From positions 1 through 45,506 of the forward strand of contig JABEUN010000080.1 in NCBI GenBank assembly GCA_013044385.1: a DNA stretch of 45,506 nt. Direction: 5' to 3'. Source of the DNA: Acidimicrobiaceae bacterium. GTDB taxonomy: Bacteria > Actinomycetota > Acidimicrobiia > Acidimicrobiales > Acidimicrobiaceae. Of the stretch, positions 1-45,506 are shown one piece after another; the first letter of the stretch is position 1; each line of letters begins with the position of its first letter. Position numbers and translations under genes: made by a program. The notes under the pieces were generated by a model, which saw nothing but the letters and a program-made list of their open reading frames with translations, was not told where the DNA came from and searched no databases.

Positions 1-332
1 ACCACGGCGTGCGCCTGCGCCGGCGGAACTGGCGGGTCTGGGACTGGAACTGGAGGCGTTCGGGGCGGGTGCGGTGCTGGTGCGGGCGCTGCCCCCTGCT
101 CCGCCGAAATAACTGCTAGAACCGTCCCGACATCAACCGTCTGTCCCTCTTCGACCAGGATCTGCGTAACAAATCCCGAAGCTGAAGAAGGAACTTCGGA
201 GTCAACTTTGTCCGTCGAGACTTCGAACAACACCTCGTCCTGGGCGATGGGATCCCCGACCTTCTTCATCCATCTAGTTATTGTCCCTTCGGTGACGGTC
301 TCACCGAGCTGTGGCATGACAATATCAGCCAA
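1..332 (-). CDS. 2-oxo acid dehydrogenase E2 (dihydrolipoamide acyltransferase), N-terminal part
   Basis: Only the first 110 codons lie in the window; the gene continues past position 1. Translation gives a classic lipoyl domain: the start resembles MADIVMPQLGETVTEG, and the lipoylation site is in STDKVDSE (Lys about 42). A Pro/Ala-rich flexible linker begins near residue 80. The TTG at 332-330 is chosen because the family starts exactly there; it overlaps the lpdA stop by 8 nt, so the two are probably translationally coupled. With lpdA and aceE in the same window it is most likely the E2 of pyruvate dehydrogenase (shared with oxoglutarate dehydrogenase in many actinomycetes), but the catalytic domain that would decide this is missing. 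Confidence 0.85.
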   Translation of the reverse strand, partial: MADIVMPQLGETVTEGTITRWMKKVGDPIAQDEVLFEVSTDKVDSEVPSSASGFVTQILVEEGQTVDVGTVLAVISAEQGAAPAPAPHPPRTPPVPVPDPPVPPAQAHAV

Positions 333-1722
333 CGTGTAATCCCCTTCCTGTGAGCGCAAGCACTGTCTCGCCGAAAGCCTCGGAAAGCGTTGGATGCGGC
401 TGAATAAACTGACTTACCTCTTCGGGAGTGGCCTCCCAGTTAACACTTAAATACGCTTGGCCAAGCTGTTCGGTGACCCATGGTCCGGCCATGTGAACGC
501 CAAGAATCGCTCCTGCAGATCCATCCGATCTCTTTTCACATATGACTTTCACAACACCATCAGTTTCGCCAATAATCCTCGCCCTGGAGTTGCCTCCATA
601 TGGATCCTTCTTGACAAGCACTTCGTAGCCGGCCTCACGGGCCTGCGCCTCCGTCATGCCGACGAATGCAACCTCCGGATGGGTATAAATACACCACGGC
701 ACCTTGCCGTAATCGACCGGGGTCACCGGCTCACCAAGAATCGTCTTGATGGCAAGAATCGCCTCCGCGAAACCCACATGGGCCAATTGAGGTGTGGCTA
801 TCAGGTCACCTATCGCATAGACACCGGACTCCGAGGTCCTCATGTACTCGTCCACTAGAACGAATCCACGCTGATCAACCTGAACCTTACTCTGTGGACC
901 TATCAGACCATCAGACAGGGGACGCCTACCGACCGAGACGATGATCTTCTCTACCGATACTGATTGGCCACCGCCAAACATCACTTTCGTCGTCGATCCT
1001 TCGTTTTGATGTCCCTCAACGGCCGAGGAGACAAACGTCTGGATCCCTCGCTTTTTGAAGGAGCGCACCACTACATCGGCTACATCCTTATCACAGCCCG
1101 TAAGGATCTGTGGCAGCGCTTCAATGATCGTCACCTCAACGCCCATATCCGACATCATCGATGCGAATTCGCAGCCAATTGCACCTCCGCCGATTACGGC
1201 AACCGACTTGGGAAGGGTCGTGAGGGAAAGCACCTCGTCAGAGGTGAGGACGTACTCCGATACCTCGAATCCAGGTATTGTTCGAGGTGCAGAGCCCGTA
1301 GCAAGGATTATTGAATCCCCACTGATGACTCGGGAGCCCAAGACTTCCACCTTGCCATCCCCCAGGTATTTGCCAATACCTTCAATGACTTCGATACCCC
1401 GACCCTTCATCAGGCCGGAGAGTCCCTTCCAGAGCTGATCGACAACACTCTGCTTCCGCGACTGGGATACGGCGAAGTCGACCCCAGTTATTGCAGCGGA
1501 TATACCGAAGGTGCTCGCCGACTTGACCGAGCGAAGCACTGACGCTGTCTCGAGAAACTCCTTGGCTGGAACACAACCTCGGTGAAGGCAGGTACCACCC
1601 ACCTTCTCCTTCTCGACGACAGCGACCTTCAGTCCGGCTGAAGCACCGTAGAGTGCTGCTGCATAGCCGCCGGGACCCCCTCCGATCACAACAACGTCAA
1701 ACTGATCGGTCGTTTCAACCAC
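325..1722 (-). CDS. lpdA: Dihydrolipoyl dehydrogenase (E3)
   Basis: A 465-residue cytoplasmic flavoprotein that reoxidises dihydrolipoyl groups of E2 with NAD+. Visible are the FAD-binding GGGPGGYAAA near residue 14, the redox disulfide in GGTCLHRGCVPAK (the LHRGC form is typical of actinobacteria), the NAD-binding GGGAIGCEF near 178, the second FAD motif YAIGD near 302, and the C-terminal interface HPTLSEAFGE with the active-site His-Glu pair. Full family length. The GTG start at 1722 sits directly against an AGGAG ribosome site, which is unusually close. It lies upstream of, and overlaps, the E2 gene by 8 nt, so the two form an operon for the dehydrogenase complex. Confidence 0.95.
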   Translation of the reverse strand: MVETTDQFDVVVIGGGPGGYAAALYGASAGLKVAVVEKEKVGGTCLHRGCVPAKEFLETASVLRSVKSASTFGISAAITGVDFAVSQSRKQSVVDQLWKGLSGLMKGRGIEVIEGIGKYLGDGKVEVLGSRVISGDSIILATGSAPRTIPGFEVSEYVLTSDEVLSLTTLPKSVAVIGGGAIGCEFASMMSDMGVEVTIIEALPQILTGCDKDVADVVVRSFKKRGIQTFVSSAVEGHQNEGSTTKVMFGGGQSVSVEKIIVSVGRRPLSDGLIGPQSKVQVDQRGFVLVDEYMRTSESGVYAIGDLIATPQLAHVGFAEAILAIKTILGEPVTPVDYGKVPWCIYTHPEVAFVGMTEAQAREAGYEVLVKKDPYGGNSRARIIGETDGVVKVICEKRSDGSAGAILGVHMAGPWVTEQLGQAYLSVNWEATPEEVSQFIQPHPTLSEAFGETVLALTGRGLHVG

Positions 1723-1727
1723 CTCCT

Positions 1728-1750
1728 AGACTCTGGCAACGCTAGAGTCT
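1728..1750 (-). promoter_or_regulatory. Short inverted repeat just upstream of lpdA
   Basis: AGACTCT and AGAGTCT form a perfect 7-bp inverted repeat with a 9-nt loop. It ends only a few bases upstream of the AGGAGG ribosome site of lpdA. It would fold in the leader RNA or could be a protein site; no family match is recognised. Confidence 0.3.
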
Positions 1751-1950
1751 GTCTCAAATTCGTCACACCACAAAATCAGGATGAAGCCAAGTCCAAGCAA
1801 CTGAGGCCTAAGCAGTGGACGTCAGGGGCAGAGGCTCGATCCATCTAAGTCAACAGCCTAGATACTAAATGCGCCCACCTGCAGTTTTTACCAGCTTGGA
1901 CAAGTTACGCTACGATTCCGTTCACGAACACAGTTCTCTGTCCAACCAGC

Positions 1951-2850
1951 TCACTTGAAGGAGCTTAAGTGGTCCCAGGCAGCTCTACTTAGGTCCAGAT
2001 CGGCCGCAGCCGCGTTTGACTCAAGTTGGGCCACAGAAGAGGCACCCGGTATAGCCACTACGTTCGGCTGGCTAACGAGCCAGGCGAGCGCAATCTGCGA
2101 GATCGAAGCTGAATGAGCTGTGGCAACCTCAGCCAACGCAGACATGAGCGGCATGGCTTTTGCAATACCACCGGACTTCAGGTGCCTGTTCATCCTGCGA
2201 ACACCACCTGGGCGGTTGTCGAGTCCGTACTTTCCGGTAAGTGCACCCTGTTCAAGAGGCGAGTAGGCGATCACCAGTCGATCGTGTGCCTGAGCGTATG
2301 GAACAAGTTCGCGGTCTGCTCTTCTACTTAACAGCGAGTAGTGCACTTGGTTAGAGATAATCGGATGCCCGAGTGACTTTTCGGCGCTCAGCCACTGGCT
2401 GAGAGTGTAATTCGACACACCGATATTCTTGGCGAGTCCGCGCTCGAGTACGGTGGCCATCCCCCTGATCTGGGCCGAAACAGGTAAAAATGGGTTTGGC
2501 CAATGCATCTGCAGTAGATCTATATGGCTAATTCCGAGTCTGGCAGCGCTTCGGTACGACCGCGATACTAGCACCGAGGGCAGCGGCAGGAATGGGGCGA
2601 ACTTGGTCGCCACAAAGTAACGGTCTCGATCGCCAATGATCGCCTTTCCAAGGATTCGCTCCGATTCGCCTCCTGCGTACATCTCTGCGGTGTCAACAAG
2701 GTTGATCTCCAATTCAGCGGCTCGAATGACTAGCTGCTCTGCAGTCGTCGAGGCGTAGGTCCTGCCGTATCCCCACTCCCTTGAGCCGAACTGCCACGTG
2801 CCTAGTCCAATCACAGACAACCGAACTCCACCAGACTCAAAAAATCTCAT
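1951..2850 (-). CDS. Aldo/keto reductase family protein
   Basis: A 299-residue (beta/alpha)8 NADPH-dependent oxidoreductase by family. The catalytic tetrad can be placed at Asp53 and Tyr58 (in LVDTAEMYAGG), Lys83 (ATKFAP) and His116 (LLQMHWP). The C-terminal GASSVAQLESNAAA matches the NADPH-binding end of the family. The substrate cannot be deduced; neighbours do not help, as the gene stands alone between lpdA and a 440-bp gap. Length is normal for the family, with no sign of damage. Confidence 0.88.
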   Translation of the reverse strand: MRFFESGGVRLSVIGLGTWQFGSREWGYGRTYASTTAEQLVIRAAELEINLVDTAEMYAGGESERILGKAIIGDRDRYFVATKFAPFLPLPSVLVSRSYRSAARLGISHIDLLQMHWPNPFLPVSAQIRGMATVLERGLAKNIGVSNYTLSQWLSAEKSLGHPIISNQVHYSLLSRRADRELVPYAQAHDRLVIAYSPLEQGALTGKYGLDNRPGGVRRMNRHLKSGGIAKAMPLMSALAEVATAHSASISQIALAWLVSQPNVVAIPGASSVAQLESNAAAADLDLSRAAWDHLSSFK

Positions 2851-3290
2851 ACACCAATCGTAAAGCCGAAGGTAGCCACTTTTGAATAGAGATCAAAAAC
2901 CGATGACAGGCTCAGCAGACGAGGGCCAAGTCAGAGGCCGATTCAGAACGTTGCAAGCCGTGGTACCTGTACGAAGCGGACAAATCATTCAAGTCAACCG
3001 TTGCCGAGGAGCCTTAGCTCTGCCATCCCAAGGCGACGGCAGAGCACGTTTGAGTTGTCAAGGTTGCGCGTTCATATAAACACTCACACCAACTCCAAGT
3101 GTGGCTCCCTATCGCTAAAGCCAGAGCGATGCCAACCAATCAGTTGCGGGCCAGGTACTCGACTATCTCAATTTGGTCCGCACTTTGAGTCCATTTCGAC
3201 AGTTGAACAATCACGAGTTAGGTCGGCAGTTTATGAGCTAGAGATCAAGCTGGCTCGACCGGCGAATCCCGCAAGGGCCACACCAACCAC
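2851..3290. other. Intergenic stretch with one hairpin, no gene recognised
   Basis: No convincing coding sequence, tRNA or repeat. It contains an 8-bp inverted repeat (GCTCTGCC at 3017-3024, GGCAGAGC at 3038-3045) with a 13-nt loop and no following T-run. It lies downstream of the SDR gene and upstream of the aldo/keto reductase, both on the minus strand. Confidence 0.4.
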
Positions 3291-4064
3291 CTACTTCGGC
3301 GCCATCCGCAATGATCCGTCGAGTCGAACCACCTCACCGTTGAGGTAGCCATTTCTCACCATCTCGAGCAGCAGCGAAGCGTAATCCTCCGGCGTACCCA
3401 ATCGGTGTGGGAACGGCACACCTGCGGCTAGTGCAGCTCTGATCTGATCTGGAAGTTGCCCGAGCAGAGGAGTATCCATGATGCCCGGTGCAATTGTCAG
3501 GACGCGGATACCGACAGCAGATAGGTCTCTTGCGGCAGGAAGCGTCATGCCGACAATCGCACCTTTGGAGGCAGAGTAGGCGAGCTGTCCTATCTGTCCG
3601 TCATAGGCCGCAATTGACGCAGTGTTGACAATAACTCCCCTCTCGCCATGCTCAAGTGGCTCCTGCTTGGAGATCTGGGAAGCAGCGAAACGCATCACAT
3701 TGAAGGTCCCAAAAAGGTTTACTCTAAGCACCCGATCAAAGGACTCGAGGTCGTGCGGCTCTCCAGAACGGTCTATGACCCTCCTACCGATACCTATACC
3801 TGCGCAGTTGACGGCGATCCGCAGATTGCCCGCCGAAGCAGCCGTTGAAAGTGCCTCTCTGACCTGCTCTTCCACCGTGACGTCGGTATGGACAAAATCG
3901 ACTCGACTTCCCAGCTCCGAGGCCAACTCTTTGCCCCTCGCTTCATCCCGATCAAGGATGAAGACGTGTGCTCCTTTGTCAAGTAGTGCTCTCGTGGTCG
4001 CCGCGCCGAGGCCCGATGCACCGCCGGAGACGACTGCAGTTACTCCATTGATATCCATAGCCAT
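3291..4064 (-). CDS. Short-chain dehydrogenase/reductase, 3-hydroxyacyl-CoA dehydrogenase type-2-like
   Basis: A 257-residue classical SDR. The Rossmann motif is GGASGLG near residue 14, the NCAG motif at 86-89, and the catalytic triad Ser150, Tyr163, Lys167 (YSASK). The NTASIAAYDGQIGQ stretch and the late APGIMDTPLL resemble the HSD10-like 3-hydroxy-2-methylbutyryl-CoA / 3-hydroxyacyl-CoA dehydrogenase subgroup. The likely job is NAD+-dependent oxidation of a 3-hydroxyacyl-CoA in branched amino acid or fatty acid breakdown, but the subgroup call rests on resemblance only. It runs in the same direction as rnhA, 39 bp downstream of it. Confidence 0.85.
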   Translation of the reverse strand: MAMDINGVTAVVSGGASGLGAATTRALLDKGAHVFILDRDEARGKELASELGSRVDFVHTDVTVEEQVREALSTAASAGNLRIAVNCAGIGIGRRVIDRSGEPHDLESFDRVLRVNLFGTFNVMRFAASQISKQEPLEHGERGVIVNTASIAAYDGQIGQLAYSASKGAIVGMTLPAARDLSAVGIRVLTIAPGIMDTPLLGQLPDQIRAALAAGVPFPHRLGTPEDYASLLLEMVRNGYLNGEVVRLDGSLRMAPK

Positions 4065-4103
4065 ACTCTATGTCGCCGATGTGAGCAAGGAAGGTCAGCG
4101 TCT

Positions 4104-4547
4104 TTATCTGCTGGCTATCTTCTCTGCTTCGGACCGGGCAAGCTGGTCAACGAGTTCATTCTGGGGATCACCTGCATGACCTTTCACCCAGTTGAATGTA
4201 TAGCTGGCTCCCGGCTTCAATACGAGATCGATCAGAGGCTTCCACAAGTCTTGATTGGCCACTGGGTCCCCTTTTGAGTTGCGCCAACCCCTTTTCACCC
4301 ACCCCACGTGCCAGTTCTGTCTAAAACAGTTGACGACGTAGGTCGAATCGGAATAGATGTCGAGTGGTGACGCTAGATCCCGCACGGCTTCGAGGACCGC
4401 CTGGAGTTCCATTCTCTGGTTGGTGGTCAGTTTCGCCGATCCGGCCCTTGTCCTGCCATCATCGGTCGCGTACGCCCATCCGCCGGGCCCAGGGTTACCT
4501 AGACAGGCCCCATCGGTATGAACCCTCAACTGCCACCTCCAACTCAT
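4104..4547 (-). CDS. rnhA: Ribonuclease HI
   Basis: A 147-residue enzyme that cuts the RNA strand of RNA-DNA hybrids. The four carboxylates are visible: Asp12 (TDGACLGNPGPGGWA), Glu47 (NQRMELQAV), Asp67 (YSDSTYVV) and Asp134 (ELVDQLA), plus the mobile-loop His124 in VKGHAGDP. Length and motif spacing match bacterial RNase HI. It is divergent from aceE, with about 60 bp between the two starts. Confidence 0.95.
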   Translation of the reverse strand: MSWRWQLRVHTDGACLGNPGPGGWAYATDDGRTRAGSAKLTTNQRMELQAVLEAVRDLASPLDIYSDSTYVVNCFRQNWHVGWVKRGWRNSKGDPVANQDLWKPLIDLVLKPGASYTFNWVKGHAGDPQNELVDQLARSEAEKIASR

Positions 4548-4616
4548 TCAGTCAACTAAAGATAGACCAGTTCGCTCCAAGTGGCGCGACGCCGCCACGC
4601 GTGATTGACTAGGGAG

Positions 4617-7361
4617 GTGATCTTTGACGGCTTTTCCCACGCTTTACCGGACATCGATTCGGAAGAGACCTCCGAATGGATAGATTCCTTCAACTCCCTG
4701 GTCGAGACGCAGGGCAGGTCCAGGGCAAGTTTCATCCTTATGAAGCTGCTCGAAAGTGCCCGAGAGCAGCAGGTCGGCTTTCCCGCCACCGTTTCGACTC
4801 CATACATAAATACGATTCCACCAGAAAGGGAGCCCTGGTTCCCTGGCGATGAGTACACCGAGCGGCGTATCCGTGCCTACATTCGATGGAATGCTGCGGT
4901 GATGGTCACCCGTGCCAACATGCAGTCCGATGGAATCGGTGGACACCTATCCACCTACGCATCCTCTGCTTCCCTATATGAAGTCGGGTTCAACCACTTC
5001 TTCAGAGGGAGGGACAATAAGACCATCGGCGATCTCGTGTACTTTCAGGGTCACGCATCTCCAGGCATCTACGCCCGAGCGTTCCTTGAGGGACACTTCA
5101 CCGAGTCTCAACTCGACAACTTCCGCAAGGAGATCGGGGGGCACGGCCTCTCCTCGTACCCCCATCCCAGGCTGATGCCAGACTTCTGGGAGTTCCCAAC
5201 TGTCTCGATGGGATTAGGCCCAATTAACGCCATCTACCAGGCACGATTCAACAAGTACCTGCTGCACCGTAGGTTGGCTGAGACCTCGCCTTCCCGTGTT
5301 TGGGCATATGTAGGTGACGGTGAATTCGACGAGCCTGAGACCGTTGGTGCACTTGGTGTAGCCGGAAGAGAACACCTGGACAATTTGATCTTCGTCGTCA
5401 ACTGCAATCTACAAAGGCTCGACGGACCAGTACGAGGTAACGGGAAGATCATCCAAGAGCTAGAGGCGCTCTTCCGAGGGGCCGGATGGAACGTGATCAA
5501 GGTCATCTGGGGCTCTAAGTGGGACGAGCTCCTCATGAGGGACGTGGACGGCGTACTTCTAAACAAGATGAACTCGACTCCTGATGGAGAGTTCCAGAAG
5601 TACTCGACCGAATCGGGCGCCTACATCAGAGAGAACTTCTTCGGTCCGGACCCTCGACTCCGCAAACTCGTCGAGCACCTCTCCGACCAGGAACTACAGG
5701 AACTGCCTCGCGGCGGACACGACTATAAAAAACTCTTCGCCGCCTACACCGCCGCAACACAGAACCACGGCTCACCCACGGCGATCCTCGCCCACACCAT
5801 CAAAGGATGGACCCTGGGGCCGGACATTGAGGCCAGAAATTCGACACACCAGATCAAGAAGATGTCCAAGGGACAGCTGAAGCTCATGAGGGACCGCCTC
5901 CAATTAAGGGACGAGATTCCCGAGCATCTGCTCGACGAGAACAATCCCCCGTATATCAAGCCGGAACCAGGGACATACCTTGCTGACTATCTGGTCACTC
6001 GCCGAAAGGCCCTCGGTGGCTTTCTGCCGAGGAGGCTCCACGTGAAAATCGCGCTACCCCAACCCCCTGAAGATGCATACAACGAGTTCTATAGTGGGTC
6101 CGGCAAGCTCGAAGTTTCCACGACCATGGCCTTTGCAAAGCTTTTAAGAAACCTCGCTAAGGATCCCGAAGTCGGCCAGCGGTTCGTCCCAATCATCCCC
6201 GACGAGGCGAGAACATTTGGTCTCGAGGCGATGTTCAGAGAGTCCAAAATATATGCGCCGGACGGGCAGCTATACACGCCGGTAGATGCTGGCCTACTGC
6301 TGTCGTATACCGAAGCCCAAGACGGACAGATCATGGAGATGGGCATAACCGAAGCCGGCGCGATGTCAACCTTTATCGCCGCGGGAACGGCCCACACCAG
6401 CTTCAACTGTCCGATGATACCGGTGTACCTCTTCTACTCCATGTTCGGTTTCCAGAGGACAGGCGACCAGATCTGGGCAGCCAACGACGCTAGGGCCAGG
6501 GGTTTCCTCATCGGAGCAACCGCCGGTCGAACAACCCTGAACGGGGAGGGACTCCAGCACGAGGATGGACACTCGCTGGTTCTTGCCGCGACCGTACCCA
6601 CCATCGTTGCCTACGACCCTGCTTTTGCATACGAGATGGCAATGATCGTCCGATACGGCATGGAAGTCATGTATGGAGAGGGATCGAAGGATCGTATCTT
6701 CTACATCACCGCTTACAACGAGAACTACATCATGCCCGCCATCCCAGAACACCTAACCCATGACGAGGTTGTGGAAGGTGTACGAAAAGGCGCTTACCGT
6801 TACAAGCTGGCCGAGGCGCCGGTTCAGGGGGATCTGATCTCACCATCGACGGCATCAGATGCGCATCGAAGCTGCACCATACTCTTTTCCGGATCCGCGC
6901 ATCAGGCCGCAGAGCTTGCGAGGGTGGCACTTCGAGATAGGTGGAACGTCTCAGCTGAGACTTGGTCTATCACTTCTTACAAGTCGCTCAGAGAAGAAGC
7001 CCTCGAAACAGAGCGTTACAACCGACTCCACCCGCTCGATCTGGCCAAGAAGTCCTACATTACAGAGGCTCTCGAGGATAGCTCTGGTCCGATTGTTGCG
7101 GTCACGGACTTCATGAAACTCGTACCCGATCAGATTGCACGATTCACTCCAAGGCCGATTACATCGCTCGGTACCGATGGATTTGGTAGATCGGACACCC
7201 GTGAGGGCCTCAGGCGATTCTTCGAGATCGACGAAGGACACGTTGTTGTCGCCGTCCTGCGTGCTCTTGTTGAGGAGGGCAGTGCAGACCCTAAAGAGGT
7301 CGCAGATGCAATCTCCCACTACGGAATCGAGACCGACAACGTGGATCCGACCCTCAGCTAG
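4617..7361 (+). CDS. aceE: Pyruvate dehydrogenase E1 component, homodimeric type
   Basis: About 914 residues, the length of the AceE family. It decarboxylates pyruvate with thiamine diphosphate and acetylates the lipoyl group of E2. The ThDP motif is GDGEFDEPE followed by NCNLQRLDGPVRGN; the C-terminal half carries the transketolase-like domain (YTEAQDGQIMEMGITEAGA, YYSMFGFQR-like segment, GEGLQHEDGHS). The start is uncertain: GTG at 4617 gives a beginning similar to the family (M-I-F-D-G-F) but lies inside a perfect anti-16S sequence (GGAGGTGATC at 4613-4622). TTG at 4605 is the only other in-frame start and has no ribosome site. It stands apart from E2 and lpdA on the opposite strand. Confidence 0.95.
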   Translation: MIFDGFSHALPDIDSEETSEWIDSFNSLVETQGRSRASFILMKLLESAREQQVGFPATVSTPYINTIPPEREPWFPGDEYTERRIRAYIRWNAAVMVTRANMQSDGIGGHLSTYASSASLYEVGFNHFFRGRDNKTIGDLVYFQGHASPGIYARAFLEGHFTESQLDNFRKEIGGHGLSSYPHPRLMPDFWEFPTVSMGLGPINAIYQARFNKYLLHRRLAETSPSRVWAYVGDGEFDEPETVGALGVAGREHLDNLIFVVNCNLQRLDGPVRGNGKIIQELEALFRGAGWNVIKVIWGSKWDELLMRDVDGVLLNKMNSTPDGEFQKYSTESGAYIRENFFGPDPRLRKLVEHLSDQELQELPRGGHDYKKLFAAYTAATQNHGSPTAILAHTIKGWTLGPDIEARNSTHQIKKMSKGQLKLMRDRLQLRDEIPEHLLDENNPPYIKPEPGTYLADYLVTRRKALGGFLPRRLHVKIALPQPPEDAYNEFYSGSGKLEVSTTMAFAKLLRNLAKDPEVGQRFVPIIPDEARTFGLEAMFRESKIYAPDGQLYTPVDAGLLLSYTEAQDGQIMEMGITEAGAMSTFIAAGTAHTSFNCPMIPVYLFYSMFGFQRTGDQIWAANDARARGFLIGATAGRTTLNGEGLQHEDGHSLVLAATVPTIVAYDPAFAYEMAMIVRYGMEVMYGEGSKDRIFYITAYNENYIMPAIPEHLTHDEVVEGVRKGAYRYKLAEAPVQGDLISPSTASDAHRSCTILFSGSAHQAAELARVALRDRWNVSAETWSITSYKSLREEALETERYNRLHPLDLAKKSYITEALEDSSGPIVAVTDFMKLVPDQIARFTPRPITSLGTDGFGRSDTREGLRRFFEIDEGHVVVAVLRALVEEGSADPKEVADAISHYGIETDNVDPTLS

Positions 7362-7391
7362 TTTGGACCAATTGCAGCGGTTACTGTAGTT

Positions 7392-8528
7392 TCACTCGCC
7401 AGAGAGTTCGTGCTCTGCAATGGCCTCTCTGGCAATAGCAAAGGCAGTATTTGAGGCCGGAACACCTGCATATATGGCTGAGTGAAGGAGCACTTCGGCT
7501 ATCTCATCGCTGGTCAATCCATTCCTGAGCGCTCCCTTTACATGGAGCTTCAGCTCCTGATGATGCCCCAGGCCAGCCAACAATGCGATTGTCACCATCG
7601 ACCTGCTACGTCGGTCAAGTCCGGGTCTGGTCCACACATCGCCCCAAGCGTTCTCAGTAATGAAATCTATGAAGCTCGAGTTGAAAAGGTCCCTACTTCT
7701 GTCTGAGCGGTCCACGTGGGGATCGCCTAACACGGTTCGCCTTAACTCGTTTCCACGCTCGGCCTCGGTCCCAAGCAGATGATTCTCAACAGCAAGGGCA
7801 AAAGCGGTCGGCTGTGCCAAGTTGGCAAGATGCGCTGCGTGGGGAAGCACCAGAAATGACGAACCGGGAATCTCGCTAAGGAGCTCGACCATCATCGAAG
7901 GAGGCGTGACGGGATCCTCAGCGCCAGCTATGACTAAAGTGCGAGCGGTAATCCCAGTCAGAGTGCCACGCATGTCCATAGCACCTATGGCCTCACAACA
8001 ACCGGCATAACCTTCTGGGTCGGCCATTGAAATCATGGCCAAGACCCTTCGACCCACTGCTGGATCTGCCTCCAGTTGAACCGGGGTGAACCACCTCGCA
8101 AGTAGCGCGTCAGCGAGTACGTCTACGCTTCCGTGAGCCCTCACAAACTCAGCCCGCTCCCGCCAAGACTCCTCCGTCGGGAGATAGACAGAACTACAGG
8201 CCACGACGAGCCCTTTCACCCTGTCGGGAAAACGGGAAGCTACCCACATACCGACCATACCACCGAGGGATAGTCCGCAGATATTGACACTCCCCTCGCC
8301 GAGCTGGTCGAGGAGTGACACGAGTTCGCCACCAAGACCATCCATGGTGTAGGGGCCCTCCGCTCTACCTGAGCCCCCATGGCCCGGATGTTCTACTGAG
8401 AGGATACGGAAGCGTCGTGACCATCTGTCCATCTGCAGTGACCACATCTCGGAGGTGGTGCCGAGAGAGTTGAGAAGAACCAGTGTCTCCCCAAGCCTCT
8501 GCCCCGAATATGAATACGCAAGGGTCAT
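7392..8528 (-). CDS. pcaL: Fused 3-oxoadipate enol-lactonase / 4-carboxymuconolactone decarboxylase
   Basis: A 378-residue two-domain protein doing two consecutive steps of the protocatechuate pathway. Residues 1-250 are an alpha/beta hydrolase (PcaD-like) with nucleophile Ser87 in GLSLGG, Asp205 in AGAEDPVTP and His233 in HAAHLAN. Residues about 258-378 are a PcaC-like decarboxylase (RSRSMVTIALLAGLGHHQELKLH). The ATG at 8528 is preferred over one at 8543: it forms an ATGA overlap with the pcaB stop and has GGGAAGG at proper spacing. The fused PcaL form is known from actinobacteria. It is the last gene of the pca block and faces aceE convergently. Confidence 0.94.
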   Translation of the reverse strand: MTLAYSYSGQRLGETLVLLNSLGTTSEMWSLQMDRWSRRFRILSVEHPGHGGSGRAEGPYTMDGLGGELVSLLDQLGEGSVNICGLSLGGMVGMWVASRFPDRVKGLVVACSSVYLPTEESWRERAEFVRAHGSVDVLADALLARWFTPVQLEADPAVGRRVLAMISMADPEGYAGCCEAIGAMDMRGTLTGITARTLVIAGAEDPVTPPSMMVELLSEIPGSSFLVLPHAAHLANLAQPTAFALAVENHLLGTEAERGNELRRTVLGDPHVDRSDRSRDLFNSSFIDFITENAWGDVWTRPGLDRRSRSMVTIALLAGLGHHQELKLHVKGALRNGLTSDEIAEVLLHSAIYAGVPASNTAFAIAREAIAEHELSGE

Positions 8529-9871
8529 CGTGAACCTTCCCAACTCGATCTGATCGCCAATGCTCTGTCGATGAACTTCTGAGTTGAGCCTAGGTTGAGT
8601 AGCGGGTCGAAGACTAGTTGGATTCTCTCACGGGAGATGTTCGCACTTCCGACCAGCTCGCGAAGCGTCACCACCTCGAGACTCGTCTTTTCCTCATTCA
8701 CGATCTCGAGCAACCTAGTTAAGGTTGACGCAGCTGTCTCGTAATCCATCGACTCAACTAGTAGGGCCATAAGCGCCTCTGAACTACTGCGGCCCGCCGT
8801 CGAGGCCAGGTTTCGAATCATCGCGGCCTCGTCTATTGCCAATGAACCCACAGCATTCCGGACCATATTTACCGCAGTTCCCGCTGAGGTCATCAAAGAG
8901 ATAAGCGCCAACCATTCGGAATGCCATGATCCCGCCGCGCGCTCGTGTTCTTGCACCATGGCAGCGGAGATCGTCAGGTTCGCTCCAACAGCGGTTCGAT
9001 AACAAGCAGTTGCAGTGACGGACAAGATTGGGTTCGCCTTCTGCGGAATCGAGGAGGACCCTCCACCGCCACCGATCGGTCTCTCTGCGAGCTCCGACAC
9101 CTCAGACTGAGAAAGAAGAATTATATCGCCTGCAATTTTCGCTGCTGATCCGGCGAGGGCTACAAGGGATGAGCTGAAGCGAACGATTCGTTGTCGGTTT
9201 GTATGCCACGGCAGGGGTGAATCCGGAACCTCGAGAATCTGCGCCAAACGGGCTGAGACTTCGACTCCGTGGTCTCCCAGTCCGGAGAGCGAGCCGGCCG
9301 GCCCACCGAACTGAAGCGACAGACCGGCAGCTGCAGAATCGAACTCTGCGAGGCTATCTGCCAATCCAACAGCCCAATTCGCGCACTTCAGTCCAAATGT
9401 GGTGGGAATTGCTGGTTGCATAAGCGTTCTGGCCAACATTGGCGTGGTCCGATGGACATCGGCTAGATCAAGGAGGTCATTGCAGAGTTCCAGCGCGTCC
9501 GACCTTATGAGTGCGGCGACCCTCTTTGCGATCACCACAATGGCCGAATCGATCACGTCCTGACTCGTCGCACCAAGATGGACCCATCGCATTGCGCCTG
9601 GCGACAGTTTTGACCTGAGCGTCTTGACGAGGGGAATGGCGGGGTTACCCCCGCCTCTGGCGTCTCTGGCCAGTGCGTGGATATCGAAGCTGGTTACATC
9701 GCAAGCTGTCACTATCTCATCCGCAAACGCATCCGGGACTAATCCTACGTCTTGACAAGCTCGGACGAGCGCCGCCTCGAACGCGAGCATCGCCTCCAAG
9801 ATGGCCACATCGCTTGTAGCATCTAGGAGCGCATCGGTCGCGAATACTGCTCCAATGAGATCACCAGGCAA
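8525..9871 (-). CDS. pcaB: 3-carboxy-cis,cis-muconate cycloisomerase
   Basis: About 448 residues of the fumarase/aspartase superfamily. It cyclises beta-carboxymuconate, the product of PcaGH, to gamma-carboxymuconolactone. The superfamily signature GGSSSIPQKANP lies near 270-281, with the conserved HLGATSQDVIDS near 98. The frame is open up to ATG 9922, but that would give a 17-residue extension overlapping pcaG by 62 nt. The TTG at 9871 (11-nt overlap) fits the family N-terminus better, although its ribosome site is weak. Confidence 0.93.
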   Translation of the reverse strand: MPGDLIGAVFATDALLDATSDVAILEAMLAFEAALVRACQDVGLVPDAFADEIVTACDVTSFDIHALARDARGGGNPAIPLVKTLRSKLSPGAMRWVHLGATSQDVIDSAIVVIAKRVAALIRSDALELCNDLLDLADVHRTTPMLARTLMQPAIPTTFGLKCANWAVGLADSLAEFDSAAAGLSLQFGGPAGSLSGLGDHGVEVSARLAQILEVPDSPLPWHTNRQRIVRFSSSLVALAGSAAKIAGDIILLSQSEVSELAERPIGGGGGSSSIPQKANPILSVTATACYRTAVGANLTISAAMVQEHERAAGSWHSEWLALISLMTSAGTAVNMVRNAVGSLAIDEAAMIRNLASTAGRSSSEALMALLVESMDYETAASTLTRLLEIVNEEKTSLEVVTLRELVGSANISRERIQLVFDPLLNLGSTQKFIDRALAIRSSWEGSR

Positions 9872-10358
9872 AAAAGACCGTCTCTCGATCGCCTTGCAAT
9901 CTGATGTCAAACTCAAAACCACGATCTGTCCGCTTGGCCACCAAGCTCTGTCGCCGAGACTCGTGCACCAGGTTCAGTATCGGGTCAACACGGTTCGCGT
10001 CCTGACCTTCAAAGTAGACACGTGTCACGAGGCGCTGCATGAGACCTCTGGCAAACACGTTTACGTCTAGGTGCGGTGCCTGATCTGCATCTACCGATAT
10101 CGGCATCAAGGTATCCACTTCGAACCGACCATCTTCGTCGACGAGTCTCCTATAGAAACTCGATCCAGAGTCAGAAGGGCTGCCCTCTTGATAAAGCTCG
10201 ACCAGTGCGTCAGGAACAGCTTGCCCCTCCCCGTCTAGCACCCTTCCATGTATCGTGATGATCCCGGAATTTTCGGCGATTCTTGGCTGGCCGGACTCCA
10301 ACCACTCCAATCCGAATCGAAAAAAGGGGCCCACGGTCTGCGATGGTGTCGGCCGCAT
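9861..10358 (-). CDS. pcaG: Protocatechuate 3,4-dioxygenase, alpha subunit
   Basis: A 165-residue subunit that packs with PcaH to form the iron(III) intradiol dioxygenase cleaving protocatechuate to 3-carboxy-cis,cis-muconate. It starts with the family-typical MRPTPSQTVGPFF. The ATG at 10358 shares one base with the pcaH stop (TGATG) and is preceded by GAGGAGGAG, a strong ribosome site, so the longer open frame up to 10448 is rejected. As usual for the alpha subunit it lacks the full iron-ligand set; those residues are in PcaH. The conserved VTRVYFEGQD segment is present near 120. Confidence 0.95.
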   Translation of the reverse strand: MRPTPSQTVGPFFRFGLEWLESGQPRIAENSGIITIHGRVLDGEGQAVPDALVELYQEGSPSDSGSSFYRRLVDEDGRFEVDTLMPISVDADQAPHLDVNVFARGLMQRLVTRVYFEGQDANRVDPILNLVHESRRQSLVAKRTDRGFEFDIRLQGDRETVFFAW

Positions 10359-11095
10359 CACTCCTCCTCTACGGGTGTTCCCAGGTGTCCACCTAGTACG
10401 ATGTCGAACCGGTAGCCGAGTGCCCACTCGGGTTCGGTCGTATCCCAATCGAACTTCGAGATAAGTCGAAGCCTAGCCCGCTCATCCCTGATCGACTGGA
10501 AGATCGGATCCTTGTCCATTAATGGATCACCTGGAAAATACATCTGCGTCACCAGACGCTCGACAAATCGGTTCCCGAATACCGAGAAGTGGATGTGTGC
10601 CGGCCGCCAGGCATTCTGATGATTTCTCCACGGATACGCACCAGGTTTTATAGTGACGAAGCTGTAACTCCCATCTAGGCCGGTGACCGTCCTTCCCGCC
10701 CCGGTGAAGTTCGGATCCAGCGGTGCTGGGTGCTGGTCTAGCGCGTGGATATAACGCCCTGAAGCGTTGGCCTGCCAGATCTCGACGAGCTGGTTAGCAA
10801 TCGGCCTCCCGGCCGAATCGAGCAGTCGCCCAGACACATTTATCCGCTCCCCGAGCGGGTCACCTCCGTGACCTAAGGTCAGGTCCCTTTCGTCTCTGGA
10901 TACCATGTTGTTGCCGAACACGGGTCCAGTGCGGCTGACGAGTCGGTCTGGGATAACCACGAGAGACTGCTTCGGAGACCTAAGTCTGGAAGATCTGTAA
11001 TCCTCAGAGTTGTACTCCGGATCGACCTGGTAGAACCGTTTGGCCGACGAATGTCCCTGAACGTCGGTCTCTACAACCTCGTACTGCACCTTCAT
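10358..11095 (-). CDS. pcaH: Protocatechuate 3,4-dioxygenase, beta subunit
   Basis: A 245-residue catalytic subunit. All four ferric iron ligands are visible: Tyr115 (GRYIHALDQ), Tyr154 (PGAYPWRN), His167 and His169 (WRPAHIHFSV). The intradiol dioxygenase core covers about 85-230, after an N-terminal arm typical of the beta subunit. It overlaps pcaF by 4 nt upstream and pcaG by 1 nt downstream, so the two subunits are probably made in equal amounts by coupled translation. Confidence 0.96.
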   Translation of the reverse strand: MKVQYEVVETDVQGHSSAKRFYQVDPEYNSEDYRSSRLRSPKQSLVVIPDRLVSRTGPVFGNNMVSRDERDLTLGHGGDPLGERINVSGRLLDSAGRPIANQLVEIWQANASGRYIHALDQHPAPLDPNFTGAGRTVTGLDGSYSFVTIKPGAYPWRNHQNAWRPAHIHFSVFGNRFVERLVTQMYFPGDPLMDKDPIFQSIRDERARLRLISKFDWDTTEPEWALGYRFDIVLGGHLGTPVEEE

Positions 11096-12279
11096 ACCCC
11101 TTCAAGAACTACTGCAATTCCCTGTCCGACACCTATGCACATCGCCGCAAGCCCCCACTTTGTACCTTCGGCCCTCATCCGGTGCGCAAGCGTGGTCAAT
11201 ATCCTCGCGCCAGAACACCCGAGTGGGTGACCAATTGCTATAGCTCCGCCATATGGGTTCACAATGCTGGGATCCAGGTCGGGCCAGGACATCAAACAGG
11301 CGATCGACTGGGACGCAAACGCCTCATTCAACTCGACACTTCCAAGGTCGGACCAACCAATCCCCGCCTTTACAAGCGCTCTTTCAGCCGCCTCTACAGG
11401 TCCGATTCCATACAGGTGTGGGTCGACGCCCGACACTGCTCTGGAAACGATGCGTGCCAACGGAGCAATTCCAGAGCTTGCACCAAAAGACTCATCGCCC
11501 AGTATCAGTGCAGATGCCCCGTCGTTCAGCGGCGACGCGTTTCCGGCGGTGACGGATCCGTCCTTCCTGAATACCGGCCGAAGCTTGGACAGACCCGCCA
11601 TGGTGATATCAGGCCGGATCGATTGGTCCATCTCTAGGTCGGTAGCAGGCACGTCGACCACCTCGGTGGCGAACTTCCCAGCGAGCCAAGCCTCCGCAGC
11701 CTTCTGATGTGAGGCCCGGGAGAACTCGTCCTGCTGATCCCGACCTATCGAGAATCGATCCGCAAGTATTTCGGCGCCTTCACCGAGACTGACTACCCAC
11801 TGCGCCGGCATCGCAGGATTTACCAGCCTCCAGCCAAGTGTCGTGGAGGACAGAACCTCATTCCCACGGGCAAACCCGTCTGCGGGTTTGGGAAGAACCC
11901 ACGGAGCCCTCGTCATAGACTCCACCCCGCCCGCCAAGATAAGCACTGCATCACCCGTCTCGATGGCCCTCGCCCCTTCAATGACTGCCTCCATGCCGGA
12001 TCCGCACAGCCGGTTTACCGTTGCACCTGGAACCGAGGTCGGCAACCCGCCAAGAAGAACTGCCATCCTTGCGACATTTCTGTTCTCTTCACCAGCACCG
12101 TTCGCGTTCCCGAAAATCACGTCATCGATCGAGGATGGGTCCATTGCTGGATTCCGATCTACAAGAGATCGGAGAACGGTGGCAGCGAGGTCATCGGGAC
12201 GTATGGCACTCAGGCCACCTGCGTACTTACCGATTCTGGTCCGCACTGCATCGTAGATAAAGGAACTTCTCGCCGTCAT
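11092..12279 (-). CDS. pcaF: 3-oxoadipyl-CoA thiolase
   Basis: A 395-residue thiolase that cleaves 3-oxoadipyl-CoA with CoA to succinyl-CoA and acetyl-CoA. Seen are the acylated Cys92 in NRLCGSGMEAV, GGVESMTRAP near 125, the catalytic His351 in GHPLGCSGAR, and Cys381 in CIGVGQGIA. Sequence alone would also allow a general acetyl-CoA acetyltransferase; the position between pcaJ and pcaH, with 4-nt overlaps on both sides, makes PcaF the likely role. Confidence 0.94.
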   Translation of the reverse strand: MTARSSFIYDAVRTRIGKYAGGLSAIRPDDLAATVLRSLVDRNPAMDPSSIDDVIFGNANGAGEENRNVARMAVLLGGLPTSVPGATVNRLCGSGMEAVIEGARAIETGDAVLILAGGVESMTRAPWVLPKPADGFARGNEVLSSTTLGWRLVNPAMPAQWVVSLGEGAEILADRFSIGRDQQDEFSRASHQKAAEAWLAGKFATEVVDVPATDLEMDQSIRPDITMAGLSKLRPVFRKDGSVTAGNASPLNDGASALILGDESFGASSGIAPLARIVSRAVSGVDPHLYGIGPVEAAERALVKAGIGWSDLGSVELNEAFASQSIACLMSWPDLDPSIVNPYGGAIAIGHPLGCSGARILTTLAHRMRAEGTKWGLAAMCIGVGQGIAVVLEGV

Positions 12280-13061
12280 TTCTTCACCGACCCAGCCGAC
12301 TCAAGGGCCCTGAGCGCAGTCAGTTCTGCCTCCGTTGGTGCCACCGTGCGCGATAGCGTCTCAGAGATTCGCAAACGCCAGCCTGCCATTTCACGCACCT
12401 CCTCGAGACTAACTCCCGGATGCAGGTCGGTAAGAACCAGTTCGCAGCTGACTGGATCTGGACGAAGAAGTCCTAGATCTGTGATCACCATTGTTGGGCC
12501 CCGACCCCTTAGCCCCAGTGCCTCTCGGGACCCGGCGCCATCACCGAAACCGATCGATGTCCGGAAATCGAGCGGATCGACGAAGGTCGTCTTGTTCATC
12601 TTGATCATCACCAACACCTCCTTGCACGATGCGGCGATCTCGGGTGCACCACCGGCACCGGGAAGACGCACCTTAGGGTGTTCGTATGGTCCTATCACCG
12701 TCGTATTGAGATTGGCGAATCTGTCGATCTGAGCAGCCCCGAGAAACCCGACGTCAATGCGCCCGGCCTGCAACCAGTAGTTGAAGATCTCCGGAACGGA
12801 GACGACAGAATCGGCGGTCTCGGCCAACTCGCCGTCGCCAATAGACAGCGGTAGTCGCGTCGGCTTAGCGCCAATGCAACCAGACTCGTATACGAGAACC
12901 AGGTTTGGCGCGTGGGTGCGACGGGCAAGGTTCGCTGCTGTGCTGGGTGCACCTATTCCGACGAAACATACCTGACCGTCGACGAGGGCACGGGAAGCGG
13001 CTACAACCATCATCTCCTGACGGCTATAGGAGGACTGATCTTCGTTGGTCTCCTCTGTCAT
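12276..13061 (-). CDS. pcaJ: 3-oxoadipate CoA-transferase, subunit B
   Basis: A 261-residue class I CoA-transferase beta subunit. The start ATG at 13061 overlaps the pcaI stop as ATGA; the open frame reaches 13229 but that extra part lies within pcaI and looks non-coding. The putative catalytic Glu59 is in VYESGCIG, where the classical SENG box is replaced by ESG, as in the glutaconate-CoA-transferase-like (CatJ/GctB/IpdB) branch. With PcaI it would move CoA from succinyl-CoA to 3-oxoadipate. Confidence 0.88.
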   Translation of the reverse strand: MTEETNEDQSSYSRQEMMVVAASRALVDGQVCFVGIGAPSTAANLARRTHAPNLVLVYESGCIGAKPTRLPLSIGDGELAETADSVVSVPEIFNYWLQAGRIDVGFLGAAQIDRFANLNTTVIGPYEHPKVRLPGAGGAPEIAASCKEVLVMIKMNKTTFVDPLDFRTSIGFGDGAGSREALGLRGRGPTMVITDLGLLRPDPVSCELVLTDLHPGVSLEEVREMAGWRLRISETLSRTVAPTEAELTALRALESAGSVKK

Positions 13062-13873
13062 CGCCGCTCTCCCTTGTAGATCACCTCGTCTAGCCACTGT
13101 TTGAATCCCTCCCTGGAACGACTTATCGCCTCCCAGTCCGAGTAGTACTGGTTGTCTCTTTCTGAATAGCCCGCAGCATAGGAGGGGTGCGCACCCCCGG
13201 GAGCATGGACAAAGGCTGTCACCACCCACGAGGGTATGACAATTCCTCCCGGCCGCAGATCGATATGATCAACGATCTCTTCCACGGTGACCAACGACCG
13301 CCTCGAACTGAGGATCGCCTCCTTCTGAACTCCCGTGATGCCCCAGATATGGACATTACCGGCGGAATCTGCTTGCTGCGCGTGGACCACCGCCACGTCA
13401 GGATTGAGCGCCGGTACCGCAGCCAGTTGTTCCCCAGTGAACGGACACTCCACGCTCTTGATGTTTGCGGTCTTCCCAAGCAGCGACGTACCCGCGTACC
13501 CCCTCAGAATTGCAAAAGGAAGGCTCGATGCGCCGGCAACATATCTGTTTGTGAGTCCGGCGTGGCTGTGCTCTTCGATCTCCATCGGCCGCGGCCACCC
13601 ATTTTCGATTGCATCGCGGAACCTATGCAACGAGCCAACACCAGGATTGCCCCCCCAGGAGAAGATCAATTTTGCGACGCAACCAGCCCCAATCATTTGG
13701 TCCGAAAGCAGGTCTGGAGTGAGGCGCGCCAGTACCAGGTCGCCGATTCCCTGCCTAATAGTCTCTTGGGCGGCCGCATGTGGTATCAAGTGCGTGAACC
13801 CCTCCATCGCGACGGTATCACCAGCGTGAATCAGCTCCGATACCGCCTGATCGAGCTCCATCAGTTGAGCCAT
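13058..13873 (-). CDS. pcaI: 3-oxoadipate CoA-transferase, subunit A
   Basis: A 271-residue CoA-transferase alpha subunit. The early AGDTVAMEGFTHLIPHAA and later WGGNPGVGSLHRFRDAIE match the glutaconate-CoA-transferase-like / CatI branch rather than the short E. coli AtoD-like form. The start ATG is preceded by GGAG. It is 57 bp downstream of pobA and couples to pcaJ through an ATGA overlap. An IpdA-like ring hydrolase is a conceivable alternative by fold, but the pca neighbourhood strongly favours 3-oxoadipate activation. Confidence 0.87.
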   Translation of the reverse strand: MAQLMELDQAVSELIHAGDTVAMEGFTHLIPHAAAQETIRQGIGDLVLARLTPDLLSDQMIGAGCVAKLIFSWGGNPGVGSLHRFRDAIENGWPRPMEIEEHSHAGLTNRYVAGASSLPFAILRGYAGTSLLGKTANIKSVECPFTGEQLAAVPALNPDVAVVHAQQADSAGNVHIWGITGVQKEAILSSRRSLVTVEEIVDHIDLRPGGIVIPSWVVTAFVHAPGGAHPSYAAGYSERDNQYYSDWEAISRSREGFKQWLDEVIYKGERR

Positions 13874-13930
13874 CTCATTACTCCGCTCCTCAATCGTCCG
13901 CCTTCATCGATTCCTCTTGCAACCTTGCAA

Positions 13931-15130
13931 TCACCGATTGGGCTCTGCTAACGGTAGTCCTACGTAATTCTCTGACAGGGTTTTTGCAGCCGACCGGGAA
14001 TTGACGACCTGCTGTTGTCTCGCCCTTTGCAACCGGCGACCAAACTGGTCGTCGGTGCCATCTAGGTGGAGAAGGGTAGTCATCATGGTCGAAAAGTTCT
14101 GGGCCTGCCAGATCCTTTTCAGGCAGCTGTCACTGTATTGGTCAAGACCACGCTGATCACCACTTCTGAAGTAATCGATAAGGGCCGCAGCGAGCACCAC
14201 GACATCTGTCACCGCGAGGTTCAGTCCCTTGGCCCCAGTCGGCGGAACTATGTGAGCAGCGTCGCCGGCCAGAAAGAGCCGTCCAAATCTCATAGGCTCA
14301 GTCACGAAACTACGCATCGGGGTAATGCCCTTTTCAAGCACGGGTCCCTCCTTGAGGCTCCACCCACCTGCATGAAGCCGAACTTGCAACTCCTCCCAGA
14401 TCCGCTCATCGGACCAAGCATCGATCGAGTCCGTAGGGTCAACTTGAAGGTAGAGTCTTGACACGCTCGGCGACCTGAGGGAGTGCATAGCGAACCCCCG
14501 GTCGTGAAAAGCGTAGATCAGTTCGTCAGTGGAAGGCTCAACCTCAGCCAATATCCCAAGCCAGGCGTAAGGATACTCACGCGAATAGGTCCTCATGCTG
14601 CCAGGACTCACCATCTGGCGTGAAACACCGTGGTACCCGTCGGCCCCAACCACTATCTGACAGTTCAGCTCTTTATCTAGACCCGAGACGCTGTAGTGCA
14701 CTGTGGGCATCCCTTCGCCCAAAGGACCGTTGAAGTCGGTAATGCGCGACACTTTGGCCTCGAAATTCAAGTCCCTTTGGCCCGCCAGACGGGCGGCAAC
14801 AAGGTCCTTCACAACCTCCTGTTGCCCATAGACCATGATCGACTTGCCACCGGTATGTTCACCGAAATCGATGTGGTGCCTCTCCCCATTGAACTGCAGG
14901 TAGATTCCATGGTGAACGAGGCCATCGCGGTGCATGCGAGAGCCAAGGCCGAGCGCATCCATCCTTTCGACCGTACCGTGTTCTAACACCCCCGCCCGGA
15001 CTCGGCTCTCGACGTAATCTCTGCTCCGATCCTCAAGGATCACAGTCTCGACATCAGCTGCAGCAAGCAGCTCACCGAGCATAAGGCCGGCGGGCCCTGC
15101 CCCCACTATGCCCACCTGAGTTTCAGGCAT
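13931..15130 (-). CDS. pobA: 4-hydroxybenzoate 3-monooxygenase
   Basis: A 399-residue FAD monooxygenase that hydroxylates 4-hydroxybenzoate to protocatechuate with NAD(P)H and O2. The FAD motif GAGPAGLMLG lies at residue 10, followed by RVRAGVLEHGTVE, the family-specific ring around the substrate site. Further on are the DG motif (VVGADGYHGVSR) and the second FAD motif GDAAHIVPPTGAKGLNLA near 285. Its full-length match to PobA leaves little doubt. The ATG has GGGAGGTGAGG upstream. It heads the catabolic part of the minus-strand block. Confidence 0.96.
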   Translation of the reverse strand: MPETQVGIVGAGPAGLMLGELLAAADVETVILEDRSRDYVESRVRAGVLEHGTVERMDALGLGSRMHRDGLVHHGIYLQFNGERHHIDFGEHTGGKSIMVYGQQEVVKDLVAARLAGQRDLNFEAKVSRITDFNGPLGEGMPTVHYSVSGLDKELNCQIVVGADGYHGVSRQMVSPGSMRTYSREYPYAWLGILAEVEPSTDELIYAFHDRGFAMHSLRSPSVSRLYLQVDPTDSIDAWSDERIWEELQVRLHAGGWSLKEGPVLEKGITPMRSFVTEPMRFGRLFLAGDAAHIVPPTGAKGLNLAVTDVVVLAAALIDYFRSGDQRGLDQYSDSCLKRIWQAQNFSTMMTTLLHLDGTDDQFGRRLQRARQQQVVNSRSAAKTLSENYVGLPLAEPNR

Positions 15131-15330
15131 CGATCCTCACCTCCCTTTGCGACAAGCGTCAAATACCAATACTCACACATCGTCGCCGAGTCCCCAAAAT
15201 GACCTCGGCTACTCAAAACCCGACTCGAAGGGAGATGGAACCAAATCTCACCACCTAGGTCTGCAAAGCCAACTTAGGACTGCGGTTCCATCAACGTGGG
15301 TTCACTTTAGATCGACCCACGCATATGGTT
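15131..15330. other. livM-pobA spacer
   Basis: About 200 bp separate the transporter and catabolic parts. No second copy of the PcaR-like repeat found upstream of the transporter was recognised here, and no clear terminator, so read-through from the transporter promoter is possible, as is a separate unrecognised promoter for pobA. Confidence 0.35.
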
Positions 15331-16422
15331 TCAGGTGGTCTCTGCGGCCTCGGAAAGTTGCCCACTCTGCCGATCTCCGCCTATCACCTTGGAGATCCTT
15401 CGCCGACCTAGCCGTTTCCCCTCCATTTCATCTTCGGCGGTATCGACGTAGTATCCGGTCGGGAAGAGTCGAATTCCGGTTCTCTCGGAGATCTGTGCCC
15501 AGATCCCTCCCTTGACCCAGATGGCGATCACAACCGCCAGTGAACCGACGATTATTAGGTACCACGCATTGAATCTCGCCAACTCCTGTTGCATGACAAT
15601 AAAGATGACCGTGCCGAGAATCGGGCCCTCTATCGTTCCTATGCCACCGATCAGGACGGCGAAGATCATGTAGGCGCTCCACTGGATATTGAAAACGTTC
15701 GCCGCTTGGACATTCAGCTGGCTTATTGCAATAAGTGCGCCCGCAGCAGCCGAGCCAGCAGCAGAAACCAAGAACACGATCAATTTCGCCCTGGTAACTT
15801 TCACTCCGACACTGCGGGCGCCTATCTCGTTGTCTCTCACCGCAGTGAGCACGAGGCCGAGTCGGCTCCGCATGATTAAAAACACCACCGCAATGGACAG
15901 TACGCCAACTGCAGCGGATGCCCAGTAGGTGTCCGCACCGAGCTGCACAGGATCAATTCCAGAGAGGCCGGGAAGGGCCGCACCGGTACCACCTCCGAGG
16001 GACGGGACACCGGTAATCGCTATCTCAGCCACCACGGCGATCACCCACGTCGCTATCGCGAAATATCCACCCGAGAGTCTGAACAGAAACCAGGAGGCCG
16101 GCACTGCAAATACCACACCTACCAAGATCGCAAATGGAATAGCGATAAAAGGATCGACTCCGTGTTGAGCTAGGAAAAGCACACCGTAGGCACCCAACCC
16201 GACAAACGCCTGCTGACCTACCGAGATCAGACCGCCATAACCGGCAAGTAGGTTCCACATCGATGCGAGCACCAACAAGATGAACAGGTTTACCATGATG
16301 TTTGTAACGCTCTGGTAGACGAGAAACGGTAGTGCCGCCAGAACCAGCAATATGAGCAGCGCCAAGACGCCAGCAGGGATACTGGTGTGTTGCGACCTTT
16401 TTACTTTGGCAAATGTCGTCAC
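15331..16422 (-). CDS. livM: ABC transporter permease, LivM family
   Basis: A 363-residue integral membrane permease of the branched-chain amino acid type importers. The N-terminal half has several hydrophobic segments (ALLILLVLAALPFLVYQ onward), with the family motif LLAGYGGLISVGQQAFVGLG near 60; the loop SVGVKVTRAKLIVFLVSA near 210 contacts the ATPase. It overlaps livH by 4 nt (ATGA). It acts with livH and the two ATPases. The cluster context suggests an aromatic acid rather than leucine as substrate. Confidence 0.9.
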   Translation of the reverse strand: MTTFAKVKRSQHTSIPAGVLALLILLVLAALPFLVYQSVTNIMVNLFILLVLASMWNLLAGYGGLISVGQQAFVGLGAYGVLFLAQHGVDPFIAIPFAILVGVVFAVPASWFLFRLSGGYFAIATWVIAVVAEIAITGVPSLGGGTGAALPGLSGIDPVQLGADTYWASAAVGVLSIAVVFLIMRSRLGLVLTAVRDNEIGARSVGVKVTRAKLIVFLVSAAGSAAAGALIAISQLNVQAANVFNIQWSAYMIFAVLIGGIGTIEGPILGTVIFIVMQQELARFNAWYLIIVGSLAVVIAIWVKGGIWAQISERTGIRLFPTGYYVDTAEDEMEGKRLGRRRISKVIGGDRQSGQLSEAAETT

Positions 16423-17282
16423 ACAGCCACCTTCTTAGGAAAGAATCCCTGGGGCCTGAGAGCCAAAACCAGGAGAAAGACGATATGGGGGGCCAACGCA
16501 CCGAAGTTGGCACTTAAGAAGAGGCCGATGGTCGTTGCTATACCGAGCACTATCCCGCCAGCGAATGTCCCCCAGAGCGAACCGAGGCCACCTATCACCA
16601 CGGCCTCGAATCCAAAGATCAGATAGTCGGGCCCCGAAGAGGGGTCGACCTGTGAATACATTGCAAGGGACAGGCCTGCCAGAGCCACGGTTCCGAAAGC
16701 AAGACCAGCGGCGATCCCGAAAATGTGACGGTAGTCCGCACCGATGAGTTCGGCTGCTTCTCGGTCATCTGCCACTGCGCGGATAATCCTGCCAGTTCTC
16801 GTTCGGTACAGACCGAGCTGAACACCTGCTACCACAACTATCGAAACTACGAGTATCAGCAATGAAAGGTAGGCGATCGATATCTGTGAACTCAACTTGA
16901 ACGCCGAAGAAGCAAGGGAGCCGATGGCAAGCGAATGGCTGTTCGCCGAAAAGATCTCCAGCAGAAGGTTCTCAATGATGACCGAAAGACCGAAGGTCAC
17001 CAAAAGGGTGGTCAGTGGGCCCGAATTAAGGCTCGGTTGAATGAGCAGGCGTTGGACAATGTAACCCGCAACCATAAACAGTGGCACCACAATCGCAAAG
17101 ATCCAGATAGCAGGTATGTGGAGTACCGGTACGATCGCAACCGCGACGTACGCAGCGGCCACAGCGATATCGCCGTGTGCGAGATTGATCACACCCATTA
17201 CGCCGAAGAGCAGCGACAGGCCACAGGCAAAAAGAACGACCAAACCCCCAAGGAGAATGCCCTGAATAATGGCGTTCAACAT
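16419..17282 (-). CDS. livH: ABC transporter permease, LivH family
   Basis: A 287-residue membrane permease with eight or so hydrophobic segments. The N-terminal GLSLLFGVMGVINLAHGD is the LivH hallmark; the ATPase-contact loop is IIRAVADDREAAELIGAD near 185. It begins 3 bp after the livF stop, with AAGGA as ribosome site, and is coupled to livM. It forms the membrane channel together with LivM. Confidence 0.92.
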   Translation of the reverse strand: MLNAIIQGILLGGLVVLFACGLSLLFGVMGVINLAHGDIAVAAAYVAVAIVPVLHIPAIWIFAIVVPLFMVAGYIVQRLLIQPSLNSGPLTTLLVTFGLSVIIENLLLEIFSANSHSLAIGSLASSAFKLSSQISIAYLSLLILVVSIVVVAGVQLGLYRTRTGRIIRAVADDREAAELIGADYRHIFGIAAGLAFGTVALAGLSLAMYSQVDPSSGPDYLIFGFEAVVIGGLGSLWGTFAGGIVLGIATTIGLFLSANFGALAPHIVFLLVLALRPQGFFPKKVAV

Positions 17283-17285
17283 AGC

Positions 17286-18050
17286 TCAGTCCTTCCCGTG
17301 GATAGAGCTCGTGGAGTTGAGACCGAAGTAGGCAGCTTCAATCTCCTCCGGAGTGAACTCGGCCGGTTTGCCTGACAAAGTTGTTCTACCTTCCAACATG
17401 CACTGGAACTTGGCGGCTACTGAGAGCGCTTGGTTAACGTCCTGCTCGACGATCAGGACAGTCAGGCCACCCTCCATGATCTTGGAGAGCGAGCCGTAGA
17501 TGCTGCGAACCACAATTGGAGCCAGCCCCAAAGAGAGTTCGTCTATCAATAGCAATCTCGGGTTCGCCAGCAGCGCCCTCGAGATCGCAACCGTCTGCTG
17601 CTCGCCACCAGATAAAAGGGAGGATCTCTGGTTTTTGCGTTGCCACATCCACGGGAACATCTCATAAACACGTTCGATCGTCCAATGCCCCGAACGACGT
17701 ATGTAAGTCCCCGTCAGGAGGTTCTCCTCGACACTCAACGAGGCGAACAATCTGCGACCCTCCGGGACCAAGGAGATACCCAGTTCGACCCTTTGCGGCG
17801 TTGAGAGGCGGGTTATATCGGTCCCATCGAATATGACCCTTCCCTCGCTCGGTCTATGCAGTCCTGCTATCGAGCGCATCAGGGTTGACTTACCAGCACC
17901 GTTCGCTCCAATAACAGCAAAGACGGAACCTTCTCCAACGGTGAAAGAGACACCATCGAGTGCCAAAAGTTGACCGTGGTGGGCACATAGGCCCTCTACC
18001 TCCAGGATCTGATTGGACAAGGCTGGCTCCGCGGCAACGACTTCAGCCAT
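17286..18050 (-). CDS. livF: ABC transporter ATP-binding protein, LivF family
   Basis: A 254-residue ATPase. Walker A is GANGAGKST, the signature is LLSGGEQQTVAISRAL and Walker B is LLLIDELSLGLAP, in the LivF arrangement. The ATG at 18050 (overlapping the livG stop by 8 nt, GGAG upstream) is preferred over the one at 18068, whose ribosome site is too close. It powers the importer together with LivG. Confidence 0.92.
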   Translation of the reverse strand: MAEVVAAEPALSNQILEVEGLCAHHGQLLALDGVSFTVGEGSVFAVIGANGAGKSTLMRSIAGLHRPSEGRVIFDGTDITRLSTPQRVELGISLVPEGRRLFASLSVEENLLTGTYIRRSGHWTIERVYEMFPWMWQRKNQRSSLLSGGEQQTVAISRALLANPRLLLIDELSLGLAPIVVRSIYGSLSKIMEGGLTVLIVEQDVNQALSVAAKFQCMLEGRTTLSGKPAEFTPEEIEAAYFGLNSTSSIHGKD

Positions 18051-18864
18051 GTTCGGTCTCCGACCCATCTCCGGCCTTGGCTCCTTCGACTCCCCCTGTC
18101 ATCGGCTTAGGGCCATGCAGGTATCGCTCATCTCCTGGTTCAGAGCCAAGAAACAGTTCTCTGACGGCATCCATCGCTAGTACATCGAGCGGTCTTCCGT
18201 CGCCAACTATCCTGCCTCCTGCAAAGCAGATGAGCCTCTCCATAGTCTCCACGAGGGCCCTGACGACATGTTCTATCCATATGATCGAGACGCCTGCACC
18301 ACGGGACTCAGATACCACTCCGATGAGTTCGTCGACTTCCGGATCCGTCAGTCCACCAGCCACCTCGTCCAGCAGCAGAACCTTAGGACTGGTCGCAAGA
18401 GCTTTCGCTAACTCGAGCCTTTTCCTGTCCAGAAGGCCAAGGCGTCCTGCGGGACGATTGATCGATCGCTGTAGCCCAGTGGCCGAAATTACACCCTGTG
18501 CCATTTCATGAGCCGACCTGCCACGCAAGCCAGCTCCATGCTGGGCAGCGACGAGCACGTTCTCAAAGACGGTCATCTGCTCGAACGACCGCGGCACCTG
18601 ATAAGTGCGTCCAATACCCGCCCTAGCCCGCTCGGCCGAGTCCATACCGTTCAGAAGACGTGTGTCAAGGCGAACCTCCCCCCGGTCCGCCTTGATATCT
18701 CCGCCGATCATTCCAAATAATGTCGTCTTTCCCGCACCGTTCGGACCAACAATCCCCAAAGACTCGCCTACGCCGACTGTGAAAGAGAGATCGTCTGCCA
18801 CGATGACGCCACTGAATCTCTTAGATATGGACTTGAGTTCCAAAAGGGGTCTAGCCGATTCCAT
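18043..18864 (-). CDS. livG: ABC transporter ATP-binding protein, LivG family
   Basis: A 273-residue ATPase. Walker A is GPNGAGKTT, the LivG-specific IGRTYQVPRSFEQMTVFENV lies near 85, and Walker B is VLLLDEVAGGLTDPE. The signature motif is atypical (LLDRKRLELAKAL instead of the usual LSxGQQR-like sequence), a variant I recall in one LivG subgroup. Its ATG overlaps the stop of the binding-protein gene by one base (TGATG), so the five transporter genes are one unit. Confidence 0.9.
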   Translation of the reverse strand: MESARPLLELKSISKRFSGVIVADDLSFTVGVGESLGIVGPNGAGKTTLFGMIGGDIKADRGEVRLDTRLLNGMDSAERARAGIGRTYQVPRSFEQMTVFENVLVAAQHGAGLRGRSAHEMAQGVISATGLQRSINRPAGRLGLLDRKRLELAKALATSPKVLLLDEVAGGLTDPEVDELIGVVSESRGAGVSIIWIEHVVRALVETMERLICFAGGRIVGDGRPLDVLAMDAVRELFLGSEPGDERYLHGPKPMTGGVEGAKAGDGSETEHG

Positions 18865-20198
18865 CAGGTGTTAGTGGGCTCCAACGTTCCGTTGATCGGA
18901 ACTGCGGAGTTGGCCGAATTGTCGACGACATACATCGACCACGGGTAGTCCTTGCCGGGCTTCCACTGAACACCGACGGGTTCGATTATCGCTACGCCCG
19001 GCACTGGTCCGGCAGCGAAGTTGAGGGGGCCACAGATACTCTGCAGGCTCATATTCCTCAATTGGGCCGCGACCTCCTTGGCATCGTGTGGGTCCGAGGC
19101 GGACTTGAACGCTTCGAAAGCTACCTCGAACAGCGAGTAGGTGGAACCGAGGCTCTGGGTCCACTGCTGTCCAGTTGATGTCTGGAAGCTGTCGGCTAGT
19201 GCCTTTGCGCTGCTCCCATCGAGCGATGAACGGTATGGATGGTACGGCGTCCACCAAGCATCGGTTGCAATGTTGTTCACAAGAGAACCGAGCGCAACGG
19301 TATCTGCAGGGAAGAGCAGGACTTTTGCAACCGTCGCCAACTTCGGCTTGAAACCTTGCTGACTCGCCTGCTTCCAGAAGGTATTGAAGTCTGGAGGTAG
19401 CGGGGCGTTGGTATAGTAATCACAGTTGGCCGCCTTGAACTGCGAGATCATCGTGGTGTAGTCGGTCTGGCCATCTTGGTAGGCACCACCATCTACATAG
19501 GTGTAACCGGCCTGCTTGATCAGCGCTGGCCAGCTTGCGCGAAAAGCGTTTCCATCAGAATCGTTCGGCCACATGCACGCGATCACCTTGTCGGTATTGA
19601 GCTGCGAATGGATCCTGTTCCACATCGGCTCGAAGCACTTGCCGAACTCTGCGGTTCCGAAGAAGAACATCGTCGTGTAGGTGAATGTCGTTCCTGGTTT
19701 GGCACCCCTGCCGAAGTACCAAGCCTCCCAAGGCACCACCGTAGCTACACATGGCACGCCTTGCGCCTCGCAGACGTCCGCAACTGGGTTGGCAGTCTCG
19801 GGAGCTGACGACGTAACAACCAGGTCAACGTGGTTCTGCAGGATTAGGTTCTTAGTCACTTCGGAGGCGCGATTGGGATCTGATTGACTGTCAGCTTCGA
19901 TGATGTTGAAGTGGTAGGTCTTGCCTCCCTTCGTTATCCCCTTGGAGAAGGCTGCGCTCTCTCGGATCAGCTTGAGGATGAAGTTGTCGGGTGTGGCGAA
20001 TCCTGCCAATGCACCAGTCTGCGGGCTCACATATCCAATATTGATAACACCGGCGTTCGAACTCCCGCCAGTGCCCTTCAGTGCGGTTGCTCCGCAAGCT
20101 GCGAGTATCTCTCCACCAACTAGTGTCGCTGCACCCCCGGCAATCCCCTTCAACAGGGTACGTCGTGAGATCGCCTCTCGAACGTTGTTCTGTGTCAC
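18864..20198 (-). CDS. ABC transporter substrate-binding lipoprotein (Leu/Ile/Val-binding-like)
   Basis: About 444 residues. The start GTG at 20198 gives a short n-region with twin arginine (SRRTLLKG), a hydrophobic stretch and the lipobox LAAC, so the mature protein is a lipid-anchored extracytoplasmic binding protein, perhaps exported by Tat. The open frame reaches 20291, but that extension covers the promoter. The body is of the type 1 periplasmic-binding fold (IGYVSPQTGALAGFATPDNF at the start of the mature domain). It opens the liv-pob-pca block and lies divergent to an IclR regulator, so the ligand is probably 4-hydroxybenzoate, protocatechuate or a related aromatic acid (inference). 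Confidence 0.9.
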   Translation of the reverse strand: MTQNNVREAISRRTLLKGIAGGAATLVGGEILAACGATALKGTGGSSNAGVINIGYVSPQTGALAGFATPDNFILKLIRESAAFSKGITKGGKTYHFNIIEADSQSDPNRASEVTKNLILQNHVDLVVTSSAPETANPVADVCEAQGVPCVATVVPWEAWYFGRGAKPGTTFTYTTMFFFGTAEFGKCFEPMWNRIHSQLNTDKVIACMWPNDSDGNAFRASWPALIKQAGYTYVDGGAYQDGQTDYTTMISQFKAANCDYYTNAPLPPDFNTFWKQASQQGFKPKLATVAKVLLFPADTVALGSLVNNIATDAWWTPYHPYRSSLDGSSAKALADSFQTSTGQQWTQSLGSTYSLFEVAFEAFKSASDPHDAKEVAAQLRNMSLQSICGPLNFAAGPVPGVAIIEPVGVQWKPGKDYPWSMYVVDNSANSAVPINGTLEPTNT

Positions 20199-20255
20199 AT
20201 TCCCCCCAAAAGTAAGTGAACCCTTCGCATCGGACCCAATACCCCCATCGAGTCT

Positions 20256-20301
20256 GTGCGATATCCGAACATCTATACGAATACCGAACAATTATGGTCA
20301 A
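20256..20301 (-). promoter_or_regulatory. Promoter of the liv-pob-pca block with two PcaR-like repeats
   Basis: On the minus strand, TTGACC (20301-20296), an 18-nt spacer and TATAGA (20277-20272) form a good sigma-70-type promoter. Two direct repeats lie on it: GTTCGGATATCGCAC (20270-20256, at the expected start point) and GTTCGGTATTCGTAT (20289-20275, in the spacer and -10). The first matches 12 of 15 bases of the Pseudomonas PcaR site as I remember it (GTTCGATAATCGCAC). Placement over the core promoter suggests repression by the divergent IclR protein. Confidence 0.6.
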
Positions 20302-20451
20302 CAGGAGGCGAGCTGTCAAGCACCTTCAGGAAGATTGCTTTTCTCCGGAGTGCGTTCTGCCGTGTTGTATTGGTCCTTCTGACGTTTTCAGAGCGGCACC
20401 ACTCCGCGTGCCCACTACTTTGGCAAGCTGGGACGGAGACGAAGGGGCCTG

Positions 20452-21225
20452 GTGGAAAAAGCACAGATGAATCCCGACGACTTCGTTCAATCGCTCTCGA
20501 AGGGGCTCGACGTCATAAGAGCCTTCGGGCCCGATCACAAATCGATGACTCTGTCGGATGTAGCCAGAGCAACCGGATTGACAAGGGCGTCGGCTAGGCG
20601 GCTACTTTTGACCTTGGTTGAACTGGACTATGCGAAGTCCGACGGTAAGCACTACTCGCTCCGCCCCAGGGTTCTGGAACTTGGATACGCTTACCTGTCC
20701 AGTCTGACCCTTCCCGACATAGCCCAACCACACATAGAGGAACTGGTTGCCCTCACCCACGAATCCTCGTCCGTGGCGGTGCTTGACCGATCTGACGTCG
20801 TGTACGTAGTTCGGGTGCCGACTAAGCGCATAATGACCGTTGCGATCTCCGTCGGTACGAGATTTCCTGCGTATGCGACATCGCTTGGTAGAGCCCTACT
20901 GTCGGGCCTGTCCAGCTCCGACTTGGCAAACTACCTCGAAACTACGGCACTGCGAAAATTGACGGAGCGCACAGTTATCGACCCAGACAAGTTGCGACGG
21001 ATCATCGAAACTACCCGTACGGATGGATACGCGATCACCGACCAAGAACTTGAGGACGGGCTCAGGTCGATCGCCGTTCCGATCAAAGACGCCAAGGGGG
21101 CCACCATCGCCGCAATCAACATATCGGCCCAGGCCGCAAGGGTCACGACCGAGGAGTTGAGTTCGGACTTCCTTCCCCAGCTACTTCGAACTGCAGCGCT
21201 CATAGAGTCGGACCTAAAAGCCTGA
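20452..21225 (+). CDS. IclR-family regulator, PcaR/PobR-like
   Basis: A 257-residue transcription factor. Residues about 10-75 form the winged helix (SLSKGLDVIRAFG, then MTLSDVARATGLTRASARRLLLTL); residues 85-250 are the IclR effector domain (VYVVRVPTKRIMTVAISVGTR, FPAYATSLGRALLSG, ITDQELEDGLRSIAVPI). The arrangement is that of PcaR, PcaU and PobR, which sense protocatechuate, 4-hydroxybenzoate or 3-oxoadipate. It is divergent from the transporter-catabolic block with 253 bp between. Start GTG 20452 has AAGGGG upstream; ATG 20467 is an alternative. Confidence 0.92.
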   Translation: MEKAQMNPDDFVQSLSKGLDVIRAFGPDHKSMTLSDVARATGLTRASARRLLLTLVELDYAKSDGKHYSLRPRVLELGYAYLSSLTLPDIAQPHIEELVALTHESSSVAVLDRSDVVYVVRVPTKRIMTVAISVGTRFPAYATSLGRALLSGLSSSDLANYLETTALRKLTERTVIDPDKLRRIIETTRTDGYAITDQELEDGLRSIAVPIKDAKGATIAAINISAQAARVTTEELSSDFLPQLLRTAALIESDLKA

Positions 21226-21274
21226 TCGGCCCCCAGAAGGCTTTGTTGGTCACCTTACAGCGCAGATGGGCTAT

Positions 21275-22243
21275 CTATAGATCGAGAACCAGTCTGTCCG
21301 AACGGGAGCGACTTACGCAGATCATCATTATCTCCCCGCCAGAGTGCTCGGCATCAGACAGAATCGAATCTCTGTGGTCCGGTGTCCCCGACAACACCAA
21401 CGTTTCGCAGGTACCGCAGTAACCCTCCTCGCAGGAGGATAGGACGTCAGGTAGAACATCGCGGACGACAGAGAGTACCGACCTGTCTGGTGGCACGTAA
21501 AGAACGATGCCTGATGACCTCAGCTCGACCTCGAATCCAGTGTCCCTATAACCAGTTTCAGGGTCAATCCTCTTAGTGACTGCTCCGAAGCGCTCCAGTC
21601 TCAGACGTGAACGCATCCCGAAGGAGTCCGTTATCTCCTCCAATGCATGCAACATCGGCTCAGGTCCACACCCGTACACCAACGCGTTCGGGTCCGCATC
21701 AGCAAGAATAGATCTGATGTCCATCAGCCCTCTAACGTCTTGGGGTACCAGATCCAGCTCCCCACCTTTCATCTCGCCGAGTTGCCCAAGGAACGACATG
21801 TGCGCCGAACTCTTGGCTCCGTAGCTCAGCTTCCAAGGTATGCCCAGGTCAACCGCACGTTCGATCATCGGCAGTATCGGCGTTATGCCGATACCACCCG
21901 CCAAGAACAGATAGCTCTCGGCATCGGCGAGTTCGAAATGATTCTTTGGTCCATGAGCTTCGAGAACCCGACCGACTAGTCCGGTCCCATGCACCTCTTG
22001 TGAGCCACCCCTCCCCTTCTCCTCCAACAAGATCGCAACCCGATATGACTTCCTGTCCGCGGCTCGACCACAGAGGGAGTACTGTCTTACAAGCCCCGAC
22101 GGCAGCACCAGATCGAGGTGAGCGCCGGGCTCCCATGCAGGAAGATCCGATCCGTCAGGGTCGACAAAGTGGAGTGAGACCACTCCCTCCGCCTCCCATT
22201 GCACACACTGAATGCGCAGGTGAAGTGGCCTCTGTTCACTCAT
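21275..22243 (-). CDS. vanB: Vanillate O-demethylase, reductase subunit
   Basis: A 322-residue electron-transfer protein. An FMN/NAD(P)H reductase part (RQYSLCG near 53, GGIGITPILPM at 116-126, YGCGPEPML at 190) is followed by a C-terminal plant-type [2Fe-2S] domain with Cys271, Cys276, Cys279 and Cys309. This is the class IA phthalate dioxygenase reductase layout. It passes electrons from NADH to the Rieske oxygenase encoded directly upstream (5-bp gap). Other Rieske partners are possible from sequence alone; vanA decides the name. Confidence 0.9.
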   Translation of the reverse strand: MSEQRPLHLRIQCVQWEAEGVVSLHFVDPDGSDLPAWEPGAHLDLVLPSGLVRQYSLCGRAADRKSYRVAILLEEKGRGGSQEVHGTGLVGRVLEAHGPKNHFELADAESYLFLAGGIGITPILPMIERAVDLGIPWKLSYGAKSSAHMSFLGQLGEMKGGELDLVPQDVRGLMDIRSILADADPNALVYGCGPEPMLHALEEITDSFGMRSRLRLERFGAVTKRIDPETGYRDTGFEVELRSSGIVLYVPPDRSVLSVVRDVLPDVLSSCEEGYCGTCETLVLSGTPDHRDSILSDAEHSGGEIMMICVSRSRSDRLVLDL

Positions 22244-22248
22244 CGGAC

Positions 22249-23286
22249 CTAGGAGTTCTGTGCCTCTCTCAGTTTCCTCAGCATCTGTCTGACGGCGAGA
22301 CCACCTGAGTCGATCTTGATGCTGAGTTCCCGCATCTTGTCGCCCTCACCCTCGATGACCTTCTCGAGGACGTTCAAAGCGTCCACATCCTGTTGCACGA
22401 CGACATTCTGCATGTCAAGCAGGAACTGGCTCACTCCCTCGTCGTCTAGTGCGAAGTCCCTTGCAACGGCGTAGAAATCCCATGTCGAATTCTCTGTCTC
22501 AGGAGTGACTGCGTAGAGGATTTTCATATGCGCCGCCTGATGGTCAGATCCGTCCTCCTCGGGCAAAACACCCTCTGGAGCTATCCGGGAATGCAGGACG
22601 TACAGGCAGGGAGGCGCGTACTCGATGTCCTGCCACCTGTCTATCCTTCCCGAAATTCCAGTCGACTTTTCGTAGAATGGAGGACACTCGACCGATTCCA
22701 TGTGGCGATTAACTCTGACCAAACCTGCCTCAGGGTCCACCGAGGATTCGATCGGTGTTTGGGCAACCTCCGGAGTGCCGATATACCCGGCGTGCAGGTA
22801 TGTCTCATGAGACAGATCCATGAGATTGTCCATCAACAGACCGTACCTGCAGTCGATTCGAGCCATCTCTCCTATCCAGGTCCATTTGGGATCTGACAGC
22901 CAAGGATGCTGCGGAACTGGAGTCGACGCAGCCAGATCCTCGTCTCCTATCCAAACCCAAATCCACGGCACTTGCTCCACCGTAGGATACGCGCGAACTC
23001 GGGCTGTACGAGGTATGTTGTCCTGGCCTGGAACTGAGATGCAGGTACCTGTTCGGTCGTAGGTGAAACCGTGGTAACCGCATTCGATCGCGTCCCCTTT
23101 GACCTTGCCGAGGCATAAGGGATATCTGCGATGTACGCAGCGATCCGCCAAGGTGATAATCGATCCCTCAAGATCTCTAAAAAAGACGAGTGGCTCGCCA
23201 CAGATGGTTCGGGCGAAAGGCTCACGAGTTACATCAGAACTCCACGCCGCCACGTACCAAGCATTTTTGACCACTGAATCTGCCAC
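22249..23286 (-). CDS. vanA: Vanillate O-demethylase, Rieske oxygenase subunit
   Basis: A 345-residue oxygenase that converts vanillate to protocatechuate and formaldehyde. The Rieske [2Fe-2S] ligands are Cys50, His52, Cys69 and His72; the mononuclear iron site is in NLMDLSHETYLHAG (His160, His165). The GTG at 23286 is preferred, since it gives the family start ADSVVKNAWYVAAW and has GGGGAGG upstream. VanA length and the DLSHETYLH motif fit well, though a demethylase for a related methoxybenzoate cannot be excluded. Confidence 0.9.
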   Translation of the reverse strand: MADSVVKNAWYVAAWSSDVTREPFARTICGEPLVFFRDLEGSIITLADRCVHRRYPLCLGKVKGDAIECGYHGFTYDRTGTCISVPGQDNIPRTARVRAYPTVEQVPWIWVWIGDEDLAASTPVPQHPWLSDPKWTWIGEMARIDCRYGLLMDNLMDLSHETYLHAGYIGTPEVAQTPIESSVDPEAGLVRVNRHMESVECPPFYEKSTGISGRIDRWQDIEYAPPCLYVLHSRIAPEGVLPEEDGSDHQAAHMKILYAVTPETENSTWDFYAVARDFALDDEGVSQFLLDMQNVVVQQDVDALNVLEKVIEGEGDKMRELSIKIDSGGLAVRQMLRKLREAQNS

Positions 23287-23337
23287 ATGGCCCCCTCCCC
23301 GATCCCCAGCAGGAAGCAACGCCTCCTAGGACCCATA

Positions 23338-23952
23338 ATGCTCCGTATACGGAGTACCATTTTGAAGATATCACCTATCGCACAGCTGCGCAACACTCCA
23401 TTTGCTGTCAACCAAAGTGACCCGGTCGAAGGCGACGGCTACGATGATGAGTCCACAAGCAAGGTTTTGGAAGGAAAATTGGAGCGACTCGATCTCGAGA
23501 ACACACCGGGACACCTCCTTCGGCGGTTACAGCAGATCTCGGCTGCCAACTGGTCTATCCAGGTATCCTCATCTGTCACCTCTGCACAGTTTGCAGTTTT
23601 GAACTGCCTGATCGAGAATCGCGGGCTTGATCAGACCACACTCGGGCAGCTCGCGTTCCTCGACCGAGCGACGATGGCTGAACTGGCCGTCAGAATGGCC
23701 AAAAGGGGCCTCATATCTCGCGATCGAGACCCATCGGACAGGCGACGCTGGATCATCTCCATCACCGATCAAGGTGTCGCTACCCACCGAGACATGGCCG
23801 AGAAGTCTGTAAACATGAATAATGCACTCTTCTCCGTGCTCAGCGACGATGAGATCGAAACCCTCATGAGTCTGATGAAGCGCCTTGTAACCGGCGTTCA
23901 GGGAAGTAGTCCAGAGCCGACCAAACAGTCGACGGACCAGCTACCGCGATGA
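23338..23952 (+). CDS. MarR-family transcriptional regulator
   Basis: A winged-helix regulator with the MarR signature: TTLGQLAFLDRATMAELAVRM as recognition part and DPSDRRRWIISIT as wing. It is divergent from vanAB, so control of vanillate demethylation is likely. The start is unclear. ATG 23338 has AGGA six bases upstream and gives 204 residues, but then the palindrome is inside the gene. TTG 23467 gives 161 residues, the usual MarR length, with a poor ribosome site. ATG 23287 would overlap the vanA ribosome site and is unlikely. Confidence 0.85.
   Translation: MLRIRSTILKISPIAQLRNTPFAVNQSDPVEGDGYDDESTSKVLEGKLERLDLENTPGHLLRRLQQISAANWSIQVSSSVTSAQFAVLNCLIENRGLDQTTLGQLAFLDRATMAELAVRMAKRGLISRDRDPSDRRRWIISITDQGVATHRDMAEKSVNMNNALFSVLSDDEIETLMSLMKRLVTGVQGSSPEPTKQSTDQLPR
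23341..23354. promoter_or_regulatory. Perfect 14-bp palindrome, candidate operator of the van genes
   Basis: CTCCGTATACGGAG is a perfect palindrome 55 bp upstream of the vanA start, between vanA and the MarR-family gene. Size and symmetry suit a MarR-type dimer. It begins directly after one possible start codon of the regulator (ATG 23338). Confidence 0.55.
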
Positions 23953-24146
23953 TTGTGGAGTCATCTAATGAATAAAACAAACTTTCTACCCGCTCCAAAA
24001 TCGACTACGTGTGAGCTACATCGATAGAGTCGCAATCAGTAGCCCTAATACCGGGACAAGCATTTGTCAAGAGAGCCATTAGGGTGTACCAGTACACTTA
24101 CGACCTGCGCTTAGGCCAGATCGATGACTTAAAGAGGTGTCTGCAA

Positions 24147-24725
24147 GTGGCTGTAAACAGGCTGCACTTATCAGGTGACCCCGAAGCTGACGGACTCCTA
24201 GAGCAGAGCCCACTTGCTCTGCTCATCGGCATGGTATTGGACCAACAGATCCCTATGGAGCGGGCATTCTCTGCGCCCCTTATGTTGAAGAACCGAATAC
24301 CGGTTCCTCTAGAAGCAGCTGCGATCGTCAACCTACCGCCAGAGGAGCTGGAATCCGCCTTCTCCTCGAAGCCTGCTCTACACCGATTCCCTAAAGCGAT
24401 GGCGGAGCGCGTCTGGGGACTGTGCGAGATCGTATCCGAAGCATATGACGGAGACGCCTCGCAGATCTGGCAGACTGCACTGTCTGGTGAGGAGCTGCTG
24501 GACAGGCTCGAAGGACTCCCTGGCTTCGGTACCATGAAGGCCAAGATCTTCCTGGCGCTGCTCGCCAAACGGCTGGGAGTCCGCCCAGCAGGCTGGGAGG
24601 CGGCGGCCGACCCGTTCGGTCAACCCGGAACCTTCATGTCTGTGGCTGACGTCGATGGACCTGACGGACTCGCAAAAGTTAGGGCCTACAAGGCCGAAAT
24701 GAAGGCGGCCAAGGTTCCCCATTGA
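24147..24725 (+). CDS. HhH-GPD family base-excision repair protein
   Basis: About 192 residues. It carries SGDPEADGLLEQSPLALLIG and VLDQQIPMERAFSAP near the N-terminus, and a helix-hairpin-helix LPGFGTMKAKIFLALLAKR near 137; this is the small actinobacterial HhH-GPD family related to endonuclease III and AlkA-type glycosylases. No iron-sulfur Cys cluster is seen. The GTG at 24147 with AGAGGTG upstream is preferred over the open-frame start at 24084. The substrate lesion is not known. It overlaps thiE by a few bases. Confidence 0.85.
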   Translation: MAVNRLHLSGDPEADGLLEQSPLALLIGMVLDQQIPMERAFSAPLMLKNRIPVPLEAAAIVNLPPEELESAFSSKPALHRFPKAMAERVWGLCEIVSEAYDGDASQIWQTALSGEELLDRLEGLPGFGTMKAKIFLALLAKRLGVRPAGWEAAADPFGQPGTFMSVADVDGPDGLAKVRAYKAEMKAAKVPH

Positions 24726-25366
24726 GCGGAGTTCTAGAGGGTTACGAATCAGGACTGATCTACCTCTGCTTACCAATCGTTGACAATCTGGAAAAGTTCG
24801 TCGCCGCCTGCATCAACGGTGGTGTTGATCTAGTCCAACTTAGAGACAAAGATGCAGATGCAAAGTCGATAATCGCATATTCGCGACTAGTTCGAAAGGT
24901 ATGCCACGATCTTGGCAAACCGTTCATCCTGAATGACAGGGTCGACCTCGCCTTGGAGGTGGAGGCGGACGGGGTACACCTTGGCCAGGACGATGCACCG
25001 ATCCAGCTGGCCAGACGGATTCTGCCGAAGGGGTCGATAGTCGGCCTCTCCACACATTCACCGGTGGAGCTCGAAGAGGGGAATACCGAGCAGGTCGACT
25101 ACCTCTCCGTAGGTCCCATCGTCGCTACCCCAACCAAACCCGGTAGGCCAGGAACCACCCTTGAGTACCTGAGATATGCCGGACAATACTCGCAGAAGCC
25201 ATTTTTCGTCACCGGTGGCGTTACGCCAGATACGATACCTCAGCTCGTCTCGCTCGGGGCCCGCGGCTTAGTTGTTGTCAGATACCTCACTCAGTCCGAC
25301 CACCCCGAGAACGCGGCCCGAGCACTCAGGTCGGCGTTGGATGCTTCGCTGGACAAGCTTGGATAA
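24722..25366 (+). CDS. thiE: Thiamine-phosphate synthase
   Basis: A 214-residue TIM-barrel enzyme that joins hydroxymethylpyrimidine diphosphate and thiazole phosphate. The motifs in order are QLRDKD near 40, LNDRVDLAL near 70, DGVHLGQDD near 84, GLSTHS, DYLSVGPIVATPTKPG near 128 and FVTGGVTP near 165. It starts at a TTG overlapping the stop of the preceding gene. No other thiamine gene is nearby. It ends 10 bp from the convergent hydrolase-like gene. Confidence 0.94.
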   Translation: MSGVLEGYESGLIYLCLPIVDNLEKFVAACINGGVDLVQLRDKDADAKSIIAYSRLVRKVCHDLGKPFILNDRVDLALEVEADGVHLGQDDAPIQLARRILPKGSIVGLSTHSPVELEEGNTEQVDYLSVGPIVATPTKPGRPGTTLEYLRYAGQYSQKPFFVTGGVTPDTIPQLVSLGARGLVVVRYLTQSDHPENAARALRSALDASLDKLG

Positions 25367-25376
25367 GTTCCGACCT

Positions 25377-26114
25377 TTAGACCGCCCTCTCAATCCATCC
25401 GAGCAGTATGGCCATTACCCGAGGATCCGCCCTGAGGTTATCCCCGACCGCAGCGATCCTGTGTAGTTCCGCCGCCGACGCAAGCTCAACGAGTTCCCTC
25501 GAAACCTTCAGGTTTGACGCCGTACGATCCTGGGCTGTGATGATCATCCAGGGCCGTGCACCTATATCTCCGACGAGCCTTTCAGGTTCTATCTCATCTA
25601 GCTCCCGCTTGAATGACTCGATTCCGAGGTCCCCTACCTTCACCTTCAAATTCCTGAGCAGTTCTAGGTAGCCGGCATGGTCAAACTCCTCTTCGAAGAC
25701 GAAAAGCGTCGGATCCACGCTCGCAATTCCGACCACTTCTCGAACACCAGCTGCTGCTTCAACGACGGAAAGCGCTGCGAACTCATAGCCGATGAGCACC
25801 ACCGATTCGCCCAAGCCATCTCCGATCACGAACCGAGTGGCGGCTTGAAGGTCCTCGGCCCAGACGGCCGGACTAAATGTTCCCGTTGACCCCCCCACTC
25901 CGGAAAGTGAAACTGCAACCACGGTAGAACTCGTCAGAAGTGAGAGGTGCTCCGCGTACTCTGCGTCCAGATGTCCTTGATCCGATACCGTACTTCCGAC
26001 CGGCGCCCCGAAAGTAGCTATCACGACCGGATTGCCCTTTATCTTCCCCTGGTTTTGTGACCTGTGAAGGTGCGCGTCCAGCGATCTCCCTTCGTGTTCG
26101 ATAGAGAATCGCAT
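25377..26114 (-). CDS. Alpha/beta-hydrolase-fold protein, catalytic residues replaced
   Basis: 245 residues with an alpha/beta-hydrolase pattern: VVIATFGAPVG near 30, VVAVSLSGVGGSTG near 65 and the nucleophile-elbow region VVLIGYEFAAL at 105-115. In the elbow the GxSxG serine is Glu111 (GYEFA). Near the C-terminus VGDNLRADPRV has Asn where related proteins, as I recall them (GHRLR-DPR), have the catalytic His. The fold is therefore probably kept without hydrolase activity. It is divergent from the ATP-grasp pair, with 93 bp between, so a shared function is possible but unproven. Confidence 0.7.
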   Translation of the reverse strand: MRFSIEHEGRSLDAHLHRSQNQGKIKGNPVVIATFGAPVGSTVSDQGHLDAEYAEHLSLLTSSTVVAVSLSGVGGSTGTFSPAVWAEDLQAATRFVIGDGLGESVVLIGYEFAALSVVEAAAGVREVVGIASVDPTLFVFEEEFDHAGYLELLRNLKVKVGDLGIESFKRELDEIEPERLVGDIGARPWMIITAQDRTASNLKVSRELVELASAAELHRIAAVGDNLRADPRVMAILLGWIERAV

Positions 26115-26207
26115 CTAGACGTAACCCCTCCTGTTCTATTCGATGCTATGACCTAGCAACCTTCGAGTCGATCGCCAAGATTTCGATGGTCCGAATAGTG
26201 TCGAGAT

Positions 26208-27122
26208 GTGCAGATGTGGATCGTTTCAAACGTCGAACTGGGTGACAAGTTCAGCGAACATGCGACGCGGCACCTCTTGGCTGCAGAGAAGTTGGGTATC
26301 GACGCACGGCTGGTTCAGCCGCTAGATCTTGCCTACCTATGCATCCCCGGACGGTCTGAAACTTTGGTGGTATCAGAGAATTGGACCCAATGGGGATCCC
26401 CAAAGGTTTGCCTTTTCCTTGACAAGGATCATGAGACGGCCCACGGACTTGAACAAGCCGGCGTCCGGGTAGTCAATTCCGCCACAACCATAGAGCAGTG
26501 TGCTGATAAACGGACAATGCACCGCTCTCTCAATAGGGCTGGAATACCTGCCCCCACAACTGCCATCCTGGCAAGGCCATATCCAAGGCAGCCACACCAC
26601 CGCGACCAAGTTTTGCGTGTTGCAAACCTGATGGGATACCCACTTGTAGTAAAGGCAGCCAAGGGGTCGTTCGGCGCCCAGGTTTTCGTCGCAAACCATC
26701 CAGAAGAACTTCTCGACCTTTTAGATACAGAAAACCTTCAGGAGGTGCTGCTCCAAGAGTTGATCACCACCTCTCACGGGGTTGGAATTAGGGTGCACGT
26801 AGTAGCTGGAAGGACCGTAGCCGCACTTCGTCAGCAGAGCACTGATGGCCGACTCCAGGCGAACCTGACCCAGGGTGGTATCGGCGAATCGATCAAGCCA
26901 TCCGAGCTCGAGTCCAATTTGGCAATCGCGGCGGCCGATGCGGTCGGGGCGTTCTATGCGGGTGTAGATCTCTTAGTTGGGCCCGAAGACTCACGCCTAG
27001 TCTGTGAAGTGAATTCAAACGCGCACGTGTCAAGACTCAGCGAGATTACGGGGATCGACTGCGCCGGAATTCTGATCAAAGAACTCCAGACTCACTTCTT
27101 CAATTTCGACCGGTCGCCGTGA
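26208..27122 (+). CDS. RimK-like ATP-grasp ligase 1
   Basis: 304 residues with an ATP-grasp fold: pre-ATP-grasp domain 1-95, CADKRTMHRSLNRAGIPAPTT near 98-118, the ATP-binding lysine and small loop in VVKAAKGSFGAQV (147-159), the adenine-contacting QE pair near 183, and the metal site in AGVDLL (251-256) and CEVNSNAH (266-273). These enzymes join a carboxylate (via acyl phosphate) to an amine. The nearest named family is RimK/LysX; the substrate is unknown. It starts at GTG 26208 or ATG 26214, with only a weak ribosome site, and overlaps the next ligase by 4 nt (GTGA). Confidence 0.85.
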   Translation: MQMWIVSNVELGDKFSEHATRHLLAAEKLGIDARLVQPLDLAYLCIPGRSETLVVSENWTQWGSPKVCLFLDKDHETAHGLEQAGVRVVNSATTIEQCADKRTMHRSLNRAGIPAPTTAILARPYPRQPHHRDQVLRVANLMGYPLVVKAAKGSFGAQVFVANHPEELLDLLDTENLQEVLLQELITTSHGVGIRVHVVAGRTVAALRQQSTDGRLQANLTQGGIGESIKPSELESNLAIAAADAVGAFYAGVDLLVGPEDSRLVCEVNSNAHVSRLSEITGIDCAGILIKELQTHFFNFDRSP

Positions 27123-27955
27123 GTACCTCGGCAAGACCGGGCTGGTTACTCTACCGGAATGAGGATATCGCCAAGAACCGCTTCTTCATTGAACAGCTGA
27201 CTAGCCAGCTCGCAAATCACAATCTCAAGGTTCGACTGGTGCCACTTGAGTCGCTTAACTTCAGAATCGATTCAGCCGCAATCGAGCTGCCAGATTTCGT
27301 CATCAACAGGAGCTTCAGTGACGGCGCGACAGAAGTATTAGAGTCCCTTGGCATACCCTGTTTCAACCGATCATCGATCTCCAGGATCGGGAACAACAAG
27401 GCACTTACGCTCGCGCTCGCAGACAGACTCGGCATACCTACGATGGATTCGCTGGTCTACTACGGACCATCTGGACATCTAAGTCCCCCTCTCGATGGCC
27501 CCGTCGTAACCAAGGCCGTCGGCGGTCACGGTGGCGCACAAGTCAGCATGACAAGCAGTTTCAATGAGGAGTTGGTGTGTAACGCGACACCAGAAGAGCC
27601 GGTACTGGTCCAACGTTTCAACAGCAGAGGTTCGACCGATCATCGCTGTTACATCTTCGCCACCGGAGCCAGATTCTGGGTGCAAAGATCGGCTACTTCA
27701 CCGTCAGAGTTCAGATCAAATATCTCACTCGGCGGGGTCGTGAATCCTTACGAGCCAACCAAAGCTGAAGTGTTGATCGCTGATGCCATGTTCGAGAGCC
27801 TCGGCCCAGGAAATTACGCAGTCGATCTCATTGAGTGTGAATCGGGATTCGCACTCAATGAGATCGAGGACTCCTGTGGATATAGAGCTCTTTACATACT
27901 GAAGCTGTGCAATCCTGCCCAGCTAATAGTTAGCAATCTGGCTGAACGCCTCTAA
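27119..27955 (+). CDS. RimK-like ATP-grasp ligase 2
   Basis: 278 residues, a second and clearly different ATP-grasp enzyme. INRSFSDG and CFNRSSISRIGNNKALTLAL (81-100) end the pre-domain; VVTKAVGGHGGAQV (129-142) is the glycine-rich ATP loop with Lys132; LVQRF near 163 contacts adenine; FRSNISLGG (198-206) and YAVDLIE...LNEIED (233-251) form the substrate and metal site. It is translationally coupled to ligase 1, so the two probably act in sequence or as a complex. No acceptor peptide or LysW-like carrier gene was found beside them. The 3' end overlaps the convergent AhpD-like gene by 4 nt. Confidence 0.85.
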   Translation: MSTSARPGWLLYRNEDIAKNRFFIEQLTSQLANHNLKVRLVPLESLNFRIDSAAIELPDFVINRSFSDGATEVLESLGIPCFNRSSISRIGNNKALTLALADRLGIPTMDSLVYYGPSGHLSPPLDGPVVTKAVGGHGGAQVSMTSSFNEELVCNATPEEPVLVQRFNSRGSTDHRCYIFATGARFWVQRSATSPSEFRSNISLGGVVNPYEPTKAEVLIADAMFESLGPGNYAVDLIECESGFALNEIEDSCGYRALYILKLCNPAQLIVSNLAERL

Positions 27956-28362
27956 GGCTGAGTGGGCGGTGCGGCTGAACTAGGTACTTGGGGCCGCTTT
28001 GCGTCGTATTCTGCCTTGAACTCCACAAACGCTTCGTACGCTCTTGGTCCATAGACCGTCCCGGGTCCGCCGGTGAGCAGGATCGCCACTCCGATTGCCT
28101 CAGCAACCTGTTCATTGGTCGTTCCCTTTCGGGCAGCAGATCTGGCATGTGAGGCAATACATCCATCACACTGGTTGGCTACAGATATCGCTATTGCCAG
28201 GGCCTCTTTGACCGCTGCAGAGAGAACGCCTTCAGCCATGGCTCCCTTGCTCATCTCCGCGAATCCCTTGTAGACGTCGGGAATGTAGGACCTCAACTCC
28301 TTGGCCGGAGCAGAAAGGTCCTCAAGAACCTGGTGATGCCGATGGTCCAACTCTTCTGTCAC
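27952..28362 (-). CDS. AhpD-like carboxymuconolactone decarboxylase family protein
   Basis: 136 residues, mostly helical. The peroxidase-type motif CDGC (Cys65, Cys68) is followed by His72 in IASHARSAARKG, as in AhpD and related alkylhydroperoxidases. The real PcaC activity in this window is in PcaL, which lacks this CxxC, so this protein is more likely a thiol-dependent peroxidase or redox protein than a pathway enzyme. The C-terminus is a Pro/Ser/Ala tail. Confidence 0.85.
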   Translation of the reverse strand: MTEELDHRHHQVLEDLSAPAKELRSYIPDVYKGFAEMSKGAMAEGVLSAAVKEALAIAISVANQCDGCIASHARSAARKGTTNEQVAEAIGVAILLTGGPGTVYGPRAYEAFVEFKAEYDAKRPQVPSSAAPPTQP

Positions 28363-28500
28363 TTCTACCTAGCCTCCTACAACCGCATCTTTAGGCTGTC
28401 GGTCACCTATTGACATCCAACCAGATGGCTCTTGACTTCGAAATGTGATCCAGTTCTTCAACGAATCGCGCCCAGGGGAGGTTGACCCCCGGGTATGGGT

Positions 28501-28872
28501 TCATACCGCGGATACCGCAGCCCGAAGCAGCTCCACTGCCTCGTCGGCGAGAGCTTTCATGCCGGGCGAATCCATCATCATTGTCGGGTCAACGGCCGAT
28601 ATCCTCACCTGATTTCCCTCTTGCGACAGCACCACGTTGCAGGGCATCATGAGGGCAACCGTGGGATCTGCCTCCAACGCCCGGTTTGCAAAACCTGGAT
28701 TGCAGGCTCCAAGAATCTTGAGGGGGTTCCTTTCGACACCGATCTTCGCCTTCAGTGTCGCGGCCACGTCGATCTCGGTCAGAACTCCAAAACCCCTTTT
28801 CACGAGTTCTTCCCTCACCCTGGGCTCTACCGTTGCAATGTCACCATCGACGAACTTCTCTATCGCTTCCAT
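28501..28872 (-). CDS. DUF302 domain protein
   Basis: 123 residues. The family core is visible: KRGFGVLTEIDVAATLKAK (25-43), ILGACNPGFANRAL (53-66) and MPCNVVLSQEG (76-86), with Cys57 and Cys78 conserved. The function of the domain is unknown; in other bacteria it often sits with sulfur or metal stress genes. The ATG at 28872 is chosen over the open-frame start 28935, because GGGAG lies 8 nt before it and the extension would cover an inverted repeat. Confidence 0.85.
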   Translation of the reverse strand: MEAIEKFVDGDIATVEPRVREELVKRGFGVLTEIDVAATLKAKIGVERNPLKILGACNPGFANRALEADPTVALMMPCNVVLSQEGNQVRISAVDPTMMMDSPGMKALADEAVELLRAAVSAV

Positions 28873-28905
28873 CAGCCGAACTCCCTCTAAAGTACAAAGA
28901 AAACT

Positions 28906-28921
28906 ATACCCTGAATGGTAT
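28906..28921 (-). promoter_or_regulatory. CsoR/CstR-like inverted repeat upstream of the DUF302 gene
   Basis: ATACC-N6-GGTAT is a 5-bp inverted repeat 34 bp upstream of the DUF302 start. Its outline resembles the ATACC...GGTAT sites of CsoR-family copper and persulfide repressors, although the C/G runs in the centre are shorter than usual. Confidence 0.35.
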
Positions 28922-29490
28922 CCTGTATCCACCATAGTCGGGCCGCCGCCTCAACTCTGGCCAAGTTATCCGCCTGATACCCTGGCCCGCGATCCGGTAC
29001 GAACTTCAACAATGATCACGTCAGTTGACCATATGCAGACCCAGGGAAGGATCGATCCATCTGGATCATGAGTACAGATCGAAAGCAGTCCTACCCAAAA
29101 GTCCTGGCTGACGAGTTGGCACCACAACGAATCAACCAGCGAGATGGGAGGAGTATGAACCCTATTCTGCAGTTTGGAAGGAAATTCGCCGAAGTACCCT
29201 GGTCGAGAAGTTGCCGCTTGGGCATCGACATCTCGGGCAATCCCAGGACAAAGTTGAACCCCCCATCCAGATCCTTTAGAGAACTACTGACCTGCTTACT
29301 ACCAGCGACGGCCGTAGGAGTCACTACGAGCTAGTTCTGCTGCGCCCACGCCGTTTGTACGTATCTGAGGATGACGTAACGTCCAATCGCCTGCGTTAGG
29401 CATTTATTGCCCGGCCGGACCCCACGACTACTCAACTTTTCGCCCCTATAGTGGCCGCGCTGACCGGACACATTCCAAGCGTTCTCGGCG
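28922..29490. other. Long intergenic stretch without a recognisable gene
   Basis: Open frames here are short, have no recognisable domain and lack ribosome sites. A small inverted repeat GACGT-A-ACGTC lies at 29373-29383. No tRNA, repeat or mobile element end was seen. Confidence 0.4.
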
Positions 29491-30831
29491 TTACTCACCC
29501 GACTTCTTCAATGGTATGCCTCCCCAAGACGTCTCGGTAGTTGACATGTCCGCCTTTCCAACAACCGTCGAACCCTTGTAGAAGAGGACAGATATCGGAT
29601 CGTTGCACACTCCGTTACAGCTGGATGTGGTTCTTCCCATTGGCAAGACGAAGAAATGCCAGCCCGAAACGGACGATGGGAGCACGAGACTCGTTTCTGA
29701 CTTCCTAGCGAGCTTTACTGAGACGCTTGTGACCCAAGTTGGAACCATACCCGAGACAAACTCCTGACCGTTAGGCGCATTGTCCCAGTTCAAACTTGCA
29801 CGGGCCAGATTCGAGCCGCTCGCTGTCACCACCTGGTCGGCATAGACTATCTCCATCCAGGCGTTGCCGGGCTCGACAGCTGCTGAAAAGACCCACGGGC
29901 TCCCAGAAACGCTCCCATAGGCGAGTTCGGTACCACCGAGTGGAACCATCGGCGTATTGATCGGCGGTGAGGCGTGGGTTCCTGGCGAACACAGCCCGCC
30001 CTCCAAGGCTTTTCCGTCGCTGATGCAGCTCTGTCGGGCCATATCAATTCGGATTCCGTCTGCTATGTCGACAAGTCGGGAAGCACTGATTCCGCTCCCA
30101 TCGAGTTGCAGACCAACAGTGGGACTCATCCGCCACTGAAGAACTATCTGTGGAGTCCCACTGGAAGCTGTCGAATTGAACAGTCCGGGTGGTCCTACCT
30201 GACTACTCCGGTCAACTTTGCAGTAAGTTGATGCGCTAGATCCGGGGCAAAACACATCTATAGTTGTCGTTCGTCTTCCACCGACGAACCCCACTCCCTT
30301 GGTTACCACAGGAGCACTCGATAGAACTTCCATCAGCGCAGTTTGACCGTTTACAGCTCTGACGCTCAACTTTGCATTCGCGATCCCTCCGGGCGGTGGT
30401 GAGGTGAAATCCGGGTTGAGTATGCCCTGGGTAAATGTGAATGTAAAGGAGGCGCGCTCGGTGCCCACCTGCCCTCCATACGTAATGGAGCGCGTGTAGC
30501 TTGCGGGCTCTGTCACCACGCTGGTCTGCCTGTCCGATAACAGTCGAAAGCCACTCGGAAGGTAACTGAAATTAATGGCATGATTTAGTAGGTGGGGAGG
30601 TCCCGACGATACAAACGCTGTCACCTGGGAACTCAAGGTTGGGGTCGGGGAGCCATCTCCATGAGCGTTGATCAACCCTACGGAGCCGGCCACTACCCCG
30701 ACAACGCCTAGTACCACACCTCGCCTTCGCCTACTTCGGGTTCGAATCCGGCTCCTGAGTTCGGCCACCGAAGGAGCAGAAGCAAGCTCGACCTGCTGGA
30801 GCTCTACGACAAGGTCATCTAGTCTCGACAC
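29491..30831 (-). CDS. Membrane-anchored protein, probable anti-sigma partner
   Basis: 446 residues: about 35 N-terminal residues, a basic stretch (RTRSRRRRG), one transmembrane segment at about 38-57 (VVLGVVGVVAGSVGLINA), and a long Ser/Thr/Gly-rich outer domain without a known motif. It starts at GTG 4 bp after the ECF sigma stop with AGGTGA upstream. The position and the short cytoplasmic head plus single membrane segment are those of an anti-sigma or sensor protein. No zinc-binding HxxxCxxC motif is present, so this role is inferred from context. Confidence 0.7.
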   Translation of the reverse strand: MSRLDDLVVELQQVELASAPSVAELRSRIRTRSRRRRGVVLGVVGVVAGSVGLINAHGDGSPTPTLSSQVTAFVSSGPPHLLNHAINFSYLPSGFRLLSDRQTSVVTEPASYTRSITYGGQVGTERASFTFTFTQGILNPDFTSPPPGGIANAKLSVRAVNGQTALMEVLSSAPVVTKGVGFVGGRRTTTIDVFCPGSSASTYCKVDRSSQVGPPGLFNSTASSGTPQIVLQWRMSPTVGLQLDGSGISASRLVDIADGIRIDMARQSCISDGKALEGGLCSPGTHASPPINTPMVPLGGTELAYGSVSGSPWVFSAAVEPGNAWMEIVYADQVVTASGSNLARASLNWDNAPNGQEFVSGMVPTWVTSVSVKLARKSETSLVLPSSVSGWHFFVLPMGRTTSSCNGVCNDPISVLFYKGSTVVGKADMSTTETSWGGIPLKKSGE

Positions 30832-30835
30832 TCAT

Positions 30836-31348
30836 TCACCTGCTCTTTCCAATTGACTCATCATCGCTGAGCAAAAAGGCCAGTCTTGCCCTCGCATCCG
30901 AAAGCGATCGGGAAACCGAACCTCTCGTTAATCCCAGAACTTCAGCGATCTCAGTCTCCTTCATGTCTGCCACATACCTCATCACGATCACCTCGCGCTG
31001 ACGAACCGGAAGTGCTCCGACCATCGCCCAGATCTCGCCCGCCGGAGCCGGCATGTTTTGCGGGGGAGGGAGTTTCAAAAGGAGTCTGCGTTCAAGGTTC
31101 ATTCGCCGCATCCTTCGACGAAAAAGGTTGATCGCCACCTTGTATGTCCAGCCCGCCGGAGAAGGAAACCGACTGATCCGAGACCAGTGTGCCAAGGATC
31201 GACAGAAAGCTTCGTCTACAACCTCCTTGGACAACTCCAGATCACCGGTTACCAATAGGAGCGAGGCAAGGAGTCTCGGATACTCGACCTCATACCACTG
31301 AGCAAACTCTGCTGCGAGGATATCGGCGGCGCGCCTTGATCGGCTCAC
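30836..31348 (-). CDS. ECF-type RNA polymerase sigma factor
   Basis: 170 residues. Region 2 lies at about 15-90 (LLASLLLVTGDLELSKEVVDEAF, then AGWTYKVAINLFRRRMRR); region 4 at about 108-165 (LPVRQREVIVMRYVADMKETEIAEVLGL, TRGSVSRSLSDARARL). There is no region 1 or 3, as expected for group 4 sigma factors. It is followed directly by a membrane protein that could hold it inactive. The regulon is unknown. Confidence 0.9.
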   Translation of the reverse strand: MSRSRRAADILAAEFAQWYEVEYPRLLASLLLVTGDLELSKEVVDEAFCRSLAHWSRISRFPSPAGWTYKVAINLFRRRMRRMNLERRLLLKLPPPQNMPAPAGEIWAMVGALPVRQREVIVMRYVADMKETEIAEVLGLTRGSVSRSLSDARARLAFLLSDDESIGKSR

Positions 31349-31855
31349 GAGTTAGCCAGATCAAAAATGTTGACGTCTCTTATGGAGTACACGTATTCAA
31401 TAAGTCACAATTGACCCAGAATGTTGAGTGCCACCGTAAAATCTGCGAATCCACTTTCGAGTTCATCCAGCACCCAGTTGCTCGATTACGCCAAAAAAGC
31501 TCGGCCACCTACTACGCCATAACTCCGACAAATCACCTGCCAAGTTGACGAACCCGTATTCTCCTACTACTTCTCGATCTCTTTGGATGACTCGATTGGT
31601 TGACCTACTCTACAAGACAGTGCCTTAGTACACCTATTGATAGACAGGTCGAGCGACTTCTGCTCCAGTGGATGCTCACTGTCCGATCGACACACCTCAC
31701 CGATCCACCCCAGATAGAAGGGTCGCACTTTGCTCAGCACGCTGAGGCCGAGAAAATCCCGGATCAACACACCTAGTCGATCGAGTCTCGATTCAGATCA
31801 AGTGTCCCTGTTCAACAGAGCCCGCACGATTTTCAACAATGGCCCAAAGGCCATA
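31349..31855. other. Intergenic stretch, no gene supported
   Basis: A 67-codon minus-strand frame (31567-31770) is open but has no domain and only a weak ribosome site. The rest is rich in stop codons. The promoter of the ECF sigma gene should lie in the first 100 bp but was not clearly recognised. Confidence 0.35.
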
Positions 31856-32383
31856 TTATCTGCGCCGACCATATCTTTCCGTGGAGTGAGTATTGGCACG
31901 AATGTGCAGAATATCAAGGAAGAATGCCGCCATGACCGTCGCCAGCAGGAACACCAGCGCCGTTGCCGACCCGCTTCCAGCGCCAAACAATAGAAGCACA
32001 AACGCGAGAAGTCCGAAAGCATTGATGAGTATGAGATGCCTGCCAAGCATGCCGCCATCGCTCAGTTTGGAGCTGTCCACAATCAATATCGAGAACACCT
32101 CGCCAAGAAATTGAGTCTTATACAAGCGCTCCTTGCGCAACTCAAACTCCGAGGAAGTCAGCACTCCCTGCTTCCAACTCTCGAGAAGTTGCTCTTCAGC
32201 CAACTCCCTGTCATCATGGGAGGCGAGCTCCTGCCATATAAGGTCCTGTGATGCGTCCACGACTGCCGCCCTCGTTAAAGTACGTTCTACGCACCAGATC
32301 CAACTCGAGCCGGCATATGGACGGTCAGCTCCTAGTAGAGGTGCACAATAGGAATCGGACCGTAGATCAATCAACTGAAGCAT
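31856..32383 (-). CDS. Small membrane protein with SHOCT-like segment
   Basis: About 175 residues from ATG 32383 (the frame is open to 32527, but that part overlaps the NUDIX gene). An acidic central helix region with EEQLLESWKQGVLTSSEFE resembles the short SHOCT oligomerisation motif. It is followed by two transmembrane segments near the C-terminus (LILINAFGLLAFVLLLFGAG and ATALVFLLATVMAAFFLDIL) and a basic tail. No function is recognised. It is divergent from the NUDIX gene. Confidence 0.6.
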   Translation of the reverse strand: MLQLIDLRSDSYCAPLLGADRPYAGSSWIWCVERTLTRAAVVDASQDLIWQELASHDDRELAEEQLLESWKQGVLTSSEFELRKERLYKTQFLGEVFSILIVDSSKLSDGGMLGRHLILINAFGLLAFVLLLFGAGSGSATALVFLLATVMAAFFLDILHIRANTHSTERYGRRR

Positions 32384-32509
32384 GGTCGCCCTAATTACCT
32401 CTGTGCAATTTTTGGAAAGGAACCTTCGGATCACCTTCAGATTCAACTCCGACCTTGGAGTCAAGTTGGGCAATACATTTTTTAAGCTCAAAATGGGGAG
32501 CTGGTGGTT

Positions 32510-32929
32510 ATGCCTGAAGGCACACAAACAACGGTGATCTCGGCGGTGGTAGTACTGATTCGAGACGCGGCTGGCTATGTTCTGCTTACGTCATCCTCTG
32601 CCACGGCGAACGGCCCCTGGTCACACATCGGCGGTGGAGTTAGCCAAGGTGAGGACCCAGTGAGCGCGGCGAGAAGGATCGCACATGACGAATGCGGATT
32701 GGAAATTGAGGTTGGAAGGCTACTGACCTACCTCGCCGGACCCGCCTACCAGGTGTTGTACGAATGTGGTGCCGACACCACCTATGAAGCGTCCGTGTTC
32801 AGCGCGTCGATCCTGGGATTTTCCAGCGACGCCCCAATGCGCACCAAGTGGTTCGACCTTGGCGAACTTGCCGTCGCGAATCTTGACGAGTTCGCTAGCG
32901 CCTCGATTGCTGACCTCGGTCTTGGGTAG
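32510..32929 (+). CDS. NUDIX domain protein with degenerate box
   Basis: 139 residues with the NUDIX alpha/beta/alpha pattern. The box runs from Gly42 to Leu64 (GGVSQGEDPVSAARRIAHDE, then CGL). Compared with Gx5Ex7REUxEExGU, the Glu after Arg56 is Ile57 and the first Glu of the EE pair is Asp60; Glu48 and Glu61 remain. Hydrolase activity may thus be weak or altered, or the protein may bind a nucleotide without cutting it. ATG 32510 with GGGGAG upstream is preferred to GTG 32504. Confidence 0.8.
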   Translation: MPEGTQTTVISAVVVLIRDAAGYVLLTSSSATANGPWSHIGGGVSQGEDPVSAARRIAHDECGLEIEVGRLLTYLAGPAYQVLYECGADTTYEASVFSASILGFSSDAPMRTKWFDLGELAVANLDEFASASIADLGLG

Positions 32930-33283
32930 ATACGCCTCTAAAAGAGATGCAACTAGCCGACACCGCCCTCACCCACCTACAGATGCACGACACTGGTCGA
33001 CGACCGACAGACTGGCGCCCCCCAATTGAATTGTAAAATGGCCGCCGGTTGGCGGCTGGTTCGGAACAAGCGAGCTCCAGTCCTAGCCGCCCCGTCGCAC
33101 CTTTAGCGAACCGTTGCCCTGCCACAACCACTACAGGAATCACCTGATTCACCGACAATGTCCGCAAAGACTTGCAGCCTAGAAATCAGCTTAGATCTAA
33201 AGCAGGACATTGGATGTGACGACCGGGGTCCGACATCCCCGCCGAGTTGGCTGCTCAAAGTGGCTCGGAGACCCCTGAAAGTT
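32930..33283. other. Intergenic stretch with two hairpins
   Basis: No gene is recognised. It contains the terminator-like hairpin at 33036-33056 and a second small one (CGGGG 33224-33228, CCCCG 33237-33241). Confidence 0.4.
33036..33056 (-). terminator. Possible rho-independent terminator
   Basis: GCCGCC and GGCGGC form a perfect 6-bp stem with a 4-nt loop (33041-33056). On the minus strand it is followed by CATTTTAC, a weak T-run. It lies about 230 bp downstream of the acyl-CoA dehydrogenase gene and could end its transcript. Confidence 0.4.
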
Positions 33284-34396
33284 TCAGAGACCTATCCTCT
33301 GCGCTAGCTCTTCTCGGAAATTAGAAGGGCTGCCAAACATCAATTGCGACGACTTCGCCCTCTTGAAGTAGAGGTGGGCATCGTGCTCCCAGGTGAACCC
33401 GATACCTCCATGGATCTGGATGTTCTCGGCAGCAACCATGAAGTACGCATCGGAGCAGAACGACTTAGCCAATGGCGCTGCAATGTTCAGCTCGGCGGCG
33501 TCATTAGCTGCCGCCCACATGGCATAGTAGGCAGCGGATTTTGCGGACTCCACCTCGACCAGCATGTCGGCACACTTGTGCTTTATGGCCTGGAACGACC
33601 CGATAGGTCGACCAAACTGTATTCTCACCTTCGCGTACTCGACGGACATGTCGAGACAACTCTGGGCACCGCCTACCATCTCCGCACTTAACGCGGCACA
33701 TGCTATGTCGATAAGCTGCTTGTAGGTTTCGGCACCTTGGCCGAGGGTCCCAACTAGCGAACCTTCTGCGGCTTCAAACTCGACAGATGCAAGCTTCCTC
33801 GTCTGGTCCATCGTTTCATGCCAAGTCGACCTCGTAGAGTCGGACCTCTTTACGTGGAAAAGACTCAGACCATCCTCCGCCTTAGCAAAGACGAGGAAGT
33901 CGGAGGCAGTAGCTCCATCGATCACATAATCCTTGCGTCCACTTATTCGGAAAACGCCTCCAGATGGCACTGCCGTGGTAGCGGTTCCCGAGATATCGAA
34001 GCCTGCCGCAGACTCATACATCGCAACTGTGTAACGGGAGTCCCCCGAAGCGATTCCGGGGAGATGGGCGGCCATCGCCTCCTTGTCGCCCGATGCTAAA
34101 AGCGCATTTGCACCGAGGACTACCGAAGAGAAATAAGGGGCGCAGAAGAGTGCCCTACCCATCTCTTCGAGAACAATTCCGAGTTCAATATTTGTAAAGC
34201 CGAGTCCGCCGTACTCTTCGGGAATCGATATTCCGGCTAGGCCGAGCTGCTGGGTTGCCTGAGTCCATACCTCCGGGTCGAAACCGGACTGCGACTCCAT
34301 CCGCTTGCGCACCTCAGAGATCGGCGACTTATCTTCTAGGAACTTGCGGACTGATCTGCGCAGTTCGTCCTGCTCCTCGCTGAATGCAAAGTTCAT
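33284..34396 (-). CDS. Acyl-CoA dehydrogenase family protein
   Basis: About 370 residues, full length for the family. The N-terminal helical domain (MNFAFSEEQDELRRSVRKFL), the middle beta domain and the C-terminal helical domain are all present. The C-terminal domain has RIQFGRPIGSFQAIKHKCAD near 267 and IHGGIGFTWEHDAHLYFKRA near 340, whose Glu in TWEHD is the likely catalytic base. It oxidises an acyl-CoA with FAD; chain type is unknown. The ATG at 34396 with GGAGG upstream is preferred to the open-frame start 34426. No electron-transfer flavoprotein genes are nearby. Confidence 0.92.
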   Translation of the reverse strand: MNFAFSEEQDELRRSVRKFLEDKSPISEVRKRMESQSGFDPEVWTQATQQLGLAGISIPEEYGGLGFTNIELGIVLEEMGRALFCAPYFSSVVLGANALLASGDKEAMAAHLPGIASGDSRYTVAMYESAAGFDISGTATTAVPSGGVFRISGRKDYVIDGATASDFLVFAKAEDGLSLFHVKRSDSTRSTWHETMDQTRKLASVEFEAAEGSLVGTLGQGAETYKQLIDIACAALSAEMVGGAQSCLDMSVEYAKVRIQFGRPIGSFQAIKHKCADMLVEVESAKSAAYYAMWAAANDAAELNIAAPLAKSFCSDAYFMVAAENIQIHGGIGFTWEHDAHLYFKRAKSSQLMFGSPSNFREELAQRIGL

Positions 34397-34507
34397 CTCG
34401 CCTCCGATTCTTAACGTCCCATACAAACGACAAGGGCTACCGCCAACCGACTCGGCTAGCTTAGGTTTTACAAACTCTCGTCAACAGTCTGAAAAGATAC
34501 CACACGG

Positions 34508-35131
34508 ATGCCAAAAACAGATTTCACTCCCGAGTACGACTTTGGTGGACTACTGATATACAAGGTTGTCGTTGGACCCGTAGATAACAATGTGTACGTT
34601 GTTCGCTGCAAAGAGACTGGCGAGTCGGTCTTGATCGATGCAGCGAATGAGCACGATAGGCTCCTCCAACTCGCCACCGAACTGGGAGTAACTCGAGTAA
34701 TTGAGACACATGGCCATTGGGACCACATTGGGGCAGTTACCCAGATGAGAGAGGCAGGATTCGAAGTGATGGTCTCCAGCGAGGATGCAATGATGCTTCC
34801 GAGCTACGATCTCTTGCTCAGCCACATGGAGCCGATCACATTCGGAAGAATCCGTATGACTCAGATCTGGACTCCGGGCCATACACCTGGAAGTTTTTGT
34901 TTCGCCCCCGAGGGCTACCCTGTCCTTTTCACAGGGGACACATTGTTCCCCGGAGGGCCAGGATCTACCAAGTTCGAGGGCGGAGATTTCCCAACGATAA
35001 TCAGATCCATTGAGAATGAGATATTCTCAAATTTCCCTGATGAAACTTTGATCCTTCCGGGTCATGGGACCACCTCGACCCTCGGCGATGAGTCACCCAA
35101 CCTTCAGACCTGGATCGATCGAGGCTGGTGA
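34508..35131 (+). CDS. Metallo-beta-lactamase-fold hydrolase, glyoxalase II-like
   Basis: 207 residues. The metal ligands are His68, His70, Asp72 and His73 in THGHWDH, then His in GHTPGSF, Asp in FTGDTLFPGG and His in LPGHGT, a complete dinuclear set. Size and motif order are those of hydroxyacylglutathione-hydrolase-like proteins; in an actinomycete the thiol would not be glutathione, so the substrate is open. It is followed after 41 bp by a nitroreductase gene in the same direction. Confidence 0.9.
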   Translation: MPKTDFTPEYDFGGLLIYKVVVGPVDNNVYVVRCKETGESVLIDAANEHDRLLQLATELGVTRVIETHGHWDHIGAVTQMREAGFEVMVSSEDAMMLPSYDLLLSHMEPITFGRIRMTQIWTPGHTPGSFCFAPEGYPVLFTGDTLFPGGPGSTKFEGGDFPTIIRSIENEIFSNFPDETLILPGHGTTSTLGDESPNLQTWIDRGW

Positions 35132-35172
35132 AACTCAAGCGGAGTGGCCAACGCTCCAACTAGCGTGTAGCG

Positions 35173-35796
35173 ATGAGCGCCAATATTCAATCACTGTCCT
35201 TCGGGAGCCAAGACGGAAATCAGACCCTCGACACAATCTGGGGACGGAGGTCGATCGGTAGGCTCGTCGAACCAGCTCCAAACCAGAGCGAACTGACCGC
35301 GCTGCTCGAGGCGGGGTCCATTGCACCAGATCACGACCGACTACGCCCCTTCAGATTCATCATTCTGTCCGGCGATTCCCTAGATGCCTTCGGATCAATC
35401 CTCGCCGAACGCCTTACGGCACGGTTGGCACTAGCAGGAATGTCACCAACGGAAGGACAGCTCCAGAAGGAGCGCACCAAGCTCAGGAGAGCTCCACTGG
35501 TAATAGTGGTTGCTGCAAAGATCGACACCAGCTCGCGCATTCCCGAAATCGAGCAGTTCGCAACGGCCGCAGCTGCTGCAGAGAACATCCTCCTGGCGGC
35601 GACCTCTATGGGGTACGGCTCGATGTGGAGGACGGGAGATATCAGCTATGACGAGAAGATCAAGCAAGAGTTCGGGCTCTCGAGTACTGACCACATAGTT
35701 GGATGGCTCTACATCGGCACAAGGACGGACAGTTCGCTTCCGGTAGCTGTTCAGGTGCCGGATATAACTGACCTAGCAAGCCACTGGACTCCGTAA
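35173..35796 (+). CDS. Nitroreductase family protein, YdjA-like
   Basis: 207 residues of the FMN-dependent nitroreductase fold. The N-terminal GRRSIGRLVEPAP and LLEAGSIAPDHDRLRPFRFI match the YdjA-like subgroup; AAAAAENILLAATSMGYGSMWRTG near 140-163 is the second FMN-binding part. The physiological substrate is unknown. Same direction as, and upstream of, sufC, with about 120 bp between. Confidence 0.88.
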   Translation: MSANIQSLSFGSQDGNQTLDTIWGRRSIGRLVEPAPNQSELTALLEAGSIAPDHDRLRPFRFIILSGDSLDAFGSILAERLTARLALAGMSPTEGQLQKERTKLRRAPLVIVVAAKIDTSSRIPEIEQFATAAAAAENILLAATSMGYGSMWRTGDISYDEKIKQEFGLSSTDHIVGWLYIGTRTDSSLPVAVQVPDITDLASHWTP

Positions 35797-35919
35797 CCGA
35801 CCAACTCTGACAATTGGCCGGATCCTGGAGGCCAACTTTGACAATCTTCTGTCTGTAATGGCATCGTTCGCAGGTGAAAAGTGTTTCCACTACACAGATA
35901 GTGCTAATAGGATGTCCGG

Positions 35920-36666
35920 ATGAATTCAAATCTGTTTGAGATCGAGGATCTCCGCGCCTCCGGCGATGGAACCGAGATCCTCAAGGGCCTGAACCTTACC
36001 GTAAACGAAGGCGAACTCCATGTCATAATGGGGCCAAACGGGTCAGGCAAGACCACACTCGCGTCCACTCTGATGGCAAGTCCAAGTTACGTGGTCTCCA
36101 AGGGCCGCGTAAGACTGAGAGGTGAGGATGTGACTGACTGGCCCACCGACGTGCGAGCCAAGGCGGGCATCTTCCTCGCTTTCCAGTACCCAGAAGAGAT
36201 CTCGGGAGTCTCTGTTATTCAGTTTCTCCGCCAGGCCATGTCCGCCAGAAAAGGAACTGAGGTCTCAGCCCTTGAAGTTCGATTCTCCCTGATGGAGTGG
36301 ATGGACCGCCTCGGCATGGATCCATCTTTCGCCCAGAGGCATCTCAATCAGGGATTTTCCGGTGGAGAGAAGAAGCGCAACGAGATTCTGCAGATGGCAC
36401 TTCTTGAGCCTGAAGTCGCAATCCTCGACGAGACGGACTCTGGCTTGGACATCGACGCTCTTAACGTTGTGGCACGCGGGATCGAAGAGGTAAGAAAACA
36501 AAAACCCACCATCGGCATCGTCCTCGTCACCCACTATCAGAGGATTCTCGACCTACTGAGCGTGGACAAGGTCCACATTATGATCGATGGTCGGATCGTC
36601 GAGACAGGCGGACCTGAACTGTCGCAAGTGCTCGAGGCGGAAGGTTACGGGAAGTGGAAAATTTGA
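35920..36666 (+). CDS. sufC: Fe-S cluster assembly ATPase
   Basis: 248 residues. Walker A is GPNGSGKTT, the signature FSGGEKKRNEILQM is SufC-specific, and Walker B with D-loop is VAILDETDSGLDIDAL. It works with SufB and SufD as the SufBC2D scaffold complex, but neither partner is encoded in this window; the upstream gene is a nitroreductase. It overlaps sufS by at least 4 nt. Confidence 0.95.
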   Translation: MNSNLFEIEDLRASGDGTEILKGLNLTVNEGELHVIMGPNGSGKTTLASTLMASPSYVVSKGRVRLRGEDVTDWPTDVRAKAGIFLAFQYPEEISGVSVIQFLRQAMSARKGTEVSALEVRFSLMEWMDRLGMDPSFAQRHLNQGFSGGEKKRNEILQMALLEPEVAILDETDSGLDIDALNVVARGIEEVRKQKPTIGIVLVTHYQRILDLLSVDKVHIMIDGRIVETGGPELSQVLEAEGYGKWKI

Positions 36667-37925
36667 GCACCCCCTCAACAAGCAACGACTCCGTCGGCAA
36701 CGTATCGGTCGATGAGATCCGCAAGGACTTTCCAATTTTCGACAGGCCAGCTGACAACCGACTCGTCTACTTGGACTCCGGCGCATCGTCCCAGAGGCCC
36801 AGACAAGTACTCGAGGCTATGGACAGGTACTACTCGACCACCCATGCAAACGTGCATCGTGGTGTCTACCGGATCGCAGAGGAGGCCACCAGACTCTACG
36901 AACAGGCCCGGGTGGAGCTAGGTGAATTCATTGGGGCACCGAATCCAGAACGGGAGATAGTCTTCACCAAGAACGCCACCGAAGCGCTAAACCTGGTCTC
37001 CCAGGGTCTTGGTCGGAAGATCCTCACCAAGGACTCCGCAATTGTGCTCACAGAGATGGAGCACCACGCGAATCTGGTTCCGTGGATGATCCTCAAAGAG
37101 CAGATCGGCTTCGAGATCAGATATATACCGTTCGACTCGCAGGGCATCTTGGACCTCACCGACCTGGATCGACTTCTCGATGGCGCCTCAATACTCGGCG
37201 TGACGATGATTGGAAATGTACTCGGAACCATCAACCCGGTGGCTGACCTAGCTCGAGCTGCGCACTCAGCCGGAGCACTGCTTGTTGCAGACGGCGCTCA
37301 GCACGTTCCCCACATGCCGACCAATGTAGAAGAACTGGGCATTGACCTGATGGCATTAACTGGCCATAAGATGCTCGGGCCAACGGGCATCGGTGCTCTC
37401 TGGGCAAAAGAGTCGATACTCGACCTGATGATGCCGTTCTTGGGTGGTGGGGACATGATCGAAGATGTCCGACTTGGTGGTTACAGTCCCAACGTCATTC
37501 CATATAAGTTTGAAGCCGGCACTCCCCCGATCGCCGAGGCAATTGGACTTGGCGAGGCCGTCCGTTATCTTAAAGGCATCGGAATGGAGAACATTCACCA
37601 GCACGATCACGTGCTAGTGGAGTATGCCATGATGCGTATAGCTGAACGGTTCGGCTCGACTATCAAGATACACGGCCCCCAGGATCCCGCACTGCGAGGA
37701 GGCCTGCTTTCGATCGAGATGGAGGGAGTCCACCCTCACGACCTCTCACAGGTTCTGGACGAATACGACGTCTGCGTAAGGGCGGGTCACCACTGTGCCA
37801 AGCCGCTTATGAAGAAGTTAGGCGTTGGGGCAACCGCCCGCGCATCTTTCTATCTCTACAACGACACCAAGGACGTGGATGCCCTTATTGAGGCGCTTGC
37901 GAAGGCCCAGGCGTTTTTTGCCTAG
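36654..37925 (+). CDS. sufS: Cysteine desulfurase, SufS type
   Basis: About 420 residues, a PLP enzyme that takes sulfur from cysteine for Fe-S clusters. The PLP lysine is in LTGHKMLGPTGIG near 238, the catalytic cysteine in VRAGHHCAKPLMKKLG near 380, in the short-loop form of class II desulfurases. Start GTG 36654 or TTG 36663; the TTG gives a 4-nt overlap with sufC. It is followed by its usual sulfur acceptor SufU. Confidence 0.95.
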   Translation: MENLSTPSTSNDSVGNVSVDEIRKDFPIFDRPADNRLVYLDSGASSQRPRQVLEAMDRYYSTTHANVHRGVYRIAEEATRLYEQARVELGEFIGAPNPEREIVFTKNATEALNLVSQGLGRKILTKDSAIVLTEMEHHANLVPWMILKEQIGFEIRYIPFDSQGILDLTDLDRLLDGASILGVTMIGNVLGTINPVADLARAAHSAGALLVADGAQHVPHMPTNVEELGIDLMALTGHKMLGPTGIGALWAKESILDLMMPFLGGGDMIEDVRLGGYSPNVIPYKFEAGTPPIAEAIGLGEAVRYLKGIGMENIHQHDHVLVEYAMMRIAERFGSTIKIHGPQDPALRGGLLSIEMEGVHPHDLSQVLDEYDVCVRAGHHCAKPLMKKLGVGATARASFYLYNDTKDVDALIEALAKAQAFFA

Positions 37926-37958
37926 TTCACGTTTAAGCGAGTTTGGAATGGAGCAAAG

Positions 37959-38426
37959 TTGAACGGACTTGAAGACCTCTACCGCGAGATAATCCTCGAC
38001 CACTACAAGAATCCGCGCAATCAGGGGGAGTTGCCAGTCCCTCCCGCCCACGCGGAGGAAGGACACAATCCACTCTGTGGCGACGAGGTAATCGTATACG
38101 TAGAGATAGGCGACGGCAAGGTAAAGGACATCAAGATCGGTGGACAGGGATGCTCCATTTCCCGTTCTTCCGCTTCGATGATGACCACTGCGGTCAAGGG
38201 CCGAACCATCGAGGAAGTGGATGAACTTATCCATCGTTTCAAGGTGATGATGTCCCTAGAGGAGTCCGATGGGTCCAAGGCCGATCCCAACGCCGAGGTA
38301 TCGCTGGACGAGTTCGGTGAACTCGCCGCCCTTCAGGGAGTTGTCAAGTTCCCAGTAAGGATTAAGTGTGCAACGCTTCCATGGAACACTCTGGACTTAG
38401 GTATCAAAAAGGTCCTCGCCGGCTGA
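37959..38426 (+). CDS. sufU: Fe-S assembly sulfur-transfer protein SufU
   Basis: 155 residues. Three cysteines are in place: HNPLCGDEV (near 40), GGQGCSIS (near 66) and RIKCATLPW (near 137), plus the Asp after the first, which together bind zinc in SufU. The insertion between Cys2 and Cys3 marks SufU rather than IscU. It starts at TTG 37959 with GGAG upstream, 33 bp after sufS. It accepts sulfur from SufS. Confidence 0.94.
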   Translation: MNGLEDLYREIILDHYKNPRNQGELPVPPAHAEEGHNPLCGDEVIVYVEIGDGKVKDIKIGGQGCSISRSSASMMTTAVKGRTIEEVDELIHRFKVMMSLEESDGSKADPNAEVSLDEFGELAALQGVVKFPVRIKCATLPWNTLDLGIKKVLAG

Positions 38427-38534
38427 AAAAAGCAGAACTTGTCTTCGGACAGCCGAATACCTAAGTTCAGCTGCCGGTGCAGTTTGGATCCCACCACCCC
38501 CTAAGCGACACCAACTGGTAGGTTTTCAGTTCAA

Positions 38535-40250
38535 GTGGAATCCAACGCACGCAGCCCAAAAATGAGTCCAGCAGATTGGGGGGCCCTCGCGGTCCTTCTC
38601 TGTGCCACGTTTGTACAACTCGTTGACATAAACATCGTCAACATTGCGATCCCATCAATTCAGTCGCAGCTCAATACAAACTTCGCATCCGCAGAACTCA
38701 TCATCGCTGGCTACCAGATGACCTTCGCCGCGTTCTTAATGCTTGCGACGAAGTTGGGCGATCGATTCGGACCAAAGCAGATATTCCTCATAGGGATGTT
38801 TGGATTCACGATCAGTTCGCTCGGCTGTGCGATGTCAGAGAATCAGGTCGAACTAGTGGGATTCCGACTGCTGCAAGGAGCGGCATCTGCGACGATGTTC
38901 CCTCAGGTTCTCACCCACATCCAGTTAGAGTTTCCACCCTCGTTGCGCTCCAAACTCCTGGCCATCTACGGTGCAGTAGCTGGAGTTGCATATCTAGTTG
39001 GACCTGCCACTTCAGGTATCCTCCTCCACCTAAATCCCTTCGGCGTCGGCTGGCGCAGCATATTTCTGGTCAATCTCCCGATCGGCATAGTCGCACTTGT
39101 GGGGGGGGTCTTGCTTCTGAGACGAACGGTGTCCCCCGCACGCGTCGATGTCGACTACCTTGGCGCAGCACTCTTCGGGCTCTTCACGGCGGCTTTGGTC
39201 TTTCCATTGGCGTACGGGCGGGAGTCCGGTTGGCCACTCTGGCTGGTTTTAATTCTGATTGGCTCACCAATACCGCTAATAGCGTTCATTCTCCGCGAAA
39301 GGTACCGCTCAACTAGGGGACTTGAAGTACTTCTCCCAGGTGAACTGATCTCCACAGCGGTCTTCCGGCGAGGAATCGTCTTGACTGTCATCTTCTTCAT
39401 GGCCATTTCGCCTTTCCTTTTTGCATTCACCCTGTATCTCCAATTAGGACAGAACCTCTCACCTCTCTACGCCGGTCTGACCACGTTGCCATATGCCGCT
39501 GGTGCCGCTGTCCTGTCGGCCTTCTCCTACCGAATCTCCCGAAGACTCGGCAAGTTCGCGCTGCTCCTCGGATCATCCATACTCACAGCTGCGATGGTCC
39601 TACTCTTCGTGCTCTTCCAGATCCGGGGGGCTTCGGTGGATGGGTTCGTGGTAGCTCCGGCCCTAGTTCTCGCTGGAGCTGGATTTGGAATCTTCGAGCC
39701 AAGCGTGAACACCGTAGTGCTCTCCGGCGTGAGCCGTAGACGTGCCGGGGTTGCATCTGGGGCACTACTGTCAGTCCAACAGCTCGCCGGGGCACTCGGA
39801 ATTGGGATCCTAGGACTCATCTACTTCTCGTTGCTTGCCGCAAGCGCCCAATACGCCACTAACTACGTAGCCCCGGCCATCAGACGACAGTTGGCCCCAT
39901 TCAGCACGACTGCCCCCCAGAATGGGAACCTGATACGGCAGTTCAGTTCGTGCGTGGTGGCCAGAGCCACAGAAAGGGACCCGACTGTCAATCCCGTGGC
40001 TTGTGCCGATCTCGGGAACTATGTACAGTCACTGTCGATTCCAGAGCTCCAAAAGCCGATCATTCTCGGTTTCCTACTGAAGGATGCCCAAGTTGCAGAA
40101 TCTGTGGACTTCACTAGGAGCATCAAGTATGGAACGATCTATGAGATGACCCTGTTTCTGGCTGCGGGGCTCGCCTCGCTACTTTTGCCACGACGCGGAA
40201 CTGGGCTCACCTCTGAAGACCAGTCCACCCACACGGCGCCGGCAAGCTAG
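38535..40250 (+). CDS. MFS exporter, DHA2 (14-TM drug:H+ antiporter) type
   Basis: 571 residues with about 14 hydrophobic segments. The N-terminal DINIVNIAIPSIQSQL and loop 2-3 GDRFGPKQIFLIG are hallmarks of the EmrB/QacA family, and GPATSGILLH near 157 fits antiporter motif C. A long outer loop lies between the last segments (residues about 440-530) and the tail is hydrophilic. The substrate is unknown. The start GTG 38535 has no clear ribosome site; ATG 38562 is another choice. Confidence 0.9.
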   Translation: MESNARSPKMSPADWGALAVLLCATFVQLVDINIVNIAIPSIQSQLNTNFASAELIIAGYQMTFAAFLMLATKLGDRFGPKQIFLIGMFGFTISSLGCAMSENQVELVGFRLLQGAASATMFPQVLTHIQLEFPPSLRSKLLAIYGAVAGVAYLVGPATSGILLHLNPFGVGWRSIFLVNLPIGIVALVGGVLLLRRTVSPARVDVDYLGAALFGLFTAALVFPLAYGRESGWPLWLVLILIGSPIPLIAFILRERYRSTRGLEVLLPGELISTAVFRRGIVLTVIFFMAISPFLFAFTLYLQLGQNLSPLYAGLTTLPYAAGAAVLSAFSYRISRRLGKFALLLGSSILTAAMVLLFVLFQIRGASVDGFVVAPALVLAGAGFGIFEPSVNTVVLSGVSRRRAGVASGALLSVQQLAGALGIGILGLIYFSLLAASAQYATNYVAPAIRRQLAPFSTTAPQNGNLIRQFSSCVVARATERDPTVNPVACADLGNYVQSLSIPELQKPIILGFLLKDAQVAESVDFTRSIKYGTIYEMTLFLAAGLASLLLPRRGTGLTSEDQSTHTAPAS

Positions 40251-40258
40251 AGTCCCCA

Positions 40259-40300
40259 GGCCAAATGCATAGGGCCGCCAGCAGGCAGCCTACATTGGCC
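40259..40300. terminator. Possible bidirectional terminator hairpin
   Basis: GGCCAAATG and CATTGGCC pair with one bulge around an inner GC-rich loop, between the convergent exporter and glycosidase-domain genes. There is no clear T-run on either side. Confidence 0.3.
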
Positions 40301-40346
40301 CAGCGCAGAGCCTCAGATGTGGGCTATAGCTGGCATACCTATCAGA

Positions 40347-41549
40347 TCACCGGTAGCTAAGCGGTGCTGGCCTCGCAAATACTGCGACGAAATCTCTGGC
40401 GGTCCCTTCGAAGTACCGTTGCGGCGGACGCTCCATGTTATACACTAGGCGGGTTCCACTTGCTGCACTTGCTGGTGTGCCGGGCTGCTGGTTGAAGTAG
40501 AAGTAGTCGACCCAGGTTGAGTTGATATCCAGCTCCATACCCCTTACTGCTCCAGCACGCACGAGAAGTTCGGCGAGCGAGGCCACAGACAGGCCGGGGC
40601 CAGCTGCATATACGACTGCCCCATTTGCAGTTATTCCTGCACCCGACCGCCACACGAGGACCGCATTGCCCACGGTCTGACCCCACTGCAGGTAGTTCTG
40701 TGAATACACAGCAGGGTTTACCTTACCCCCGTCCACGATCAGTTGGAGATTCTGACGTACCACTGCGACGTTGGGCGCCATCTTCTGATCTCGTCCCCAA
40801 TTGACGATGTTTACGGTCCCATTGTTATAGATGACAAAGGAGGCCGCCCCATTTACTAATGGCACAGCCGTCTTGCCGTAGGCGTAATAACCGCCATGGG
40901 CATCTTGCATTCTGAACCCTGAGTTGAACGCCGCTACCAGTGATGGTGTGAGAGAGGCCGGAATCGGCGAGCTATACGGCCAAGGACCACCTGTCGGCGG
41001 CTGCTGGCCACCGGCAAATTGCAGGAATGAGACTAGGTGCGGATCCATCCAGGCCACTCCAGCAACCAGTGAGGTGTGAATGGCGTCCGGCCTCATTAGC
41101 GTCACGTACACACCCGGCATTCCATCGATCAAGTTGCCCTCTGGAGTCCACTTCCCTTCTCCGGGCAGTGGTGGTGAGGCAATTGGTCGGATTGGACTGG
41201 GCGGTGTGAGGTGATTTGGGATGGCCGTCGACGAGGTCTGTCCGTTTGATTTTTCAGCCTTACCTGACACTGGCGGCGTCAACGCACCTTTCGGTGGAGC
41301 ACCACCCTTCTTCGGGGCGTTCATCGAATAGTAGACGTTCTCGATCTCACGGACCACGCTTGCGCCTCCGTGACCCCTGATCCATTCGACGGTACGAACA
41401 CCAAAGCTCGACTGACCGGATGCAGTTAATGCTGTCATGTAGGACCACCCGATAACGCCCAAAAGGCTAGCTACAACTACCAGAATTGCAATTCGCAAGC
41501 CTGGCCGGGCACCTCTGCGCCGATGGTATCGGCGTAATGTCGCGTTCAA
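40347..41549 (-). CDS. Phosphodiester glycosidase (NAGPA/DUF2233) domain protein, membrane-anchored
   Basis: 400 residues. A basic N-terminus is followed by one transmembrane segment at about 18-40, a Pro/Ser-rich spacer to 130, and then the phosphodiester glycosidase domain: AAFNSGFRM, GGYYAYGK, NWGRD, QNLQLIVDGG, WRSGAGIT and VRGMELDINSTWV. The domain is related to the human enzyme that uncovers mannose-6-phosphate; in bacteria its targets are mostly unknown, likely envelope glycans. It starts at TTG 41549 with GGAG upstream. Confidence 0.85.
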   Translation of the reverse strand: MNATLRRYHRRRGARPGLRIAILVVVASLLGVIGWSYMTALTASGQSSFGVRTVEWIRGHGGASVVREIENVYYSMNAPKKGGAPPKGALTPPVSGKAEKSNGQTSSTAIPNHLTPPSPIRPIASPPLPGEGKWTPEGNLIDGMPGVYVTLMRPDAIHTSLVAGVAWMDPHLVSFLQFAGGQQPPTGGPWPYSSPIPASLTPSLVAAFNSGFRMQDAHGGYYAYGKTAVPLVNGAASFVIYNNGTVNIVNWGRDQKMAPNVAVVRQNLQLIVDGGKVNPAVYSQNYLQWGQTVGNAVLVWRSGAGITANGAVVYAAGPGLSVASLAELLVRAGAVRGMELDINSTWVDYFYFNQQPGTPASAASGTRLVYNMERPPQRYFEGTARDFVAVFARPAPLSYR

Positions 41550-41642
41550 TCCTTCTCCGGGTCTATCTCGAATCTTCGCCGCAAACTACTGACCAACAGT
41601 CGGCAAACTCCCACATTCTATGGCAGGTTTCTGGGTGCAACC

Positions 41643-43253
41643 TTAAGAGATCGACTCCAGATGTGCAGTGACGACCGTCGGATCTTCCGCCGGAAGCTCC
41701 ACCACAAAACGAGCTCCATGCCCTACACGCTGGTTCTCCTCTACCCAGATCCGCCCTCCATGAGCCTCAACGATACTCTTGGTGATCGCCAAACCTAGAC
41801 CGGTACCACCACCCGATCGACTCCTCGACTGGTCCAGCCTAACGAAACGATCGAATATCAACGCTCGGTCAGCCTCGGGCACACCCCTGCCATCGTCAAG
41901 AACTTCCAGTCGGACTGAGAAGTCCCGCTGCGTTAGCACTATCGAGACTTGGGACTCGCAATGGCGAACTGCATTTTCCATCAGGTTTCTTACGACAGAC
42001 CTAAGTTTCTCTGGCTCGCCTAGCACTCTTCCACCAGATACCTCTGCAAGCTCGATCCTCGAACCGGTGGTGGATCTCGCCCTAGTCGCTTCTTCGATTA
42101 CGATGTCGTCGAGATCCACGGGATTTCTGCCCACCTTCAGTTGCCCTGCATCGTCTTTGGCAAGTATCAGGAGGTCCTCTACAATGGTCTGCATCCTCTG
42201 GGATTCAGCCAAACCATCAAGCGCAACGGACTTCCAATCAGTCTGGTCGGGTCGTAGTAGTGAAACCTCCAGCGCAGTCTGCAGTGCCGAGATGGGACTC
42301 TTCAGTTCATGTGAGGCGTCAGCTACGAAACGCCTTGATGACTCGGCGGACTCCTCAAGGCGGCTTAACATCCTGTTCATGGTCCGGGCGAGGCTCGCTA
42401 TCTCATCCTTCCCCTCTGGAACGAAGACCCTGTTGTGAAGCGAACTCCCACCGATCTCATCAGCGTCCGACATGATCTGCTCCACCGGCTTGAACGCCCT
42501 CCCGGTAAGGTAAAAAGTGGCGAGGGCTACAATCACAAGCAGGAGCGGTATTCCGACGAGCAACGATACCCCAAGAGCCCGTATCGGTTCGTCGACCCCC
42601 TGCAGGGAAGCCAGAACCAGTACGTAGTAGGGCGACTTGGATGTGGCACCTGATGGCAGCGAACTCAGTTGGATGATGCCTGCTTTTGACTGCGCACTCA
42701 CCAGCGAGGAGAACGCCGGATCGAGATTGGTCGCCAAACCCTCTCCGGAAGTGACTGGGAGTGCAACGATGATGCCTCTCGTATCCCCGTCTCCACCGGC
42801 CCCCAGGTCTGGCACACTCACCCGAAACGGCGTATTCGGCATAGTCGTTTCGAGGTCGTTCATACCGATCAGCGGTCGGCGTCCCGCCACGTTCTCCGTC
42901 GAGGCGATGATTGCGCCCTTTGAATCAACTACCTGTGCGCCGAGGTCCCCTCTGGGAAGGGGAATCGGGTTGGCTATTTCGCCCGATCGAATCAGCGTGG
43001 CGATCGATGCCGCCTCACTTCGCGCGGTAACAACGAGATTCTGCGTGAGCTGTGAGGAGAGCACATGAACCAGACCCAAAGAGGCCACAGCCACTGCGGC
43101 TCCGACCACAACTGTTGCCGCTATTGAGGTTCTGACCCGAACCGATCCCGCGAAGTGGCGCAGCAAAAGGCCTTTGAACCGCCCCGAACCTTGCTGAAGT
43201 CGCTCCAGTCGTGACAGAGTTGAAAGTTCCATACGACCCCCGACGAGACCCAC
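41643..43253 (-). CDS. Sensor histidine kinase with HAMP domain
   Basis: 536 residues. TM1 is at about 43-65, an extracytoplasmic sensor domain at 66-225, TM2 at 228-249, HAMP at 250-303, then the phospho-acceptor His315 in ADASHELKSPIS. The ATPase part has NLMENAVRH, DDGRGVP and GGGTGLGLAI. It is the partner of the response regulator gene 103 bp upstream. The stimulus is unknown. Confidence 0.93.
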   Translation of the reverse strand: MGLVGGRMELSTLSRLERLQQGSGRFKGLLLRHFAGSVRVRTSIAATVVVGAAVAVASLGLVHVLSSQLTQNLVVTARSEAASIATLIRSGEIANPIPLPRGDLGAQVVDSKGAIIASTENVAGRRPLIGMNDLETTMPNTPFRVSVPDLGAGGDGDTRGIIVALPVTSGEGLATNLDPAFSSLVSAQSKAGIIQLSSLPSGATSKSPYYVLVLASLQGVDEPIRALGVSLLVGIPLLLVIVALATFYLTGRAFKPVEQIMSDADEIGGSSLHNRVFVPEGKDEIASLARTMNRMLSRLEESAESSRRFVADASHELKSPISALQTALEVSLLRPDQTDWKSVALDGLAESQRMQTIVEDLLILAKDDAGQLKVGRNPVDLDDIVIEEATRARSTTGSRIELAEVSGGRVLGEPEKLRSVVRNLMENAVRHCESQVSIVLTQRDFSVRLEVLDDGRGVPEADRALIFDRFVRLDQSRSRSGGGTGLGLAITKSIVEAHGGRIWVEENQRVGHGARFVVELPAEDPTVVTAHLESIS

Positions 43254-43356
43254 TCTCTAGTGTGAGATCCTAATTTGTACGCCAGCCAGGACGACTTGAA
43301 AGAGTCGGCTTTTAGAAAAAACCGATGAACAGGCTATCGCACGGGCACCTTCGGCT

Positions 43357-44046
43357 CTACTCGGCCTCGAGCAGATACCCGACTCCACGCACTGTCCTAA
43401 TGGTCTTTCTGTTGAATGGCGCATCAATCTTCCGCCTCAGGTATCCGATGTAGACCTCGACTATGTTCGAGTCGCCTTCAAAGTCGTAATCCCAAACATG
43501 CTCAATGATCTCGCGTTTTGCAAGCACCCGGCCCTTGTTCCTCAAAAGCAGCTCCAGAAAAGAGAACTCCCTCGAGGTCAATTCGATCCGGACCTCGCCA
43601 CGCATGACGTTGTGGCTAGCTGGGTCTAGCGACAGATCTCCGGAGGTCAACACAGCCGGCCTTGATTCGCCGCCTCGCCTAAGCAGGGCCCTAATCCGAG
43701 CGAGAAGTACTGTGAAAGAGAAAGGCTTCTTGAGAAAATCATCGGCCCCTGTATCTAGCGCCTCGGCTTCATCCAGCTCGCCGTCTTTGGCTGTGAGCAT
43801 GAGGATGGGGCACCAGATCTCTTCAGATCTGAGTACCTCAGTTAGCTTGAAGCCATTCATCCCGGGGAGCATTATGTCCAGTACCATTAGGTCGTAGGGG
43901 TTCTCCCTCGCCATCTGGAGACCGTCCAGACCGTTACGGGCGATGTCGACTGCGAAGCCCTCTGCATAAAGGCCCCTTTTGAGCGCTTCACCAAGGCTTA
44001 TCTCATCTTCGACAACTAGAATGCGCACAGAGACTCCCGTCATCAA
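43357..44046 (-). CDS. OmpR-family response regulator
   Basis: 229 residues. Receiver domain 7-120 with acidic pocket Glu13-Asp14, phospho-acceptor Asp57 (MVLDIMLPG) and Lys in FLKKPF. The winged-helix DNA-binding domain at 130-226 includes TSREFSFLELLLRNKGRVLAK and SNIVEVYIGYLRRKID. It precedes its kinase on the same strand; an imperfect hairpin with an A/T loop lies between them (43305-43325). Confidence 0.94.
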   Translation of the reverse strand: MMTGVSVRILVVEDEISLGEALKRGLYAEGFAVDIARNGLDGLQMARENPYDLMVLDIMLPGMNGFKLTEVLRSEEIWCPILMLTAKDGELDEAEALDTGADDFLKKPFSFTVLLARIRALLRRGGESRPAVLTSGDLSLDPASHNVMRGEVRIELTSREFSFLELLLRNKGRVLAKREIIEHVWDYDFEGDSNIVEVYIGYLRRKIDAPFNRKTIRTVRGVGYLLEAE

Positions 44047-44262
44047 CTATCCCCGAGCCACCTTACGCGTAGTAGCCAGCGTCAGAGTAGGGTCGATTCC
44101 TGAGTTTCCACAATTAACGCCCTTGGACACCGCTCAAAGCTGAGTCCCTGCCATCCCGACACAAGAGAAAAATACCGACCCGACAGGGAATGATGTAGAT
44201 TGCCTCCGTCAAAGTAGCATCGGTACGAACAGGTCTCATGACAAGAGTCGGAGGTAGCAGAG

Positions 44263-44454
44263 ATGAAGGTCTCAGTGGACTTAAAGCGCTGTCAGTCGAA
44301 CGCAATCTGTATGTCAATAGCCCCGAACATATTTGAAGTCAGAGAGGACGGCTACCTCTACATCCTCAACGATTCCCCTGGACCGGCCGACCATGACGAT
44401 GTCCTGGAGGCCGTCGAAGCCTGTCCGACACAGGCGATATCGGTAGAGGAATGA
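44263..44454 (+). CDS. Ferredoxin, [3Fe-4S] type
   Basis: 63 residues. Cys10, Cys16 (CQSNAIC) and Cys54 (EACPTQAI) are the three ligands of a single [3Fe-4S] cluster; the position of a fourth ligand is Asn13. IAPNIFEVREDG between them is typical of ferredoxins that feed cytochromes P450 or similar oxygenases. No P450 lies nearby. GGAGGTAG before the ATG is a strong ribosome site. No role in the aromatic pathway is implied, since VanB carries its own cluster. Confidence 0.9.
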   Translation: MKVSVDLKRCQSNAICMSIAPNIFEVREDGYLYILNDSPGPADHDDVLEAVEACPTQAISVEE

Positions 44455-44573
44455 GCACAAAAACCACCAGCGTTTCTGATCCGGTACTCAGCTTGGACCG
44501 ACTGCGGCCGATAATGCGTGTACCCTCCTAGCGTAATTACCGTACATTCGTCGAATTCAGTGAACGAGAGAGT

Positions 44574-45506
44574 ATGACCCGACCCGTCCCAAGAAAGATT
44601 CTTCCAATCGCTATGGTCCTCATGGTAGGCCTACTCAGCCTTTTGGTGAACTCCGGCACTGTGGCCACGAGGATAAGTTCAAGCTTCTCCAATCACCAAA
44701 TGACGAGCTACTCGACTTCCAATCCGATAGCAGACGTACAGCCGAATCCGAACTTTCTGACCATCTGCAATCTCAACACGTCGATCGACAGCTCCGCTTC
44801 TTGTCAGGCAGCGGCCCTACTGGCCATCGACAACGCCAGAGCCCAGGAAGGTGTTGGCCCGATGGTTCTTCCTGCGAATTACGGAAGTCTCACTCTCCCC
44901 GAGCAGCTATTGGTGGTGGTCAATCTTGAGCGACAGGATCGCGGTCTACCCGTTTTCATTGGCCTGACAACGGATCTGAATGCCTCAGCAGCGTTGGGAG
45001 CTGCTGCGAATACTGACCCAACTTTGAACTCAAATATCCCTTATGCTGCAAACTGGGCGGGTGGGCTACCTTCGGTACTCACAGCGGACTACGAGTGGAT
45101 GTATGACGACGGCTTTGGGAGTGCAAACATCGACTGTACTTCACCTACGTCCTCGGGCTGCTGGGGCCACCGTGACAACATTCTCGCAAACTTCTCTACA
45201 TCAGGCGTTCCGGCGGGAAATGGCGTAGGGCTCTACATGGGAGCAGCCGCGAACTCCGGCGCTTACCAGGGCGAACTATCACTTGCGACCATAGAGGCGG
45301 AGTATTCGCCTTCGACGACACCGGTCTTTGACTGGTCCTCGGTCGCCACACCTCCCTCAGCGGCGCTGCAGATTGGCTACTTCGGTTCAACCTCGAACAC
45401 CGCTTTAAACAAGCCTATCGTCGGCATGGCGTCGACTCCAGACGGCAAGGGCTACTGGCTGGTGGCTTCTGATGGAGGAATCTTCACCTTCGGAGACGCC
45501 GGTTAC
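44574..45506 (+). CDS. Secreted CAP-like protein with YWLVASDGG repeat, 5' part
   Basis: 311 codons, open at the right edge. A signal peptide or membrane anchor covers about 7-33 ([20 protein letters not shown]). A region with [39 protein letters not shown] and [10 protein letters not shown] resembles CAP/SCP-type extracellular domains, as I recall in acidimicrobial proteins. From residue about 280 the first copy of [20 protein letters not shown] starts, a tandem repeat (probably beta-propeller-like) common in Acidimicrobiales. The function is unknown. ATG 44574 follows GAGAG. Confidence 0.8.

Follow-up and report, generated by a model that had tools for sequence, protein, structure and literature searches.

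RimK-type ATP-grasp ligases of known function attach amino acids to coenzymes, carriers and ribosomal proteins, and the established chemistry of the superfamily is the activation of a carboxylate by ATP and Mg2+ followed by the attack of an amino acid. RimK modifies ribosomal protein S6, ArgX and LysX act on a protein carrier, and microviridin clusters contain two tandem ATP-grasp enzymes. The RimK-like MptN and CofF are the α-glutamate ligases of tetrahydromethanopterin and F420, respectively, and thus join glutamate onto a coenzyme. FolC is the synthase of the folate glutamate tail. In Methylorubrum, the C1 coenzyme methylofuran receives its glutamate tail from two ATP-grasp ligases, MyfA and MyfB, working successively (PMC8141765).

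The locus analysed here contains two RimK-like genes, termed A and B, located within a 45,506-nucleotide stretch of an Acidimicrobiaceae genome (assembly GCA_013044385.1, contig JABEUN010000080.1), hereafter the window. As with MyfA/MyfB, two different ATP-grasp ligases would act in turn, a likeness taken from the published description; MyfA resembles MfnD, and the neighbourhood of A and B showed no methylofuran genes. MptN and CofF resemble A but differ from the pair in being single enzymes without a partner B. A first-pass annotation of the window had read A and B as a coupled RimK-like pair lacking a known acceptor. This reading is partly supported: the pair is real, conserved and coupled, and no acceptor for it is described in the open papers searched. 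No description of the pair itself was found in those open-licence papers or in the collections searched; it may be described elsewhere.

The two ligase genes of the window

Gene A occupies positions 26208–27122 of the + strand and encodes a 304-residue RimK-like ATP-grasp ligase (Pfam RimK, 5e-37). Gene B, at positions 27119–27955 of the + strand, encodes a 278-residue divergent RimK/ArgX-like ATP-grasp ligase, whose Pfam RimK score of 30.1 bits is weak yet exceeds the gathering score of 21. The two frames, confirmed where the first-pass annotation had placed them, share the four nucleotides GTGA (27119–27122, + strand), such that the GTG start of B begins at 27119 and the TGA stop of A spans 27120–27122. 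The overlap is likely to couple the translation of the two genes. Both proteins belong to the RimK-like ATP-grasp superfamily by the Pfam cut-off, their invariant residues and their predicted folds. A is the more canonical member, with 177 bits to TIGR00768 (rimK_fam; cut-off 143), and B is far more divergent, with 68 bits, under the cut-off of that model. The strong divergence between the partners noted earlier amounts to 22% amino acid sequence identity across 178 residues.

Neither protein reaches the equivalog cut-off of any of the finer models. A and B score 81 and 17 bits, respectively, to NF007764 (PRK10446; RimK S6--L-glutamate ligase; cut-off 331), and 110 and 41 bits to LysX (cut-off 275.6). 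A is far below the cut-offs of MptN (NF040720; 98 vs 350 bits) and CofF (TIGR04443; 57 vs 300 bits), and B scores 22 bits to MptN. The AlphaFold models of A and B each have a mean pLDDT of 89. Comparison with the PDB identified RimK and LysX as the nearest folds to the A model; the graspetide ligase PsnB is also among its matches, RimK and LysX being closer. The best fold match of the B model is ArgX (PDB accession number 3vpb), with LysX also near. The best solved relatives of the two proteins share about 18–26% sequence identity with them, so that, with the equivalog cut-offs also missed, neither closely resembles an enzyme whose substrate is known. RimK is the nearest solved fold and profile to A within the same superfamily, and the two differ in that A is only 24–25% identical to RimK, misses the RimK equivalog cut-off, has a strict partner B and is present in archaea.

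In A, K149, GSFG153-156, R195, D254, E267 and N269 are invariant in 19 family sequences, and K149, GS.G, R195, N219, D254, E267 and N269 are kept in 26 diverse sequences. From E267 onwards, A reads E267-V-N269-x-N271-x-H273. In B, K132, GHGG136-139, R176, D236, E248 and E250-D251 are invariant in 20 family sequences, and K132, G.GG, Q165, R176, N201, D236, E248, E250, D251, G254 and R256 are kept in 30 diverse sequences. The ATP-binding lysines, glycine-rich loops and metal-binding acidic residues recognized earlier in the window are thus invariant within each family, and nearly all of them persist across phyla. In place of the usual ExN metal/glutamate motif, B carries the signature NEIEDxVGxR (more broadly NEIEDxxGxR, comprising E248, E250, D251, G254 and R256), in which the Asn of ExN is replaced by a fixed Glu, E250. 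The NEIED segment resembles the NELND of ArgX (NELNDVPEF).

In Pseudomonas aeruginosa RimK, residues R189, N262 and R64 are among those that touch the bound glutamate chain (PMC10092738). Sequence alignment places R189 and N262 at R195 and N269 of A and at R176 and E250 of B. R64 probably corresponds to R64 of B and to K73 of A, the latter assigned by strand reading because the automatic alignment is gapped there. As A retains both the Arg and the Asn that hold glutamate in RimK, it looks, from its sequence, suited to glutamate-like chemistry.

The locus in Acidimicrobiaceae

A and B are enclosed by two genes of the opposite strand. Upstream and divergent from A lies a gene for a degenerate α/β-hydrolase-like protein (25377–26114, − strand; Pfam E value 0.004, below the cut-off). 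Downstream, a convergent gene for an AhpD/carboxymuconolactone-decarboxylase-like protein (27952–28362, − strand; Pfam CMD, 3.5e-19) overlaps B by 4 nt. Across 21 Acidimicrobiaceae loci, window included, the order pseudo-hydrolase(−), A(+), B(+), AhpD-like(−) is preserved wherever there is contig sequence to show it. In every one of them, the AhpD-like gene adjoins B, and the hydrolase-like gene is present in 19, the contigs of the other two ending short of its place. The nucleophile-elbow Ser is absent from the hydrolase-like protein in all aligned Acidimicrobiaceae members, which, with the Pfam match below the cut-off, agrees with its earlier designation as a pseudoenzyme. The four-gene block is constant, but the left flank past the hydrolase-like gene varies, some genera having ThiE/HhH-GPD there and others a two-component system. 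The pair is absent from two Acidimicrobiaceae genera, g3 and g6.

Neither the hydrolase-like nor the AhpD-like gene accompanies the pair in the Bacillota, archaeal and other loci checked outside Acidimicrobiaceae. Both were therefore rejected as core parts of the system, and would be family-specific accessories; the hydrolase-like gene stays with the pair only within Acidimicrobiaceae, and its inclusion in a core system is not supported. Further downstream, in the interval from the AhpD-like gene to an acyl-CoA dehydrogenase gene, the window (28501–32527) has a DUF302 gene at the place taken by a DUF1707-like gene in other genera (loci L025 and L041–L043). The same region of the window additionally contains a sigma factor, a 446-residue protein and a weakly DUF1707-like ORF.

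Distribution of the pair and its neighbours

A profile-guided scan of 85,000 genomes for B yielded 80 retained loci, five of them from Acidimicrobiaceae; many of the organism names are labels of metagenome-assembled genomes, and the neighbourhood genes were called with a simple ORF chooser. The scan found relatives of B in Bacilli, Clostridia, Methanomassiliicoccales, Thermoguttaceae and Kiritimatiellae, so that the carriers include Bacillota, archaea and Planctomycetota. In 75 of the 80 loci, B directly follows A, and in one more (L076) the two are fused. With A next to or fused with B in 76 of 80 loci and the block intact in Acidimicrobiaceae, the pair is conserved in relatives. The commonest A/B junction is the 4-nt overlap seen in the window (31 of 75 loci). 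Among the four loci without an upstream A, two are at contig ends (L046 and L121) and two, from Kiritimatiellae, have a CoaC-like gene in its place (L087 and L104). A and B are a conserved, coupled RimK-like pair that travels through bacteria and archaea, and much more than a local curiosity.

The distribution of the pair is patchy. In evenly drawn samples, each count including the centre genome, a known carrier, the pair was found in 16 of 250 Bacilli genomes, in 1 of 299 from the phylum of a Clostridia carrier and in 4 of 145 from the archaeal phylum. Among the loci inspected, other Actinomycetota have only lone RimK-like genes and no B. Culturable carriers within Bacillales include Peribacillus, Sporosarcina and Virgibacillus. 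In a tree of A and B, the archaea, the Planococcaceae and the Peribacillus/Virgibacillus clade stay separate.

Several loci depart from the common arrangement. In two Kiritimatiellae, B occurs without A directly after a CoaC-like decarboxylase gene (L087:50-1488 and L181:8915-10288), with a 4-nt overlap between the two genes in L087. A replacement of CoaB by B was rejected, as both genomes encode a separate CoaB domain elsewhere. Locus L084 (2-2696) is a run of three ligase genes, in which B is preceded by two A-like ORFs. In one Peribacillus frigoritolerans genome (L092:7084-7886), A is broken into two overlapping frames, which probably reflects a frameshift or a sequencing error.

Outside the window's family, the one neighbour that recurs in both bacteria and archaea is folC. 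Of 15 evenly drawn Bacilli loci, 12 have it divergently next to A, and each archaeal locus of sufficient length shows the same arrangement. In Bacilli, the ancestral position of folC is presumably next to valS; however, valS is not next door in four of these 12 loci although folC still adjoins A, and mere valS–folC synteny was rejected on this ground. The folC–valS location of the pair in Bacilli, and with it the folC adjacency there, may stem from a single insertion. FolC is single copy in each checked genome that has it. In a small FolC tree, the archaeal proteins are not nested within those of Bacillales (the Kiritimatiellae tip, with a branch length of 5, is probably a wrong ORF), and a transfer of folC-A-B to archaea from Bacillales as a single unit was rejected. 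The lack of nesting in this tree, together with the separate clades in the A and B tree, indicates that the folC link probably originated, or was retained, on more than one occasion. In the window's family, in Clostridia, in Planctomycetota and in the remaining three Bacilli loci of the draw, folC does not adjoin the pair, and no FolC was found in two draft and possibly incomplete carrier genomes, G522 and G531. The first-pass annotation had overlooked the AhpD-like gene, the wide spread of the pair and the recurrent folC, but was right about the coupled, conserved pair itself.

In ten Clostridia and Thalassobacillus loci, the pair is instead preceded by a gene for an N-formylglutamate-amidohydrolase-like protein; its Pfam match is weak, and the motifs SAPH, DLH and QxE(I/M)N are conserved. 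In Clostridia, this gene and the pair are often accompanied by a family of 400–450-residue proteins (L059:5837-7120, L085:5777-7117, L062:5834-7051, L069:5673-7121, L090:899-2203 and L091:8852-10156), which have no Pfam match over the cut-off; in most members, a hydrophobic segment at the C-terminus closes with SxKRxMR. SpoIID-domain proteins are encoded near the pair, at varying positions, in four Clostridia loci (L056:5183-7099, L094:8919-10643, L091 and L099). A search upstream of A for a folate riboswitch or any other riboswitch returned only T-boxes and one tRNA, and a riboswitch at this position was rejected. No transporter, other pathway gene or protein partner recurs beside the pair.

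Candidate acceptors

The preferred reading, to which a probability of about one in three is assigned, is that A and B are co-evolving carboxylate-amine ligases that act in turn on one small-molecule acceptor, the first choice being a folate-type glutamate tail. The acceptor carboxylate would be activated by ATP and Mg2+ as an acyl-phosphate and then coupled to an amino acid through the amino group of the latter. A would most likely add L-glutamate or a similar acidic amino acid, and B would add a further or different residue or use a different carboxylate, with the two working in succession and perhaps forming a complex. The glutamate tail that FolC makes on a folate-type coenzyme would be the acceptor, and the pair would act on it as MyfA/MyfB do on methylofuran or MptN on tetrahydromethanopterin. 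That the two ligases are coupled and both seem active suggests a single acceptor extended in two successive steps. The folate-type tail is the first choice because folC recurs in two domains of life and a glutamate-amide-hydrolase-like gene occurs in another lineage, and it is favoured by R195 and N269 of A, which keep the glutamate-holding residues of RimK. Evidence against the folate-type tail comes from the lineages in which folC is absent beside the pair, from G522 and G531, from the possible single insertion behind the folC position in Bacilli, and from E250 of B, which occupies the position of the glutamate-holding Asn of RimK. That the pair is a two-enzyme module of bacteria and archaea adding an amino-acid extension to folate or another C1 coenzyme, and so making a new coenzyme variant, is doubtful.

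Alternatively, A and B could form the two bonds of a free peptide-like metabolite, such as a dipeptide, a tripeptide or a thiol-like compound, without a prior coenzyme acceptor. This proposal is possible, if tentative. It accommodates the two coupled ligases and their one natural fusion, and the patchy distribution suits an accessory trait; no acceptor gene adjoins the pair, and an AhpD-like redox protein is its fixed neighbour in Acidimicrobiaceae. However, a free peptide leaves the recurrent folC neighbour unexplained, and would sit beside no recurring transporter or other pathway gene.

A protein acceptor, modified by RimK-style addition of amino acids at its C-terminus or on a side chain, is unlikely. 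RimK has the profile and fold closest to A, and ArgX and LysX use a protein carrier. Nonetheless, A misses the RimK-S6 cut-off (81 of 331 bits), and archaea, which carry the pair, to our knowledge lack bacterial S6. S6 and peptidoglycan were both rejected as the common acceptor because of the archaeal carriers. The LysW carrier (TIGR01206) was not found in the window's genome, which is 95% complete, although the search did detect it in the positive-control genomes, so an amino-group carrier route was rejected as well, and no protein partner recurs beside the pair. B resembles LysX and ArgX in its best fold match and its NEIED segment, but the pair differs from these systems in the lack of LysW in the genome, in the LysX cut-off missed by both proteins and in the absence of adjoining lysine or arginine pathway genes.

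It is quite improbable that A alone is catalytic and B is a regulatory or structural partner in an A–B complex. Such a role would fit the far greater divergence of B, the replacement of its ExN Asn by Glu, and the strict pairing with one fusion. Against it, B stands without an adjacent A in Kiritimatiellae, and its K132, glycine loop, R176, D236 and E248/E250 are kept in 30 diverse sequences, which would be unusual for a dead enzyme.

A graspetide-like pathway of the microviridin type, with A and B as ligases and a precursor encoded elsewhere in the genome, is very improbable: tandem ATP-grasp enzymes and PsnB among the fold matches of A recall such clusters, but A is closer to RimK and LysX than to PsnB, and in other phyla no gene resembling a precursor recurs next to the pair (short ORFs were searched for in Acidimicrobiaceae). 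In the spacers and flanks of the Acidimicrobiaceae loci, the search found no conserved short ORF except apparent antisense reading frames, and a precursor peptide beside the pair was rejected. The LysW and short-ORF searches thus agree with the earlier statement that neither a LysW-like carrier nor a precursor peptide lies next to the pair. Given the recurrent folC, a coenzyme tail is a more plausible acceptor than a RiPP precursor or a LysW carrier; the part of the earlier reading that stands is a real, conserved pair whose acceptor is not described in the open papers searched.

For the organisms that carry it, including culturable Bacillales and Methanomassiliicoccales, a conserved two-gene module of this kind points to an unrecognized amidated metabolite or coenzyme form. 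The folates of E. coli carry α-linked glutamates, and we know of no ligase that has been identified for them; a RimK-type folate ligase, if true, would bear on the origin of these α-linked glutamates.
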